Assembly: GCA_905182815.1 (NCBI GenBank)
Contig: CAJJCX010000004.1
Coordinates: forward strand, 496,001-560,000
Length of the DNA: 64,000 bases
From: an uncultured Candidatus Thioglobus sp.
GTDB lineage: Bacteria > Pseudomonadota > Gammaproteobacteria > PS1 > Pseudothioglobaceae
Direction of reading: 5' to 3'
In this document: piece after piece, positions 1 to 64,000 of the stretch
Position numbering within the stretch: the first letter of the stretch is position 1
Layout of the letters: every line of letters begins with the position of its first letter
Notes under the pieces: generated by a model
The model's database searches: none
Told to the model about the DNA's origin: nothing
Seen by the model: the letters and a program-made list of their open reading frames with translations, nothing else
Made by a program: the position numbers and the translations under genes

Positions 1-218
1 CTGTTTATTTGACCTTCAATCAGAGCATTTTGATCTATTAAATTAGTATTAGTTTTCTTAATATCATTGATTATTTTTTGTTTATTTAAAACAATATATG
101 GGAAATTATTAGTAAAAATATTCTGCTTTATTAGAGAAAATAAAATAACAATGAGAACCAGAGTAAGTTTATTTCTATTAATAAACCCAATTAGTCCTGT
201 GGCAGATCTATTACTCAT
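1..218 (-). CDS. FtsB/DivIC-like septum protein, 5' part only (runs off the left edge)
   Basis: An open frame starts with ATG at 218 and stays open to base 1, giving 72 residues. A short polar start (MSNRSATG) is followed by one hydrophobic segment at about residues 17-30. After that comes a Lys/Asn/Gln-rich stretch with heptad spacing that looks like a coiled coil. A single N-terminal anchor followed by a periplasmic coiled coil is the FtsB/DivIC layout, a cell-division scaffold that pairs with FtsL and FtsQ. The start directly abuts the stop of the upstream RDD gene, so the two are probably co-transcribed. The protein is cut off, so the family call is tentative; any small anchored coiled-coil protein would look similar. 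Confidence 0.45.
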   Translation of the reverse strand, partial: MSNRSATGLIGFINRNKLTLVLIVILFSLIKQNIFTNNFPYIVLNKQKIINDIKKTNTNLIDQNALIEGQIN

Positions 219-623
219 TTATTTATGAATTTCAGTAAGGTAAGTTTTCGAATAGTAATCATGCAATGGAAGCTTATATTTATTAAAAAACTGAAATATA
301 AAGCCAATTCCTGCTAATGAAGTTATCGCTAATATTAACCTTATAAGAGATTGCTTATAAGTGACATTTTCACCATCTTGCTGGGTAATTTCAAACTTCC
401 ATGCTCTCATGCCCAGAGTCTGTTTACCTTTAACCCATGATATGGAGAAGTAAGAGAAGATTACTGGAAGCGTTAAAAGATAAAAGAAAAGACTATTAGT
501 GATAGGCTCTTTTTGGTTGATAAGAATGACTATTCCGGCAATAAAAAATACAAATGAGAATACAAGCAATAGATCATAAGTAATTGAGCCTAATCGTCTT
601 AAAAATGAAACATTAGATTGCAT
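219..623 (-). CDS. RDD family membrane protein
   Basis: 134 residues. An Arg-Arg-Leu-Gly near the N-terminus opens the first membrane segment, typical of RDD proteins (R at the start of TM1, paired Asp in TM1). Two hydrophobic helices follow at roughly residues 15-35 and 43-62. The motif GKQTLGMRAWKFEI just after TM2 is the hallmark of the family. A third hydrophobic stretch lies near residues 92-112. The family is poorly understood; some members have been linked to Na+/H+ antiport. It lies between xseA and an FtsB-like gene on the same strand, 29 nt downstream of xseA. The fold assignment is solid, the function unknown. Confidence 0.75.
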   Translation of the reverse strand: MQSNVSFLRRLGSITYDLLLVFSFVFFIAGIVILINQKEPITNSLFFYLLTLPVIFSYFSISWVKGKQTLGMRAWKFEITQQDGENVTYKQSLIRLILAITSLAGIGFIFQFFNKYKLPLHDYYSKTYLTEIHK

Positions 624-652
624 AATTAAATTTACTAGAGTGTTGATGTACT

Positions 653-1918
653 CTAATTATCCTCTTTCTTTGTAACTTTTGAAATGACTTTACCGTCATG
701 AAATTTAGTGACAATAAGGTCTCCAGAATTAATTTTTTTAAATGAAACTATAACTTTTTCTTTTTCATTATGCGTTATTGTGTAACCCCTTGAAAGAGTA
801 TTAAGAGGTGATAGAAGATTAAGAAGACTGGCTTTATTACTTAATTGATTTTTTTGGTGCTTAATGAAGTAATCTGAGTAGTTTTTTAATCGAGTTATTT
901 GTTGATTAAGATTTGTCTTATTTTTATCAATTAGGCTATTTGTAATCCTAAATAAGCGCATCTCGTAGTCATCAAGTTTTTGAGCATTTTGAAGTAATTG
1001 TTGACTTGGATCAATAATTTTGAGCTGAAGCATATTTAGGTATGCATGCTTTTGATCTAAAGACTGAACCATTAAATCTTGCAAATTTTTTCTCAATTTA
1101 GATGCTTTATAGATTAAAACGTTTCGGTCAGGCGTTGCAGAAACAGCAGCAGCAGATGGGGTTGGTGCTCTTACATCAGCAACAAAGTCAGCAATTGTTG
1201 TATCAGTTTCATGACCTATAGAGCTAATTATGGGAGTTGAGCATTTAAATATTTCTCGAGCAAGCTCTTCTTCATTGAAAGCCCATAAGTCTTCTAATGA
1301 TCCACCACCTCTTGCCAGAATAAGAACATCACAATTTTTTTGACTGTCGGCAGCTTGAAGCGCTTTAACTATTTTTTTATGCGCATTTTCACCTTGAACA
1401 ACTGTGTCATAAAGCAGAATTTCGGCAAAAGGGTAGCGTGAATTTAAAACTTTAATTATGTCCTTTATAACTGAACCAGTGGATGAAGAGATAACGCCAA
1501 TTTTTTTAGGATATAAGGGCAGGTCTTTTTTATTCTCCAATTCAAATAATCCCTCAATCCTTAACTTATTCTTTAGTTGGTCAAACGCAAGCTGAAGGTT
1601 TCCAATTCCTGCGGGCTCCATTTGTTGAACTATTAGCTGAAAATCTCCTCTTTGTTCATAAAGTGTTGGCGCCCCTCTAATAATTACAGACATTCCATTT
1701 TCAGGATTAAATTGTACTTTTCTCTGATTTAACCTAAAAAATGCACATCTGATTTGACCACTTGAATCTTTTAATGAAAAATACCAATGCCCAGAAGATG
1801 GTTTAGATAAGTTTGAAATTTCACCTTGAATGAAGCAATGTGGCACATTTTTTTCAATTGAGCTTCGACACAACCTCAAGAAGTTAGATACTGTATAAAT
1901 TTCATCAATATTAAACAT
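653..1918 (-). CDS. xseA: Exodeoxyribonuclease VII large subunit
   Basis: Catalytic subunit of the ssDNA-specific exonuclease that trims single strands to oligonucleotides in repair. An N-terminal OB fold (about residues 5-100, with the motif GHWYFSLKD) is followed by the conserved nuclease region, including VISSSTGSVIKDI, LARGGGSLEDLWAFNEE and SSIGHETDTTIAD, then a long coiled-coil tail. I place the start at 1918 (MFNIDEIYTVSNF). The upstream in-frame ATG at 1984 adds 22 residues (MHSAPARRKW...) that do not look like the family. With the 1918 start the gene overlaps the upstream Smr gene by 8 nt, a coupling pattern common in this window. At 421 residues it is slightly shorter than the E. coli protein. 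The small subunit xseB is not here. Confidence 0.93.
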   Translation of the reverse strand: MFNIDEIYTVSNFLRLCRSSIEKNVPHCFIQGEISNLSKPSSGHWYFSLKDSSGQIRCAFFRLNQRKVQFNPENGMSVIIRGAPTLYEQRGDFQLIVQQMEPAGIGNLQLAFDQLKNKLRIEGLFELENKKDLPLYPKKIGVISSSTGSVIKDIIKVLNSRYPFAEILLYDTVVQGENAHKKIVKALQAADSQKNCDVLILARGGGSLEDLWAFNEEELAREIFKCSTPIISSIGHETDTTIADFVADVRAPTPSAAAVSATPDRNVLIYKASKLRKNLQDLMVQSLDQKHAYLNMLQLKIIDPSQQLLQNAQKLDDYEMRLFRITNSLIDKNKTNLNQQITRLKNYSDYFIKHQKNQLSNKASLLNLLSPLNTLSRGYTITHNEKEKVIVSFKKINSGDLIVTKFHDGKVISKVTKKEDN

Positions 1919-2405
1919 TTGCTTTGAGGTGAACAAAAACAGCCCCAGTTCCGCCCATTTCCTGCGTGCAGGAGCAGAATGCAAGCACTTCTGGGTGTTG
2001 CTTTAGATAATGAACTACTTGAGACTTCATAATTGAGAGGCCATTATCTGAGTGATAACCTTTTCCATGAATAACATGAATAAAGCGTTCGTTCGAATGA
2101 AAATGAATAAACTTAGAGAGTGATTGGCATGCCTCCTCTATCTTATGGCCATGCAAGTCAATTGATGGAGTAGAGCCTATGTTGCCTTGTTTCATTTTTT
2201 TAAGAACTTTTGGCGATAATCCAGATTTATAATGAACTACAGCTTCGGAGCCAGATATATTAGGTTCATATAAAAAACTATATTTTTGAAACAGTTTGTC
2301 TGACCCATTTTTAGAGGTAGCAGTTTTTTTAACACCATCTTTATCGATAGGTTTCTGTTGATCTACAGTAGATCGAAATAATGATTTGTCGCTTTCATTA
2401 ATCAT
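1911..2405 (-). CDS. Smr domain protein (SmrA/SmrB-like)
   Basis: 164 residues. The C-terminal half is an Smr domain with all three signatures: DLHGH at 83-87, the HGKG loop of VIHGKGYHS at 111-119, and GGTGAVFVHL at 151-160. The first 70 residues are polar, as in the short SmrA/SmrB proteins. Smr domains are nucleases; in E. coli SmrB cleaves mRNA at collided ribosomes, and MutS2-type Smr domains act on nucleic acid. Which role applies here cannot be told from sequence. It begins just downstream of the rpsT terminator and overlaps xseA by 8 nt, so these two are translationally coupled. Confidence 0.85.
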   Translation of the reverse strand: MINESDKSLFRSTVDQQKPIDKDGVKKTATSKNGSDKLFQKYSFLYEPNISGSEAVVHYKSGLSPKVLKKMKQGNIGSTPSIDLHGHKIEEACQSLSKFIHFHSNERFIHVIHGKGYHSDNGLSIMKSQVVHYLKQHPEVLAFCSCTQEMGGTGAVFVHLKANV

Positions 2406-2424
2406 ATTAGTAAAAAATTTGAAT

Positions 2425-2450
2425 ATAAAAAAACCCTCAACAGAGGGCTT
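2425..2450 (-). terminator. Rho-independent terminator of rpsT
   Basis: On the minus strand a 5-bp GC-rich stem (CCCTC/GAGGG, bases 2434-2438 and 2443-2447) with a 4-nt loop is followed by a run of seven U residues. It lies between the rpsT stop and the Smr gene start, so it should end the rpsT transcript. Some read-through or an overlapping promoter must feed the Smr-xseA genes, because only 19 bases separate the hairpin from that start. Confidence 0.75.
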
Positions 2451-2502
2451 TAATTATAGCAATGATTTTGCTATCGATATATTAACCTGCAGTAAGCAAA
2501 TT

Positions 2503-2763
2503 TTATAGCGCCTTAATTTGAGCAATAATACGAGATTTCTTTCTGGCCGCTTGATTTTTATGCATTAAACCCTTGCTTACAGCCTGATCAACATTTTTTT
2601 GCATTTCAGTAAAACCACTAGTTGCTTCTTTTTTGTCTCCAGCATCAATAGCATAGGAAACCTTCTTAATAAAGGTGCGAACTTTTGCTCTAATTTGAGA
2701 GTTATGTTTATTGCGCTTTACTGCTTGTCTTGCGCGTTTTTTTGAACCTGCTGAATTGGCCAT
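2503..2763 (-). CDS. rpsT: 30S ribosomal protein S20
   Basis: 86-residue, strongly basic, all-helical protein of typical S20 length. It opens with MANSAGSKKRARQAVKRNKHN and contains the conserved stretch GLMHKNQAARKKSR near the end. S20 binds the 5' domain of 16S rRNA during early 30S assembly. The gene stands alone, as rpsT usually does, with its own terminator immediately downstream. Confidence 0.97.
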   Translation of the reverse strand: MANSAGSKKRARQAVKRNKHNSQIRAKVRTFIKKVSYAIDAGDKKEATSGFTEMQKNVDQAVSKGLMHKNQAARKKSRIIAQIKAL

Positions 2764-2845
2764 ATTTTTTAGTTAATGCTTAAATTACGAAAACACGAAT
2801 TATAGAGTCTCGCCTTCATTTATGCAAGCATTTGTTTGCATTAGG

Positions 2846-3451
2846 TTAATTTGCTAAAGATTTAATACATTCAAGTGTTTTCTTCTTATTAAGCAATAAC
2901 TGCCAAGTATTACCACCTTGAGTTTTCCATAGAGACACAGCTCTTATTCCTGCGAGTAACAATGCCCTTATATGGTTTGCAGTATGACGGTTTGAAAGAT
3001 AAATTTGCTCACCTCGGACCATGATTGTTGGATTGAGACTTCCAATTGTATTTTTATAAAGCTCTGCCAGTCGAGCAATTGAATTGCTATGGTGAATGTC
3101 AAAAAATTCCTGTTTATTAATAACACTAATTTCATTTGAAATTTGATTTAATAAATCTGGTTTTTTCATTAATTTTTTTTCTAAATTTATTAGGGCCGTT
3201 GCATAGAGCATAACATTGTGCATATCAATGGTTTTCTTCTCAAGAATTAATTTTAATGAATCAAAGCCTAACTTTAGGTCCTCGGGAGAGGTAAATATTT
3301 CATCAATAGAGTCACTTTCACTAACAATACTGCTAAGGCTTGCTTTATTAGTATGGCCGTCACATTTACCTGTCAGAGCGAGTTGATGAACTAAAGCTGT
3401 CGATTGAAATATACTTGCTAGTGCAAGCGTTTTTTGTGCTGTCTTATTCAT
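2846..3451 (-). CDS. hflD: High frequency lysogenization protein HflD homologue
   Basis: 201 residues from the ATG at 3451 (MNKTAQKTLALASIFQ). An ATG nine codons upstream (3478) lies inside mnmA and seems less likely. The helical sequence with the conserved opening ASIFQSTALVHQLA, and a position directly after mnmA with 8 nt overlap, match the mnmA-hflD pair of gammaproteobacteria. In E. coli HflD is a membrane-associated protein that antagonises the lambda CII regulator; its host role is not well defined. No purB follows here, unlike in enterobacteria. Confidence 0.85.
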   Translation of the reverse strand: MNKTAQKTLALASIFQSTALVHQLALTGKCDGHTNKASLSSIVSESDSIDEIFTSPEDLKLGFDSLKLILEKKTIDMHNVMLYATALINLEKKLMKKPDLLNQISNEISVINKQEFFDIHHSNSIARLAELYKNTIGSLNPTIMVRGEQIYLSNRHTANHIRALLLAGIRAVSLWKTQGGNTWQLLLNKKKTLECIKSLAN

Positions 3452-4535
3452 TAGATTTTGATTTGATAACGCTACCACCTAGGCAAATATCTCCATCATA
3501 AAACACAACAGATTGCCCTGGAGTTATCGCTCTTTGAGATTCATTAAAGTCAACTCTAATAGTCTGGTCATCATTTAGGCTTACATCACACTTCTGTGAG
3601 TCTTGTCGATACCTTATTTTCGCACTGCAGTTGAAAGATGACTTGGGAGGACTATCAACCCAGTGGATATCATCTGCAATTAGAGAGTTATGATAAAGCA
3701 AAGGGTGGTCACCCTGCACTACAATAATTTTATTGGACTCTAGAATTTTATCTGCAACGAACCATGGCTCGGGAGAAATGCTAAAGCCTCCTCCAATTTC
3801 AAGTCCTTTGCGCTGACCTATTGTATAGAAAGGCAGCCCATCATGATGTTTTATAAAGGCGCCATTTTGATCAACAATATCACCCTTCTCTTTTGGCAAG
3901 AAAGTGGTTAAAAACTCTGAAAATGGCCTCTCACCTATAAAACAAATACCTGTTGAGTCTTTCTTATCAGCATTAAGAAAGTTATTATTTTTTGCAATTT
4001 TACGAACCTCTTGCTTGTCAATTTCACCCAACGGGAAAAGACTTTGAGATAGTTGTTCTTGGTTAAGTAAATGCAAAAAATAGCTTTGGTCTTTATTTCC
4101 ATCTAGCCCTGACTTTAATAGGAACTTGCCATTCTCTTCTGCAATCCTTGCGTAGTGACCGGTTGCGATTTTTGTTGCACCGAGATCTTTTGCGTAATCC
4201 AAAAAGGCTTTAAATTTAATTCTTTGATTGCAAAGAACATCTGGATTAGGGGTCCTTCCTTTTTTATGTTCAGATAAGAAGTGCTCAAATACATCTTCCC
4301 AATACTCATGAGAGAAATTGACTGTATGGAGTTTGATCCCAAGCTGGTCTGCTACTTGCTGAGCATCAGCAAGATCCTGAGATGCGCTGCAATATTCATC
4401 GTCATCATCTTCATCCCAATTTTTCATGAATAATGCTTCTACTTCATAACCTTTTTCAAGCAAAAGAAAAGCTGCAACGGATGAGTCAACTCCCCCTGAA
4501 AGGCCAACAATGATTTTGTTGTCAGTTGCCATCAT
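3444..4535 (-). CDS. mnmA: tRNA-specific 2-thiouridylase MnmA
   Basis: 363 residues. It performs the ATP-dependent 2-thiolation of U34 in tRNA-Lys, Glu and Gln, taking sulfur from the Tus relay. The PP-loop GLSGGVDSS is at residues 11-19. The two catalytic cysteines are in place: C102 (LCNQRIKF) and C198 (STGICFIGERPF). The C-terminal beta domain is present. The start shares one base with the phoH stop (TAATG); a second Met one codon later is equally possible. It is followed by hflD in the usual order. Confidence 0.96.
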   Translation of the reverse strand: MMATDNKIIVGLSGGVDSSVAAFLLLEKGYEVEALFMKNWDEDDDDEYCSASQDLADAQQVADQLGIKLHTVNFSHEYWEDVFEHFLSEHKKGRTPNPDVLCNQRIKFKAFLDYAKDLGATKIATGHYARIAEENGKFLLKSGLDGNKDQSYFLHLLNQEQLSQSLFPLGEIDKQEVRKIAKNNNFLNADKKDSTGICFIGERPFSEFLTTFLPKEKGDIVDQNGAFIKHHDGLPFYTIGQRKGLEIGGGFSISPEPWFVADKILESNKIIVVQGDHPLLYHNSLIADDIHWVDSPPKSSFNCSAKIRYRQDSQKCDVSLNDDQTIRVDFNESQRAITPGQSVVFYDGDICLGGSVIKSKSNE

Positions 4536-5449
4536 TACGCATTATCGTAAGCTCTTACAATATTTTTAACCAGTTGATGCCTGACAACATCTTGGGCATC
4601 GAAGTTACAAAAAGCAATTTGTTCAATATCTTTGAGAATTTTGATTGCATCTGTTAGTCCTGATTGTTTTGGATTTGGCAGGTCAATTTGAGTAACATCG
4701 CCTGTAATTACCATCTTTGAACCAAACCCCATCCGAGTCAAAAACATTTTCATCTGAGGTATGGTTGTATTCTGGGCTTCATCAAGGATGATATAAGATT
4801 CATTTAAGGTTCTTCCTCTCATGAATGCTAATGGGGCAACTTCAATAACTCGCTGTTCTATTAGTTTATTGACTTTTTCAAAGCCTATAAATTCATAAAG
4901 TGCGTCATAGATTGGACGAAGGTAGGGGTCAACTTTTTCACTAAGGTCGCCAGGAAGAAATCCTAGTTTTTCACCCGCTTCAACTGCTGGTCGAACCAAA
5001 ACTATTCTCTTTACATCTGAACTTTCAAGAGCCTCAACTGCTCTTGCAACGGCTAAATATGTTTTACCTGTTCCTGCTGGACCAACTGCAAAAACAGCAT
5101 CATTTTCTATAATTGCATTGACATAATTTTGCTGATTAGTGCTTCTAATATGAATATGTTTTCGACTGGTTTTAATTGTGACAGATTTTACTTCTCCATT
5201 AGGGCTGTTAAGTGATTTAATGCAAAGATCTATGTCACCAAAGTCGATTGCTTTAGTTTCAGATACAATAAGAAGGTCCTGCAAAACTGAAACAGCTAAA
5301 GCAGAATTCTCCCCTTTTATATTAAAGTCTGACCCTTTATTGGAGATATTAACGCCAAGGTTAGTGGCAATATTCTCAATATTTTTGTCAAGTCCCCCAC
5401 AAATATTTGCTAGTTGCTCAGAGCTTTGAATGTTGAGTGTAAATTTCAT
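4535..5449 (-). CDS. PhoH-like ATPase (YbeZ type)
   Basis: 304 residues. The short N-terminal KH-like region is followed by the PhoH P-loop domain: Walker A GPAGTGKT at 123-130, the conserved RPAVEAGEKLGFLPGD, Walker B ending LDEAQN, and GDVTQIDLP. PhoH-like ATPases of this type partner with the RNase YbeY in many bacteria, but here no ybeY follows; mnmA comes directly after, overlapping by 1 nt. The biochemical role remains uncertain (RNA-linked ATPase/helicase). It is the first gene of a minus-strand run, diverging from the deacetylase at 5531. Confidence 0.9.
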   Translation of the reverse strand: MKFTLNIQSSEQLANICGGLDKNIENIATNLGVNISNKGSDFNIKGENSALAVSVLQDLLIVSETKAIDFGDIDLCIKSLNSPNGEVKSVTIKTSRKHIHIRSTNQQNYVNAIIENDAVFAVGPAGTGKTYLAVARAVEALESSDVKRIVLVRPAVEAGEKLGFLPGDLSEKVDPYLRPIYDALYEFIGFEKVNKLIEQRVIEVAPLAFMRGRTLNESYIILDEAQNTTIPQMKMFLTRMGFGSKMVITGDVTQIDLPNPKQSGLTDAIKILKDIEQIAFCNFDAQDVVRHQLVKNIVRAYDNA

Positions 5450-5530
5450 GGGTTTTATTTTACTGAATTACTTTGAAAACAAATGTTAAGTTGCATGATT
5501 TGGTGCACTATTTAATTTATCATTTATCTT

Positions 5531-6553
5531 ATGAAAATATTAAATATGTTTTTAAAGTTATTTATTTTAATAAGCTTTTTGCTGCCACTAAATTCCTACG
5601 CAAGCGATAGTGGTTGTGTGATTCTTGTTTATCATCGTTTTTCAGATGAAGAGCCAAAGTCTACAAGCACTCCACCAGATCTGTTTAATCAGCATTTAGA
5701 ATATTTAAAGAAAAATAATTACCAGGTGCTGCCTTTAAAAAATGTTATTGAAAGCCTTCAAGCTAAAGAAAATTTACCAGAGAAATGCGTTAGTTTGACC
5801 GCTGATGACGGTTTTTTGTCATTCTATACTGAGGCCTTTCCATTACTAGTTGATTATCAATTTCCAATGACTGTCTTTGTATCAACGGAGTCTATTGATA
5901 AAAAATATGACTTAATGATGTCTTGGGACCAGCTTCGTGAAATGGCGCCTTTAATAGATGTTTATAACCACAGTAATAAACATCTTCATTTAGTTAATCA
6001 AGATACTTCAACACTAGAAAATGAAATCTCTTATGCCCAAGACAGGATTGAAAAGGAGTTGGGTGTTAATGACAAATTTTTTGCTTACCCATATGGCGAG
6101 TATGACGATAAGACTTATTCATATCTAGATGCACTTGGCTACACTGCATTTGGACAACAGTCTGGAGTTGCAAGTCAGGCCAGTGACTTTTTAAATTTTC
6201 CTAGATTCTCAATGTCAGGGCCTTATGCAAAAATGGACAGCTTTTCACTGAAAGTTCAAACTGTGGACATGCCAATTAAGAGCTATAGTCCTAAGTCTTT
6301 AATAATTTCAAATGATTACAAGCCCTTATTAGATTTAGTTTTTTCAAGGCCACTAACTACTTATGAAAAAAATAACTTTTCTTGTTTTGTTTCTGGACAG
6401 GATCTAGCAGACCTTCATTGGAGCGGCCTTCAGGCGGTAAGTATTCAATCAAAAGCCCCACTCTTGTCAGGAAGGAGTCGCTATAACTGCACTATGCCCT
6501 ATAAAGAGAAAGGTCGATATTATTGGTATTCTAAACTCTGGTTAAGGTTGTAG
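5531..6553 (+). CDS. Secreted polysaccharide deacetylase family protein
   Basis: 340 residues with a clear signal peptide (basic start, hydrophobic core to about residue 20, likely cleavage after NSYA near 24). A NodB-type domain follows: VILVYHRF at 31-38, the catalytic/metal Asp pair TADDGF (D92, D93), and the metal-binding HSNKH (H147, H151). FAYPYGEYDD supplies the later conserved motif. The combination resembles PgaB/IcaB-type N-deacetylases of periplasmic or surface polysaccharides. About 110 C-terminal residues are unassigned and might bind sugar. No glycosyltransferase lies nearby, so the substrate is unknown. The gene ends 2 nt from the convergent miaB. Confidence 0.82.
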   Translation: MKILNMFLKLFILISFLLPLNSYASDSGCVILVYHRFSDEEPKSTSTPPDLFNQHLEYLKKNNYQVLPLKNVIESLQAKENLPEKCVSLTADDGFLSFYTEAFPLLVDYQFPMTVFVSTESIDKKYDLMMSWDQLREMAPLIDVYNHSNKHLHLVNQDTSTLENEISYAQDRIEKELGVNDKFFAYPYGEYDDKTYSYLDALGYTAFGQQSGVASQASDFLNFPRFSMSGPYAKMDSFSLKVQTVDMPIKSYSPKSLIISNDYKPLLDLVFSRPLTTYEKNNFSCFVSGQDLADLHWSGLQAVSIQSKAPLLSGRSRYNCTMPYKEKGRYYWYSKLWLRL

Positions 6554-6555
6554 TT

Positions 6556-7878
6556 TTAAATTAACTCTGCTTGAAGCGAGTTTCCTATGCCATCCGTAAT
6601 TTTAACTGATACGATTTGTCCAATTAATTGCTCATTGCCAATGAAGTGAGCTGTTCTCATGTTTTCAGTCCTACCTGACAACGTTGCTCCTTTTTTTGAG
6701 CTACCTTCTACAAGGACTTTTTGTATACTTCCAATCATTGATTTAGAGATTTCTTCGGTATTTTCATTAAGCTTATCTTGAATGACGACTAATCTTTGTT
6801 TTTTAGTTTCAGCGCTCACATCATCGTCAAAGCTTGCAGCAATTGTCCCAGGCCTTTTTGAGTAAATAAAACTAAATGATTTATCAAAGCCAATCTCTTC
6901 AATTAAATTAACTGTGTCATTAAAGTCCTTTTCAGTTTCACCAGGAAAGCCAATAATGAAATCTGAAGATATAGAAATACCAGGCCTAATTTTCTTTAAA
7001 TTTCGAATCTTAGATTTATATTCAATAGCGGTATGTCCACGTTTCATAAGCCCTAAAACTCTATCAGAGCCACTCTGGACTGGAAGATGAAGATGCGATA
7101 CTAACTCCGGAACTTCAGCATAAGCTTGAATAAGCCTGTCGCTAAACTCTACTGGATGAGAAGTGGTATAGCGAATTCGCTCAATGCCTGAAACTTGGGC
7201 AACAATGGCTATTAAAAGTGCTAAATCAGCAACTTCGCCATCATCCATTACGCCCATAAAGGAGTTTACATTTTGACCAAGCAGGTTAATTTCTTTAACG
7301 CCCTGATTAGCTAAAATTTCCACTTCACGAATTACATCATTAAATGGTCTAGAGATTTCCTCACCTCTTGTATATGGAACAACACAAAAAGTACAGTATT
7401 TACTGCATCCCTCCATTATCGAAACAAATGCTGTTGCGCCATCACTATGAGGCTCAGGTAAGTGATCAAATTTTTCAATTTCTGGGAAAGAGATATCAAT
7501 GCTTATTTGATTTTCATTAAGGGCTTCATTTAGCATATTTGGAAGTCTATGAAGTGTTTGTGGGCCAAAAATCATATCAACATAGGGCGCTCTTTTAAGA
7601 ATAAGATCGCCTTCTTGTGAGGCGACACATCCACCAACACCAATTACCAAGTTTGGCTTCTTTTCTTTTAATTTTCTCCAGCGACCCAATTGATGAAATA
7701 ATTTTTCCTCGGCTTTTTCACGAATTGAGCAAGTATTTACCAATAGAACGTCAGCCTCAGTAATGTCTTCAGTTAATTCGAGGCCGTGAGACTCTTTAAG
7801 GACGTCACCCATTTTATCTGAGTCGTACTCATTCATTTGACACCCAAAGGTGCGAACGTATAATTTAGAGATGCTCAT
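6556..7878 (-). CDS. miaB: tRNA-2-methylthio-N6-dimethylallyladenosine synthase MiaB
   Basis: 440 residues. A radical-SAM methylthiotransferase that converts i6A37 to ms2i6A37 in tRNAs reading UNN codons. The auxiliary cluster cysteines C13, C50 and C84 are in the N-terminal UPF0004 domain. The radical-SAM CxxxCxxC motif is C158/C162/C165 (GCSKYCTFC), and a C-terminal TRAM domain follows. The start directly abuts the stop of the mechanosensitive channel gene. In many gammaproteobacteria miaB is followed by phoH-ybeY; here PhoH is close by but separated by the opposite-strand deacetylase. Confidence 0.97.
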
Positions 7879-8913
7879 TTATGTCTTTTGAATATGCAAA
7901 GTCTGAGTTGGATAAGCAATCTCAGCATTATGATCTGCAATTATTTGAGCAATATCAAGGAGAAGCTTGCCTTTCATTTTCTTAAATTCTCCTACCTCAG
8001 TATCGGAACTAAAGGCCCAAATTACGAAATCAAGTGAAGACGCGTTGAATACATCAAAGTATACTCGGCAGGGCTGATCATTCGCAATATGCTTGTTGTT
8101 TGCTAACAAGGCTTGAACCTTTTCAATAATACTTTCCATTTGCGCAATATCATCGTACCTTATTCCAATAACCTCATAAATCTGACGGTTAGTCATTCGA
8201 GAAGGGGTTTCAATAGGAATGGTTGCAAAAATTCCGTTTGGAACATAAACTGGATTTTTACTAAAGGTTCTAATTCGCGTCATTCTCCAGCCAATTTTTT
8301 CAACAACGCCTTCGATACTTCTATCTGAAGTGCGAATCCAATCTCCAGTAGAAAAAGGTTTGTCCATTTGAATCATAAGACCGCCAAAAACGTTGGCAAG
8401 CATGTCTTTAGCAGCAAAACCTACGACAATACCACCGACACCACCTAGGGTTAGTATTGAAGAGATAGCGTAGCCATAAAATTGAGCAACTCCAAGAATA
8501 ATGGCAAAAACAAAAAGGATTTTCATTAATCGAGCAAATAACCTTACAGAATCTTTATCAAAGCTTCCTTCAGATTCAAGCATAAAGTTTTCAACGCTTG
8601 AAATTAATCTTAAGATTCCCCATGTCAAAATAAATACAGGTGTGATGCTGATGTAGCTAACAATTTGACCAAGTGACTGAATTTCTGATGTTAGTTCACG
8701 CAATGACAAGTATAACCATCCATACCAAATTAGGACCTTAAGAGGGGCGGAGATTGCACGAATTAAGTGGTCATCTATTTGCGTTTTAGTACTGCCAGAA
8801 TGTTTTGTGATTTGCTTAAGAACAAAGCTTAAAGCAATGTGAACAATAACAGCAAGTACTAGCAGAGCTGCAACCATCTGAAATGGACTAATGTTTTGGA
8901 TAAATTCATTCAT
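7879..8913 (-). CDS. Small-conductance mechanosensitive channel (MscS family)
   Basis: 344 residues. Four or so membrane helices lie in the first 170 residues. The Gly/Ala-rich pore helix contains SILTLGGVGGIVVGFAAKDMLANVFGG, followed by the beta domain (FSTGDWIRTSD, GVVEKIGWRMTRIRTF, VPNG) and an alpha/beta C-terminus. Such channels release solutes on hypo-osmotic shock. It is larger than E. coli MscS because of an extra N-terminal helix. It overlaps the upstream LytM gene by 1 nt and abuts miaB. Confidence 0.92.
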   Translation of the reverse strand: MNEFIQNISPFQMVAALLVLAVIVHIALSFVLKQITKHSGSTKTQIDDHLIRAISAPLKVLIWYGWLYLSLRELTSEIQSLGQIVSYISITPVFILTWGILRLISSVENFMLESEGSFDKDSVRLFARLMKILFVFAIILGVAQFYGYAISSILTLGGVGGIVVGFAAKDMLANVFGGLMIQMDKPFSTGDWIRTSDRSIEGVVEKIGWRMTRIRTFSKNPVYVPNGIFATIPIETPSRMTNRQIYEVIGIRYDDIAQMESIIEKVQALLANNKHIANDQPCRVYFDVFNASSLDFVIWAFSSDTEVGEFKKMKGKLLLDIAQIIADHNAEIAYPTQTLHIQKT

Positions 8914-9410
8914 CAGAGGTATTTTAATGGATTAATAGGTTCTTCGTATTTTTTCATTTCGAAATAAAATGGTTTGTCGCTGGTAAGAGCAATTAGCCCA
9001 CCTTTTTGTATAATATCACCCTCACTTACAAGTAGCTCTTGATTTTGATTGTAAATACTATAGAAGCCATAAGCATGCTTGATAATAATCATTTTTCCAT
9101 AGCTTGTCATTTTATCACCGCTATATACTACTTCGCCTTTTCTTATTGCCCTTACTTCTTGACCGGCAGAATTGTTGTAAGTTAATCCAAAGTGACTGTC
9201 TTTTTCAGAGTAGCTTTTAAGTATTGAGGCGTCAATAGGCAAAGACCAGTCATTGTTAACATTTGAATTACTGGTTTTTGCTTTAGTGTTTTGTTGTAAA
9301 GCCTCTACTTTGTTAAATGATTTTTCAACAACAGTAACTTGACCGGCATCATTGGTAAAGCAGCCCGCAAGAAAAATAAGTAAAAAAAGAGTCAAAAATT
9401 TAGTATTCAT
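8913..9410 (-). CDS. Lipoprotein with degenerate LytM/M23 domain (NlpD/EnvC-like)
   Basis: 165 residues from the ATG at 9410, chosen over the ATG at 9419 because it gives a compact lipoprotein signal: a hydrophobic core and lipobox LAGC with the lipidated Cys at residue 17. The C-terminal 100 residues resemble M23/LytM (KGEVVYSGDKMTSYGKMIIIKHAYGFYSIYNQNQ). The zinc ligands are not conserved: the first His site reads SHFGLTYNN without the Asp, and the final HxH is absent (YNQ). Inactive LytM domains of this type activate amidases in division (NlpD, EnvC). No LysM domain is seen, unlike classical NlpD. Confidence 0.72.
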   Translation of the reverse strand: MNTKFLTLFLLIFLAGCFTNDAGQVTVVEKSFNKVEALQQNTKAKTSNSNVNNDWSLPIDASILKSYSEKDSHFGLTYNNSAGQEVRAIRKGEVVYSGDKMTSYGKMIIIKHAYGFYSIYNQNQELLVSEGDIIQKGGLIALTSDKPFYFEMKKYEEPINPLKYL

Positions 9411-9978
9411 ACCACACAAATAAAATAATAATAAAAATAAGTAAGTAGCCTAGCCAATCTATGTACTTATTTAACCATTGATCTGCCATTTTTCCTAATT
9501 TTCTTACTAGAAACGAAACTAAAAAATATCTAGCACCCCTTGCAATTAAAGAAAAGGCCACAAAGGGGATAAGTGACATGGACATCATTCCAGCGGAAAT
9601 AGTAAATAGCTTGTATGGAACTGGACTAAAGCCAGCGATAAGAATAATCACAATTCCATAAGTATTAAAATAAATTTGCGCACTCTCTAGCTTTGATTCG
9701 TAACCTAGGTTAGCAAGTAAAGGCCCAATTTGATCCATAGCAAAGACTCCAATATAATAGCCAGCTACTCCACCAAGTACAGAAGCTAGAGTACAAATCG
9801 TTGCAAAATAGTATGCCTTCGATCTATTTTTTAGAGACATAGAGGCCAACAATAAGTCCTGAATTGGCAATGGTAGAATCGAGGACTCTAAAAAGCTTAT
9901 CAGAGATAGCCATAAGATTGCAAATCGACTGGCTGACCAATCTAAAATTTTGCTATATACGAAGTGAAAGGGCCTCAT
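9400..9978 (-). CDS. DedA/VTT family membrane protein (YqaA-like)
   Basis: 192 residues with four to five hydrophobic segments. The VTT/SNARE-associated signatures are visible: ESSILPLPIQDLLLASM near the N-terminus and the FSPVPYKLFTISAG loop followed by ARGARYFLVSFLVRKLG. DedA-family proteins are inner-membrane proteins tied to lipid-carrier recycling and proton-motive-force homeostasis. The gene overlaps the LytM lipoprotein by 11 nt, a pairing seen around nlpD in other gammaproteobacteria, which supports the NlpD-like reading of its neighbour. Confidence 0.82.
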   Translation of the reverse strand: MRPFHFVYSKILDWSASRFAILWLSLISFLESSILPLPIQDLLLASMSLKNRSKAYYFATICTLASVLGGVAGYYIGVFAMDQIGPLLANLGYESKLESAQIYFNTYGIVIILIAGFSPVPYKLFTISAGMMSMSLIPFVAFSLIARGARYFLVSFLVRKLGKMADQWLNKYIDWLGYLLIFIIILFVWYEY

Positions 9979-9992
9979 TGACTTATGAGGAC

Positions 9993-10889
9993 TTATTTTT
10001 TTAACATTGGGAAGCCAAGTCTTTCCCTAGAATCAAGATAAGCTTGAGCTACTTTTTGGCTCATTGACCTTACCCTACGAATAAATCTTGCTCTGTCTGT
10101 GACGCTTATTGCTCGCCTCGCATCAAGAAGGTTAAAAAGATGCGACGCTTTCATAGCTTGCTCATAAGCAGGAAAAGGAAGGCTCTCTTCAATGAGTTTT
10201 AAGTTCATTGCTTCAGCTTCATCAAACTGCCTAAAAAGAACTTCAATATCTGCAAGTTCAAAGTTGTATTTCGATTGTTCAACTTCATTTTGATGGAAAA
10301 CATCCCCATAAGTTAAGCCTTCTGTCCAAACAAGGTCATAAACGCTATCAACTCCTTGAAGGTACATTGCTAACCTCTCTAAACCATAGGTTAATTCTCC
10401 AGAAACAGGCTTACATGGTAGGCCACCAACTTGCTGGAAATATGTAAATTGACTCACCTCCATGCCATTAAGCCAGACCTCCCAACCAAGGCCCCATGCG
10501 CCTAATGTTGGTGATTCCCAGTTATCCTCAACAAACCTAACATCATGCATCTTTAGGTCAATGCCAATAAAAGATAACGAGTCAAGATAAAGGTCTTGAA
10601 TATCACTTGGAGAAGGCTTTAATAAAACCTGAAATTGATAATAGTGCTGAAGGCGGTTTGGGTTCTCTCCATAGCGACCATCACTTGGTCTTCTTGAAGA
10701 CTGAACATATGCTGCTTTCCATGGCTCAGGTCCTATTGATCTCAAAAAGGTTGCTGGATGAAAGGTTCCCGCGCCAACTTCCATATCAAAAGGTTGAGTA
10801 ATAGCGCATCCTTTTTCAGCCCAATAATTTTGTAATTTGAGGATTAAATTTTGAAATGATTTAGTTGTATCGAGTTCTGAGGCTGACAT
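9993..10889 (-). CDS. glyQ: Glycine--tRNA ligase alpha subunit
   Basis: 298 residues, the normal length for the catalytic alpha subunit of the bacterial alpha2beta2 GlyRS. Family-defining stretches include [39 protein letters not shown] and [21 protein letters not shown]. It charges tRNA-Gly only together with GlyS. The beta subunit gene is about 13 kb away at 23649 on the opposite strand, so the usual glyQS operon is split. It lies 14 nt upstream of the DedA-like gene. A terminator at 10981-11013 separates it from ahcY. Confidence 0.97.
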
Positions 10890-10980
10890 TAATTTGAACT
10901 AAAAATAACAATAACAAAAATTTTACCTCACCAACAACTTTTGAGGGTTAGCATTTATATTTTTGTATTAAATACTATTA

Positions 10981-11013
10981 AAAAAAATGCGGGAAGATTT
11001 CCCGCATTTTTTA
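10981..11013. terminator. Strong terminator after ahcY
   Basis: A perfect 9-bp inverted repeat (ATGCGGGAA/TTCCCGCAT, bases 10987-10995 and 10999-11007) with a 3-nt loop is flanked by A-runs on the left and T-runs on the right. It can therefore terminate in both directions. Only minus-strand transcription from ahcY is expected to reach it. Confidence 0.88.
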
Positions 11014-11030
11014 TTTAACTAAGAGAAAGC

Positions 11031-12443
11031 TTAATATTTATAAGTCTCTGACTTAAACGGACCTTCTTTAGGAGTATTAATGTATTTTGCTTGAGTGTCA
11101 GTCAAAATAGTCATTACGCCTCCAAAGCCTCCAACCATTCCAGCAGCTACTTCTTCATCAAGTTTCTTTGGAAGAATCTCGACTGTGACATTCGCAGCTT
11201 TTTGATCATTAGGAAGGTCAGCAAATTTTTTCTCAAAAAGGTGCATTTGAGCTAAAACCTGGTTTGCAAAAGAGCCATCCATAATTCTAGAAGGGTGACC
11301 AGTTGCATTTCCTAGATTAACTAAACGACCTTCAGACAACAAAATTAAGTAGTCGTTTTTATTTTCAGAGCGATATATACGGTGGACTTGAGGTTTTACT
11401 TCATCCCATTTCCAGTTATCACGCATATATAAAGTATCAATTTCATTATCAAAGTGACCAATATTACAAACTACTGAGCCTGCTTTTAGGCTTCTAAGCA
11501 TGGCCGAATCACAAACATTTGTATTACCAGTTGAAGTTACAATTAAATCAGTAGTGCTCAGTAACTCTTTATTAATGCAATCCATTGAGCCTGTGTTAAC
11601 ACCATCGATATATGGTGAAACAACCTCAAAGCCATCCATACAAGCCTGAAACGCACAAATAGGATCAACTTCAGTAATCTTTACAATCATTCCTTCTTGA
11701 CGAAGTGACATAGCAGAGCCTTTTCCAACATCACCATAACCTATTAGAAGCGCCTTCTTACCTGACATTAGCATGTCTGTACCGCGCTTTATAGCGTCAT
11801 TTAATGAGTGACGACATCCATATTTATTATCATTTTTTGCTTTAGTAACAGCATCATTAACATTGATCGCTGGAACTTTAAGCTCACCACTTTCAATCAT
11901 CTCTAGAAGGCGGTGGACACCCGTTGTAGTTTCTTCACTAATACCATGGATTTTATCAAGCATTTCAGGATATTTTTCATGAACCATGCCAGTCAAATCG
12001 CCGCCATCATCTAAAATCATGTTGGCATCCCATGGCTTACCATTGTGAAGAATAGTTTGCTCAATACACCATAAAAATTCTTCTTCAGTTTCACCTTTCC
12101 AGGCAAAAACTGGAATATTTTTTGCAGCCATCGCAGATGCAGCATGATCTTGGGTTGAAAAAATATTGCAAGATGACCAGCGAATTTCAGCGCCTAAATC
12201 TATTAGCGTTTCCATAAGGACAGCAGTTTGAATTGTCATATGAATGCAGCCCATAATTCTTGCTCCATTCAAAGGCTGCTCTTTTCTGTATTTTGATCTA
12301 AGAGCCATTAAAGCAGGCATTTCAGCTTCTGCTAACTCGATCTCTTTACGCCCAAATTCTGCCAAATTAATATCAGCAACTTTGTAGTCAAGGTTAAGAT
12401 CAGCAACTTTAAAGCCAGTATTATCTATTGTTGATTCGCTCAT
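11031..12443 (-). CDS. ahcY: Adenosylhomocysteinase
   Basis: 470 residues. It hydrolyses S-adenosylhomocysteine to adenosine and homocysteine, clearing the inhibitor left by methyl transfer. The NAD-binding motif GYGDVGKG is at 235-242. Substrate and cofactor stretches [24 protein letters not shown] and [10 protein letters not shown] are intact, as is the C-terminal KY. The gene follows metK on the same strand but has its own promoter and an SAH riboswitch in the leader (12472-12532), so it should switch on when SAH builds up. A strong terminator ends the transcript. Confidence 0.97.
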
Positions 12444-12471
12444 TTTATTTCCTATTAAATTGAAAAAAAAT

Positions 12472-12532
12472 GAGCGTCGTTTTGGTTACCAAGCCTGATT
12501 GAGAAGTATCCCAATGCAACGCTCCTTGGTAA
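12472..12532 (-). promoter_or_regulatory. SAH riboswitch upstream of ahcY
   Basis: Read on the minus strand, the leader has the SAH-riboswitch architecture. P1 is a perfect 7-bp helix, TACCAAG/CTTGGTA. Directly after its 5' arm comes GGAGCGTTGCA, the conserved core. A 7-bp hairpin (ATTGGGA, loop TACT, TCTCAAT with one G-U) is next. The 3' end CGCTC can pair with GAGCG next to P1 to make the pseudoknot. The element ends about 28 nt before the ahcY ATG, with an AGGA ribosome site between. In known examples this class turns ahcY on when SAH binds. Identification rests on the conserved primary sequence, pairing and gene context. Confidence 0.9.
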
Positions 12533-12539
12533 GTTTGAT

Positions 12540-12568
12540 ATTATACAAAAAAATAATTAAAAAAGAAA
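12540..12568 (-). promoter_or_regulatory. Promoter of ahcY
   Basis: A consensus -10 TATAAT lies at 12545-12540 on the minus strand, with a weak -35 (TTTCTT, 12568-12563) at 17 nt. The predicted start falls around 12533, exactly at the 5' edge of the SAH aptamer. This makes ahcY independent of metK despite their adjacency. Confidence 0.55.
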
Positions 12569-13702
12569 CTATTTTAGCAAATCTGCTCTATCAGTTTTCT
12601 CCCAGCTAATTGAGTCTTCAGTTCTGCCAAAATGACCATAGCTAGCAGTTTGTTGATATATAGGGCGCTTTAAATCCAACATTGCGATTAAGCCTTTAGG
12701 TCTTAGATCAAAGTGCTTTCTAATCAATGCCACTATTTCATGGTGAGGAATTTTTCCAGTTCCAAAAGTATCAACACTAATACTCGTTGGCTCTGCAACG
12801 CCAATTGCATAAGAAACTTGAATTTCACATCTTTCAGCAAGTCCAGCTGCCACAATATTTTTTGCAACATATCGAGTTGCGTAAGCTGCACTTCTATCAA
12901 CTTTTGATGGATCTTTTCCAGAAAAAGCACCACCACCATGTCTAGCCATACCGCCGTAAGTATCTACAATAATTTTTCTTCCGGTAAGTCCAGCATCTCC
13001 AACAGGACCACCAATTACGAAGTTACCAGTTGGATTAATATGGTACTGAGTATCATTTGTTAGCCATTTTTCTGGCAAGATTGGCTTAATAATTTCTTCA
13101 AGTATCGTTTCTCTAAGCTCTTCTAATGAGATGTCACCGTCATGCTGCGTTGAAAGAACCACCGCATCAATTCCTACAATTTGATTACCTTCATAAATAC
13201 AAGAAACTTGGGATTTTGCATCAGGGCGAAGCCAAGGTATGGAGCCGTTTAGCATTAGCTCTGCTTGTTGTTTAACAAGTTGATGAGAAAGCATAATAGG
13301 TGCTGGCATTAATTCATCTGTTGAATTTTCAGCATAACCAAACATGAGTCCTTGATCACCAGCACCTTGCTCGTGATTTTCACTTTCTGTAACGCCCATA
13401 GAAATGTCTTGTGACTGTCTGCCTAAGAGGTTAGTTACTGAACAAGTGTTCCCATTAAAGCCATATTCTTCTTTGTCATAACCTATACCAAGAATAGTTT
13501 TTCGAACCACTTCCTCATAATCAATTTGGGCGTTAGTAGTTATTTCTCCTGCCAAGACAACTTGATTATCTTTAACTAAAGTTTCAACAGCAACTCTTGA
13601 ATTGATGTCTTGTTTTAGTGCGGCGTCGAGAATAGCGTCAGAGATTTGATCACAAACTTTATCAGGGTGACCAGCAGAAACAGATTCAGAGGTAAATATC
13701 AT
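12569..13702 (-). CDS. metK: S-adenosylmethionine synthase
   Basis: 377 residues. It makes SAM from methionine and ATP. Conserved motifs are all present: [17 protein letters not shown] near the N-terminus, the ATP loop [12 protein letters not shown], and [19 protein letters not shown] (phosphate and K+ binding), then [18 protein letters not shown] at the end. The gene has an excellent promoter and a SAM-II-type aptamer in its 5' leader (13762-13820), which implies feedback sensing of its own product. The start has an AGGA site 7 nt upstream. ahcY follows under separate control. Confidence 0.97.
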
Positions 13703-13721
13703 AGTGCATTCCTATAAAAAA

Positions 13722-13765
13722 TAAAAAAACCATTAAAGTGGGTTTCTCCGGAAAACACCAACTTT
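13722..13765 (-). terminator. Terminator-like hairpin in the metK leader
   Basis: On the minus strand, 13765-13753 pairs with 13745-13735 (AAAGT/ACTTT, GG/CC, GTTT/AAAC, with two single-T bulges) around a 7-nt loop. Five bases later comes a run of seven U. It lies between the SAM-II-type aptamer and the metK ribosome site, so it may act as the attenuator. The 5-nt gap before the U-run and the bulges make it a weaker terminator than others in the window. Its first four bases are also the last four of the aptamer. Confidence 0.5.
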
Positions 13766-13820
13766 AGCTTATTTTAGTCATCTTAGTGACAACGCTAGCA
13801 ATCGAAACAAATCAGCGTGT
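13762..13820 (-). promoter_or_regulatory. SAM-II-type riboswitch in the metK leader
   Basis: The minus-strand leader carries the SAM-II core. P1 is ACGCT/AGCGT. It encloses a 17-nt loop, GATTTGTTTCGATTGCT, the same length as in the metX SAM-II RNA I recall and sharing GAUUU and AUUGC. The conserved 3' strand AGCTAAAG closes the pseudoknot. Unlike the compact type, an extra small hairpin (GTCA-CTAAGA-TGAC, 13777-13790) sits between P1 and the 3' strand. The aptamer begins where transcription should start and lies ahead of metK, the SAM synthase, which fits a SAM sensor. SAM-V shares the core and is an alternative label. Confidence 0.72.
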
Positions 13821-13824
13821 AAGG

Positions 13825-13853
13825 ATTATATAATCTTTTATGATCGAATGCAA
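13825..13853 (-). promoter_or_regulatory. Promoter of metK
   Basis: TTGCAT (13853-13848) and a perfect TATAAT (13830-13825) are separated by exactly 17 nt on the minus strand. Transcription would begin near 13818, at the first bases of the SAM-II-type aptamer. This coincidence supports both calls. Confidence 0.75.
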
Positions 13854-13856
13854 AGG

Positions 13857-14522
13857 TTATTCCAAGCTAACCCTTAAAGCCACTGCACTTATAAATGGAG
13901 CAGTTATAAGACTAATAATAAGAATTGAGCCTAAAAAATAGAGCTGACCATTAATTGAAAGGTTGAATTGTGATTGAGAGACTGCGCTTGTTGCAAAAAT
14001 TAAAATAGGTATGTAAAGAGGAAGTATTAATAAAGATAATAACATTCCAGAGTTTTTTATACTAACAACTAATGAAGCCCCTATAGAACCTATTAGGCTC
14101 AAACAAGGGGTGGCTAAACACAGCGTTAACATTAAAATATAGATGCTATTAGAGTCTAAAAATAGGGCTACTCCAAGTAACGGTGAAAGTAATATGATTG
14201 GGAGCCCACTAAGTATCCAATGCGCAGTAGTTTTAGCAAGGAGAATTAAGGGAAGTGGGTGATGTGAAATAACTATTTGCTCAAGAACGCCATTATCATA
14301 GTCGGAGTGAAACAAGGAGTTAAGTGATAAAAGTACTGCAAGCATTGTAATAACCCAAATAATACCAGGCGCTATATTCATTAATGTTTCAGCATCTGGG
14401 CTTATAGCAATTGGAAATAATGAAATAGAAATAACAAAAAACATTAGAGGATTAAGAAAGCTAGATGGATTTCTAAATGCCATTTTTAAATCTCTTGTTA
14501 GAGTTGTTAAAAAGATATTCAA
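13857..14522 (-). CDS. ccmB: Heme exporter protein CcmB
   Basis: 221 residues with six hydrophobic helices. The opening FLTTLTRDLKMAFRNPSSFLNPLMFFVI and the FHSDYDNGVLEQI loop are characteristic. CcmB is the membrane part of the CcmABCD transporter that releases heme-loaded CcmE during cytochrome c maturation. It overlaps ccmA by 4 nt. No ccmC, D, E, F, G or H follows: the metK promoter begins just downstream. The rest of the pathway must be elsewhere. Confidence 0.92.
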   Translation of the reverse strand: MNIFLTTLTRDLKMAFRNPSSFLNPLMFFVISISLFPIAISPDAETLMNIAPGIIWVITMLAVLLSLNSLFHSDYDNGVLEQIVISHHPLPLILLAKTTAHWILSGLPIILLSPLLGVALFLDSNSIYILMLTLCLATPCLSLIGSIGASLVVSIKNSGMLLSLLILPLYIPILIFATSAVSQSQFNLSINGQLYFLGSILIISLITAPFISAVALRVSLE

Positions 14523-15121
14523 AGAGAAATCTCCTTAAGGCTTTTAATATTGCAATCTTGATGGGTTGTTAAGATACATAGACCGCCATTTGCACAATGC
14601 TTTTCAATTTGATTTTCAATTATCTTGATTCCATCTGAGTCTAGTGCGGTGAAAGGCTCATCAAGAAGCCAAACTTTCGACTGACTAATAAAAAGAAGTG
14701 ATAATGCTACCCTCCTTTTCTGGCCTGCAGAAAGGTTTCCAGCAGACTCATGTTCATAATTTTCTAATCCAACTTCTTTTAAAGCGTCATGAAAATTTGG
14801 CGATAAAATTTCTGTATTTAGATTGGTTAAATATTCTAGATTTTCGATGCAGCTAAGCTCTGAGCTTAAAGCAGCATAGTGACCAAGATATAGAGTTTCT
14901 ATTTGATATTTTTCGCTATTTGATTGATTTTGGTCGAATTCTATGGAGCCCAGCTCTGGAGTATTAAGTCCAGCAATTATCTTTAGAAGTGAGGTTTTTC
15001 CTGATCCATTTTGACCAGAGATTCTAAGGACTTCACCAGAATTTAATTCAAAAGATAAGTTTTCAAAGAGAAGGTTGTAGCCTCTTTGGCAACTTAAGTT
15101 ATTGACCGATAGCTTTGACAT
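14519..15121 (-). CDS. ccmA: Heme exporter ATP-binding protein CcmA
   Basis: 200-residue ABC ATPase. Walker A GQNGSGKT at 36-43, signature LSAGQKRR near 128, and Walker B VWLLDEPFTALD near 150 are all intact. The short length and partner gene ccmB (4-nt overlap) identify it as CcmA. It powers release of holo-CcmE in cytochrome c biogenesis. Confidence 0.92.
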   Translation of the reverse strand: MSKLSVNNLSCQRGYNLLFENLSFELNSGEVLRISGQNGSGKTSLLKIIAGLNTPELGSIEFDQNQSNSEKYQIETLYLGHYAALSSELSCIENLEYLTNLNTEILSPNFHDALKEVGLENYEHESAGNLSAGQKRRVALSLLFISQSKVWLLDEPFTALDSDGIKIIENQIEKHCANGGLCILTTHQDCNIKSLKEISL

Positions 15122-15202
15122 ATCATTATTTTAGTTGATAAGCTCAATAAAGGCGATAGATTCGAAGGAGCTTAGGACTTAATTTAAAGACACATTCTTT
15201 TA

Positions 15203-15649
15203 TTAATTAGAGTTTAATAATTCCTCTAAGCCACTCTTGTCAATTTCAGATAACAGATTACCTGAAAATATAAGCCTTAAGCGGTATCTAATTTCTATCT
15301 CACCATCAATTGTTGAGTGATTAATGTAGTCCCATTGATATTGATGAAAAGGGTCAATAATGCTTGGCGAGCCAATCAAATTCATAACAGACTGCTTTGA
15401 CATCCCTAATTGAAGCTGATTAACTTCTTTAATATCTAAAATTACTCCTTGCAGAATTGTTGGTTTATATACATCAATTGAGGGCATCTTAGGCTTAGCC
15501 CAGCTTGGCAGTGATAGCTTAGGCATTTTTGGTAAATCTGGCATAGTAAACTTTGGCAGTTTAGGAAGTTCAGGCGCCTTAGGAAGAGAATTAGAACACC
15601 CAGTCAAGATAAGACAGCCAAGTAGAATAAAAGTTAATCTCTTCATCAT
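15203..15649 (-). CDS. bamE: Outer membrane assembly factor BamE (SmpA/OmlA)
   Basis: 148-residue lipoprotein. The signal peptide ends in lipobox LTGC (Cys about residue 18). An unusual linker of some 40 residues repeats Pro-Lys-x-Pro (PKAPELPKLPKF, PDLPKMPKLSLP) before the SmpA/OmlA fold, which has LQLGMSKQSVMNLIGSP and WDYINHS. BamE stabilises the BAM complex that inserts outer membrane beta-barrels. It is divergent from fur across 50 bp, an arrangement conserved in gammaproteobacteria. Either of the first two Met codons could be the start. The Pro/Lys linker is longer than I expect for E. coli BamE. Confidence 0.88.
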   Translation of the reverse strand: MMKRLTFILLGCLILTGCSNSLPKAPELPKLPKFTMPDLPKMPKLSLPSWAKPKMPSIDVYKPTILQGVILDIKEVNQLQLGMSKQSVMNLIGSPSIIDPFHQYQWDYINHSTIDGEIEIRYRLRLIFSGNLLSEIDKSGLEELLNSN

Positions 15650-15699
15650 TAGTTAAAACATATAAAATATAAATAAGATTTTACCTTAAGGATTTTTAA

Positions 15700-16107
15700 A
15701 TGGATGCAGAAGATTTAAAAAGTGCTGGTCTTAAAGTTACTCTTCCAAGGCTAAAGATTTTAGAAGTTTTGGAGAAATCACCAAACCATCATTTGAGTGC
15801 TGAGGACATCTATAGAGTTCTGATTGAACAAAATGAAGAGGTTGGTGTTGCAACAATTTACCGCGTTTTATCTCAATTTGAAGAATCTGGAATTGTTCAG
15901 AAATTAAATTTTGAAAATAACCAGGCTGTCTATGAGTTATGCGGCTTAGAACATCACGACCATCTAGTGTGTGTGAAGTGCAGTAAGATTATCGAATTTC
16001 AAGATGATGTTATTGAACAACATCAGCTTCAAATTGCAAAAAAACATGGCTTTGAGTTGACTGATCATTCACTATACCTTTATGGCTTATGCAAGGACTG
16101 TCATTAA
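15700..16107 (+). CDS. fur: Ferric uptake regulator Fur
   Basis: 135 residues. The DNA-binding half opens LKSAGLKVTLPRLKILEVL, nearly the canonical Fur sequence. The metal motif EHHDHLVCVKC has H85, H86, H88, C91 and C94, with a second C131/C134 pair at the C-terminus. It represses iron-uptake promoters when Fe2+ is bound. An AAGGA site precedes the ATG. The znuB permease follows within 24 nt, which could suggest Zur, but the sequence is Fur. A good Fur box at 28690-28714 is a likely target. Confidence 0.95.
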   Translation: MDAEDLKSAGLKVTLPRLKILEVLEKSPNHHLSAEDIYRVLIEQNEEVGVATIYRVLSQFEESGIVQKLNFENNQAVYELCGLEHHDHLVCVKCSKIIEFQDDVIEQHQLQIAKKHGFELTDHSLYLYGLCKDCH

Positions 16108-16130
16108 GTTTTTTTAGGGCTTTATAAATT

Positions 16131-16919
16131 ATGGATGATTTTATTTATAGGGCGCTAATTGCGGCAATTGGCGTATCAATAATCGCAGGCTCTCTAGGTT
16201 GTTTTGTTATTTGGAAGCGCCTTTCATATTTTTCGGACTCTATTTCACATAGTGCGCTTTTAGGTGTTGCTCTTGGACTTGCAACTGGACTGGGTATTAA
16301 TTTTGGTTTGGTTATTGTTGGAGGACTATTTGCAACTCTGATTGTTTTTTTGCAGCAAAAAGACTTCTGGTCGAGTGATGCTGTGCTAGGTATCTTCTCT
16401 CATATTTCTCTGTCGCTAGGTATTGTCGTTCTAGGCTTTATTGGGGATCAAAATATAGATTATTTTTCTTATCTTTTTGGAGATATATTATCCATAACCT
16501 CTAAAGATATCTATTGGATATTTTCTGTTATGGTTGTTGTTATTTTTCTATTATTTATTAATTGGAAAAAACTGTTATTACTCACACTTAATGAAGAATT
16601 AGCCAAAGCTGAAGGCGTTAATAAAACCTTTTATGAGCTGCTTTTTATGTTTTTAATAGCACTGGCTGTGTCTGTTTCAGTCCAAATTGTAGGCGTTTTG
16701 TTGATTACCTCTTTACTAATTATTCCGCCTGCAATAGCTCGAGTTTTTTCAAACTCACCTATAGCAATGATTTTTAGCTCAATGATCATATCAATTGTTT
16801 CTGTTTTATTAGGGCTTTACACTTCAATTACATTTGATTTAGCAACTGGTCCTGCCATAGTTATTACTTTAGGAGTTTTCTTTTTTATTGCCCAATTCCT
16901 TCCAAATAGAGGCAGTTAA
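16131..16919 (+). CDS. znuB: Zinc ABC transporter permease (ZnuB family)
   Basis: 262 residues with about eight membrane helices of the ABC-3 family: [27 protein letters not shown] near the start, [17 protein letters not shown], and the conserved [21 protein letters not shown]. The family imports Zn2+ or Mn2+. Neither the ATPase (znuC) nor the binding protein (znuA) is adjacent, so this is an orphan permease placed after fur. Its last 4 nt overlap the convergent prfA end. Confidence 0.87.
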
Positions 16920-18004
16920 AGGGATTCATTAAGTGCGGTCAATTGGTTGGTTTGTTGCTCAATTACTAGTGGGTCTATAATTGCCTCTAATTCACCCTCC
17001 ATGACTTCGCTTAATTTGTAGAGCGTTAAATTAATCCGATGGTCAGTAACCCTTCCTTGGGGGTAATTGTAAGTTCTGATTCTTTGAGAGCGGTCACCAC
17101 TTCCAACAAGTTCTTTTCTTTGAGAGGCCTGCTCCTTCTGTTGTTCTTGTTGTTGAGCATCCAAAATTCTGGATGCTAGAACTGATAAAGCTTGAGCTTT
17201 ATTTTTATGCTGAGAGCGGCCATCTTGGCATTCTACAACTGTTCCAGTAGGAATATGAGTTACGCGAACTGCAGAGTCAGTTTTGTTGACATGCTGACCT
17301 CCAGCTCCAGAAGCTCTAAAGGTATCAACCCTTACATCATTCATATTGATATTAACTTCTTCAATGCTAGAAACTTCTGGCATTACAGCAACGGTGCAAG
17401 CAGATGTATGAACTCTTCCTTGAGACTCAGTTTCAGGAACCCTTTGAACGCGATGAGCGCCGGATTCAAATTTAAGTTTTGAGTAGACGTTGGTGCCACT
17501 TATTCGAGCAATAATTTCTTTGAAGCCACCATGCTCTCCTAAATTAGAGCTTAATATTTCTAGCTGCCATTTAGATTTTTCTACATATCGAGTGTACATT
17601 CTATAAAGATCACCTGAAAAAATACTTGCCTCATCTCCACCTGTTCCTGCTCGAATTTCAATAATAATATTACGTGAGTCGTTCGGATCTTTTGGAAGAA
17701 GTGATTTCTTAAGATCTAATTCTAGTTGCTCTAAAATCTTTCGACCTGAAACAATTTCCTCCTCAGCCATTTCTTTAATGTCTTGGTCATCTTCCTGGAG
17801 AAGAACTTCTGCAGCATCAATATCAGCAGCGACTGATAAATATTCAATGTACTTGTCATTTATTGGGCTTAATTGAGAGTGCTCTATGGAAAGCTCTCTA
17901 AATTTATTTTGATCAGAGGCAATAGACTGATCTGAGAGCATCGCGTTGATTTCTTCAAGGCGCATGGATAATTGCTCTAATTTAGTAAGGATTGATTGAT
18001 TCAT
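16916..18004 (-). CDS. prfA: Peptide chain release factor 1
   Basis: 362 residues. RF1 ends translation at UAA and UAG. The catalytic GGQ is at 235-237 in [18 protein letters not shown]. The stop-codon recognition region lies upstream, around residues 180-195, in the expected order after [12 protein letters not shown]. It follows hemA with a 1-nt overlap (TAATG), the classic hemA-prfA pair. The usual third gene, prmC, which methylates the GGQ, is missing here; znuB converges instead. Confidence 0.97.
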
Positions 18005-19272
18005 TAGTTGTCGATCTTAGAGGGATTTGTTTTATCTTTTTCGACTATTTCATGAGAGTCAGTTTTAAGACTGCTAGGATTTTTTAAATTCTCTAAAGTT
18101 TTATGTAGTAATTTATTAGTAAGTTTGTCAGCTAGCTCCTCTACCACTAGGTCAGGATTTGAGCCTGATTTAAGTTTTCTTAAGGCAGTTTGTAATAGCT
18201 CATCTTTAAGTAAATTTGCTTGCCTTCTATGATTTTTAATTATCTCTTCATTAGGAATATTGTTTGCCCATTCAATAAAATCAACACTTTTTGCATTAAT
18301 TATCTTCTTAGCAATAACTTTTTCTTTTAGTCTTTCTTCTAAATTGCTATTAGCAATTTGCTGTAAATCATCCACACTATATAGAAATACATCTTCTAGT
18401 TGATTCGCCTCTGGTTCAATATCTCTAGGAATAGCTAAATCAATAAGTAGCATTGGTTTATGTTTTCTTTGATGAAGAACTGTTTCAATTAAGCCTTTTC
18501 CAATAATTGGAATAGGCGCTGCTGTTGAGGAGATAACTATATCCGCCCTATGAAGATTTTCAGATAGGCTTTTTAATGAAATCGCCTCGGCATCATGCTT
18601 AATTGCAATTGGCTGGGCATTTTCTATAGTTCTATTTGCAAAAATCATTTTTCTTACACCTCTTTTACTAAGGTGCTGAGCACTTAGCTCAATCATCTCT
18701 CCAGCGCCTATAAGCAAAACAGTTTGGCTTGATAGGTTTGTAAATATTTTTTCACTTAGCTTGACAGCGCAATAAGCAACTGAGACTGGTGAAGAACCTA
18801 TATTTGTATCAGTACGAACTTTTTTTGCGATTTTAAAGACATGTTGAAATAATTTTTCTAAAATTTTATCTAAAGCGCTTTCATTCTTAGAAAGCTGATA
18901 AGCATCTTTTAGTTGGCCAAAAATTTGAGGCTCACCTAGAACTAAAGATTCTAGTCCACAAGCAACATTACATATATGTTGTACGGCTTCATTTTCTTCA
19001 TAATAAGAAACATACTCAATTAAAGAGTGATGATCAATACCGTGACTGGATGCTAAAAATTTTATTAAAACATCACGAATATTCTTTGAGTCATGTGAGA
19101 CATAAATTTCTGACCTGTTGCAGGTAGAAAAGATAACGCAGCCTTTAATTTCTTTGAGTGAGAGTAGAGAAGAAATAGCGGGCGCAAGCTCACCATGAGC
19201 AAAGGCTACTTTTTCCCTAATTGCTACTGGGGCTATCTGATGGTTTACACTCAGTATTGCAATATTCGACAT
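18004..19272 (-). CDS. hemA: Glutamyl-tRNA reductase
   Basis: 422 residues. It is the first step of C5 tetrapyrrole synthesis, reducing Glu-tRNA to glutamate-1-semialdehyde. The catalytic Cys is C51 in [10 protein letters not shown]. The region [14 protein letters not shown] and the Rossmann motif LIGAGEM (about residue 185) are intact. It heads the hemA-prfA unit and diverges from ruvB across 163 bp. Confidence 0.96.
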
Positions 19273-19435
19273 TTAAAAAAACGAAAATAATTTAATCCAT
19301 TAATTATACATTGTCTATTCAATTTCATCAAAAGATAAAGCAGTTTAAGATAAAGCGATAGTTTTGTATAATTAATAAATATAGCTACCTATTGGTCTAA
19401 AATAAAGACCATAAAATTTAAAACAATTATTAAAG

Positions 19436-20464
19436 ATGATTGAAGAGGACAGTCTAGTTGGCGGAGAAAATCAAAATAATGAGGATCTAAAGGTTACCTC
19501 AGTTAGGCCAAATTCATTTGCAGATTATATTGGCCAAGAAGATGTCAAATCACAAATGTCTTTATTTATTCAGGCAGCAAAGTCACGTTCAGATGTTCTT
19601 GATCATTGCCTAATTTATGGGCCTCCAGGATTAGGTAAGACGACTCTTGCCAATGTTATTGCCAATCAAATGGGTGCAGGTATTAAACAAACGTCTGGCC
19701 CTGTTCTGGAGCGCTCTGGAGATTTGGCTGCAATACTTACTAAGCTTGAACCATTCGACATTCTTTTTATAGATGAAATTCACAGGCTTAACCCAGTTGT
19801 TGAGGAAATTCTTTATCCCGCATTAGAGGATTTTAAACTCGATATTTTAGTAGGAGAGGGCGTTGCTGCTCACTCAGTCCAGCTAGAACTGCCTCCATTT
19901 ACTCTAATTGGGGCAACTACTAGAGCAGGAATGCTTACTTCACCTCTGAGAGATAGGTTTGGAATAGTGCATCGTTTGACTTTTTATAATGTTAAAGAAT
20001 TGCAAGAGATAGTAGAAAGGTCCGCTTCAATTTTAAATATTGAAATCGAAGGCCAGGGCTCATTAGAAATTGCTAAGCGCTCAAGAGGAACTCCTAGAAT
20101 AGCTAATCGCCTTTTAAGAAGAGTCCGTGATTTTGCAGATGTTAAAACAAATGGTGTAATAAATATACAAATTGCAAAAGAAGCTCTTGAAACGTTAAAA
20201 GTTGATGAGGCAGGCCTTGAACAGCTCGATCGAGATTACCTTAGCCTCATTATTACTAAGTTTTCAGCGGGACCGGTAGGACTTGATACTTTAGCTACTG
20301 CACTTGGTGAAGAGCGATCAACCTTAGAGGACATGATAGAGCCTTACCTTCTTCAGCAGGGTTTTATAATGAGAACACCACGAGGCAGAATTGCGACAGA
20401 CCTTGCTTTCTCTCATATAGGAGAGGTTCGCCTTAGCCATACTCAAGACTTGTATGGTAAATGA
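19436..20464 (+). CDS. ruvB: Holliday junction helicase RuvB
   Basis: 342 residues. The AAA+ motor drives branch migration with RuvA. Walker A GPPGLGKT is at 62-69, Walker [10 protein letters not shown] follows, and sensor 1 GATTRAG and the C-terminal winged helix ([14 protein letters not shown]) are present. A consensus -10 TATAAT at 19367-19372 with a weak -35 may drive it. A small hairpin (TGGTCT/AGACCA, 19393-19411) is in the leader. It heads a plus-strand run with ybgC-tolQRA and overlaps ybgC by 4 nt. ruvA (38632) and ruvC (26967) are at separate sites. Confidence 0.97.
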
Positions 20465-20865
20465 GTAGTTTAACTGTAAGAGTCTATTATGAAGACACAG
20501 ATGCTGGCGGCGTTGTTTATTATGCTAATTATTTAAAGTATATTGAAAGGGGTAGGACTGAGCATCTTCGTGAACTTGGTTTTGAGCTAGCCACTATTGC
20601 AGAAGAGATTGGGCTAGTCTTTGTTGTGAAGTCTGTGAAGGCAGATTATCTATTACCTGCTTTTCTTGATGACACTATTGAGGTTCAAACTAGTATTGAA
20701 TTAGTTAAACATGCGAGCTTAATTTTTGCTCAGAAAATAACGAATATAGAGAAAAATACGGTATTATTTGAGGCTGAAGTAAAGGTAGTTTCTGTATTAA
20801 AAAATAATTTAAAGCCTTGCGCTTTTCCGCAAGAAATCATGGAGAAACTAAATGGAAGAAAATAG
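20461..20865 (+). CDS. ybgC: Tol-Pal system acyl-CoA thioesterase YbgC
   Basis: 134-residue hotdog-fold thioesterase. The catalytic motif [24 protein letters not shown] is at the N-terminus with the conserved Asp, followed by [11 protein letters not shown]. It opens the tol cluster as in most proteobacteria, overlapping tolQ by 14 nt. The physiological acyl-CoA substrate is uncertain. Confidence 0.93.
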
Positions 20866-21523
20866 CTTATCAATTGTTGGCTTAATATTTAGCGCTGGAC
20901 TTGTTGTTCAGTTAGTTATGATTATATTGGTCTTGATGTCAATTTACTCTTGGACTGTAATTATGTCTAAGAAAAAGATTTTGATGGATGCATCCAATGA
21001 TGTTGAAAATTTTCACCAAGAATTTGAAAGAGAAAGTGAGCTATCTGTTCTGTATAAAAATTTACCTCCTTTAGCCTCTGACTGGACTGCAATGGAAGAT
21101 ATTTTTGGCTCTGGCTACAAAGAGTTTACTCATAGCAAGTCCACGTCTAGTCAATTACGAATTATGAATTCTGAAAGAGCTTATAGGTCAATGAATACTT
21201 CTGCGAGTAATGAGATTGATCGGCTTGATTCTAGCCTTTCTATTCTTGCGATGATTGCATCATCGAGCCCTTATATTGGTCTTTTTGGCACAGTTTGGGG
21301 AATCATGCATTCATTTATTGGTCTTGCATCAGTTAAGCAGGCAACGATAGCAATTGTTGCTCCTGGTATTGCGGAAGCTCTTATTGCAACTGCTTTTGGA
21401 CTTTTTGCGGCAATACCCGCTACTATTGCTTACAACAGATTAGTTTCGCATGTTGAGGAAATTGGTAATAAGTACACCGCATTTGTGGAAGAGATTTTTG
21501 TAATCCTACAGAGACAAAAATGA
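20852..21523 (+). CDS. tolQ: Tol-Pal system proton channel subunit TolQ
   Basis: 223 residues with three membrane helices (about residues 12-35, 130-155 and 165-190). The ExbB/TolQ signatures ASSSPYIGLFGTVWGIMHSF and PGIAEALIATAFGLFAAIPA are clear. With TolR it uses the proton motive force to energise TolA in outer membrane constriction. It overlaps tolR by 4 nt. Confidence 0.95.
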   Translation: MEENSLSIVGLIFSAGLVVQLVMIILVLMSIYSWTVIMSKKKILMDASNDVENFHQEFERESELSVLYKNLPPLASDWTAMEDIFGSGYKEFTHSKSTSSQLRIMNSERAYRSMNTSASNEIDRLDSSLSILAMIASSSPYIGLFGTVWGIMHSFIGLASVKQATIAIVAPGIAEALIATAFGLFAAIPATIAYNRLVSHVEEIGNKYTAFVEEIFVILQRQK

Positions 21524-21972
21524 TAGAACTGCCTAGGCGCTCAAGGCCTGATATCCATGCAGATATCAATATCGTTCCGTATATTGATGTAATGCTAGTG
21601 CTTTTAGTTATCTTTATGATGACTACCCCAATTATTGAGCAAGGTGTTGAGGTTGACTTGCCAAGCGCCCCTGCTGGAGTTGTTGATTACCAAGACCAGC
21701 AGCCTTCAATTATTTCAGTTGATGTAGATGGAAACTACTTTATAAATCCAATGACCAGTCCTGGAATGGACGCGATTGAAGATCTTGAACCAGTTTCATT
21801 AAATGTGGCTATAAATCAAGTGCTTGCTCGAAAAGAGATTTATCCAGATATGCAAGTTTTTGTTAGGGGTGATAAAAAAGTAGCTTACGAAAAAGTTATT
21901 GAAATTATTGCTGTATTAAAACAGTATGGCAAGATTGATAAGGTTGGCTTTATGACCGAAAACCCAAATTAG
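21520..21972 (+). CDS. tolR: Tol-Pal system protein TolR
   Basis: 150 residues, the ExbD/TolR family. One membrane helix (about residues 19-39) carries the proton-path Asp in the motif VPYIDVMLVLLVIFMM, followed by a periplasmic domain. It is the partner of TolQ. It sits between tolQ (4-nt overlap) and tolA (13-nt gap). Confidence 0.95.
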   Translation: MIELPRRSRPDIHADINIVPYIDVMLVLLVIFMMTTPIIEQGVEVDLPSAPAGVVDYQDQQPSIISVDVDGNYFINPMTSPGMDAIEDLEPVSLNVAINQVLARKEIYPDMQVFVRGDKKVAYEKVIEIIAVLKQYGKIDKVGFMTENPN

Positions 21973-21985
21973 TTGAATTCTAATT

Positions 21986-23634
21986 ATGAATTTTTTTAAA
22001 AAAATTACTCAGTTTTTTAGTAACTTAATACCTAAAAAAGCAGAAGTAGACTCAGAAGAAAAAGATAAAGGGAAGTCTTCAGATGTGCAAGAAGCTAAAA
22101 CCTCTGGATTTAAAAATTTCATTATTAAGGCTTCAAGTGTTCTTTATAAGTACCTAAAAAAATTCGTCTTATTTATATTAGGCCTCATCAATACAATGAT
22201 GCAGCCAATGGTTAAGATATCTAAAAAACATCCAATCGCTTTTTGGGCCGCAGTAATCCTACATGCATCTCTTCTATTTGGTTTACTGTATGCAAATGTT
22301 GAGCGCTGGAGTCCTCCAGAGCAAAACTCAAGTATCTTGCCTTCTGCGCCAGTTCAAGCAGTTATGATTGATATGGAGATAATTGAAGCAGAGCAAGAGC
22401 GGTTAAAAGACGTAGAGAAACAAAAGCAACAAAAGATTAAAAGCGAAGAAAAGAGATCAGAAACTGCCCAAAAAGATCAGAAAGTTGCAGAGCAGGAGGC
22501 TTTAAAGGCAAAAGCTAAAAAAATTATGGCAGAACTTCAGCGTAAATCGGAAGAGGCCAAGACTAAAGAGGCTGAAATTCAAGCGAGCAAAGCTAATGAA
22601 ATAATTGCTGATGCTGAAACAAAGACAAAAATTGAAGAAGCTAAGGCTAATGAAATAATTGCAGATGCTAAAACAAAGACAAAAATTGAACAGGACAAGG
22701 CGAAAAAAGCTGAAGTGAAACGTATAGCTGAAGAGGCTAAGACTAAAGAGGCTGAGATTCTTGTTGAGGCTGCGGCTAAAAAGATTGAGCTTGCTGAGGC
22801 AAAACGAAAGCAAGAGGAAGTTAAAACAAAACTTGCAGAAATAAAACGAAAAGCTGAAGAGGCTAAAACCCAAGAGGCAGAAATATTAGCAAAAGAGGCA
22901 ACTGCATTAGTAAAAGAGGCTGAAGCAAAAACTAAAGCTGAAGACTTAAAGCAAAAGAGGCTGTATTATTAGCCCAAGAAACAGCTAGGGACGCTGAAAT
23001 ACTTGCAAAAGAAGTTGATAAGCAAGTTAAGAAGGCAGAAGCAAAACGTATAGCTGAAGAGCTGAAATTAAAATTAGCAGAAGCAAAGCGCGTCGCATTA
23101 GAAATTAAAATTAAAGCAGCTGAGGTTAAGCAAAGCACTATTGAAGCCAAAACTAAAGATGCTGAATTACTCGTCAAAGAGGCTTCCAAACAGTTAGAAG
23201 AAGATCAGCAGAATAAGGATCTATTGGAATTAGAAATAGCAGCCCTTAAAGAGGCTGAAGCTGAAATTCAATATAGACAGCTCCTTGCTAAAGAAGTTCA
23301 AGATGAGCAAGATACAGCAAGATCATTAATCATTGAGGATCAACTTAATACCCTTCAGAATGCTTATATAAATAATATAGCGGCCAGAGTTAAAACCTTT
23401 TGGAGGTACCAGTCAGCTGAAGATGATTGGACAGCTGAAGTTTATGTTGTTCAAGATAGAGATGGAAATGTTAAGGCGGTAGATGTTAAAAATGCTAATG
23501 TTGGTAATAGTTCTCTTGGAAAGTCATTCAAGGACTCAATTGAAAGAGCTGTAAATAAAGCCTCACCACTTCCTGGGGCTCCTGATGAAGCTGTATTTGA
23601 CAAAGAGCTTTACTTTATATTTAGTGTAAATTAA
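21986..23634 (+). CDS. tolA: Tol-Pal system protein TolA, split by a -1 frameshift
   Basis: Two frames together make one TolA. The first (21986-22972, 328 residues) has a membrane anchor near residues 78-97 followed by a long Lys/Glu/Ala coiled coil, and stops at TAG 22970. The second frame is open from 22942 and continues the same coiled coil to 23634, ending in the globular C-terminal domain (ARVKTFWRYQSAEDDW...AVDVKNANVGNSS) that contacts Pal/TolB. The open overlap is 22942-22972. One extra A in the short A-run at 22948-22950 would restore a 549-residue protein without a break in the repeat pattern. No canonical slippery heptamer is visible. A TTG at 23224 could only give a headless C-terminal fragment. 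Either a sequencing error or a real lesion. Confidence 0.85.
22592..22699 (+). repeat. Two tandem 54-bp repeats inside tolA
   Basis: Two adjacent 54-bp units starting at 22592 and 22646 (each beginning GCTAATGAAATAATTGC) differ at only a few bases. They encode repeated 18-residue coiled-coil blocks containing ANEIIADA and TKTKIE. The surrounding coiled coil has weaker repeats of the same kind. Confidence 0.85.
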
Positions 23635-23648
23635 CCTAAATATTACCT

Positions 23649-25685
23649 ATGAAAACACATGATTTTTTATTGGAATTAGGAACTGAAGAACTGCCTCCAA
23701 AGCTTTTATTGAAGCTTTCAGAATCCCTTAAGAACAATATTGCTGATGAACTTAAAAAGATTAATATTTCTTCATCTAGTATCGTGTCTTTCGCTACCCC
23801 AAGGCGTTTAGCTGTATCTATTACAGAGCTACAAAGCAAACAAAAAGACCAAGTCATAGAAAAAAAAGGCCCTTCAACAGAATCTCCAGAAATGGCGATT
23901 AATGGCTTTGCAAAATCTTGTGGAGTTGATTTAAGTCAGCTTGAAAAAAAGCAATTAGGCGGCAAAGAATACTACTTTTACTCAAAAGAAGAGACTGGTC
24001 AAAATATAAGTAACCTCTTACCAAGAATCATAGAAAGCTCAATTAAAAATATTCCAATTACAAGAGCAATGAAATGGGGCAGTGCAGACCATTCTTTTGT
24101 TAGGCCCGTCCACTGGCTTGTTTTAATGCTTGATAAAGAGATTGTTCCAGCACAAATAATGGGACTTGAAAGTGGAAGAGTCACGAGGGGCTTAAGATTT
24201 CAAAAAGATCTTACTATTGAACTTTCACACGCGAGTGAATATGAGTTGGTTATGTCAAAAAGTGCTCAAATCATTGTTGATTTTAAAAAGCGCAAAGAGA
24301 TTATCCGTGAGCAGGTTTTATTAGTAGCAAAGCAAAATAATGCTGAAGTAGTTATAGATGAATCTTTGCTGGATGAAGTTTGTGCGCTAGTTGAGTACCC
24401 TAGAGCTTTTGCTGGAAAGTTTGATGAAAAATTCCTATCTGTTCCTCATGAAGCTCTGATATCGGCAATGAAGTCACACCAAAAATACTTTCATTTAGTA
24501 GACAGTAAGGGTGGTTTGTTACCATTATTTATTTCTGTCGCAAACATTGAATCGAGTAATTTAAAAGTAGTTATTGAGGGCAATGAGAGGGTTATTCATC
24601 CTAGGCTATCAGATTCTGAGTTTTTTTGGAATCAAGATAAGGCTGTCAGGCTTGATCAGAGAATAGATGGGCTGGATAATGTTTTGTTTATGAAGTCTCT
24701 TGGCTCCATGGCTCAAAAAGCGAAGCGAATAGAGCGCCTAAGTTCTTATATTGCTGAGTTGGTTGGATTTGATACTAAAGAATCTTCTCGTGCTGGTCTT
24801 TTATGCAAATCTGATCTTTTAAGTGAAATGGTTGGTGAATTTGCTGATTTACAAGGAATTATGGGTGGCTATTATGCCCTTAATGATGGAGAGTCAAAAG
24901 CTGTTTCAATAGCTATTAGGGAGCACTATCTACCTCGATTTTCAGGTGATACATTGCCCTCTACAAGTGAAGGTCTTGTAGTTGCAATCGCGGATAAGCT
25001 AGATACTATTACTGGTATTTATGGAATTGGACAGGCTCCAACAGGCTCTAAAGACCCCTATGCACTTAGAAGGCTAGCTCTTGGATTGCTACGAATACTG
25101 CTTGAGGCCAAAATAGAATTAAACCTTAAGTCATTAATTAAATTCTCTCTAGATTTACACTTAGAGGGAGTAGATAGAGGCACCTCTGACTCAATCTATA
25201 AATTTATGATGGAGCGGCTAAAAGCCTACTACAAAGATGCTAATATTGATAGCAACGTTTATGAAGCTGTTTTGGCAGTTAGTCCAGACTCGCCGTTTGA
25301 TTTTCATTTGAGAGTTGAAGCGCTTAATGAGTTTACTCAAAGTGCTGACGCCAAGAGCTTGATTGAGTCAAATAAAAGAATTGCAAATATTCTTAAAGAT
25401 TCAACCGAACATCATAATGACCTTAATTCTGAGGCGTTAATTGAAGACTCGGAAAAAAATCTTTATAAAGCTACAGAGTTACTATCTAAACAATTATCAG
25501 ATAAGAAAGATTACAAGACGACCATGCGCTCGTTGCTTGAATTAAAAGAGGTGATAGATACATTCTTTGATAATGTTATGGTTAATACAGAGGATTTAAA
25601 AGTACGTGAGGCTCGACTTGCTCTGATTAGTCGAGTTAGAGCTCTGTTTTTATCTGTTGCTGATATTTCTCACCTCTCATCATAA
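23649..25685 (+). CDS. glyS: Glycine--tRNA ligase beta subunit
   Basis: 678 residues. The beta subunit binds tRNA-Gly and carries the HD-like and anticodon-binding domains. It opens with the conserved [27 protein letters not shown] and [14 protein letters not shown] are the expected later signatures. It follows the tol genes by 14 nt and is itself followed by dtd after 4 nt. Its alpha partner glyQ is about 13 kb away on the minus strand. Confidence 0.96.
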
Positions 25686-25689
25686 CTAA

Positions 25690-26127
25690 ATGAAAGCTTT
25701 GCTTCAGAGAGTAAGCTCTTCAAAGGTTGAAGTTGAAGGAAAAGTAGTGGGTCAAATTAGTAAAGGTCTGCTAGTTTTTATTGGTATTGAGAAGCAAGAT
25801 GACATGATGTCCTCAGATAAGATGGTAAAAAAAATACTATCATATCGAGTTTTTCCAGATTCAGATGAGAAGATGAATTTAAGTATTCGTGATATAAATG
25901 GAGAGCTTTTAATCGTATCTCAATTTACTCTTGCAGCAGACACCAAGAACGGAACAAGGGCAGGTTTTTCAACAGCAATGCTTCCAACTGAAGCAGAAAA
26001 ACTATACAATAATTTTCTTGAAAAAACTCAATCTATGGGCACCATTACTGAAAGTGGTATTTTTGGAGCGGATATGCAGGTTTCACTTGTTAATGATGGG
26101 CCAGTAACCTTTCTTTTAGAAACTTAA
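25690..26127 (+). CDS. dtd: D-aminoacyl-tRNA deacylase
   Basis: 145 residues, the usual DTD length. It removes D-amino acids (and glycine mischarged on tRNA-Ala) from tRNA. MKALLQRVSSSKVEVEG opens the protein, SQFTLAADTKNGTRAGFS forms the active-site region, and the Gly-cisPro motif is NDGPVTF near the C-terminus. It sits 4 nt after glyS, so both probably share a transcript. Confidence 0.95.
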   Translation: MKALLQRVSSSKVEVEGKVVGQISKGLLVFIGIEKQDDMMSSDKMVKKILSYRVFPDSDEKMNLSIRDINGELLIVSQFTLAADTKNGTRAGFSTAMLPTEAEKLYNNFLEKTQSMGTITESGIFGADMQVSLVNDGPVTFLLET

Positions 26128-26174
26128 GTAATTTATGCTTTTATCTGTCTTCAATATATTTTCCAATATTTATT

Positions 26175-26516
26175 ATGAGTAGTACTAATAAAATTTATGG
26201 TATCAAGAACTGTGATACCGTCAAAAAAGCTCTTAAGTATTTATCTACTAATGATATAGCTTATGAATTTATAGACTTTAGAGTCGATCCAATTTCAAAA
26301 AATGAGTTTCAAAAAATGATTGAAAAAGTTGGATTGGAGGTTCTTATAAATAAGCGCTCAACCACCTATCGAACATTAACTGAAAGTGAAAAAGATAATA
26401 TTGATTATGAGTTAATTTTGAAATACCCAACTTTAATTAAGAGGCCAGTTATGATAAGGGATGACAAAATAATGGTGGGCTTTAGTGAGCAGAAATATTT
26501 AGATTTTTTTAGCTAG
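26175..26516 (+). CDS. ArsC/Spx-family thioredoxin-like protein (YffB type)
   Basis: 113 residues. It opens IYGIKNCDTVKKALKYL, the ArsC/YffB signature with a single Cys at residue 13, and ends with KRPVMIRDDKIMVGFSEQKY, also typical. YffB-type proteins are thought to be glutathione-linked reductases; their substrate is not known, and arsenate reduction should not be assumed. The last 4 nt overlap the convergent thioredoxin gene. Confidence 0.85.
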   Translation: MSSTNKIYGIKNCDTVKKALKYLSTNDIAYEFIDFRVDPISKNEFQKMIEKVGLEVLINKRSTTYRTLTESEKDNIDYELILKYPTLIKRPVMIRDDKIMVGFSEQKYLDFFS

Positions 26517-26878
26517 GTTTGCTTTTGATCTTCAAGCTCTTTTCTTACTTCATCCATGTCAATTGATTTAGCTTTTTCTAATAAGTCTTCTAAGTCTTTC
26601 CCAGACATAGACCCTGGCTGTGAAAAAATTCCAATTCCATCTCTAAAAATCATTAAAGTTGGGATTGATCTAATTTGAAATTGAGCGCCAAGTTCTTGTT
26701 CATCTTCAGTGTTGACTTTAGCAAAGGTCACCCCATCAACCTTCTCAGAGATTTCTTTAAAGGTTGGAGCAAACTGAATACATGGACCACACCAAGGAGC
26801 CCAGAAATCAATAATAACAATTTCATTATTGTTAATAGTCTCATCTAAATTTGCTTGTGAAAGCTCAATTACTGACAT
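26513..26878 (-). CDS. Thioredoxin family protein
   Basis: 121 residues. The active site WCGPC is at 29-33 in a full thioredoxin fold (IIDFWAPWCGPC, the cis-Pro in SIPTLMIF). About 15 charged residues (DEVRKELEDQKQT) extend the C-terminus beyond a standard thioredoxin. It is cytoplasmic by lack of a signal peptide. It diverges from ruvC. Whether it is the main TrxA or a second thioredoxin cannot be told. Confidence 0.92.
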   Translation of the reverse strand: MSVIELSQANLDETINNNEIVIIDFWAPWCGPCIQFAPTFKEISEKVDGVTFAKVNTEDEQELGAQFQIRSIPTLMIFRDGIGIFSQPGSMSGKDLEDLLEKAKSIDMDEVRKELEDQKQT

Positions 26879-26966
26879 AAATTTTCCTTTTAAAAATTTT
26901 TAAAAAGCATTATAACTTTTTTACTAAAATACTGGTTAGTTTTTACATAGCTGATAAAATATCCCA

Positions 26967-27437
26967 ATGAAAATACTTGGTATAGATCCTGGCTCTAGAA
27001 TTACTGGTTTTGGTTTAATTGAGGCAAATAAACTAAAATTTACATATCTTAGTAGTGGTTGTATCAGAACTCAGGGTGATTTAAATGAGCGAATTATTAC
27101 AATATATGAGGGCGTTAAAGAGGTTATCGCCAAGCATGAAATTGATATAGTCGTCATTGAAAGAGTATTCATGAGGCCTGATAGGCCAAATCCTGATGCT
27201 GCAATTAAACTTGGACATGCTCGCGGCGCTATTATTTCTGCTACTGGAGGCCAAGGTATTCCAATTGTAGATTACACAGCCAATCAAATTAAAAAGGCAG
27301 TTGTTGGAAGAGGTCACGCATCGAAAGAGCAGGTTTCTTTTATGGTGCAGCAGCTCCTCAAATTAAATAAAGCACCACAAGAAGATGCTGGAGACGCTCT
27401 TGCAGGAGCAATTTGTCATGCTTACCATGCGCTATAA
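26967..27437 (+). CDS. ruvC: Holliday junction endonuclease RuvC
   Basis: 156 residues. It resolves Holliday junctions. The RNase H-like acidic residues are seen: D7 in MKILGIDPGSRITGFG, Glu in VVIERVFM, and Asp residues in EDAGDALAGAICHA. It stands alone between thioredoxin (divergent) and a CDF transporter (convergent, 3-nt gap), whereas ruvC normally sits beside ruvA. Confidence 0.97.
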   Translation: MKILGIDPGSRITGFGLIEANKLKFTYLSSGCIRTQGDLNERIITIYEGVKEVIAKHEIDIVVIERVFMRPDRPNPDAAIKLGHARGAIISATGGQGIPIVDYTANQIKKAVVGRGHASKEQVSFMVQQLLKLNKAPQEDAGDALAGAICHAYHAL

Positions 27438-27440
27438 AAA

Positions 27441-28577
27441 TTAACTAAAGTAAACCTTTACTTCACCAAATCCTGGAAGTTTTTTTATAATTTCGCTGAG
27501 ATCAAAATTGATCGTACTAATTTCATTATTATCTAAATAATCAACCGAAAGATAAAAGTCCACTAGTATTTCACCCTCTAGATAGTGCAGTTGGGTTCTT
27601 TCAATTTCATAAGAGCAATTCTCAAGTTTGAGCGACTGACTAATAATCTTTAATGCTTGAGCTCTCTCTGGAAGGTCCTTATAAGGCGCATCTTCTTTTT
27701 CTTCATCATTTTCAGGATCAATGTGAACAGTAACGTCATCAAGCTCCTCTATACATTCTTTCGCAACTCTCTCAACGCTAACACTTATTATATGACCCTC
27801 ACTAACGGATAAAAATGGATTGACCTGGACATGAACGTCAGCCGATTTTTTATGACCAACTTTTCTGGTTCTTAAGGTATGAACGCTATTTACACCTTTA
27901 ATATCAGCAAGTGCTTTATGAAGATTTTTTATGTCTTCTGGGTCAATTGAAGTATCTACTAATTCTTTAGTCGCTTCAAATCCAAGTTGCCAGCCAATAT
28001 AAATAATCATTAAGCCAACTATAATTGCAGCAACGCTATCTAGGAAAAAGTATCCATTGGCAGCACCTATAATTCCAATAACAACAACTATAGAGGAAAA
28101 TGCATCAGTTCTATGATGCCAAGCATTTGCTTTAAGTAAGTCAGACTTAATATTTTTAGCAACTTTAACTGTATACCAATACAAAGCTTCTTTACTAAGA
28201 ATTGATAATGCAGCAGCCGCAATTAACCAGTTTTCGTGCTTTAGAGCAGTGGCATTGCTGAAACGACCAAATCCATCAAAAATAATAATAGTACCAACTA
28301 TTGCTAAAAAGATACTTAATCCTAAAGTCGCAACCGTTTCAAATCTTTCATGTCCATATGGATGATCGGCATCTGGCGCTTCTCCAGAAAGTTTTGCGGC
28401 ATACCATGTAACCCAGTCTGTGAGGAGATCTGAGAAAGAATGAATTCCATCTGCAATAAGAGCTCCTGATTGACCTATGATTCCGAGAGAAACTTTTATA
28501 ACAGAAAGTAAAAAATCAATAATTGCTCCTATAACGGTAGCTTTTTGACTTTCTTTAGTGCGATTTATAGAGTGCAT
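27441..28577 (-). CDS. Cation diffusion facilitator transporter
   Basis: 378 residues, longer than E. coli FieF (about 300) because of an extended C-terminal cytoplasmic region. Membrane metal-site motifs are DGIHSFSDLLTDW (TM2) and HHRTDAFSS (TM5). The cytoplasmic domain includes VHTLRTRKVGHKKSADVHVQV. The family exports Zn2+, Fe2+ or Mn2+. A Fur box lies about 110 bp upstream in the intergenic region but is better placed for the opposite strand. Metal specificity is not assigned. Confidence 0.9.
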   Translation of the reverse strand: MHSINRTKESQKATVIGAIIDFLLSVIKVSLGIIGQSGALIADGIHSFSDLLTDWVTWYAAKLSGEAPDADHPYGHERFETVATLGLSIFLAIVGTIIIFDGFGRFSNATALKHENWLIAAAALSILSKEALYWYTVKVAKNIKSDLLKANAWHHRTDAFSSIVVVIGIIGAANGYFFLDSVAAIIVGLMIIYIGWQLGFEATKELVDTSIDPEDIKNLHKALADIKGVNSVHTLRTRKVGHKKSADVHVQVNPFLSVSEGHIISVSVERVAKECIEELDDVTVHIDPENDEEKEDAPYKDLPERAQALKIISQSLKLENCSYEIERTQLHYLEGEILVDFYLSVDYLDNNEISTINFDLSEIIKKLPGFGEVKVYFS

Positions 28578-28678
28578 TGCTAACTTAATAGTTCAAGTAT
28601 GTAACGACCTATTTTAAGTTAAATGCCTTTATTTTTTCATTGAAATCATTTAATTTAAATATTTTTTTTAAATATAGC

Positions 28679-28707
28679 TTGCAATTGTTAATGAGAATGA
28701 GTATCAT
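28679..28707 (+). promoter_or_regulatory. Fur-overlapped promoter
   Basis: TTGCAA (28679-28684) and TATCAT (28702-28707) are separated by exactly 17 nt on the plus strand. The Fur box covers the spacer and the -10 element, as at repressed iron promoters. The start would be near 28714 and feeds the short transcript ending at 28976. Confidence 0.6.
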
Positions 28708-28714
28708 TATCATT
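28690..28714. promoter_or_regulatory. Fur box
   Basis: A 25-bp imperfect palindrome (starting AATGAGAATGA, ending ATCATTATCATT) matches the GATAATGAT-type hexamer repeats of the Fur consensus on both half-sites. fur itself is in the window at 15700. It lies between the CDF gene and the short transcript and overlaps the latter's promoter. Confidence 0.8.
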
Positions 28715-28976
28715 TAATAAATAATTAAGCAAAGGTTCGAAATTGATTACTAATAAATTCAGCTTCCTAATGCAATCTCCTAAGATCGTACGCTGCTCTA
28801 TATTGGTAATTGTTTCAACAGCTTCAAAATAGCCCTCCGAACTATGATGAAGCAAATATCAAAGGAGTTTTAACTAAGTGATAAATTGATTACATTCATA
28901 TTTTTTTACTTCCTTTAAATGTGTATGTCTGTGATTAATTGGCCCTATGTCTTCCTCCTTGCATAGGGCTTTTTTA
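28714..28976 (+). ncRNA. Candidate Fur-controlled small RNA (or very short mRNA)
   Basis: A promoter under a Fur box and a strong terminator define a transcript of about 263 nt with no ORF longer than 29 codons in the present sequence. The terminator loop reads UCUUCCUCCUUG and includes CCUCCUU, the anti-Shine-Dalgarno core of 16S rRNA. A second C/U-rich stretch, ACUUCCUUU, lies about 40 nt upstream in an otherwise AU-rich region. Exposed C/U loops are how several bacterial sRNAs block ribosome sites, and Fur-repressed sRNAs such as RyhB spare iron. No RyhB-like core sequence is seen. A TTG-started 29-codon frame (28743-28832) has a plausible AAAGG site; removing one A from its AAAA run would extend it to about 46 residues, so a tiny secreted peptide is the main rival reading. 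Confidence 0.45.
28942..28976 (+). terminator. Rho-independent terminator with CU-rich loop
   Basis: Perfect 8-bp stem GCCCTATG/CATAGGGC (28942-28949, 28962-28969), 12-nt loop, then six T. It is one of the strongest terminators in the window, yet no gene of normal size ends before it on this strand. Confidence 0.9.
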
Positions 28977-28995
28977 ATAGAATATAAAAATAAAA

Positions 28996-29175
28996 ATGAA
29001 ATATTGGTATAGATACAAACTCTTTATTTTAAAAAAAACTAATCGACTAGATTTTATATCGATGAGGAGATTAGGTATTCCAAAAAAAATTATTGGAAAA
29101 GTGATTTTAGATGAGGTTAAAAATGACCTTAGACTTAAGGGAGATATCTCCAAATATCACTACAAATATAACTAA
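28996..29175 (+). CDS. Hypothetical small basic protein, 59 residues
   Basis: An ATG-started frame of 59 codons follows the terminator by 20 nt and ends at TAA 29173. The product is rich in Lys, Arg and Tyr (start MKYWYRYKLFILKK) and has a patch RRLGIPKKIIGKVI. I do not recognise a family. There is no good ribosome site (AT-rich upstream) and no clear promoter. In AT-rich DNA a 59-codon frame can arise by chance, but the residue mix is protein-like. It is the only candidate gene between the terminator and the peroxiredoxin gene. Confidence 0.35.
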   Translation: MKYWYRYKLFILKKTNRLDFISMRRLGIPKKIIGKVILDEVKNDLRLKGDISKYHYKYN

Positions 29176-29249
29176 TTAAAAGTAATAAATTATATTTGCA
29201 TTAACTACAGAATTAAAAAAACATTAATCATTACTATAAGGACAAAACT

Positions 29250-29849
29250 ATGAGCGTTTTAGTTACACAGCAAGCACCAGACTTTATATCCACAGCAGTT
29301 CTTGCAGATGGGCAAATTGTAGAGGATTTTCAACTATCAAGTTTTAAAGGTAAAAAAATTGTATTGTTCTTCTATCCCTTAGATTTTACGTTTGTATGCC
29401 CGACAGAGATTCTTGCACATCACCATAGAGTTGCTGCTTTTGATAAGCTCGATACTCAGTTAATTGGAGTTTCTATTGACTCAAGACATACTCATAATGC
29501 TTGGCGAAATACTAAAATAAATGATGGTGGTATTGGATTTATTGATTTTCCATTAGTTTCTGATATGGATCATAAAATTATGGAAAAGTATGGCATTGTC
29601 CACCCAGAGGGAACAGCTTTAAGGGCATCTTTTTTAATTGATGAGAATTTTGTTGTTCGTCATCAAGTTGTTAATGATCATCCTCTAGGTAGAAATGTGG
29701 ATGAAATGCTAAGAATGGTTGATGCACTTGATTTTCATACTGAAAATGGAGAGGTATGCCCTGCAGGTTGGAATAAGGGTGATGAAGGAATGAAGGAATC
29801 AGCTGAAAGCGTTGAAGAGTATTTATCAAAAAATTCTGCCAACCTTTAA
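29250..29849 (+). CDS. 2-Cys peroxiredoxin (AhpC/Prx1 type)
   Basis: 199 residues. Peroxidatic C50 lies in FTFVCPTE, and resolving C170 in GEVCPAGW, with the YF-like C-terminal tail replaced by SKNSANL. It reduces hydrogen and organic peroxides using thioredoxin or AhpF; no ahpF is adjacent, so thioredoxin (26513) is a plausible donor. An AAGGA site lies 9 nt before the ATG. Its place downstream of a Fur-controlled transcript is suggestive for oxidative stress, but a terminator separates them. Confidence 0.94.
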   Translation: MSVLVTQQAPDFISTAVLADGQIVEDFQLSSFKGKKIVLFFYPLDFTFVCPTEILAHHHRVAAFDKLDTQLIGVSIDSRHTHNAWRNTKINDGGIGFIDFPLVSDMDHKIMEKYGIVHPEGTALRASFLIDENFVVRHQVVNDHPLGRNVDEMLRMVDALDFHTENGEVCPAGWNKGDEGMKESAESVEEYLSKNSANL

Positions 29850-29874
29850 TTTGATAAAAATATAATATTTAAAA

Positions 29875-31938
29875 TTAGCTTTTTTCTACAATAATATTAA
29901 AATTTGGAAGTGCTTTAATAAGATGTTTTCCATAAAACTTTGTTACTAGCCTATTATCAAAAATAGTAATTTTACCCGAATCTGTCTCAGTTCTTATGAG
30001 CCTCCCACAAGCTTGTATTAATCTTAATGAAGCGTCTGGTAGAGAAATTTCCATAAATGAATTTCGATTTAACGACTCAAGATATGATTGAGTGGTTTTT
30101 TCAATTGGCGATGTTGGGACGCTAAATCTTAACTTAGCAATAATTACGTGGTTTAAATTATCACCTTTAAGGTCAACACCTTCAGCAAAGCTATCAAGAC
30201 CAAAAATTATGCTGCCCTTACCATTTTTTCTATTTTCAACATGTCTTTCTAGGATATTTTTTTTGCTATATTCACCTTGAATGTATAGATCACAATCTAA
30301 TGATTTTTCTATTAAGTCGGCCACACTCTGCATTTGATTGTTTGATGCAAAAAGCACGAGTGTCGCTGCTGATGTATCAATACGTTTTTTTAACTCTAGC
30401 GCAATTTCTTGAGTGTGATCAAAAGACTGTGTTGGGCTTGCATTAATTTTGGCGATTATAAAGTCAACTGACTCATGATTGAACGGAGATGCCAGGCGAA
30501 GATACTGATTTTCTAATAACTTTAATCCAAGTTGTTGATTTAATCTATCAAAGCTTCCTAGAGCAGTCAATGTAGCCGATGTAAAAACAACTCCTGCTGC
30601 TTTAGACCATATTAATTTGTCTAAATAGCTAGAGACATCAATTTTTGCAGTGTTTAGTTGATAGTTATTTTTTTTATTAGCAAGCTTTGATTGACTTATC
30701 CAGTTACTTGTTGGAGCTTGTTCATTATTTAGGTTCTGATTAAATGTATTTAAAAGCGATAAGATTGAAGATAGATTTTGATTATTTTGACCAATTATAT
30801 TATTTAAGTTATCAGTTATAGCCTGGTCAATATTATTACTTTTATAGTGCTCTTCCCAAATATCTTTATGCTCTGAAAAATCTTTATACGCTGAATTAAA
30901 TAAGACTAATATTTGTTTGGTTAAATTCAGTATTTCACTAGGCACGCCAGTTATGGGAAATAGATGAATATCATCTTGGTATTCAAGATTTGAGATGACT
31001 TCAGTTAGATCACTTATAGCTTCGTCTGTCTTTTCAATATAACTAGCAGGGGATGTAATTTTTATAATTTTTATAATTTGATCTATGGCGCTCTGATATT
31101 GACGGATAGATGTTTTCATGAACTCAGTACTTCCACCCAGTGAAAAATGAGAAAGTGCTTTTTGAGATAGATGATGAGCCTCATCAAAAACAAAAATACA
31201 ATCTTCAACTTCAGGAAGAACATTATTACCATTTATAATATCGGCCAAAACTAGATCATGATTTGCAATAATTACGTCAGCATGTGAAGCTTTTTTTCTA
31301 GCTTTAAAGAAAGCGCAATCATTATAAAATTCACAATTTTTAGAGTTGCATGTAAATCGATTGCAGGCAATTTTTTGCCATAATTTATTTTCAGGTGGAT
31401 TCTCAAGGTCATCAATTTCCCCACTCCACCTTGTGGCAGTATAGCTTTCAGTCATTTCACTTAAAACATCTAAGTCATTTTTACTTGGCTTTTCATCCCA
31501 AAGAAGAGCATCATCTATAAGAGAAGGAGAGCTTGAATTGTCTTCTGTCAGGTTAATTAAGTTTCGAATACAAACATATCTTGACCTTCCTTTAGCTAAA
31601 GCATATTCAAAATCAACTGAAGAATATTTCTCTGCCTCAACAATATCTTTATTTAGAATTTGTTCTTGAAGTGCTACATTTGCAGAAGCTATAACTAGCT
31701 TCTTTTTTGACTCTTTTGCAATTGGTAAGCAGCTCACTAGGTAAGCCATAGTTTTCCCAGTTCCAGTTGGAGCTTCAACACATATGATTGGGTTTGAATT
31801 GGCATACTCACCTGTCAATGTTTTTGAAATCTCAGCAATCATTTTATTTTGAGATGAGCGGTTACTAAAATTTGGTAATTGTTTTTTCGCATCTTCAAAG
31901 GAAGAGCGTATTTGCTGTTTAAGTTTTGTTGTAAGCAT
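29875..31938 (-). CDS. dinG: ATP-dependent DNA helicase, DinG/YoaA family
   Basis: 687 residues. An XPD-like 5'-3' helicase with an iron-sulfur cluster. Walker A is APTGTGKT near residue 57, Walker B is DEAH (VFDEAHHLS). Four cluster cysteines are in order: VCIRN, then FTCNSKNCEFYNDC before FFKARKKASHADVIIANH. The C-terminal motif QACGRLIRTETD closes the helicase core. It resolves R-loops and G4 or repair intermediates. YoaA is a close relative; the length is nearer DinG. It ends the rlmE-ispB-dinG run. Confidence 0.88.
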   Translation of the reverse strand: MLTTKLKQQIRSSFEDAKKQLPNFSNRSSQNKMIAEISKTLTGEYANSNPIICVEAPTGTGKTMAYLVSCLPIAKESKKKLVIASANVALQEQILNKDIVEAEKYSSVDFEYALAKGRSRYVCIRNLINLTEDNSSSPSLIDDALLWDEKPSKNDLDVLSEMTESYTATRWSGEIDDLENPPENKLWQKIACNRFTCNSKNCEFYNDCAFFKARKKASHADVIIANHDLVLADIINGNNVLPEVEDCIFVFDEAHHLSQKALSHFSLGGSTEFMKTSIRQYQSAIDQIIKIIKITSPASYIEKTDEAISDLTEVISNLEYQDDIHLFPITGVPSEILNLTKQILVLFNSAYKDFSEHKDIWEEHYKSNNIDQAITDNLNNIIGQNNQNLSSILSLLNTFNQNLNNEQAPTSNWISQSKLANKKNNYQLNTAKIDVSSYLDKLIWSKAAGVVFTSATLTALGSFDRLNQQLGLKLLENQYLRLASPFNHESVDFIIAKINASPTQSFDHTQEIALELKKRIDTSAATLVLFASNNQMQSVADLIEKSLDCDLYIQGEYSKKNILERHVENRKNGKGSIIFGLDSFAEGVDLKGDNLNHVIIAKLRFSVPTSPIEKTTQSYLESLNRNSFMEISLPDASLRLIQACGRLIRTETDSGKITIFDNRLVTKFYGKHLIKALPNFNIIVEKS

Positions 31939-31946
31939 TAAGTGGG

Positions 31947-32919
31947 TTAAGAGTTTCTATCTAGTGAAAGCTCACATAATAGTTGAAGTGCAGAGCGATA
32001 TTCGGAGTTAGGAATAACTTCCAGAAACTTCAGTGCTTTAGTGGATTCATTTTTTGCTACTTTGCGGCTATATTCAAATGCATTAACACTAAGAAGAATA
32101 TTTACAATATTATCTATGTTTGAAGAGTCAGCATTGGTTATGGCATTGGAAAGAGTTGCTTTTTCAGCTCCCTTTCGTATTTTCAAGGGCATAAATCATT
32201 GGAAGTGTAACTTTTCCTTCAGACAAGTCATCACCAACTTCTTTTCCAATAACTGAAGAATTTGATTCATAATCAAGGGTGTCATCTATAATCTGAAAGG
32301 CATTACCTAAATGCATTCCAAAGCTACCAAGCCCATTAATTACGTTTTTATTGGATTCAGCTAAGATTCCAGCTATTTGGCATGCAGCCTTAAAGAGACA
32401 CGCTGTTTTTCTTTCAATTACTTCAAAATATTCTGTCTGAGAAACGTTAGCATTTTTAATGCTTAATAATTGAAGCACCTCTCCTTCTGAAATCTGATTG
32501 GTTGCTTTAGATAGGATTTTCATTATTTGCATCGAGTTGGGTTCAACCATAATTTCAAATGCCCTTGAATACAAAAAGTCACCAACTAGAACGCTTGGGG
32601 CATTACCCCATAATTCGTTTGCAGTTTCATGGCCTCGACGGATGGATGAGCTATCTACAACATCATCATGCAGAAGAGTTGCAGTATGAATGAGTTCAAT
32701 TACAACTGCCATTGAGTGATGATAATCACCTTTATAGTTCGTTGCTCTGGCGCATAATAATAGAAGAAGTGGCCTAATTCGCTTTCCACCTGAGTTGATA
32801 ATGTACTGGCTCATTTGACTAATGAGGTCAACATTTGAATCTAGTCGATTAACTAGAATTTCATCCATCATCACTAGGTCGCTCTTCATGAGAGCATGAA
32901 TTTCACTAAAATTTTGCAT
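31947..32919 (-). CDS. ispB: Octaprenyl diphosphate synthase IspB, frameshifted
   Basis: The first frame (32919-32164) carries the synthase core: both Asp-rich motifs, LLHDDVVD and IIDDTLDYE, and GKRIRPLLLLLCARA. It then runs into a stop just after TLPMIYALENTKG. The remaining C-terminal helices (SNAITNADSSNIDN...LEVIPNSEYRSAL) are in the next frame to 31947. Removing one G from the GGG (forward CCC at 32170-32172) or one A from the neighbouring AAA rejoins them. The repaired protein has 323 residues, the same as E. coli IspB. It makes the quinone side chain, so a true knockout would be surprising. It lies between rlmE and dinG. Confidence 0.88.
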
Positions 32920-32925
32920 AAGGAT

Positions 32926-33543
32926 TTATTTTAACTGACTTGCTAATAAATAAACTTCTTTAGATCTTGGACGAGATGCTTTTGGTTTGATGACAGAAAC
33001 TTTTTTAAAAATATTTCTAGCATTTTTAACATAAACATCAAAACCATCGCCCTGAAAGACTTTGACAATGAAGTTGCCATTTTTTGACAAGGTTTTAACG
33101 GCCATATCTAGAGCTAGTTCAGCTAAATACATCGACTTAGGCTGATCAACAGATAGTTGGCCGCTCATGTTTGGTGCCATATCAGACAAAACAGTATCAA
33201 CCTTGTTGCCATTAGTCATTAATATCAAATCATCATATACGGACTGCTCTGTAAAGTCTCCTTGAAGAAAACTAACTCCACTTATTTCTTCAATTGGCAA
33301 AATATCACTCGCAATTACCTGCCCAGATTTACCAGTAAACTTTACTGCAACTTGTGACCACCCTCCAGGTGCAGCGCCTAAATCTAAAACTTTATCGCCA
33401 CTTTTAATAAGTTGACCCTTTTCAATAATTTCAAGTAGCTTATAGACTGCTCTGCATCGATAGCCTTCTTTTTGTGCTTTTTTTACGTATTCATCGCTTA
33501 AATGTTCCTGCATCCAGCGACGAGAGCTTCCTTTTTTGGCCAC
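32926..33543 (-). CDS. rlmE: 23S rRNA 2'-O-methyltransferase RlmE (FtsJ)
   Basis: 205 residues, the RrmJ length. It methylates U2552 in the 23S A-loop during late 50S assembly. [31 protein letters not shown] at the N-terminus, the SAM motif [15 protein letters not shown] and the catalytic-lysine region [11 protein letters not shown] are intact. In E. coli it precedes ftsH; here ispB follows after 6 nt. Confidence 0.96.
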
Positions 33544-33624
33544 AGCTTCAAAAATAAATAGAATATTAGATGTATTTTATAAGAGAAGGGTATCCAGCAA
33601 TATTAAATTGATTTTTGATTTAGC

Positions 33625-33654
33625 TTGGGCATTGTTAGGTTTTTACGGGATAAT
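33625..33654 (+). promoter_or_regulatory. Possible typA promoter
   Basis: TTGGGC (33625-33630) and GATAAT (33649-33654) with an 18-nt spacer lie 32 nt before the typA ATG. Only moderate matches. Confidence 0.35.
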
Positions 33655-33686
33655 ACGACATCGATTTTTTATGAGTACATTATTAA

Positions 33687-35498
33687 ATGGCAAACAATTT
33701 AAGAAATATAGCAATTATCGCTCACGTTGACCACGGAAAGACTACGTTAGTAGATAAATTACTTTCTCAATCGCAAACATTTGATGATCGTTTTAAGGCG
33801 ACTGACAGGATGATGGATTCTAACGATCTTGAAAAAGAAAGAGGAATCACCATCAGCTCAAAAAATACAGCTATTAAATGGGGTGATTATAGAATTAATA
33901 TTGTTGATACCCCAGGCCACGCTGACTTTGGTGGTGAGGTTGAAAGAGTGCTTTCTATGGTCGATAGTGTATTGCTTTTAGTTGATGCAAGTGATGGCCC
34001 AATGCCTCAAACTCGTTTTGTTACAAAGAAAGCTTTTGAGCAGGGCCTTAATCCAATTGTAGTGATTAACAAGATTGATCGTGATAGCTCTAGACCTGAC
34101 TGGGTAATTGATCAGGTTTTTGAGCTATTTGATCAGTTAGGCGCTACTGAAGAGCAGTTAGATTTTCCAGTTATATATGCGTCAGCACTGGGCGGCTATG
34201 CATCTGAAGATGACACTGCTAGAGAGGGTAATATGACCCCAATGTTTGAATTAATTGTTGAAAAAGCACCCGCTCCTAAGGTGGATATTGATGGTCCATT
34301 TCAAATGCAGATAACGTCATTAGACTACTCTTCATTTGTAGGTGCAATTGGAATTGGAAGAATTGAAAGAGGTGTTGCTAAGAAAAATTCGCAGAACGTC
34401 TTAATTTCACCTGATGGAACTGAGCGTAAAGTTAAAATTGTTCAGCTCTTAGGTTTTAATGGTCTAGAGAGGCATGATGTTAGCTCAGCTAATGCTGGCG
34501 ATATAGTTGGGGTAGTTGGTATTGAAAATATATCAATTTCAGATACGATTTGTGATGTAACTAAAGTTGAGGCATTACCTCCTTTAAGTGTTGATGAGCC
34601 TACAGTTAGTATGGCATTCAGAGTTAACGATTCTCCATTTGCAGGACTAGATGGAAAATATATTACATCCAGAAATATAAGAGAAAGGCTTGATAAAGAG
34701 CTTATTTATAATGTAGCTTTAAGAGTTGAAAATACTACAGATTCTTCTGAGTTTGTGGTTTCAGGTAGGGGTGAGTTACACCTTTCAATTTTGATTGAAA
34801 CGATGCGAAGAGAGGGCTTTGAATTATCGGTAGGAAGGCCTCAAGTTATTCTTAGAGAAATTGACGGCGTTACCTGTGAACCTTTTGAAGATTTAACGGT
34901 GGATGTTGAATCTGTTCATCAGGGTTCGGTGATGGAAAAATTAGGCGAAAGAAAGGCGGAGCTATCCAATATGACTCCAGATGGAAAAGGGCGAGTAAAG
35001 CTTGATTTTATAATTCCAGCTAGAGGTTTAATTGGATTTCGAACTGAGTTTTTAACGGCAACAACTGGAACTGGGCTTATGTACTCAACATTTGACTCTT
35101 ATAAGCCTCAAAAGGATGGAAAGATTGGCCAAAGAACGAATGGATCTTTAATTTCAATGAATCAAGGCAAATCTGTTGCTTATGCGATATTTAATTTGCA
35201 GAAAAGTGGTAAGTTTTTTGTGGGCCATGGAGAGGATATCTATGAAGGTATGGTCGTAGGAATTAATACAAGGGATAAAGATCTTGTAATTAATGTTATG
35301 AAAGGGAAGCAGTTAACTAACGTAAGAGCATCAGGTACTGATGAGGCAGTTGCATTAACGCCAAAGATTACTTTAGATTTAGAGCAAGCACTGGAGTTTA
35401 TCGATGACGACGAGTTAGTGGAAGTTACTCCTCATAACATCAGAATTCGTAAAAGACTGCTTACTGAAAACCTGAGAAAAAGGTCAAAGAGTTCATAA
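33687..35498 (+). CDS. typA: Ribosome-associated GTPase TypA/BipA
   Basis: 603 residues, full length. A translational GTPase that acts in 50S assembly and stress adaptation. The G1 motif AHVDHGKTT is at 13-21, the switch region [10 protein letters not shown] and G3 [16 protein letters not shown] follow, then NKIDRD. The C-terminal TypA-specific domain ([16 protein letters not shown]) is complete. I chose the ATG of [17 protein letters not shown] because it gives the canonical N-terminus. No glnA is beside it, unlike in E. coli. Confidence 0.97.
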
Positions 35499-35565
35499 AC
35501 TCTTCACTGTTTCTTCATTGTTCGCCTATATAATCATTCGATTTGAGCTATATTAAAAGTAAATT

Positions 35566-38500
35566 ATGGATTCTTTTTTAAATTTTTTAGTTAGGCAAAA
35601 AAAGTTCGCCTTAGTTTTTTCCCTTGCCTTTATAGCAATTGGTACGCTAGCGGTTGTTGGAATGCAAAGAGATCAGTTTCCTGCAGTTGATTTTGAAATT
35701 CTTAGTGTTACAACGGCTTATCCTGGAGCATCTCCTGAAGACGTTGAAAAAGCAGTTACAAATGTAATCGAAAAAGAATTATCAAGCGTTGGTGGTATTA
35801 AAGAAATATCCTCGACCTCTCGTGAAGGGCTCTCATCTATTATTGTTACCTTAGAGGCAGACTTAAAGGATGTTCAGACAGTAAAAAATGATGTTCGAAA
35901 TGCTGTAAATCAAGTCAAAAGTTTTCCTGAAGAGGTAACAGATCTGCCTCAGGTAGTTGATTTTAATGTTTCTGAATTCCCAATTATTACTATCAACATT
36001 GACGGCTCCTTGATAGATTATGACCAATCAAGACAAATTACTGATGATTTAGAAACAGCCCTTCTTAAAGTCAAAGGTGTCTCTGCGATCGACAAAAGTG
36101 GCTATCTAGATAGTGAAATTCAAATTAAAGTTAACCCAGACAAGCTTGATAAATATAACATGTCAATTAATGAAGTTATCTCTGCAATTTCTTCTAGAAA
36201 TGCTCGTTTTACGGTTGGAGATAATAATCAACAAGACTTAGAAAAAAATATTGTCATATTGTCTGAATTTGAAAGTGTTGATGACATTAAAAACGTTGTT
36301 ATTAAATCTAGCTTTGATGGACCTGTTATAAGGCTTATTGATATTGCTGAAGTATTTAGAGGTGAAGAAGAAGAAAAATCTATAACTCGAGTAAATGGAA
36401 CTAAGGGCTTTATTCTTGAGATTAAAAAAACTAGTCAAGCAGATATTATTAGAACTGCAAAAAGAGTTAAAGAGCGAGTATCAGAGCTGCAAGAATATTA
36501 TCCAGATGAGATTAACATTTTTTTTACTGATGACTCTTCATTGGCAGTTGCAAACAGAATTGATATAATTCTTAAAAATGGCTATATTGGTCTAGCACTA
36601 GTTCTTGTTGTTTTAGGCGTCTTCCTTTCCATAAAAACTGCCTTTTGGGTTGCTGTTAGTATTCCAGTAACTTTGTTAGGAACTGTCGCCTTTATGGGAC
36701 TAACAGGTAATACAATAAACTTAATATCTCTTTCTGGTTTCATCATTGTGCTGGGAATTGTGGTGGATGATAGTATTGTTATTGCTGAAAGTATTCATCA
36801 CTATAAGGCAAAGGGTGGAGATCTCTATAAAAATGTTGTTACAGGCCTAAAACGGGTTATTCTGCCTGTTATAACGACCATAATATCGACCATGCTTGTG
36901 ATGTCATCATTCTTTTTGATGTCCGGAACTTTAGGAAAGTTTATTTATGTGCTTCCCGTAGTTGTAATATTTGCTTTAGGAATTTCTTTTTTAGAGATTA
37001 CCTTTGCGCTTCCAGCTCACCTTGCAACTCAAAAAGTGGAAAAGCAAAAGACTTGGTTTATCCCATTTGAAAACCTCTACAACAGGATGATGCACCATGC
37101 TTTAAGATGGCGTTATTTAATTGTTCCGCTATTTATTGCTTTACTAATATATTCGGCAATTTTTGCTGTCAAAAATATTCCATTTAATTTATTTCCTTCA
37201 AGAGGTGCAACGGTAATCTTTTCAAACATTGAAACTCCTAATGGAAGCTCTGCTGCCTATACTGAAAATATTGTTATACAGGTTGAAAATATAATTGCTA
37301 ATGAGATAGGAGACGACCTTGACTCTTTCACAAGCAAGATTGGAAGTTATTTTACAAATATCGCAAACATTAAAATTACTCTTACTCCAACAAGTGATAG
37401 AGAAAGAACTGCAGAAGACATGGCAGATAAGCTTGAAGCACTAGTGGCAGATATTGAGGGTGCTGACAAAATTGATATAACCTTAATAGCCCCTGGACCT
37501 CCAAGAGGCTCTGATATTGAGGTTACGCTTGTTTCTGAAAATGATGCTCAGAGAAATTTAGCTGCCAATAGATTCGAAGAAATTCTCAGCTCTATTGAAG
37601 GCGTTGATGATATAGATCGTAATGATGAGATTGGTAAACCTAGAATCGAAACAGTACTTGATTTTGATGAGATGGCTCGTCTAGGTGTTGATTATCAGTC
37701 AGTTTATAGGCATCTTAGAACAGCATTTTCAGGCTCTTATGTGACTGATATTACTATTGCTGGAAACGAGGAGGATGTAAGAGTCTATATAGGAGAAAAT
37801 GATTACACTGAAAATTTCATTAAGAATACTTCTGTCAAAAATCGTCAAGGCAAGCTAATACCAATGAGTCAATTCTCAACGCTTCGTGAGATTGAGGGAG
37901 AGCCTGATTACAATCATTTTGATGGTGATAGGTCCATTAAGCTTTCAGCAAGTATTGATGAGCGGGTAACAAATAAAACCAAAACTTTGAAAACCTCTTT
38001 AGAGGAATTAAATCTTGCGATTGATTTTCCTCAAGTATCGATCATTACGGGTGGTGGAGCGCAAGAGCAAATTGACTCATTACGAGATTTTCTTTACGCT
38101 TTTGTTGTAGCAATTGTTGGTATTTTTCTTATCCTTGCTATACTATTTAACTCATACTCTCAACCCCTTCTTGTTTTAGCAAGCTTTCCATTTGCGCTGA
38201 TTGGGGTTGTTTGGGCATTTCATTTCCATGGTTATTCCCTAAGTTTCTTCGCTCTAACAGGTGCTCTAGGTTTGATGGGAGTTATTGTGAACGACTCTTT
38301 AGTTATGGTTAGCCACTTAAACTATATTAAGCATAAAAGTGCCAAACTAGAAGACAAAATTGTTTGGATTGCAAAAGGCTCAAGGGATCGTTTAAGAGCG
38401 GTAGTTTTGACTACTCTAACAACAATGGCAGGAGTATTGCCACTTGCGTATGGGATTGGCGGCAAAGATGAGTTTTTACAACCAATGGTTCTCGCACTCG

Positions 38501-38631
38501 GCTATGGACTAATGTTTGGAACACTTCTAACTTTAGTTCTTCTACCTTGCATGTATCTGATGAACTACGATTTTATTAATATGCTTGGTAGAGTTAAAAC
38601 AAAGTTTTCTAGAAAGAAAGTAGCCGTCTAA
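35566..38631 (+). CDS. RND-family efflux transporter permease
   Basis: 1021 residues with the RND layout: TM1 at about 13-32, a large periplasmic loop, TM2-6 near 340-470, a second loop, then TM8-12 near 840-1010. The proton-relay Asp residues lie in VLGIVVDDSIVIAESIHHY (TM4). SVTTAYPGASPEDVEKAVT is the usual start of the porter domain. It resembles the AcrB/MexB superfamily, nearer to the HAE2-like environmental types. No periplasmic adaptor or TolC gene is next to it, so the substrate and complex are unknown. The consensus -10 TATAAT at 35529-35534 may serve it. It abuts ruvA head-on. Confidence 0.88.
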   Translation: MDSFLNFLVRQKKFALVFSLAFIAIGTLAVVGMQRDQFPAVDFEILSVTTAYPGASPEDVEKAVTNVIEKELSSVGGIKEISSTSREGLSSIIVTLEADLKDVQTVKNDVRNAVNQVKSFPEEVTDLPQVVDFNVSEFPIITINIDGSLIDYDQSRQITDDLETALLKVKGVSAIDKSGYLDSEIQIKVNPDKLDKYNMSINEVISAISSRNARFTVGDNNQQDLEKNIVILSEFESVDDIKNVVIKSSFDGPVIRLIDIAEVFRGEEEEKSITRVNGTKGFILEIKKTSQADIIRTAKRVKERVSELQEYYPDEINIFFTDDSSLAVANRIDIILKNGYIGLALVLVVLGVFLSIKTAFWVAVSIPVTLLGTVAFMGLTGNTINLISLSGFIIVLGIVVDDSIVIAESIHHYKAKGGDLYKNVVTGLKRVILPVITTIISTMLVMSSFFLMSGTLGKFIYVLPVVVIFALGISFLEITFALPAHLATQKVEKQKTWFIPFENLYNRMMHHALRWRYLIVPLFIALLIYSAIFAVKNIPFNLFPSRGATVIFSNIETPNGSSAAYTENIVIQVENIIANEIGDDLDSFTSKIGSYFTNIANIKITLTPTSDRERTAEDMADKLEALVADIEGADKIDITLIAPGPPRGSDIEVTLVSENDAQRNLAANRFEEILSSIEGVDDIDRNDEIGKPRIETVLDFDEMARLGVDYQSVYRHLRTAFSGSYVTDITIAGNEEDVRVYIGENDYTENFIKNTSVKNRQGKLIPMSQFSTLREIEGEPDYNHFDGDRSIKLSASIDERVTNKTKTLKTSLEELNLAIDFPQVSIITGGGAQEQIDSLRDFLYAFVVAIVGIFLILAILFNSYSQPLLVLASFPFALIGVVWAFHFHGYSLSFFALTGALGLMGVIVNDSLVMVSHLNYIKHKSAKLEDKIVWIAKGSRDRLRAVVLTTLTTMAGVLPLAYGIGGKDEFLQPMVLALGYGLMFGTLLTLVLLPCMYLMNYDFINMLGRVKTKFSRKKVAV

Positions 38632-39228
38632 TTACTTGTTTTGAAGTGCTAAGCGAATAAGCTGCTCAGTAGAAAGGTTTTGGTCAGAAATTTTTGAAAC
38701 CATTTTATTGGCTTCCTTCGTTTTAAAACCTAGAGATTGAAGCGCCTCAATGGCTTGAATACTATTCGGATTTCCACTCTGTTTAAATTCATGGGCGCTG
38801 CCACCAGGACTTCCAACTAGTTCAAGCTTACTCAGCCTATCTTGAAGTTCTACAATTAGTTTAAGGGCAGTTTTCTTTCCAATCCCTGGAGTTTTTGCTA
38901 AAAGCTCTGCGTCCTCATTTGAAATACATTCAATGAGAGCATTTACAGAAAGGTGTGACAAAATTGCAAGAGCAACTTTAGGGCCAACACCATTAACCCT
39001 TATTAACTCTCTAAAAATACTTTTTTCATCCTTAGTAATAAATCCAAATAACGTGTGCGCATCTTCTTTAATGCTTAAATGAGTGAATAATAATGTATCT
39101 TCTGAGGTTTTATCAAGCTGATAAAACGTGGACATAGGGCACAGTATTTCATAGCCAATACCACCAACTTCTAGAAGTACTTCGGGTGGATTCTTGCTAA
39201 TAATTTTACCTTTTAGATGACCAATCAT
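38632..39228 (-). CDS. ruvA: Holliday junction protein RuvA
   Basis: 198 residues. It binds the four-way junction and loads RuvB. The OB domain opens [28 protein letters not shown]. The two helix-hairpin-helix motifs are [19 protein letters not shown] and [17 protein letters not shown]. The C-terminal RuvB-contacting domain is present. It trails leuCD with a 4-nt overlap, far from ruvB and ruvC. Confidence 0.96.
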
Positions 39229-39839
39229 AACCAGGGGTGCTTTTTAAAGTGTTCTGTTTCAAATAAACGTATTTGATCTTCATATTGCAATGTTAAACCA
39301 ATATCATCAAGCCCATTGATGAGTCTGCGTTTTCTTTCGGGGTCAACATTAAATTCAAAAGAATGAGTATCTGTCGTTACACTTTGGTCATGAAGATCGA
39401 TGACTATGTTTCCGGTATATTCAAACAGACCATCCACAATTTCGCTACTTAAAACAACTGGAAGAATGCCATTTTTAAAGCAGTTGTTATAGAAAATATC
39501 AGCAAAGCTAGGTGCAATAATTGCTCTAAATCCAAAGTCTTCTAATGCCCATGGAGCATGCTCTCGAGAGGAGCCACAACCAAAGTTTCTTCTGGTCAGT
39601 AGAATTTGAGCTTTTGAATATTTAGGATTATTTAATACAAAGTCAGGATTGATTGGTCGTTTTGAATTATCCATCCCAGGCTCACCATGATCTAAATAAC
39701 GCCATTCATCAAATAAGTTAGGGCCAAATCCACTTTTTTTAATAGACTTTAAGAACTGTTTTGGAATGATTGCGTCAGTATCAATATTTGCCCGATCTAA
39801 AGGCGTAGCAATAGAGCTTAAAGAGGTGAATTTTTTCAT
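39225..39839 (-). CDS. leuD: 3-isopropylmalate dehydratase small subunit
   Basis: 204 residues. It forms the swivelling domain of isopropylmalate isomerase in leucine synthesis. [15 protein letters not shown] near the start and [17 protein letters not shown] are the family motifs. It overlaps leuC by 4 nt and ruvA by 4 nt. leuA and leuB are not in the window. Confidence 0.96.
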
Positions 39840-41239
39840 GTCTCTACCCCTGAAAAATGTCCTGCAATTGCACTCGCTGCAGCAATTGCTGGGCTTACAA
39901 GATGAGTAAAAGATCCCTGCCCTTGTCTGCCTTCAAAGTTCCTATTTGATGTGCTCGCACACCTCTCTCCAACTTCTAATTTATCTGCATTCATTGCAAG
40001 GCACATTGAGCATCCTGGCTCTCTCCACTCAAAACCTGCATCTTTAAAAATTTTATCAAGTCCTTCATCTTCAGCTTGCTTTTTCACAAGTCCAGAGCCT
40101 GGAACTACAAGAGCAAGCTTTATGTTATGAGCAATTTTTTTACCCTTTGCAACAGAAGCTGCTATTCTTAAATCTTCAATTCTTGAGTTAGTGCAAGAGC
40201 CAATAAATACTTTATCTATTGCTACCGAACTCATTGAGGTATTAGGTTTTAAATGAATGTACTTTAAAGCATTGCGAATACTTTCAGCTTTAACTTCATC
40301 TTTCTCTAATTTTGGATCAGGTGTTGAGCCATTAATATCAACGACCATCTCTGGAGATGTCCCCCAAGTGACTTGAGGCTTAATAAGACTTGCATCAATT
40401 AAGATTGATTCATCAAAGTTCGAATCAGCATCACTATGAAGGGTCTTCCAATATTTTACGGCTGCGTCCCAATTCTCACCTACCGGTGAAAAAGGCCTAC
40501 CTTTAACATAGTTAATAGTTTTATCATCAACTGCTACAATACCAACCTTTGCCCCCGCCTCTATCGACATATTACAAAGCGTCATTCGACCTTCTATGCT
40601 CATATCTCGAATTGTTGAGCCACAAAATTCAATTGCAAATCCAGTTCCACCTGCCGTACCAATTTTTCCAATCACATACAATGCGACATCTTTAGCACTT
40701 ACATCATTTGCTAATTGGCCTTTAACTTCAATCTTCATGTTTTTAGCTTTGTTCTGCCATAAGCAGCCAGTTGCAAGTACATGCTCAACTTCAGAAGTTC
40801 CAATTCCAAAGGCCAGTGCTCCAAGAGCGCCATGAGTTGTTGTATGTGAATCGCCACAAACGATACTCATTCCAGGAAGTGTTGCTCCCTGTTCAGGCCC
40901 AATAACGTGAACAATCCCTTGTCGGATATCATTCATTTGAATTTCATTTATTTCAAATGTTTCACAGTTCTTGTCTAGCGTTTCAACCTGAAGCCTTGAG
41001 ATTGGATCGGTTATGCTACTAACCCCACTTGATCTTTCTGTAGTTGGAACGTTATGATCAGGAACCGCAAGGTTAGATTTGTTGCGCCAAATCTTTCTAC
41101 CAGCTAAAGTAAGTCCTTCAAATGCTTGTGGAGAAGTGACTTCATGAATAAGCTGACGATCTATATAAATAAGCGACGCTCCATCCTGGTCATGGACCAT
41201 ATGAGTGCTCATTAATTTATCGTAGAGTGTTTGAGACAT
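39836..41239 (-). CDS. leuC: 3-isopropylmalate dehydratase large subunit
   Basis: 467 residues, an aconitase-family enzyme. Substrate and cluster regions are [41 protein letters not shown] (first cluster Cys) and [11 protein letters not shown] (the other two). It isomerises 2- to 3-isopropylmalate with LeuD. It heads leuCD-ruvA and faces a divergent amidotransferase gene over 133 bp that contains a 31-bp palindrome. Confidence 0.97.
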
Positions 41240-41298
41240 TATTAGTTAGTAATACTTGATAAAATGACTATTTTACATTTCTAAGTTAGCCTCAATTA

Positions 41299-41329
41299 TA
41301 GAAATATATAACAAGTGATTATATTTCTA
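41299..41329. repeat. 31-bp interrupted palindrome, candidate operator
   Basis: TAGAAATATA (41299-41308) is repeated as the perfect inverted TATATTTCTA (41320-41329) with an 11-nt gap. It lies in the 133-bp divergent region between leuC and the amidotransferase gene, where an operator would be expected. No U-run follows on either strand, so it is not a terminator. The controlling protein is unknown. Confidence 0.5.
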
Positions 41330-41372
41330 GGTGACTCTGAGGTGTTAATTTTAAAGTTTAAAGGTTAAATTT

Positions 41373-43145
41373 ATGTGCGGTATTTGTGGCCAATTACGAT
41401 TTGATGGGGAGATTGTTTCTACAAAATCTCTAGATGATATGATGAGTAAACTTGCCAAAAGAGGGCCTGATTCAAAAGGAAAGTGGTTTGAAGGAAAGGT
41501 TGGGTTTGGGCATCAGCGCTTAAGTATTATTGACTTGTCGAATTTAGGGTCTCAACCAATGGTAGATGATCTTCTTAAATTAACATTAGTATTTAACGGA
41601 ACGATATACAACTATAAGGCACTTCGAGCTCTATTAATAGGCAAAGGGTATGATTTTTTCTCAAACTCTGATACAGAAGTAATAATAAAGGCATATCATT
41701 TTTGGGGCGAAGATTGCGTGAAACATCTTGATGGAATGTTTGCTTTTGCTATTTGGGATCAATCTTCTCAGCAACTTTTTGTTGCAAGAGATAGGATGGG
41801 CATTAAACCTCTATACTTTAATATCACTCCTAAAGCATTTACTTTTGCATCAAATTCACAGGCTTTACTTACTCAAGAACTTGATAAAAGTATTAATCCT
41901 GTTGCTTTACATCAACAGTTATCTCTTCATGGTGTTGTGCCAGCTCCAAATACAATTATTAATGGAATTCAGAAATTAAAGCCGGGTACTTTTTTTACGT
42001 TAAGTCCTAATGGTAAATTACGCGAAAAAACATATTGGCATCCAAGCGCAAAAAGGCTTGAGGAAAATATTTCAGATCAGGACTATATTGAAAGAACGCA
42101 TGAGCTATTAACTGCAGCAGTTATGAAGAGGATGTCTGCATCTGACGTGCCAATAGGAGTTTTACTTTCGGGAGGATTAGACTCATCGCTTATTGTTGCT
42201 CTTTTAAAGGAAGCGGGCCATGAAGATATTCGCACTTTTTCAATAGGATTTGAAGACATCGATGATGAAGTTGGAAGTGAGTTTGAGTATTCAGATCAAA
42301 TTGTCTCAAAATTTGAAACTCAGCATAAAAAATATCAAGTGAGTAATAAAGAAGTACTTCCACGATTATCAGAAGCAGTTATGAATATGTCTGAGCCAAT
42401 GGTTGGCCAAGATGCCGTAGCTTTTTATTTGCTCTCTGAGCAAGTTTCAAAGCATACTAAAGTTGTCTTATCTGGACAAGGGGCTGATGAAGCGTTCGCT
42501 GGGTATTTTTGGTATCCAAGAATGGCGAATGAACAAGGTAATGAAGTAGAACGTTTCTCAAAGCATTATGTTGATAGGCCGCATGATGAGTTTTTACAAA
42601 CAGTATCATCGATATATCAAGGTGAGAATCATACTCATAATTGGTTAAACAAGGAGTTTTTAAAGCCAGGCGCTGATTCTTTTATTGATAAAGTATTTCG
42701 CACTGATATGACAAGATTAATTGTTGATGACCCAGTGAAACGAGTCGACAATATGACTATGGCATGGGGCCTTGAGGCTAGAGTGCCATTTATGGATACT
42801 GACCTAGTTGAATGGGCGCTAAGCATACCACCTTCATTAAAAATGAGGGATGAGGGAAAGTACCCTCTTAAAGAGATTTCAAGAGGACTCCTGCCAGATT
42901 CTGTAATAGATCGAAAAAAAGGTTATTTTCCAATGCCAGCTCTAAAGTATATTCAGGGTGATTTCTTGGAATTTATGTCTGATATACTTTTGTCCAGTGC
43001 TTGTCGTAATAGAGGTATTTTTAATCAACAATATATTGATAAAGTGATTAATTCTCCTAAAGATTATATGACAGCTTTGAATGGATCAAGACTATGGCAC
43101 TTAGCTTTGCTTGAGTATTGGCTTCAACTTAATGTAGATAACTAG
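41373..43145 (+). CDS. Asparagine synthase-family amidotransferase (NAGGN synthetase-like)
   Basis: 590 residues. The N-terminal class II glutaminase has nucleophile Cys2 (MCGICGQLRFDG) and RGPDSKGKWF. The synthetase domain has the PPi loop GVLLSGGLDSSLIVALL and SGQGADEAFAGY. The C-terminal run KGYFPMPALKYIQGDFLEF and the closing GSRLWHLALLEYWLQ resemble, from memory, N-acetylglutaminylglutamine amide synthetases, which make an osmolyte, more than plain AsnB. Its usual acetyltransferase/ATP-grasp partner and peptidase are absent here. Ordinary asparagine synthesis therefore remains possible. rnhA follows after 3 nt. Confidence 0.82.
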   Translation: MCGICGQLRFDGEIVSTKSLDDMMSKLAKRGPDSKGKWFEGKVGFGHQRLSIIDLSNLGSQPMVDDLLKLTLVFNGTIYNYKALRALLIGKGYDFFSNSDTEVIIKAYHFWGEDCVKHLDGMFAFAIWDQSSQQLFVARDRMGIKPLYFNITPKAFTFASNSQALLTQELDKSINPVALHQQLSLHGVVPAPNTIINGIQKLKPGTFFTLSPNGKLREKTYWHPSAKRLEENISDQDYIERTHELLTAAVMKRMSASDVPIGVLLSGGLDSSLIVALLKEAGHEDIRTFSIGFEDIDDEVGSEFEYSDQIVSKFETQHKKYQVSNKEVLPRLSEAVMNMSEPMVGQDAVAFYLLSEQVSKHTKVVLSGQGADEAFAGYFWYPRMANEQGNEVERFSKHYVDRPHDEFLQTVSSIYQGENHTHNWLNKEFLKPGADSFIDKVFRTDMTRLIVDDPVKRVDNMTMAWGLEARVPFMDTDLVEWALSIPPSLKMRDEGKYPLKEISRGLLPDSVIDRKKGYFPMPALKYIQGDFLEFMSDILLSSACRNRGIFNQQYIDKVINSPKDYMTALNGSRLWHLALLEYWLQLNVDN

Positions 43146-43148
43146 ACC

Positions 43149-43586
43149 ATGGAAAAAATTGTAATTTATACAGATGGTGGTTGCCGAGGAAATCCTGGAA
43201 TTGGTGGATGGGGCGCATGGTTGAGATACAAAGATCATGACAAGAAATTAAAAGGCTCAGAGTTAAATACTACAAACAATAAGATGGAGCTAACAGCATC
43301 AATTAAAGCACTACAAGCTCTTAAATCAAGTGATATTACTGTTGATTTATATACAGATTCCAAGTACGTTATACAAGGCATAAATGATTGGATTGAAGGC
43401 TGGAAGGCAAAAGGATGGAAGACTGCTAATAAGAAGCCAGTTAAAAATGTAGAGCTTTGGAAACAATTAGATGACCTTAATCAAGAGTTTTCAGTTAATT
43501 GGCACTGGGTTAAAGGACATAGTGACGACCCAGGTAATGACATGGCAGATCTTTTGGCAAATCAAGCTATGGATGAAATTAGTTAG
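43149..43586 (+). CDS. rnhA: Ribonuclease HI
   Basis: 145 residues. It cuts RNA in RNA-DNA hybrids. The catalytic residues line up with E. coli: D9 ([11 protein letters not shown]), E47 (NNKMELTA), D70 (YTDSKYV), H124 and D134 ([13 protein letters not shown]). The basic protrusion with its Trp/Lys run ([19 protein letters not shown]) is present. It ends with an 8-nt overlap into the convergent DUF455 gene. dnaQ, its common neighbour, is not here. Confidence 0.97.
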
Positions 43587-44385
43587 TTTTTAGTAATTCA
43601 GGGTGCTCGAGATAATCTAATTCATTTTGACTAAAATTTGATAAAAGCCTTGCTTCAATATTAAATGGCCCACGCAAGTTAGACCCAATGTGTTTTTTTA
43701 TTAACAAGTCAAAAGTTTTAATTGGGTCAAGATCTCTTTTATGGCATAGGTATTGATACCAATAGTTTCCAATCTTTACATGCCCAATTTCATCTTTAAA
43801 AATAATATCTAAAATTTCAACCATCTTATGAAGGTTTGCATCTTTAAATTTTTTTCTAATCCTTGGGGTAACGTCTAAACCTCTCGCTTCTAGAACTCTT
43901 GGAACCAAAGCCATCCTCGATAAAACATCATAATCTGTGTCAACTGTCATTTGCCACAAGCCATTGTGAGCATCAAAATCACCATAACTATATCCAATAG
44001 ACCCAAGGTAATTTTTGAGAAGTGAGAAGTGCGTTGTCTCCTCGCTGGCCACTTGAATCCAGTCTGCATAATACTTATGGGGCATTTCTTGAAATCTGTA
44101 GATTGCATCTAAGGCTAAATTTATTGAATTAAATTCAATATGACAAATCGCATGGATATTTTTTATCATGCCTAAATCTGAGCGATCTCTTTTTGGGGCT
44201 CCTTTGAAGTCAACTAAGCTTGGCTTTCAAAGGCCTCCCTGGGGAAGGAATTTTAATGACCTTGACTTTTAATTCATTGATATCTAAGTGGAATATGGTA
44301 TTTTCTTTAAATCATTAATTAGTAAAATTTTTCTCTCTACATCGTTGCAAATTAGGGCTTCATAAGCAAGTTTAAAGAGTGACAT
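43579..44385 (-). CDS. DUF455 ferritin-like protein, interrupted by two compensating frameshifts
   Basis: The intact part (44169-43579, 196 residues) is a DUF455 domain: [48 protein letters not shown] and [16 protein letters not shown] supply the His/Glu ligands of a di-iron ferritin-like fold. Family members have about 70 more residues at the N-terminus, and these are found upstream in pieces. ATG 44385 begins [19 protein letters not shown] to a stop at 44284. A second frame continues [19 protein letters not shown] to a stop at 44210. Then [15 protein letters not shown] rejoins the main frame. A 1-nt loss near 44287 and a 1-nt gain near 44215 explain this and give 268 residues. Function unknown. 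It overlaps rluE by 14 nt. Confidence 0.8.
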
Positions 44386-44902
44386 AAGATCCTGAGGGTA
44401 TATCCTTTAAGTCCCACTTATCAATTCTTGTTCTAATTAGCCTGAGCGTTGGAAATCCTACGCTTGCAGTCATTCTGCGTACTTGACGATTTCTTCCTTC
44501 GCTAATTGAAATTTCAATCCAAGAAGTTGGAATATTTTTCCTTACTCTTATTGGAGGTGTTCTTGCCCAAAGCCAGTTAGGTTCTTCAATTATTTTGACG
44601 GCTGCAGGCTTAGTATTTCCATCCTTAAGTTTAATGCCTTTCTCTAGGGCAGAAGCTGCAGTAGAACTTAGCTCTCCTTCTACTTGCACGACATAGGTTT
44701 TGGTTTTATTGTATTTTGGGTTGGATATTAAGTTTTGTAACTTGCCATCATCTGTAAGAATCACCAGTCCCTCTGAGTCTTTATCAAGCCTACCAGCTGG
44801 ATAGACATTCGGTATGTCGACGTAGTCTGATAATGTATTATTATCACCACTGAACTGGCAGATAACTCCAAATGGTTTATTCAAAGCAATAAGTTTAGCC
44901 AT
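44372..44902 (-). CDS. rluE: 23S rRNA pseudouridine synthase RluE
   Basis: 176 residues from the ATG at 44902 ([17 protein letters not shown]); an upstream ATG at 44926 adds eight residues foreign to the family. The catalytic Asp is D40 in AGRLDKDSEGLVIL. WARTPPIRVRKNIPTSWIEISISEGRNRQVRRM and GFPTLRLIRTRI match RluE, which makes pseudouridine 2457 of 23S rRNA. There is no S4 domain, as expected. It overlaps ratA by 8 nt and the DUF455 gene by 14 nt. Confidence 0.9.
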   Translation of the reverse strand: MAKLIALNKPFGVICQFSGDNNTLSDYVDIPNVYPAGRLDKDSEGLVILTDDGKLQNLISNPKYNKTKTYVVQVEGELSSTAASALEKGIKLKDGNTKPAAVKIIEEPNWLWARTPPIRVRKNIPTSWIEISISEGRNRQVRRMTASVGFPTLRLIRTRIDKWDLKDIPSGSYVTL

Positions 44903-45326
44903 AAATATATTTTGCTCTTGCAACAAATGAATCTAATTGAGAATTGGCTATATTTTTAAAAACAGGCGACAAAGCCATATCAATTAGCATTGATTTAAAT
45001 TTAAATTGAAGATCTAAATGAATTTTTGCGGCATTTTCACCAAGTGGCTCAAAGCGCCATTCACCTGAAAGCTCATCAAATGGACCATCAACTAGCTCCA
45101 TCGCAATTGATTGATAGGGTGTCAAAGTGTTTAGTGTCGAAAACGTTTGTTTAATGCCGCCTTTATTAATCTCGACTGACGCAGTGATTTGGTCGTCAGA
45201 TTGATTTAAAATAGAGGAGGAATCACACCAGTTTAAAAATTGAGAGTAGTCATCAATATTGTTAACTAACTCAAACATTTGTTGGGGTGTATATGGAACA
45301 ATTGCGCTTTTTGAAATACGATGCAT
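44895..45326 (-). CDS. ratA: RatA-like START domain protein (Coq10 family)
   Basis: 143 residues. The START/polyketide-cyclase fold opens [34 protein letters not shown], the signature of the RatA/Coq10 family. In eukaryotes Coq10 binds ubiquinone; E. coli RatA was described as a ribosome-association toxin, though a quinone role is also proposed. It is divergent from smpB with the start codons overlapping by 2 nt, an extreme form of the conserved ratA/smpB layout. Confidence 0.88.
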
Positions 45327-45801
45327 GGCAAAAAATAAAAAAGATAATTCAAATACTATTGCTTTAAATAAAAAAGCAAGGCATGACTATTTTATCGAAC
45401 AAAGCCTTGAAGCAGGTTTAAGTTTGCTTGGCTGGGAAGTTAAAAGCCTTAGAGATAGCAAAGTTCAAATTACTGAAAGCTATGTGATTTACAAAAATAA
45501 TGAGCTGTTCCTTTTTGGTGCTCATATATCTCCACTAAATTCAGCTTCCAGTCATGTTGAATGTGATCCAACAAGAACTCGAAAATTACTATTAAACAGA
45601 CTTGAAATTAATAGACTTCGAGAAAAAATTACTCAAAAAGGAGCTACAGTTGTTCCATTAAAACTCTATTGGGCAAGAGGTAGGGTCAAGTTAGAAATTG
45701 GCGTAGCTAAAGGAAAAAAAGGCCATGATAAGCGTCAGGATATTAAAGAAAGAGACTGGAAAATGGATAAAGCAAGAGCGCTTAAAGAAGGGAATCGCTA
45801 G
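45325..45801 (+). CDS. smpB: SsrA-binding protein SmpB
   Basis: 158 residues from the ATG at 45325 ([24 protein letters not shown]). An earlier in-frame start at 45259 would add 22 residues and lie inside ratA. The OB fold is recognisable by [21 protein letters not shown] and [29 protein letters not shown], with a C-terminal basic tail. SmpB delivers tmRNA to stalled ribosomes. No ssrA gene is visible in the window. Confidence 0.97.
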
Positions 45802-45875
45802 AATAAAATATTTTTTTTACATTATTTTTCAAATAACTTTATTTTGATAGTACAATAACTTCTAGATACAGCGTT

Positions 45876-45916
45876 GGAGGCAGATGGTTTCTTTTGATTC
45901 TTTCCTCCTGAAATAG
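45876..45916 (+). promoter_or_regulatory. Possible leader peptide and hairpin in the HU gene leader
   Basis: A strong ribosome-site-like GGAGG (45876-45880) lies 3 nt before an ATG at 45884 that opens a 10-codon frame (MVSFDSFLLK, stop at 45914-45916). CCTCC at 45904-45908, inside that frame, can pair with the GGAGG. The region is downstream of a TACAAT -10-like element at 45851. This may tune HU expression, or be chance. Confidence 0.25.
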
Positions 45917-45979
45917 GTTTAAAGTTACCTCTTTCGCTTTGTCTTTTTTTATAACAAACTTTTATTGGAGAGAATTAAA

Positions 45980-46252
45980 ATGAATAAATCAGAATTAATT
46001 GATGCAATTGCTTCAGGTGCTAATTTATCTAAAGCTGATGCTGCAAGAGCCCTAAACGCAACAACTGGTGCTATTACTTCAGCAATGGCAAGTGGTGATG
46101 GAGTTCAGCTTACTGGCTTTGGTAGCTTTGTAGTTAGAGCCCGTGCTGCTCGCAGTGGTCGTAATCCTCAAACAGGTGCTACGATTCAAATTAAAGCTTC
46201 AAATGTAGCTGCATTTAAAGCTGGTAAGGCATTGAAAGACGCATGTAACTAG
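45980..46252 (+). CDS. hupB: DNA-binding protein HU
   Basis: 90 residues from the ATG at 45980 ([21 protein letters not shown]), preceded by a good GGAGAG site. A TTG at 45965 adds five residues and is less likely. The DNA-contacting arm [29 protein letters not shown] is typical of HU. It is a nucleoid protein that bends and compacts DNA. It is monocistronic, with a long leader and a strong terminator (46271-46300). Confidence 0.95.
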
Positions 46253-46270
46253 TAATTAAATTAGTTATCT

Positions 46271-46300
46271 AAAAAAGGCGCCCTTGGGCGCCTTTTTTTT
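46271..46300 (+). terminator. Strong terminator after the HU gene
   Basis: GGCGCCC (46277-46283) pairs with GGGCGCC (46286-46292), flanked by six A and eight T. It is a very GC-rich stem with a tight loop and the strongest intrinsic terminator in the window. Confidence 0.93.
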
Positions 46301-46315
46301 ATTTAAAAAAACATT

Positions 46316-47320
46316 ATGCAAAAATTGTATTTTAAAGTTGGATATACACTTACTGGGCTGATTTTATTTGTCGCTCTAGTTTATATGGGTATTGGATACT
46401 TTATATATTCAACACTTGCAAAAGCTGATCCTGGGTGTTCTGTGGATTGTGAAAATACGCCTGGTAGCTATCAAGATAATTCAAAAGAAAGTGATTTTCC
46501 TTTTGAAAAATATATCGTTGATTATTGGGAGTCTCATCAATATTCTGCTGGTGATGAAGATATCCAAATCGACGCATGGTGGATTCCTATAGACAGGAAT
46601 GGGCCAGGTGAAGCTCCTGTTGTTATCCTAGTGCATGGCTTAAGGTCAAGTAAGTATGACTCTGATATATTATTAGTTGCAGCTATATTAAATCAAGCTG
46701 GCTTCAATACACTTTTGTTTGATCAGCGAGATCATGGCATGTCTACTATTGAGGATGGAAAAATTAGCATTGGAACTAAAGAGTACCGTGATGTTATTGC
46801 AAGTGTAGATTGGCTAGTAAATACTCAATCTATTAACCCTAAAAGTATTGGAATCTATGGATTATCGATGGGTGCAGGAACTGCTGCAATTGCTTTTGGA
46901 TTAGATAATAGGATTCAAGCTGCTATTTTAGATTCTGGATTCTCTGATCTTTACACTATAGTTGAAGAGGAGCTTCAAAGAGAAGGGTATCCACCATGGC
47001 TTGCTAAGGGGGCAATTTGGTCAGCATTTATATTTGGTAATGAAACATTACTTGAACCTTCGCCAAAGCTTGCTTTTAAAAATCATGACGACCGTCCAAT
47101 ATTTGCAATACATGGAACTTCTGATACAAGAGTTTTGCCTCATAACACGTCTGATATGGAAAGTCTGGCTACAAAATATGGGGCAAACTTAACAATCTGG
47201 TTGGCTGAAAATGCTATACATTCTGGAGTTAAATTTATGTACTTGGAAGACTTTTCTAATAGAGTAGTAGAATTTTTTGGAAGTAATCTTGAGGGCATAC
47301 TCAAAGATAATAAAGAGTAA
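46316..47320 (+). CDS. Membrane-anchored alpha/beta hydrolase
   Basis: 334 residues. An N-terminal hydrophobic helix (about 10-32) anchors or exports the protein. An acidic, low-complexity linker follows, then an alpha/beta hydrolase fold: oxyanion-side HG in VILVHGLRSSKYDSD (107-108), nucleophile S184 in YGLSMGAG, a possible acid in HGTSDTRVLPH and the His in AENAIHSGVKF. The fold includes FDQRDHGMS, which also appears in serine aminopeptidase-like hydrolases. The substrate is unknown. It starts 16 nt after the HU terminator. Confidence 0.83.
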   Translation: MQKLYFKVGYTLTGLILFVALVYMGIGYFIYSTLAKADPGCSVDCENTPGSYQDNSKESDFPFEKYIVDYWESHQYSAGDEDIQIDAWWIPIDRNGPGEAPVVILVHGLRSSKYDSDILLVAAILNQAGFNTLLFDQRDHGMSTIEDGKISIGTKEYRDVIASVDWLVNTQSINPKSIGIYGLSMGAGTAAIAFGLDNRIQAAILDSGFSDLYTIVEEELQREGYPPWLAKGAIWSAFIFGNETLLEPSPKLAFKNHDDRPIFAIHGTSDTRVLPHNTSDMESLATKYGANLTIWLAENAIHSGVKFMYLEDFSNRVVEFFGSNLEGILKDNKE

Positions 47321-47420
47321 TTTTTAATATTATAAATCCAATAACTTAGATTAGTAATATGTATTTTTGAATCCAATTGGTTGATATACTATTTTAAAGA
47401 CTTTTAATTAGTACCCTGAA

Positions 47421-48728
47421 ATGACTAAATTTACTCCCTTCTGGTGGGACGGACAGCCACAATTCGAAAATACTGAAGCACTTCCATTGAATGCAGATAT
47501 TGTCATTATTGGCGCTGGTTATACAGGATTAAGCGCAGCTTTAACATTGTCAAAATTTGGCAAAAATGTTATTGTTCTAGATTCAGAGATGATTGGATTT
47601 GGAGCAAGTACTAGGAATGGTGGAATGCTAGGTTCTGGTCATAAGGTTTCAACAGACCAGGCAAAGAAAAAATATGGCGAAGTTATTGCAGCAGAAATTC
47701 ATAAAGAAGCTAATGCTTCACTAGCATTTACATCTAACTTGATTGAAGAAAATAATATTGATTGTGAGTTTAATGTTTGTGGAAGATTAAGAACTTCATG
47801 GCTTCCTAAAGATCAAGTCAGTATGTCAGATAACTTACAAAAATTAAAAGCTATTGATGACTTTAATTCTAAAATGATTGGTCCTGATATGATGTCTAAA
47901 TCAATAAAAACAGAGTTATATTTTGGAGGTCAGTTTTATCAAGATCATGGCTCAGTTCAGCCGCGTAAATTTCATTATGGCTTATTAAAGCTTGCATTAG
48001 AAGCAGGGGCAAAGGTTTTTGGTAACAAGCTTGTAGTTAAAGTTAATAAATTAAAACAAAATGGATTTGATGTTTTAACTTCAAATTCAAAAATTCACTG
48101 TAAGCAAGTTCTTATGGCCACTAATGGATATACAAGGCCAAGTCTTTCTAAGTATTTAGCAAGGCGCGTATTACCGGTACCAAGTTTTGTAATAACAACA
48201 GTGGATATTGGTAAAGATAAAGTTCAGACTCTTTTACCTGGCGGCCATTGTATGGTTGAAACCCGTAAGCGCTATTGTTACTATAGGCCAACTCCTTGCG
48301 GAACAAGAATAATGCTAGGAACGCGTGCAGCTATGCATTCGATTTCTGCTGAAGAGGCATTACCAACTCTGCGTAAAATGCTTATAGAAATTTTTCCTTC
48401 TTTAGAAGGTGTTGAAATTAGTCATTGTTGGACTGGATTTACAGGCTTTACTTTCAGTCAATTACCAAATCTTAGTGTTAATAAAGGGGTTTATTCTGCG
48501 CTAGGTTACTGTGGAAATGGAGTTGCAATGGCGCCATACTTGGGTCATATGGCTGCATTGAAAATGTTAAATCCTGATCAAAAAGTAACTGTTTTTGAAA
48601 AAACACCTCTGCAAACTAGACCTTACTATTATGGAAAGCCGTGGTTTCTTCCAATTGCGAGCGCTTATTTTAGGGCTTTTGATTTATTAGATTACTATCG
48701 TCGAACAAAATTAATTAAGAAAATTTAA
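47421..48728 (+). CDS. FAD-dependent oxidoreductase (DAO family)
   Basis: 435 residues. The dinucleotide motif VIIGAGYTGLSAALTL is at about 29-44, followed by STRNGGMLGSG. The C-terminal FAD part is GYCGNGVAMAPYLGHMAA. The arrangement matches the glycine/D-amino acid oxidase superfamily, in particular PuuB/OrdL-like amine oxidases, with GFTGFTFSQLPNLSVN near the substrate site. The amine or amino-acid substrate cannot be told. No transporter or dehydrogenase partner lies beside it. Confidence 0.87.
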   Translation: MTKFTPFWWDGQPQFENTEALPLNADIVIIGAGYTGLSAALTLSKFGKNVIVLDSEMIGFGASTRNGGMLGSGHKVSTDQAKKKYGEVIAAEIHKEANASLAFTSNLIEENNIDCEFNVCGRLRTSWLPKDQVSMSDNLQKLKAIDDFNSKMIGPDMMSKSIKTELYFGGQFYQDHGSVQPRKFHYGLLKLALEAGAKVFGNKLVVKVNKLKQNGFDVLTSNSKIHCKQVLMATNGYTRPSLSKYLARRVLPVPSFVITTVDIGKDKVQTLLPGGHCMVETRKRYCYYRPTPCGTRIMLGTRAAMHSISAEEALPTLRKMLIEIFPSLEGVEISHCWTGFTGFTFSQLPNLSVNKGVYSALGYCGNGVAMAPYLGHMAALKMLNPDQKVTVFEKTPLQTRPYYYGKPWFLPIASAYFRAFDLLDYYRRTKLIKKI

Positions 48729-48734
48729 CCTAAT

Positions 48735-48773
48735 AAAGAAGTTTTTTAATTGATAAGCATATCTTCTTTTTTT
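48735..48773 (+). terminator. Weak terminator-like hairpin
   Basis: AAAGAAG (48735-48741) can pair with CTTCTTT (48763-48769), followed by T residues. The loop is long (21 nt) and the stem is AT-rich. It sits just after the FAD oxidoreductase gene and before ndk. Confidence 0.35.
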
Positions 48774-48842
48774 ATCTCTGAGCATAAGAAATATACAACT
48801 GCATGGTAAAATACCGGCTTTTTAATTAACTGGGAATTGTTC

Positions 48843-49268
48843 ATGGAACAAACTTTATCAATAATTAAGCCAGATGCTGTGGCTAAAAACGTAATTGGTC
48901 AAATTTACTCTCGTTTTGAAGGTGCTGGTTTTAAAATTGTTGCATCAAAAATGATTCACTTAGATGAAGCAATGGCAGGTGGATTTTATGCTGTTCATCA
49001 AGAGAGACCTTTTTATAAAGATCTTGTAAGCTTTATGACATCTGGGCCAGTTATGGTTCAAGTTCTTGAAGGCGAAAATGCAGTTGCAAAGCATCGTGAA
49101 ATTATGGGTGCGACTAATCCAAAAGAAGCAGATGCTGGGACTATTAGAGCAGATTTTGCAGAGTCTTTAGACGAAAATGCTGTCCACGGTTCAGACTCTC
49201 AAGAAAACGCTGCAATCGAAATTGCATATTTTTTTGGTGATGATGGTGTTTGTCCAAGAACTAGATAA
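48843..49268 (+). CDS. ndk: Nucleoside diphosphate kinase
   Basis: 141 residues from ATG 48843 ([16 protein letters not shown]); an in-frame TTG two codons upstream is unnecessary. The active-site His is H117 in [15 protein letters not shown] and [18 protein letters not shown] are conserved. It balances NTP pools. It heads the ndk-rlmN...ispG run typical of gammaproteobacteria. Confidence 0.97.
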
Positions 49269-49291
49269 ATAACTTAAAAAGAGACTTAGTA

Positions 49292-50374
49292 ATGTTAGAA
49301 AAACAAAACTTGTTAGGACTTACTCAAGTTAAGCTTAAGAAGTTTTTTTCTGATTTAAACGAAAAACCATTTCGTACAAAACAAATTATGCAGTGGATCT
49401 ACCACCAAGGTGCTTCAGACTTTGGTGATATGCATAACTTCTCAAAAGACTTAAGACAAAAACTTCAGGCAATTGCTTCTATTGAATTGCCTGAAGTAAC
49501 CTCCATCAATAACTCAAAAGATGGGGTTATTAAGTGGGTAATCAAGTTGGGTGAAGAAAATCATATTGAAACAGTTTATATACCTCAAAAAGATAGAGGA
49601 ACGCTTTGTATATCTTCTCAAGTTGGCTGTTCATTGGCTTGTACTTTTTGCTCGACAGGCTATCAAGGATTTAATCGTAACCTTCAAAACCATGAAATTA
49701 TTGCACAGGTATTAATTGCTCAAAACCATTTAAAGGACAAAAATAAGAGAATTTCTAATGTAGTTTTTATGGGAATGGGCGAGCCATTACTTAATGAATC
49801 CCCTGTTTATGATGCATGTGACATCCTTTTGGATGACTGGGCATTTGGACTTTCTAGGAGACGGGTTACTGTTTCTTCATCAGGGATTGTTCCGGCACTA
49901 AAGAGAATGTCAGACACAGTTCCAGTAAGTTTGGCCATCTCCTTGCACGCTCCTAATGATGAATTAAGAGATATACTTGTCCCAATTAATAAAAAATATC
50001 CTATTAAAGAGCTAATGAAGGCTTGTCATTACTACTTGAATGCAGGAACTCAAGAGCGACATGTAATGTTCGAGTACGTTATGCTTAAGGGTGTTAATGA
50101 TTCTATTGAGCAAGCTCAGGAGCTCTCAAAACTAATAAATTTTTGGTTTCAGGGTGAGTCAGCTAAGGTCAACCTAATACCTTTCAACCCTTTCCCTGAA
50201 ACGAAATATACAACTTCAAATGACATTGCTATTGATAAGTTTCAAGATATTTTGTATCGATCAGGAATTCGAACTACTACGAGAAGAACGCGAGGTGATG
50301 ATGTTGATGCAGCATGTGGCCAACTAGCTGGAAAAGTTGTAGATAAGAGTAGAAGAAGTGCTGGACGGGATTAA
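49292..50374 (+). CDS. rlmN: Dual-specificity RNA methyltransferase RlmN
   Basis: 360 residues. A radical-SAM enzyme that makes m2A2503 in 23S rRNA and m2A37 in tRNA. The cluster motif CSLACTFC has C113, C117 and C120. The C-terminal GDDVDAACGQLAGKV carries the second catalytic Cys. The start has an AAGAGA site. It overlaps the next small gene by 17 nt. Confidence 0.97.
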   Translation: MLEKQNLLGLTQVKLKKFFSDLNEKPFRTKQIMQWIYHQGASDFGDMHNFSKDLRQKLQAIASIELPEVTSINNSKDGVIKWVIKLGEENHIETVYIPQKDRGTLCISSQVGCSLACTFCSTGYQGFNRNLQNHEIIAQVLIAQNHLKDKNKRISNVVFMGMGEPLLNESPVYDACDILLDDWAFGLSRRRVTVSSSGIVPALKRMSDTVPVSLAISLHAPNDELRDILVPINKKYPIKELMKACHYYLNAGTQERHVMFEYVMLKGVNDSIEQAQELSKLINFWFQGESAKVNLIPFNPFPETKYTTSNDIAIDKFQDILYRSGIRTTTRRTRGDDVDAACGQLAGKVVDKSRRSAGRD

Positions 50375-50651
50375 TTATTATCCTAAAAAGAAAAAACCTT
50401 TAAAGAGGAGGCTGCTTTGGCTTTCTTTGTTTTTTTTAATTTTTGGTGCTATATGGTATTATTTTCAGGGAGAAGATAAAACTGAAAGTAAATCAAATTC
50501 AATCATAATTAGTCAGCCAAGTCTTGATGATGTGAGTGAGAATATAGTTGTTGAAAATAGTAATAATTTAAGTTCTCCAAAAGAAATTAAGGAAGTAACT
50601 GAAAATCTTGATGAAGTAATAAGCACTTATGAAGCAAGTACACAAAATTAA
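50358..50651 (+). CDS. Small single-pass membrane protein, function unknown
   Basis: 97 residues from a GTG at 50358, inside the end of rlmN. Short basic N-terminus ([10 protein letters not shown]), one membrane helix (about 19-36), then an acidic Ser/Asn/Glu-rich tail presumably in the periplasm. I recognise no domain. It occupies the slot where pilF and rodZ normally sit between rlmN and ispG, so it could be a vestige or replacement of a RodZ-like anchor, but there is no helix-turn-helix to support that. It overlaps ispG by 23 nt, which argues for co-translation. Confidence 0.6.
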
Positions 50652-51711
50652 AAGAAGGGTTTCTAAGAAAATTTTTGTCGGCAATGTTGCCATTGGCGGA
50701 GATGCTCCAATTACTGTTCAGAGTATGACTAATACTGATACATGTGATGTCGACTCAACAGTTTCACAAATCTTATCTCTTGAAAAAGCTGGAGCTGATC
50801 TTGTTAGAGTTTCAATTCCGACTATGGACGCAGCTGAAGCGTTTAAAAAAATAAAGACACGTGTTAATATCCCTCTAATTACTGATATTCATTTTGATTA
50901 TAAAATTGCTTTAAAAGTTGCAGGATATGGTGCGGACTGTTTACGAATTAATCCTGGGAATATTGGTAAAGAGGATCGAATAAGGGAGGTTGTTGCTGCT
51001 GCAAAAGATAATGGGATTCCAATTCGTATTGGTGTTAATGCTGGATCCCTTGAAAAAGATTTACAAAAAAAATACACTGAGCCGACTCCAGAGGCGATGG
51101 TTGAATCTGCATTTAGACATATTGATATTTTAGATAGACTAAACTTTGATAACTTTAAGGTTTCACTTAAAGCTTCTGAGGTTTTTATGACTGTATTTGC
51201 TTATCGTCAATTAGCTTCTCAAATTGATAATCCGCTGCACCTAGGTATTACAGAAGCTGGATCTTTTCGCTCTGGAACTGTTAAATCTTCAATTGGAATG
51301 GGCTTACTTTTAAGTGAAGGTATTGGTGATACTATTAGAGTCTCTCTTGCATCAGATCCTGTGGATGAGATAAAAGTTGGTTTTGATATTTTAAAGTCAC
51401 TTCATTTAAGAAAGAAGGGCGTTAATTTGATTGCATGCCCATCATGCTCAAGACAAAAATTTGACGTAATCTCGGTTGTTAATGAACTTGAAGCTCGATT
51501 AGAAGATATCACTGAGCCAATTGATGTTGCTGTAATTGGTTGCGTTGTTAATGGACCAGGTGAGGCGAAGGAGGTCAGTGTTGGCCTTACTGGTGGCTCT
51601 CCGAATCTACTATATATAGACGGAAAAACTCACAGCAAGGTTGAGAATGAATCACTAGTTGACACTTTAGAAGCCAGCATTAGAAGGCGCATACCTATTT
51701 CAAACGTTTAA
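50629..51711 (+). CDS. ispG: 4-hydroxy-3-methylbut-2-enyl diphosphate synthase IspG
   Basis: 360 residues, the length of the compact bacterial form. A [4Fe-4S] enzyme late in the MEP isoprenoid pathway. The TIM-barrel part has [13 protein letters not shown] and [14 protein letters not shown]. Cluster ligands are C270 and C273 (ACPSCSRQ), C305 and E312 (GCVVNGPGE). It works in the pathway started by Dxs (52180). hisS does not follow; a convergent DUF2062 gene overlaps its end by 17 nt. Confidence 0.97.
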
Positions 51712-52180
51712 CTCTTTTCAGTGCTTTGTACCTATAAATTGAAATAATTGAAAAATACCCTAATGTTGATGCCACAATTGAGGTGATTATGCCTCCAACC
51801 CATAATGCTAGTGTCGCCGACCAAAAGTTATCCATCAAATAGCCAAATGAAAATTCAAACTCAGGATCGATTTCAACTCCAATAATGGATGCACCTAATT
51901 TATAAGTAAAGTAGAAAATTGGCACAATAGTAAGTGGGTTATTTACCCAAACAACTAGTAATGAAAGCAAAATATTCGCAGAAAAAGCAACCGCAAGGAT
52001 TCCAGCTAGTAGCATATGAACTGGTATTGGAAGAAAAGCGCAAAAAAGACCAACAGCAAATCCTTTAGCGATAGATCTCTTATTCCATTTCCATAGCTCC
52101 GGATCAGTTAGGTATTTATTAAGCCATCCTAAATTAACATTTTCACGTTTTGGACTATATTTTTTTAGCGTTGCTTTCAT
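51695..52180 (-). CDS. DUF2062 membrane protein
   Basis: 161 residues. The DUF2062 motif [37 protein letters not shown] and [19 protein letters not shown] are clear, with three hydrophobic segments. The family is found beside many pathways and is uncharacterised. It follows dxs with a 1-nt overlap (TAATG), implying co-expression, and overlaps the convergent ispG end by 17 nt. Confidence 0.85.
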
Positions 52181-53982
52181 TAATTTTTTGCCACATTAAT
52201 GATGTTTTCTTCATGCAATCCATAAAGCAAATAAAGCTCGTCTTGAGATCCATGTTCGGTTACTAAGTCAGGTACACCAAGGATATGGAGCGGCGTTTTA
52301 ATGTTTTTCGATTGAAGTAATTCATTAATGGCACTTCCAGCGCCACCGCTTGCAGTATTGTCTTCAATTGAGATTAGTTTTTTATAACTGTTGGCAGTAT
52401 CAATAATTAAATTTTCATCTAGCGGCTTAACAAAACGCATGTCAATAACTGTTGCATTAATCTTTTCAGATGCGCTAAGAGCTGGTTCAAGCATATTACC
52501 AAATGCAAAAATAGCAATATCTTTACCAGTCCTGACGATTTTTCCTTTTCCAATTTCTAGTGATTGATCTGTTACAAACTCTTCAATAGCTGATTTACCT
52601 CTTGGAAACCTTACACATACTGGCCCATCAAACTCAAGAGAAAAATTAAGGGCCTTGTACATTTCAATTGAGGAGCTTGGCGCCATAATAACAATATTTG
52701 GAATACATCTCAAAAAGCTTAAGTCAAAAATACCGGCATGCGTTGCGCCATCGGCCCCAACAAGTCCAGCACGATCAATAGCAAAAATAACATTTAAATT
52801 TTGTAACGCGATATCATGAATAAATTGGTCATAACCACGCTGTAAGAATGTTGAATAGATTGCCACAACTGGCTTTAATCCTTTAGTTGCCATTCCTCCA
52901 GCAAGCGTGACAGCATGTTGCTCTGCAATTGCGACATCAATAAAGCGTTCAGGAAAGTTTTTTTCAAAATTAACCATGCCTGATCCTTCAGACATTGCTG
53001 GAGTTATTCCAATTACTCTTTCATCATTCTGGGCACTATTACATAACCATTCTCCAAAAACTTTGCTGTAGCTTGGAAAGTTGTTAGATGAACTTGATGG
53101 TGGAGAAATTCCATGAAACTTTAATGGATTTTGCTCAGCAGCCTCTAGCCCATGACCTTTTTTAGTAATGATATGGAGAATTCGAGGATTTTCGATATTT
53201 TTTAAATTTTGTAAAGCTTTAATTAATACGGGAATATCATGACCATCAATTGGTCCAAAATACTCTATTCCAAGCTCTTCAAATAACGTTCCTGGAAGAA
53301 ACATTCCTTTTAGATGCTCCTCAGAGCGTTTAGCAAATTTTTGGACACGTGGTAATCTTTCTAAGAACTCAAGAGACTTTGACTTCATAGTTGAGTATAT
53401 TTTTCCAGAAATAAGTCTAGTTAGATATTTACTCAAAGCCCCAACGTTCTGAGAAATCGACATGTCATTGTCATTAAGAATGATTAGCAGATTGGCATCA
53501 GTATCACCTGCATGATTCATGGCCTCAAATGACATGCCCCCACTTAATGCTCCATCTCCAATAACTGCTATTGAAGTGTCAGATTTTTGTTGTAATTTGT
53601 TAGCAATTGCAATACCAAGGGCTGCACTTATTGAGGTCGATGAATGACCAGCGCCAAAAGCATCATGTTCACTTTCACTTCTTTTCGTAAAGCCAGATAA
53701 GCCATCTTTTTGACGCAGAGTTGACATCAAATCTCTTCTACCAGTTAGGATCTTGTGAGTATATGCTTGATGACCAACATCCCAAACAAAGGTATCGTTT
53801 GGAGTGTCAAACACATAATGCATTGCAAGGGTTAATTCAATAGTTCCAAGATTTGAGCTTAGATGCCCGCCAGTTTGTTCAATACTCTCTATTAAGAATA
53901 ATTTAATCTCCAAAGCAAGATCATTTAATTCTTCAATGTTTAGTTTTTTTATGTCACTTGGCTTATGAATATTATTTAGCAT
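52180..53982 (-). CDS. dxs: 1-deoxy-D-xylulose-5-phosphate synthase
   Basis: 600 residues. The thiamine diphosphate enzyme condenses pyruvate and glyceraldehyde 3-phosphate, the entry to the MEP pathway. Thiamine motif GDGALSGGMSFEAMNHAG and NDNDMSIS, the catalytic glutamate region VAIAEQHAVTLAGG and DRAGLVGADGATHAG are all intact. Upstream, an extended -10-like TGTATAAT is visible on the minus strand. Often found with ispA and xseB; here DUF2062 follows instead. Confidence 0.97.
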   Translation of the reverse strand: MLNNIHKPSDIKKLNIEELNDLALEIKLFLIESIEQTGGHLSSNLGTIELTLAMHYVFDTPNDTFVWDVGHQAYTHKILTGRRDLMSTLRQKDGLSGFTKRSESEHDAFGAGHSSTSISAALGIAIANKLQQKSDTSIAVIGDGALSGGMSFEAMNHAGDTDANLLIILNDNDMSISQNVGALSKYLTRLISGKIYSTMKSKSLEFLERLPRVQKFAKRSEEHLKGMFLPGTLFEELGIEYFGPIDGHDIPVLIKALQNLKNIENPRILHIITKKGHGLEAAEQNPLKFHGISPPSSSSNNFPSYSKVFGEWLCNSAQNDERVIGITPAMSEGSGMVNFEKNFPERFIDVAIAEQHAVTLAGGMATKGLKPVVAIYSTFLQRGYDQFIHDIALQNLNVIFAIDRAGLVGADGATHAGIFDLSFLRCIPNIVIMAPSSSIEMYKALNFSLEFDGPVCVRFPRGKSAIEEFVTDQSLEIGKGKIVRTGKDIAIFAFGNMLEPALSASEKINATVIDMRFVKPLDENLIIDTANSYKKLISIEDNTASGGAGSAINELLQSKNIKTPLHILGVPDLVTEHGSQDELYLLYGLHEENIINVAKN

Positions 53983-54160
53983 TATTGAGTTAAACTGATT
54001 TATCGATGCTCATCGAGCAAAAGAAAAATATTATACACTTGTCAGTATTAAGAATAGTGGAGCCCTAATGTAGTTTTAATCTTTATTTAAAAGGTTAAAT
54101 AGTAAAAAAATAATACAACTGGCTAGTAAAATTAACACACTACTTTTTCATTTGTGAAAT

Positions 54161-55103
54161 ATGCTCACTATTTGCGCTTTATATAAGTTTACTCGTCTAG
54201 ATGATTTTGAAGAAATTCAAGGCCCTCTTAAAATATTTTTAGAATCACTCAATATTAGAGGTACTTTATTATTAGCTAAAGAGGGAGTCAATGGAACGAT
54301 TTCTGGTGATAATGACAGCATTATGAAATCCCTTGATTACCTTCAAAAAGATGAGAGACTAGTTGGCCTTGAGTATAAATTTTCTTATAGCGAGAAACCT
54401 CCATTTAAAAGACTTAAGGTTAAGTTAAAAAAAGAAATAGTGACGCTTAGGTGTATCAAATATTGATCCTATATTTTCTTCTGGTACTTATGTTAAGCCA
54501 GCTGATTGGAATGAGCTTATTAATGATCCTGACGTTGTTTTAATTGATACTCGAAATAATTATGAATTTGAAATAGGAAGTTTCAAGGGCTCTATTAATC
54601 CGAATACTGAGACTTTTCGAGAGTTCCCAGCCTATACTAAAAATAATTTAGAAAAATATCGAGATAAAAAAATTGCCATGTTTTGTACTGGTGGTATACG
54701 CTGTGAAAAATCTACAGCTTATTTAAAATCAAAAGGCTTTGAAAATGTTTTTCATCTTCAGGGTGGAATTTTAAAATATCTTGAAGAAATTAAAGAAGAT
54801 GAAAGTTTATGGGAAGGCGAGTGCTTTGTTTTTGATGATAGGGTTGCTGTTAAACATAATCTTGAGCTTGGAAAATATGATCAGTGCCATGCCTGTAGAT
54901 TTCCAATTACTGATGAAGATAAAGAGCATCCTCATTATGAAAAAGGAGCCTCCTGCCCAAGGTGTTATGGAACAAAAAACTCGTCACAAGTAAGTCGCTA
55001 CCGTGAAAGAGAAAAACAGGTGCAGCTTGCAAAGAGTCGTGGAGAGTCACACATAGGTGATGATGCTAGCAAAGTAATAGCAAAAAATAATAAATACAAT
55101 TAA
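54161..55103 (+). CDS. trhO: tRNA uridine hydroxylase TrhO (rhodanese family), frameshifted
   Basis: The N-terminal part (54161-54466) opens [21 protein letters not shown] and carries [13 protein letters not shown], then stops after [12 protein letters not shown]. The homologous continuation reads, in the next frame, [20 protein letters not shown], then the rhodanese domain [13 protein letters not shown] and active site [13 protein letters not shown], to 55103. One extra base near 54453 (CTTAGGT for CTTGGT) accounts for the break; the repaired protein has 313 residues. TrhO makes ho5U34 in tRNA. The C-terminal Cys pairs CHACRF and CPRCYG are present. Either an error or decay. Confidence 0.86.
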
Positions 55104-55122
55104 ATTAGTACTGATATTAGCA

Positions 55123-55152
55123 TTACATCGATTTTTTATAGTTCTATATAAT
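55123..55152 (+). promoter_or_regulatory. Promoter of the methyltransferase gene
   Basis: TTACAT (55123-55128) and a perfect TATAAT (55147-55152) with an 18-nt spacer, 26 nt before the gene at 55178. Confidence 0.5.
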
Positions 55153-55177
55153 TATCACTTCTAAGTAGGGTTGACAA

Positions 55178-55768
55178 ATGTTTGAGCGCAAAGACATTGC
55201 TAAATTAAAAAAAGATATAGTTCTTGATGTAGAGCTATTTGATTCAAATCTAAAACTGCACACTCGATGGGGTACTTTTAGCCCTCGAGCCCTAGATGAT
55301 GGTACTAAGCTTTTGATGAAGCACTTTAGTGCTGATATTGATGATGTTTGTTTAGATTTAGGGTGTGGTTATGGCCCTATTGGCCTAGCGCTGGCAAAAC
55401 ACTGTACTAAGGGTGAAGTCCATATGGTTGATAAAGACTTTGTTGCAGTGGATCTTGCAAACTACAATGCAAAACTTAATAACATTGTTAATGCAAAAGC
55501 GTACCTCTCAGATGCTTTTTTGCAAATCCCTAGTGATATCAAATTTAATCAAATTGTTTCAAATATTCCTGCTAAAGTTGGACGTGAGCAGCTATCAATA
55601 ATTCTTTATGATGCTTTGGACGCTCTAAAACCTGGTGGCGTAATTACTGTCGTTACAATCAATGGGCTTAAGGACTTTATAAAAAATAACTTTAAATCGG
55701 TTTTTGGTAATTATAAAAAAATTAAGCAAGGTCAAAAGTATGTAATCTCACAGGCAATTAAGCAATAA
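55178..55768 (+). CDS. Class I SAM-dependent methyltransferase (RsmC-like small domain)
   Basis: 196 residues, about the length of a single MTS domain. SAM motif I is LDLGCGYGPIGLALA; the catalytic tetrapeptide is SNIPAK, a variant of the NPP(F/Y) of RsmC-type guanine N2 methyltransferases. The opening FSPRALDDGTKLLMKHF is also found in that family. It is half the size of RsmC, like the one-domain forms of Gram-positive bacteria. 16S rRNA is the likely but unproven target. Confidence 0.8.
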   Translation: MFERKDIAKLKKDIVLDVELFDSNLKLHTRWGTFSPRALDDGTKLLMKHFSADIDDVCLDLGCGYGPIGLALAKHCTKGEVHMVDKDFVAVDLANYNAKLNNIVNAKAYLSDAFLQIPSDIKFNQIVSNIPAKVGREQLSIILYDALDALKPGGVITVVTINGLKDFIKNNFKSVFGNYKKIKQGQKYVISQAIKQ

Positions 55769-55784
55769 TTGTTTTTACAAATCT

Positions 55785-55813
55785 TTGTAGTCTTGTAAAT
55801 ACTATACTAAAAT
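55785..55813 (+). promoter_or_regulatory. Promoter of grxD
   Basis: TTGTAG (55785-55790) and TAAAAT (55808-55813) with an exact 17-nt spacer. Confidence 0.5.
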
Positions 55814-55838
55814 AGTAAAAAACATTGGGAGTATTAAA

Positions 55839-56165
55839 TTGGACGTATTAGAAAAAATTCAAAAACAAGTTGATAGTGCAGCGATAGTTATTTACATGAA
55901 AGGAACGCCTCAGTTTCCTCAGTGTGGTTTCTCAGCTCGCGCATCTCAAACATTAGCTTCAACGGGTGTTGAGTTTGCATTTGTTAACATCTTTGAAGAC
56001 CAAGAGGTTTTTCAAAGCCTGCCTGACTTTGCTGACTGGCCAACATTTCCCCAAATCTATTTCAATTCTGAATTAGTTGGTGGTGGTGATATTATTCTTG
56101 AAATGGCAGAGCAAGATACATTGAAAGAGGCTATGGAAGAGGCTGTAGAAAAGTATAACGGCTAA
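55839..56165 (+). CDS. grxD: Monothiol glutaredoxin GrxD
   Basis: 108 residues. The CGFS active site lies in KGTPQFPQCGFSARA; WPTFPQIYFNSELVGGGDI completes the glutathione site. These proteins carry [2Fe-2S] clusters between biogenesis and target proteins. The start is TTG at 55839, supported by GGGAG 7 nt upstream and by the family's usual N-terminus (MDVLEKIQKQV); no ATG serves. Confidence 0.94.
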   Translation: MDVLEKIQKQVDSAAIVIYMKGTPQFPQCGFSARASQTLASTGVEFAFVNIFEDQEVFQSLPDFADWPTFPQIYFNSELVGGGDIILEMAEQDTLKEAMEEAVEKYNG

Positions 56166-56177
56166 AAAAATAATTAG

Positions 56178-56834
56178 CTATAAGGCTCTTAACCTGTAAC
56201 CATTTTCTTTAAGCCAATGCTTAGCTTCTTTATAGTTAGGCATAATTTCTTCAACTGCGCTCCAAAAATTTGCTGAATGGTTTTTATGAATGGTGTGGAC
56301 TAATTCATGAATAATGACATAGTCAATTACTTTTAATGGCGCCATAATGAGAAGAAAATTTAGGTTGATATTGTTTCTGGAAGAGCAAGATCCCCAGAGC
56401 GTTCTCTGCTCTTTAATCCTCACTTGATTGACCTGTAAATTATGTTTTTCGGCAAAATAAAATAGTCGTGGAACTGCAACTTCTTTAAACTTATTTTTGT
56501 ACCAAGTTTTTAAAGATTTATTGGTTTTTTCCTTATTTTGCAGATCAGCTAAAAATTCCTTGCCATTAAAGGAAATCTTTTTAGCGTTATTATCAGTTTT
56601 TAATGGAAAAAGTGTTCCAAGATATAGAAGCATATTTTTATCTTTTCCTGCTTCTTCAACGCGGGCCTTCATTGCTGACTGATTTCTTGTAATCCAATTC
56701 TCTTTTTCATTAATAAAATTTTGAATTTTTTGATCAGATATTCGATTTGGTGCGCGCACTATTAATTCAGCACTTTCATTAATAGAAATGCTTAAAGTTT
56801 TTCTATTGCTTCTAATAACTTGGTCAGGCAGCAT
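56178..56834 (-). CDS. YgjP-like zinc metallopeptidase (DUF45/M48-related)
   Basis: 218 residues. The metal motif is HELVHTIHKNHSANFW (HExxH plus a third His), preceded by QRTLWGSCSSRNNINLNFLL, the signature of YgjP/DUF45. There is no signal peptide. The substrate is unknown. It follows purL by 24 nt on the same strand. Confidence 0.88.
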   Translation of the reverse strand: MLPDQVIRSNRKTLSISINESAELIVRAPNRISDQKIQNFINEKENWITRNQSAMKARVEEAGKDKNMLLYLGTLFPLKTDNNAKKISFNGKEFLADLQNKEKTNKSLKTWYKNKFKEVAVPRLFYFAEKHNLQVNQVRIKEQRTLWGSCSSRNNINLNFLLIMAPLKVIDYVIIHELVHTIHKNHSANFWSAVEEIMPNYKEAKHWLKENGYRLRAL

Positions 56835-56858
56835 AGAGGTAATTATTATTCATATCTA

Positions 56859-59800
56859 TCAATCAACCCACTTTCTGGCATTTTCAAACATCCTCATCCA
56901 TGGCGACCTTTCTTGCCAATCATTAGGATGCCATGAGTTTTGAATTGATCTAAAAACTCTTTCAGGGTGGGGCATCATAATTGTAATTCTTCCTGAGTCA
57001 TCACACATACTTGCAATACCGTCTTCTGATCCATTTGGGTTGTGTGGATAAGTTTGGGTTTTTTTGCCTGAGTAATCGACGTATTGCATAGCAATATTAC
57101 TTTTACTTTGCTGAGAGGTAAATTTTGCCCTTCCTTCTCCATGGGCAATTGCTATTGGCATAATAGAGCCCTCCATTCCATTAAAAAGTATGGAGTTAGT
57201 TTGTTCAATTTTAACGCTTGTAAGGCGAGCTTCAAATTGCTCCGAGGTGTTTTTTTCAAATGAAGGCCAATTCTGTGAGCCAGGAATAATTTCTTTTAAA
57301 TTAGAAACCATTTGGCAGCCATTACAAACACCAAGAGTAAAGCTATCAGTTCTGGAAAAATATTCTGAAAATTCATCTTTTGCCTTACTATTTAGAAGGA
57401 TAGAGTTTGCCCAGCCTCTACCTGCACCTAAAACATCGCCATATGAAAAACCGCCACATGCTGCTAAACCTTGGAATTGTTTCAATGATTTGTTTCCAGA
57501 AAGAATTTCACTCATATGGACATCATAAGCATCAAAGCCAGCTTGTGAAAAAGCAGCAGCCATTTCAACATGGCCATTGATACCTTGCTCCCTTAAAATA
57601 GCAATTTTTGGCTTTATTCCGGTGTTTATATAAGGCGCACTTATCGATTCATTAATATCATAAGTCGTTTTAACTTTTAAACCATCAGAAGTTTCTAGTA
57701 GCTCCTTATTTTCTGACTCTGAGCATATTGGATTATCTCGAAGCTTAGAAATTTCAAAAGAGGTTGATGACCACTCTTTGTGAAGATTCTTTCTCTGTTC
57801 GCGAAATACTAGTTTCTTTTCTTGATAGATTAAAATTTCATCAGTATTATTTACTTTAGCAATAGGCCTCGTGAATTTTTTAAGGCCAATGTCTTCAAGC
57901 TCTTTGAGAACTATAGATTTATTTATAATTGGGATTTGAATAATACAGCCTAACTCTTCATTAAAGAGTTCATTTATAGTATTAGTGCCAATGATTTCCA
58001 TACCACAATGAGATGCAAATGCCATTTCGAATAAAGTTGTAATAACGCCTCCATCAGAGCGATCATGATAAGCGCTAATTAACTTTTCTTTATTGAACTT
58101 ATTTATTAATGAAAAGAACTTGGCAAATAAAATTGGATCATCAAGATCTGGAGAAGTTTTTCCAACTTGGTTGTAAACTTGCGCTAAACAAGACCCTCCC
58201 ATTCTATTTCTTCCTAGTCCTAGGTCAATTAAAAAAAGCTCTGAATCAATTTTGGTATCAAGCAAGGGTGTGATTTGTAGTCTTGCATCAGGTATTTTTG
58301 AGAATGCACTAATTATTAAGGATAGGGGCGCTGTAACTGATTTTTCATCTCCATTTTCATTCCATGTGCTTTTCATAGACATTGAATCTTTGCCAACGGG
58401 TATTGTTAGTCCTAATTTGGGACAAAGCTCGATACCAATTGCTTTAACAGCCTCATAAAGCTTTGCATCTTCTCCTGGAAATCCACTTGCACACATCCAG
58501 TTAGCCGAGAGATTGATGTGACTTATGTCTTCAATATAGGCGCTGAGTAGGTTAGTCAATGCTTCTCCAACACTCATTCTTGCCGCTGCCGCTGCATTAA
58601 TAAGGGACAAAGGCGTTTTTTCACCAATTGACATGGCTTCACCTTGGTATCCAGAATAGTCTGCTAATGAAATAGCACAATCTGCTACAGGCACTTGCCA
58701 TGGTCCAATCATTTGATCTCTGGCAATGAGCCCAGTAACTGAGCGATCAGCAATAGTTATTAGGAAATTTTTGCTTGCAACTGTAGGAAGTTTTAAAAGG
58801 CGACTAATAGCTTCATTAAGCTTTATTGTGCTGTTATTAAATTCCTTCTCATTATTTGGAAGTGATGAGACATCTTTGAGAGTTTTTGGTGTTGATCCAA
58901 AGAGTAAAGACATTTCAAGGTCAATTGGTTTATTCTTAAAATGAGAGTCTTCAAGAGTTAAATGCTGATTATCGGTTGCATTTCCTAAGACAGCAAAAGG
59001 CGCCCTTTCTTTGATACATATTTGACGAAATAAATCAACGCTCTCTTCTTTAATCGCAAGAACATATCTTTCTTGAGACTCATTGCACCATATCTCAAGT
59101 GGAGACATTTTTGTTTCGTCATTTGGTATTGATCTTAGTTGAAGATTAGCACCTTTTTGAGAGTCATTGACTAGTTCAGGGATTCCATTTGAAAGCCCAC
59201 CTGCACCAATGTCATGGATTGAAACAATTGGATTTTTGTTACCTAAATGAATGCAAGAATTAATAACTTCTTGGGCACGTCTTTGCATCTCTGGGTTTGC
59301 TCTTTGAACTGAAGCAAAGTCAAGCTCTTGGCTCTGATCTCCACTACCCACACTTGATGCAGCGCCACCACCTAAGCCAATTAACATAGCAGGACCACCA
59401 AGAACTATGAGAACATCTCCATCAGAAATTGAGCCTTTTTCGACATGGTCTTCTCTTATATTTCCAAGGCCACCAGCGAGCATAATTGGTTTGTGATAGC
59501 CTCTAATTTCATTATTTTCAGTTTTTTGCTCATATGTCCTAAAATATCCACAAGTATTTGGCCTGCCAAATTCATTATTAAATGAAGCAGCGCCAAGAGG
59601 CCCATCAATCATAATTTCAAGAGCAGATGCAATTTGACTTGGCTTACCGTAATCTTTTTCCCAGGGGTTGATTGAATTTGGTATTTTTAAGTTTGAAACT
59701 GAAAATCCACTAAGACCTACTTTTGGTTTTGATCCTCTTCCCGTTGCGCCTTCATCCCTAATTTCTCCTCCCGATCCGGTTGCAGCTCCAGGTTCAGGAG

Positions 59801-60698
59801 CAATTGCCGTAGGGTGGTTGTGAGTTTCTACTTTAATTAACACCGCTTTTTCTGCAATTGATGTTGTATAAACACCTTCATGGTTGGGCTCAAAAAAACT
59901 TGATTTATAGCCACTCATAACAGCTGAATTATCACTATAGACTGATAGAAGTCCTTTTGGACTTTTATGATAAGTATTCTTAATCATGTCAAATAGTGAG
60001 ATTGCTTGTTTTTCTGAATCGATGGTCCAGTCTGCATTAAAAATTTTATGTCTACAATGCTCTGAATTAGCTTGAGCAAACATCATTAACTCAATGTCCC
60101 TGGGATTTCTTCTTAGTTTATAAAAGTTATCGTACAAATAATTCATTTCACCATCGCTAAGGGCAAGGCCTAATTCAACATTTGCACTAATGATTGCAGA
60201 TTTTCCATCTTTAAGGATGTCTATACTTTTGTATGAATTTGGCTTTAATTCGTCAAATAATAAGCTTGAATCATCAATATTTTTAAGATGAGATTCAGTC
60301 ATCCTATCCATTACAAAGTTAAGAATATCCTCTAATTCTTCAGATTTAATTTTTTGGCTAAAATGATAAATAATTCCTCGTTCAATTCTTTTGATTTCAT
60401 TAAGGCTACAAAGCTGACAAATATCAGTTGCCTTTGAGGACCATGGTGATATGGTTCCAATCCTAGGAATTATTATAATTTTTTGAAGTGAGTTCGAAGC
60501 GTCTAACTGAGGAGAATAATTTAATAGTTTATCAAGAATTAATTGACTTTTATTGCTAAGCTTAGAGCCTGTTTCAATAAAATGAATGTATTCCGAAGAT
60601 AATAGTTTTATATGTGGAAAAGCGGAATTTATTTTTTCATTGAGATCCCTGACTTTAAAATTTCGAAGTGCTTGAATTCCCGAATGAAATGAAATCAT
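56859..60698 (-). CDS. purL: Phosphoribosylformylglycinamidine synthase
   Basis: 1279 residues, the large single-chain form. It converts FGAR to FGAM in purine synthesis using glutamine. [34 protein letters not shown] is in the first synthase half. The C-terminal glutaminase has nucleophile Cys in [13 protein letters not shown] and the His/Glu pair in MMPHPERVF. It overlaps yebC by 4 nt. All parts look intact, which contrasts with the indels seen elsewhere. Confidence 0.97.
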
Positions 60699-61435
60699 AG
60701 TTCAGACATTAATTCGTCTGAAATTTCAGCGTTATGATAGACCTCCTGGGTGTCATCAAGGTCTTCAAGCCAGTCTATGAGTTTAATAAATTTCTCAGCA
60801 TCCTCCATATTAAGCTCAATACGGCTTGCTGGCTCCATAGTAATTTGAGAGTGATCAGGAGTTAAGTTACTCGCAATGAGTGCATCTTTAACAGGAAAAA
60901 AACTATCTGGACTAGTTACTACGTCAATAGAGCCATCATCATTGACAATAATATCTTCAGCTCCAGATTCTAAAGCAACCTCCATGATTTCATCCTCATC
61001 TCCTGAGGCAAAGCTTATAAAACCTTGTTTTGTGAACATATATGCGACTGACCCATCTGTTCCTAAATTACCTCCATGCTTTGAAAAAGCATGCCTAACA
61101 TCTGAGACAGTGCGATTTTTATTATCAGTGAGGCAATCGACCATGATGGCAGTTCCTCCTAATCCATAGCCCTCATAACGTATTTCTTCATAATTATCAC
61201 CCTCTAAATCACCAGAGCCTCTCTTTACCGCATTTTCTATCGTATCACGCTTCATATTTGCTGCTAGAGACTTATCAATAATAGCGCGCAGAGAAGGATT
61301 ATTTTCTAGAACACCACCACCTTTTTTTGCCGCAATAACAATCTCTTTAATGAGCTTAGTGAACACTTTTCCACGCTTAGCATCCTGCGCTCCTTTCCTG
61401 TGCTGAATGTTGTGCCATTTACTATGTCCTGCCAT
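60695..61435 (-). CDS. yebC: YebC/PmpR family translation or transcription factor
   Basis: 246 residues. It opens [28 protein letters not shown], with [41 protein letters not shown]. Long called a DNA-binding regulator, the family has more recently been tied to relief of ribosome stalling. It usually precedes ruvC in proteobacteria, but here purL follows (4-nt overlap) and nadA lies upstream. Confidence 0.93.
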
Positions 61436-61458
61436 ATCTGTTTAATTTCTCCAAAAAA

Positions 61459-62427
61459 TTACTTAGTAAATTCTAGTAAGCGATGAATTGAGTGTTGTGC
61501 TTTTTCTATGATTTGAGCACTAATTCTAATTTCATTTTTACCTGTACTTAAAGTATCAAGGCATTTTTCAAGTGTATTCATTGCCATCCAATTGCAATGA
61601 GCACATGATTCGCAGTCTGCACCTTCGCCCATAGTTGGAGCTTCAATAAATTTTTTATTTGGCGCTATTTCCTTCATTTTATGAAAAATACCATTATCAG
61701 TAGCAACGATAAACATATTTTCAGGCCTTGAAGCTGCAGCATTAATTAGTTGAGTTGTAGAGCCAACAACATCTGCAAGTGCGATAACATCCTTTGGCGA
61801 TTCAGGATGAACCAGAACTCCAGCCTCTGGATGGAGCTGCATTAACCTTTTAAGGCCTTCAGCTTTAAACTCTTCATGAACAATACATGCCCCATCCCAC
61901 ATGAGCATTTCAATTCCAGTTTTGGACTGCACATAATGTCCTAGGTGTTTATCTGGAGCCCAAAGAACTTTTTTTCCTTCGCTATGAAGTTTCTCAACAA
62001 CTTTAAGTGCACTTCCCGAAGTGACAACCCAGTCAGCTCGAGCTTTAACCTCAGCTGAAGTGTTTGCATAAACAACAACAACATGATCAGGGTTCTGGTC
62101 ACAAAATTCTGAAAATTCATTAATTGGGCACGATAAGTCAAGAGAGCATGTGGCTTGGTCATCTAGAACAAGCACTCTTTTTTCGGGAGATAATATTTTG
62201 GCAGTTTCACCCATAAATTTAACACCAGCTACGATAATTGTCTCGGCATCACTATTTTGTCCAAATCTAGCCATTTCTAGAGAGTCTGAAACTATGCCGC
62301 CCGATTCTTCAGCTAATATTTGTAAGTCTGAGCTGACATAATAATGAGCAACAAGAGTTGCATTATTTTGCTTTAAGGCTTCCTTAATTAAATTTTCTAT
62401 CGGTCGATCAATTACTATATCTTGCAT
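61459..62427 (-). CDS. nadA: Quinolinate synthase A
   Basis: 322 residues. It condenses iminoaspartate and DHAP to quinolinate for NAD synthesis. Cluster cysteines lie in [10 protein letters not shown], the [11 protein letters not shown] region and [32 protein letters not shown] opens the substrate region. nadB and nadC are not here. It lies between aspS (2-nt gap) and yebC. Confidence 0.96.
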
Positions 62428-62429
62428 TT

Positions 62430-64000
62430 TTAAGACTTAGCTGGAAGGCTAACTTTAATATTTAATTCTTTAAGTTGAGATTTAGAAACACTTGAAGGGG
62501 CATCAGTTAAAAGACATGCCGCAGTTTGAGTTTTAGGAAAAGCTATCACGTCTCTTATAGAGTCTGTCTTACTAAGAGTCATAACTAATCTGTCAAGACC
62601 AAAAGCAATTCCGCCATGAGGAGGGCAGCCATAATCTAGTGCATCGAGTAGGAATCCAAACTTTTCTCTTGCTTCTTCATCTTCTATTCCAAGAAGTTTT
62701 AAGACAGTTTTTTGCATCTCACTTTTATGAATTCGAATTGAGCCACCGCCTACTTCAGAGCCATTAATTACTAAATCATATGCACGTGAAAGTGACTTCT
62801 CAGGGTTCTCTAAAAGTGTTTTGGTATCAACGCTAGGAGCTGTAAATGGATGATGAATTGCATTGAGTGATCCATCATCTGATACATCAAACATTGGAAA
62901 GTCAATCACCCAGATTGGAGCCCACTCTTTATCGAAAAGATTTAAATCCTTTGCTAGCTTTTCTCTAAGGCTTCCAAGGGCTTCATTTACAATTTTGGAT
63001 TTATCTGCCCCAAAGAAGATAATGTCTCCTCTCTTAGCCTCTGTTAAATCAATAACTTGTTGCGTTACATCATCACCAAGAAATTTAATAATTGGCGAGG
63101 AAGGCCCATCATCATTTATCTTTATGTAAGCTAATCCTTTTGCGCCATAAATGCTGACAAATTTTGTATAGTCGTCAATTTGTTTGCGACTAATTGTTGC
63201 TCCTCCTGGAACTTTGAGGGCTGCTACTCTGCCTTTTTCACTATTAGCTGGACCAGAAAAGACTTTAAATTCAACATCTTTCATGATTTCATTAACATCA
63301 ACTAATTTTAGAGGGATCCTTAAGTCAGGTCTATCAACACCATAAAGACTAATAGCATCGTCATAAGTAATAGTTGGAAATTTTTTAGGTAAATCAATAC
63401 TCCCTACTTCTTTAAATAGGCCTCTTACCATTTCTTCCATTAGTGATGTTATTTCCTCTTCATTCATAAAAGAAGTTTCAACATCCAGCTGCGTAAATTC
63501 TGGCTGACGGTCGGCTCTTAAGTCTTCATCTCTGAAGCATTTAACTATTTGATAATACCTTTCAAAGCCTGACATCATTAGAAGCTGTTTAAAGAGCTGC
63601 GGGGATTGAGGTAATGCAAAAAAACTACCTTCATGAGTTCTTGATGGTACAAGGTAATCCCTAGCACCTTCTGGAGTTGCTTTTGTTAAAAAAGGGGTTT
63701 CAATGTCTAAGAAATCATTCTTATCCATAAAATCTCGCATGAAATGTGTGACCTTAGATCTTAGCCTTAATCTTTGCTGCATTTCATCTCTTCGAAGATC
63801 CAGATAGCGATATTTAAGTCTGACTTCTTCAGAGGTTTCCATCGAGTCGAGCTGAAATGGAATGGGCTTAGATGCATTTAAAATTTCAATTTTATCTGCA
63901 AGCACCTCAATTTCACCAGTTGGAATCTTTTTATTGATCATTTCGCTATCTCTTGCTAGAACCTTTCCAGTAACTTTAATAACAAATTCATTACGAATTG
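62430..64000 (-). CDS. aspS: Aspartate--tRNA ligase, 5' end outside the window
   Basis: The reading frame passes through the window edge at 64000, so the start and about the first 70-80 residues are missing; the visible piece opens [18 protein letters not shown], part of the N-terminal anticodon domain. An internal Met at 63941 is not the start. Class II motifs are seen: [39 protein letters not shown]-type motif 2 ([17 protein letters not shown]) and [11 protein letters not shown] (motif 3). The GAD insert is present. It charges tRNA-Asp. Confidence 0.97.

Follow-up and report, generated by a model that had tools for sequence, protein, structure and literature searches.

What is made from the stretch between a divergently oriented cation efflux gene and a 59-aa reading frame in this genome of an uncultured Candidatus Thioglobus, a sulfur oxidiser of sea water, where a Fur box overlies a promoter and a terminator follows with no normal gene between them? 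An earlier note on the 64,000-nt stretch of DNA analysed here (the window) had proposed a small RNA (sRNA) that blocks ribosome sites and is induced by iron starvation. The analysis leads to a reading of this kind, to which we assign a probability of roughly 0.6, namely a Fur-repressed, Hfq-independent, intrinsically terminated sRNA of about 262 nt that would act in trans by blocking Shine-Dalgarno (SD) sites. Its computed support comprises the promoter with its Fur box, the terminator, the structure, the conservation, the missing Hfq and ProQ matches, and copies of the RNA elsewhere. The features of the locus, together with the presumed repressor, are the following.

15700..16107, plus strand: Fur, the presumed repressor (NF006999, 197 bits against a cut-off of 146)
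27441..28577, minus strand: CDF cation efflux gene, divergent neighbour (PF01545, TIGR01297)
28679..28707, plus strand: promoter core, TTGCAA, 17-nt spacer, TATCAT; near invariant across 10 aligned loci
28690..28714, no strand assigned: predicted Fur box AATGAGAATGAGTATCATTATCATT over the spacer and -10; 17/19 to consensus
28714..28975, plus strand: predicted small RNA, about 262 nt (folding, consensus structure)
28941..28975, plus strand: intrinsic terminator with anti-SD-like loop UCUUCCUCCUUG (28950-28961), supported by sequence, shuffles and two-sided changes
28996..29175, plus strand: 59-aa ORF just past the terminator, following the unit in 10/10 orthologues
29250..29849, plus strand: peroxiredoxin (AhpC/TSA) gene, downstream (PF00578)

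A Fur-type promoter and an intrinsic terminator

The two promoter hexamers (-35, TTGCAA, 28679-28684; -10, TATCAT, 28702-28707; 17 nt between) are by themselves at chance level, a promoter scan returning 10 in positions 28000-30000 against 10.9 expected. Fur boxes were scored against the 19-mer GATAATGATAATCATTATC, which we take to be the Fur consensus, and the 19-mer at 28693-28711 agrees with it at 17/19 positions. Matches of at least 17/19 occur once in the 64-kb window, exactly on the sRNA promoter, and once in total over 40 dinucleotide shuffles of the window. In the alignment described below the box is kept at 10/10 loci, with altered letters in two genomes (G023 and G028). The predicted Fur box sits on the sRNA's own promoter, and the arrangement first described, a Fur box over a 17-nt-spaced promoter, is borne out both by the score and by its retention in nine relatives. 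Directly after fur lies a gene for a ZnuB-like permease (16131-16919; NF007089, 202.9 bits, under the cut-off of 284).

About 235 nt past the -10 begins a perfect 8-bp stem (GCCCTATG, 28942-28949, with CATAGGGC, 28962-28969) that encloses the loop TCTTCCTCCTTG (28950-28961) and is followed by TTTTTT to 28975. Counted as a perfect 8-bp stem with at least 4 G/C, a loop of 3-14 and T6, terminators of this form are found at three places in the window (10988, 28942, 46275) and at none in 40 dinucleotide shuffles of it; the promoter/terminator scan misses the one at 28942 because its loop limit is 8. With the 5' end placed 7 nt beyond the -10, a discrete non-coding transcript ending at this intrinsic terminator is predicted. 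The window's ORF list contains no plus-strand ORF of at least 30 aa within the RNA, the longest noted being a 29-aa TTG frame. The earlier description of a perfect terminator downstream, with no normal gene between, has held up, and this terminator exceeds chance.

Coding potential

A conserved longer frame through the region, which had been taken to tell against an sRNA, was sought and not found. A plus-strand frame of 38-46 aa is open in 7/10 loci (ATG, 38-39 aa in six; TTG, 46 aa in one more) and broken in the window, G023 and G028 (29, 18 and 27 aa). On the minus strand, the 55-aa frame at 28688-28855 was rejected, having no counterpart in all ten orthologues, and no frame of at least 40 codons was found that is kept in all ten. 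A dual-function RNA, which in some members of the genus has a 38-46-aa peptide encoded in its 5' domain as well, would agree with the seven open frames and with synonymous changes in 30/99 single-change codon pairs among the six ATG frames against 0.19 expected, these pairs not being independent. We nonetheless hold it to be highly improbable, given that the frame is broken in three of ten loci including the window, that its start falls inside a conserved helix, and that pairwise differences among the six ATG frames spread evenly over the codon positions (47/53/52), with no third-position excess.

Conservation and genomic neighbourhood

A DNA search of 58 genomes recovered the full unit from its own genome and from nine more, every one within the same genus; two other matches were only 26 and 44 nt long. 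The 26-nt match (L012) was left out as chance, and L011, which shares only the Fur-box region, was left out of the counts. Following orientation of the three loci on the minus strand (L003, L004, L010), the alignment presents Fur box, -35, terminator and C/U patches as nearly unchanged, with linkers that vary and a stretch of about 20 nt that has been gained or lost. The position between CDF and peroxiredoxin genes, for which the earlier note had suggested looking in relatives, is confirmed on the CDF side, this gene adjoining in 9/10 loci (the exception is L007), and is not constant on the other, the peroxiredoxin gene being present in 7/10 loci, with another gene in L002 and L010 and none in L009. 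By its CDF the window belongs to a Thioglobaceae-type gammaproteobacterium: among named genomes this protein is matched best in Candidatus Pseudothioglobus aerophilus (98%) and in SUP05-cluster bins (97% and 94%), in a search that may leave out records very close to the genome of the window. The 59-aa ORF, found in 18/83 family genomes, has no Pfam or NCBIfam match, and no relatives of it were found in viral contigs; it is possibly an iron-response microprotein.

Reading of related loci indicates how the unit can disappear. L077 has a CDF with 98% identity, and its deletion of the region reaches into the peroxiredoxin gene, leaving remnants of that gene; in L080 and L083 the Fur box/sRNA region is deleted while scraps of the 59-aa gene remain. 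Since the sRNA has been lost by deletion in these three loci, and was not found in many genomes of the genus, it is dispensable; the cassette seems to be an old one with repeated losses. Elsewhere in the family, Fur-like boxes (14-16/19) beside CDF precede iron-type genes, so that this type of box fits iron genes: feoAB-like genes in L097 and L106, an fbpC-like ABC gene in L092, L094, L101, L104, L105, L107 and L117, and a bacterioferritin-like gene in L116, all gene names being assigned by reading.

Seven loci of other genera (L069, L070, L071, L072, L073, L075, L076) carry a Fur box about 400-700 bp ahead of their 59-aa homologue with, between the two, a cluster of one or two tiny genes comprising an ORF of about 25-30 aa (e.g. 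MKAKKGYLLISRKELEDYLDFFSKLAN), a strongly folding stretch and a Cys-rich ORF of about 40-45 aa; the 59-aa homologue and then, by reading, a porin-like gene follow the cluster. One 27-aa and two Cys-rich example ORFs from these clusters have no NCBIfam match. A similar 24-aa ORF precedes the feoAB-like genes of L097. As a homologue of the present RNA the intercistronic stretch was rejected, since the 3' covariance model R1 (see below), run with filters off, gave only 8.7 bits at L070:1178-1347; the best R1 match of the set, 19.2 bits in L075, falls outside the stretch. Of the seven loci, only L075 has a clear excess of anti-SD-like words; L069 and L070 have a weak one, and for the other four it is not clear. 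Synteny and design alone point to a kinship of these RNAs, which we do not claim.

Fold and covariation

The 263-nt strand of the window has a folding energy of -59.7 kcal/mol, compared with -42.8 for its shuffles (z -4.0), and 10/10 orthologues beat every one of 100 shuffles each, with z of -3.7 to -6.8. Their consensus structure has 47 pairs in six helices (five hairpins), and 97% of its cells are paired as compared with 30-46% for slid controls. Upstream of the terminator its elements are these.

28735..28819, plus strand: 5' domain, long hairpin GGUUCGAAAUUGAUUAC to GUAAUUGUUUCAAC, holding patch CUUCCU (28763-28768); 14 pairs
28821..28853, plus strand: second hairpin, loop CCCUCCGAA (28833-28841); CCUCC in 10/10 sequences
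28857..28883, plus strand: third hairpin, AAAGGAG (28861-28867) mostly in the loop; AUAUCAAAGGAG in 10/10
28886..28938, plus strand: fourth helix UUGAUUACA/UGUGAUUAA around patch ACUUCCUUUAA (28908-28918); pair changes

Covariation within the ten close orthologues is weak, two-sided changes affecting 4/47 pairs (a number reached by 6/500 shuffles) and the covariation score being equalled by 57/500 shuffles. In the 5' domain hairpin 95% of the cells of its 14 pairs are paired, and changes are one-sided only. For the 3' domain (the last two helices) the alignment combined the ten orthologues with four diverged homologues, 14 sequences of which 13 are distinct, and the structure tested was the one drawn from the window. 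Among the 13 distinct sequences 96% of cells are paired against 26-43% for slid structures, and two-sided changes occur in 5/18 pairs against a shuffled mean of 2.6; five such pairs are reached by 23/500 shuffles, the covariation score and the percentage paired by 0/500. One pair of the fourth helix changes from A-U to G-C in 5/13 distinct sequences, and the terminator stem has two-sided changes in 4/9 pairs.

C/U-rich patches

Besides the terminator loop, a second C/U patch had been reported upstream. The patch is there, and the count was too low, with three further patches, all kept in nine relatives; reading and fold together give four in the RNA, CUUCCU (28763), CCCUCC (28833), ACUUCCUUUA (28908) and UCUUCCUCCUU (28950). 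They are kept with small changes while the helices vary, and a patch is present in 3/5 hairpin loops of the window's own fold. The 263-nt transcript contains 10 anti-SD-like 5-6-mers; mononucleotide shuffles contain 1.1, and 0/500 of them reach 10.

The invariant AAAGGAG (28861), partly paired in the window's own fold, is complementary to the RNA's own C/U patches, with which, we infer, it may form kissing contacts that mask or shape them. This capacity for internal pairing, along with conserved loop letters that extend past the anti-SD core, would suit a different role for the loops, as protein sites (e.g. for a cold-shock-type RNA binder) or as parts of a sponge RNA, SD pairing then not being the mechanism. 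Such a role seems improbable to us, for the anti-SD core is found repeatedly, in several settings, and the staphylococcal sRNA IsrR has the same design, its regions of this kind being modelled on SD sites from probing data (PMC9410917).

Diverged copies and the leader alternative

Searching with a covariance model built from the 3' 166 positions (R1) added to the ten orthologues two matches each in G001 and G019, weak (28-33 bits) but well-formed, and a chance-like one in G013 (L032, 26.3 bits), which is coding by reading and was left out. A second model (R2), built with the four G001/G019 copies added, picked up two sequences that had not gone into it, a copy in G026:C22 scoring 62.7 bits and another in G001, the third there, scoring 62.2 bits; the latter (L058) is almost identical to L033 and may be an assembly or strain duplicate of it. 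Matches at E <=0.01 occur in 13/83 family genomes, all within one of 11 genera, and the order-level search covered the same 83 genomes. The genus concerned, with 29 genomes, has 10 of the Fur type, three with diverged copies and 16 with none found, an absence that is no proof since the first-look filter scores only 34-51 candidates per genome. Weak R2 matches in G017, G072, G020 and G081 (24.8-28.9 bits) were left out of the counts. The match in G017 (L052, G017:C7:33655-33732; 28.9 bits, E 0.08) is a possible further relative, reading of which gives the same design, a helix with CUCUCCUUU and then a terminator.

The five diverged copies whose promoters were read have TTGCAA (TTGCAT in G026) at 17-nt spacing, and no Fur box was found near these promoters, the best match being 9-13/19. 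By reading, the copies retain the C/U loop of the fourth helix and, in most cases, that of the terminator. Those of G001 and G019 adjoin, as judged from translations, an EamA-like transporter or a SEL1-like repeat gene, and no match to the 59-aa ORF was found in G001, G019 or G026. In the type-a copies L030 and L031 a shared and conserved imperfect inverted repeat, ATACCC(T/G)ATAG(C/T)AGG(G/A)GTAGGATAT, lies between and over the -35 and -10 and is a candidate operator. Control of these two by IscR is not supported: scored against what we take to be the type-1 IscR consensus (25 positions), they reach 16 and 19/25, while five iscR promoters reach 20-22 and the background mode is 16.

These copies bear on the possibility that the region is a Fur-controlled leader or attenuator of the 59-aa gene, in which case the short RNA would be a terminated by-product whose loops act in cis or not at all. 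In the window the ORF begins 26 nt beyond the stem, and it comes after the terminator in each of the ten orthologues; in the seven loci of other genera a Fur box again stands upstream of the 59-aa homologue, with tiny ORFs between. The best point in favour of a leader is that the scan found no plus-strand promoter-like site between 28713 and 29868, so that read-through into the 59-aa and peroxiredoxin genes is possible. On the other hand, no SD is seen before the 59-aa ORF in the window, and the only antiterminator seen would pair AGCCCU in the second loop with AGGGCU in the terminator; G028, with a changed terminator and an unchanged loop, no longer has this pairing. Moreover, the 3' domain recurs in G001, G019 and G026, all without a match to the 59-aa ORF. 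The existence of diverged copies elsewhere, with neither Fur box nor 59-aa ORF, speaks for an RNA acting in trans rather than a leader of the following gene and is our main argument that the RNA would be a unit of its own; we regard the leader as unlikely.

RNA chaperones and predicted targets

Hfq was matched in 1/83 family genomes, not including the own genome, and ProQ in 0/83, the E. coli controls being positive in both searches. The own genome is 76.8% complete; 49/83 genomes have a completeness of 90% or more with contamination of no more than 5%, and Hfq is present in only one of these 49. Because matches to the two chaperones are nearly absent, a trans-acting sRNA of this lineage must probably work without both.

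Messages were ranked as possible targets by the energy of their duplex with the RNA, using 446 crude gene calls, of which 128 have ATG and SD; the top 20 and 20 others taken at random were then annotated and compared. Iron-protein domains are found in 4/20 of the best-pairing messages (a Fer4_20 protein, a NuoE-like 2Fe-2S protein, a Rieske protein, and ThiC, whose start is doubtful) against 2/20 controls (a NuoB-like protein and a dihydroorotate-dehydrogenase-like protein with Fer4), which is no enrichment; the gene starts behind this comparison were crude, and some clearly lie within a gene (ThiC, glutamyl/glutaminyl-tRNA synthetase). Upstream of 3157 candidate ATGs, exact 8-mer matches number 14 for the third patch, four for the fourth, three for the first and one for the second. 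The strongest individual candidate, the site UUCGGAGG ahead of a preT-like gene that was found in 10/29 genus genomes, was rejected as a discriminating target, being kept in 4/4 genomes with the sRNA but also in 4/6 without one found.

The proposed mechanism would operate as follows. In the presence of iron, Fur would cover the promoter and keep the RNA off. When iron is short, the RNA would be made and fold into five hairpins, and its C/U-rich patches would pair with the SD regions of certain messages and so keep ribosomes from binding; these targets would presumably encode iron-using proteins, so that iron would be spared. This action would take place without Hfq or ProQ, as IsrR acts without Hfq in staphylococci. 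The sRNA reading of the earlier note stands as regards its Fur-type promoter, a structured non-coding unit, kept C/U patches and the lack of a protein frame; SD blocking, like transcription, the iron response, pairing, targets and iron sparing, is a step that we infer.

Relation to known iron-responsive RNAs

Searching the whole window gave no Rfam family at gathering score for the sRNA, and specifically no RyhB, which was also without a match in the region at E up to 5. GcvB (RF00022) came closest to attention with a full-length match of 25.5 bits (E 0.00066) in the window and common ACUUCCU and GUGAUU stretches. Membership was rejected, the cut-off being 42 bits and 0/9 orthologue loci matching at E up to 5. 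In L013 the end of a gene with no relation to this RNA, together with the terminator that follows, scores higher (30 bits), and we read the resemblance as one of chance. An SAH riboswitch lies at 12465-12533 on the minus strand (RF01057, 50.8 bits).

The presumed Fur-repressed, iron-sparing logic and the setting in Gammaproteobacteria are shared with RyhB and PrrF. These depend on Hfq (excerpt of PMC9410917), a dependence that would not apply here, no Hfq match being found in 82/83 family genomes, the own included. The idea of a RyhB counterpart therefore survives as a works-like comparison only. With no RyhB match and no Hfq, IsrR of Staphylococcus aureus appears the better analogue, a likeness in how the design would work rather than a claim of common descent. 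It has several single-stranded C-rich regions in loops, a likeness that for the RNA described here rests on predicted structure; it is 174 nt long against about 262 nt here, its host belongs to another phylum, and its regulation has been shown by experiment, whereas here it is read from sequence. FsrA of Bacillus subtilis is an iron-sparing sRNA whose C-rich motif binds SD and which needs FbpA, FbpB and FbpC; IsrR resembles these iron sRNAs in neither synteny nor sequence (PMC9410917 for both statements). The RNA here has no Rfam match to FsrA at gathering score.

Among the literature matches listed for sRNA, Fur or Hfq in SUP05 or Thioglobus, titles and abstract openings contain nothing on this RNA, nor do those listed mention sRNA-based iron sparing in the Pseudothioglobus/SUP05 group. 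Those listed for Fur-regulated sRNAs without Hfq likewise contain nothing on it, and the search for anti-SD terminator loops gave no match. The locus would represent a new RNA family, and a new lineage, for a known kind of regulator, the Fur-controlled SD-blocking sRNA.

Implications

Iron is scarce across much of the sea. Relatives in the Pseudothioglobus/SUP05 group are known, from the literature excerpts, from hydrothermal plumes, oxygen-minimum waters and animal hosts. If the reading as a Fur-repressed, SD-blocking sRNA is true, it would suggest that Gram-positive-style C-rich loops acting directly on SD sites arise when chaperones are lost. A wider and rather doubtful extension is a modular sRNA family in Hfq- and ProQ-free Gammaproteobacteria, to which a related C/U-loop RNA between Fur-controlled microprotein genes in other genera would be added. 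One RNA body, a C/U-loop helix and a C/U-loop terminator with a TTGCA-type, 17-nt-spaced promoter, would then stand behind different operators, Fur in ten genomes and others in three sister genomes, so that SD blocking may answer different signals; the diverged copies make such operator swapping testable.
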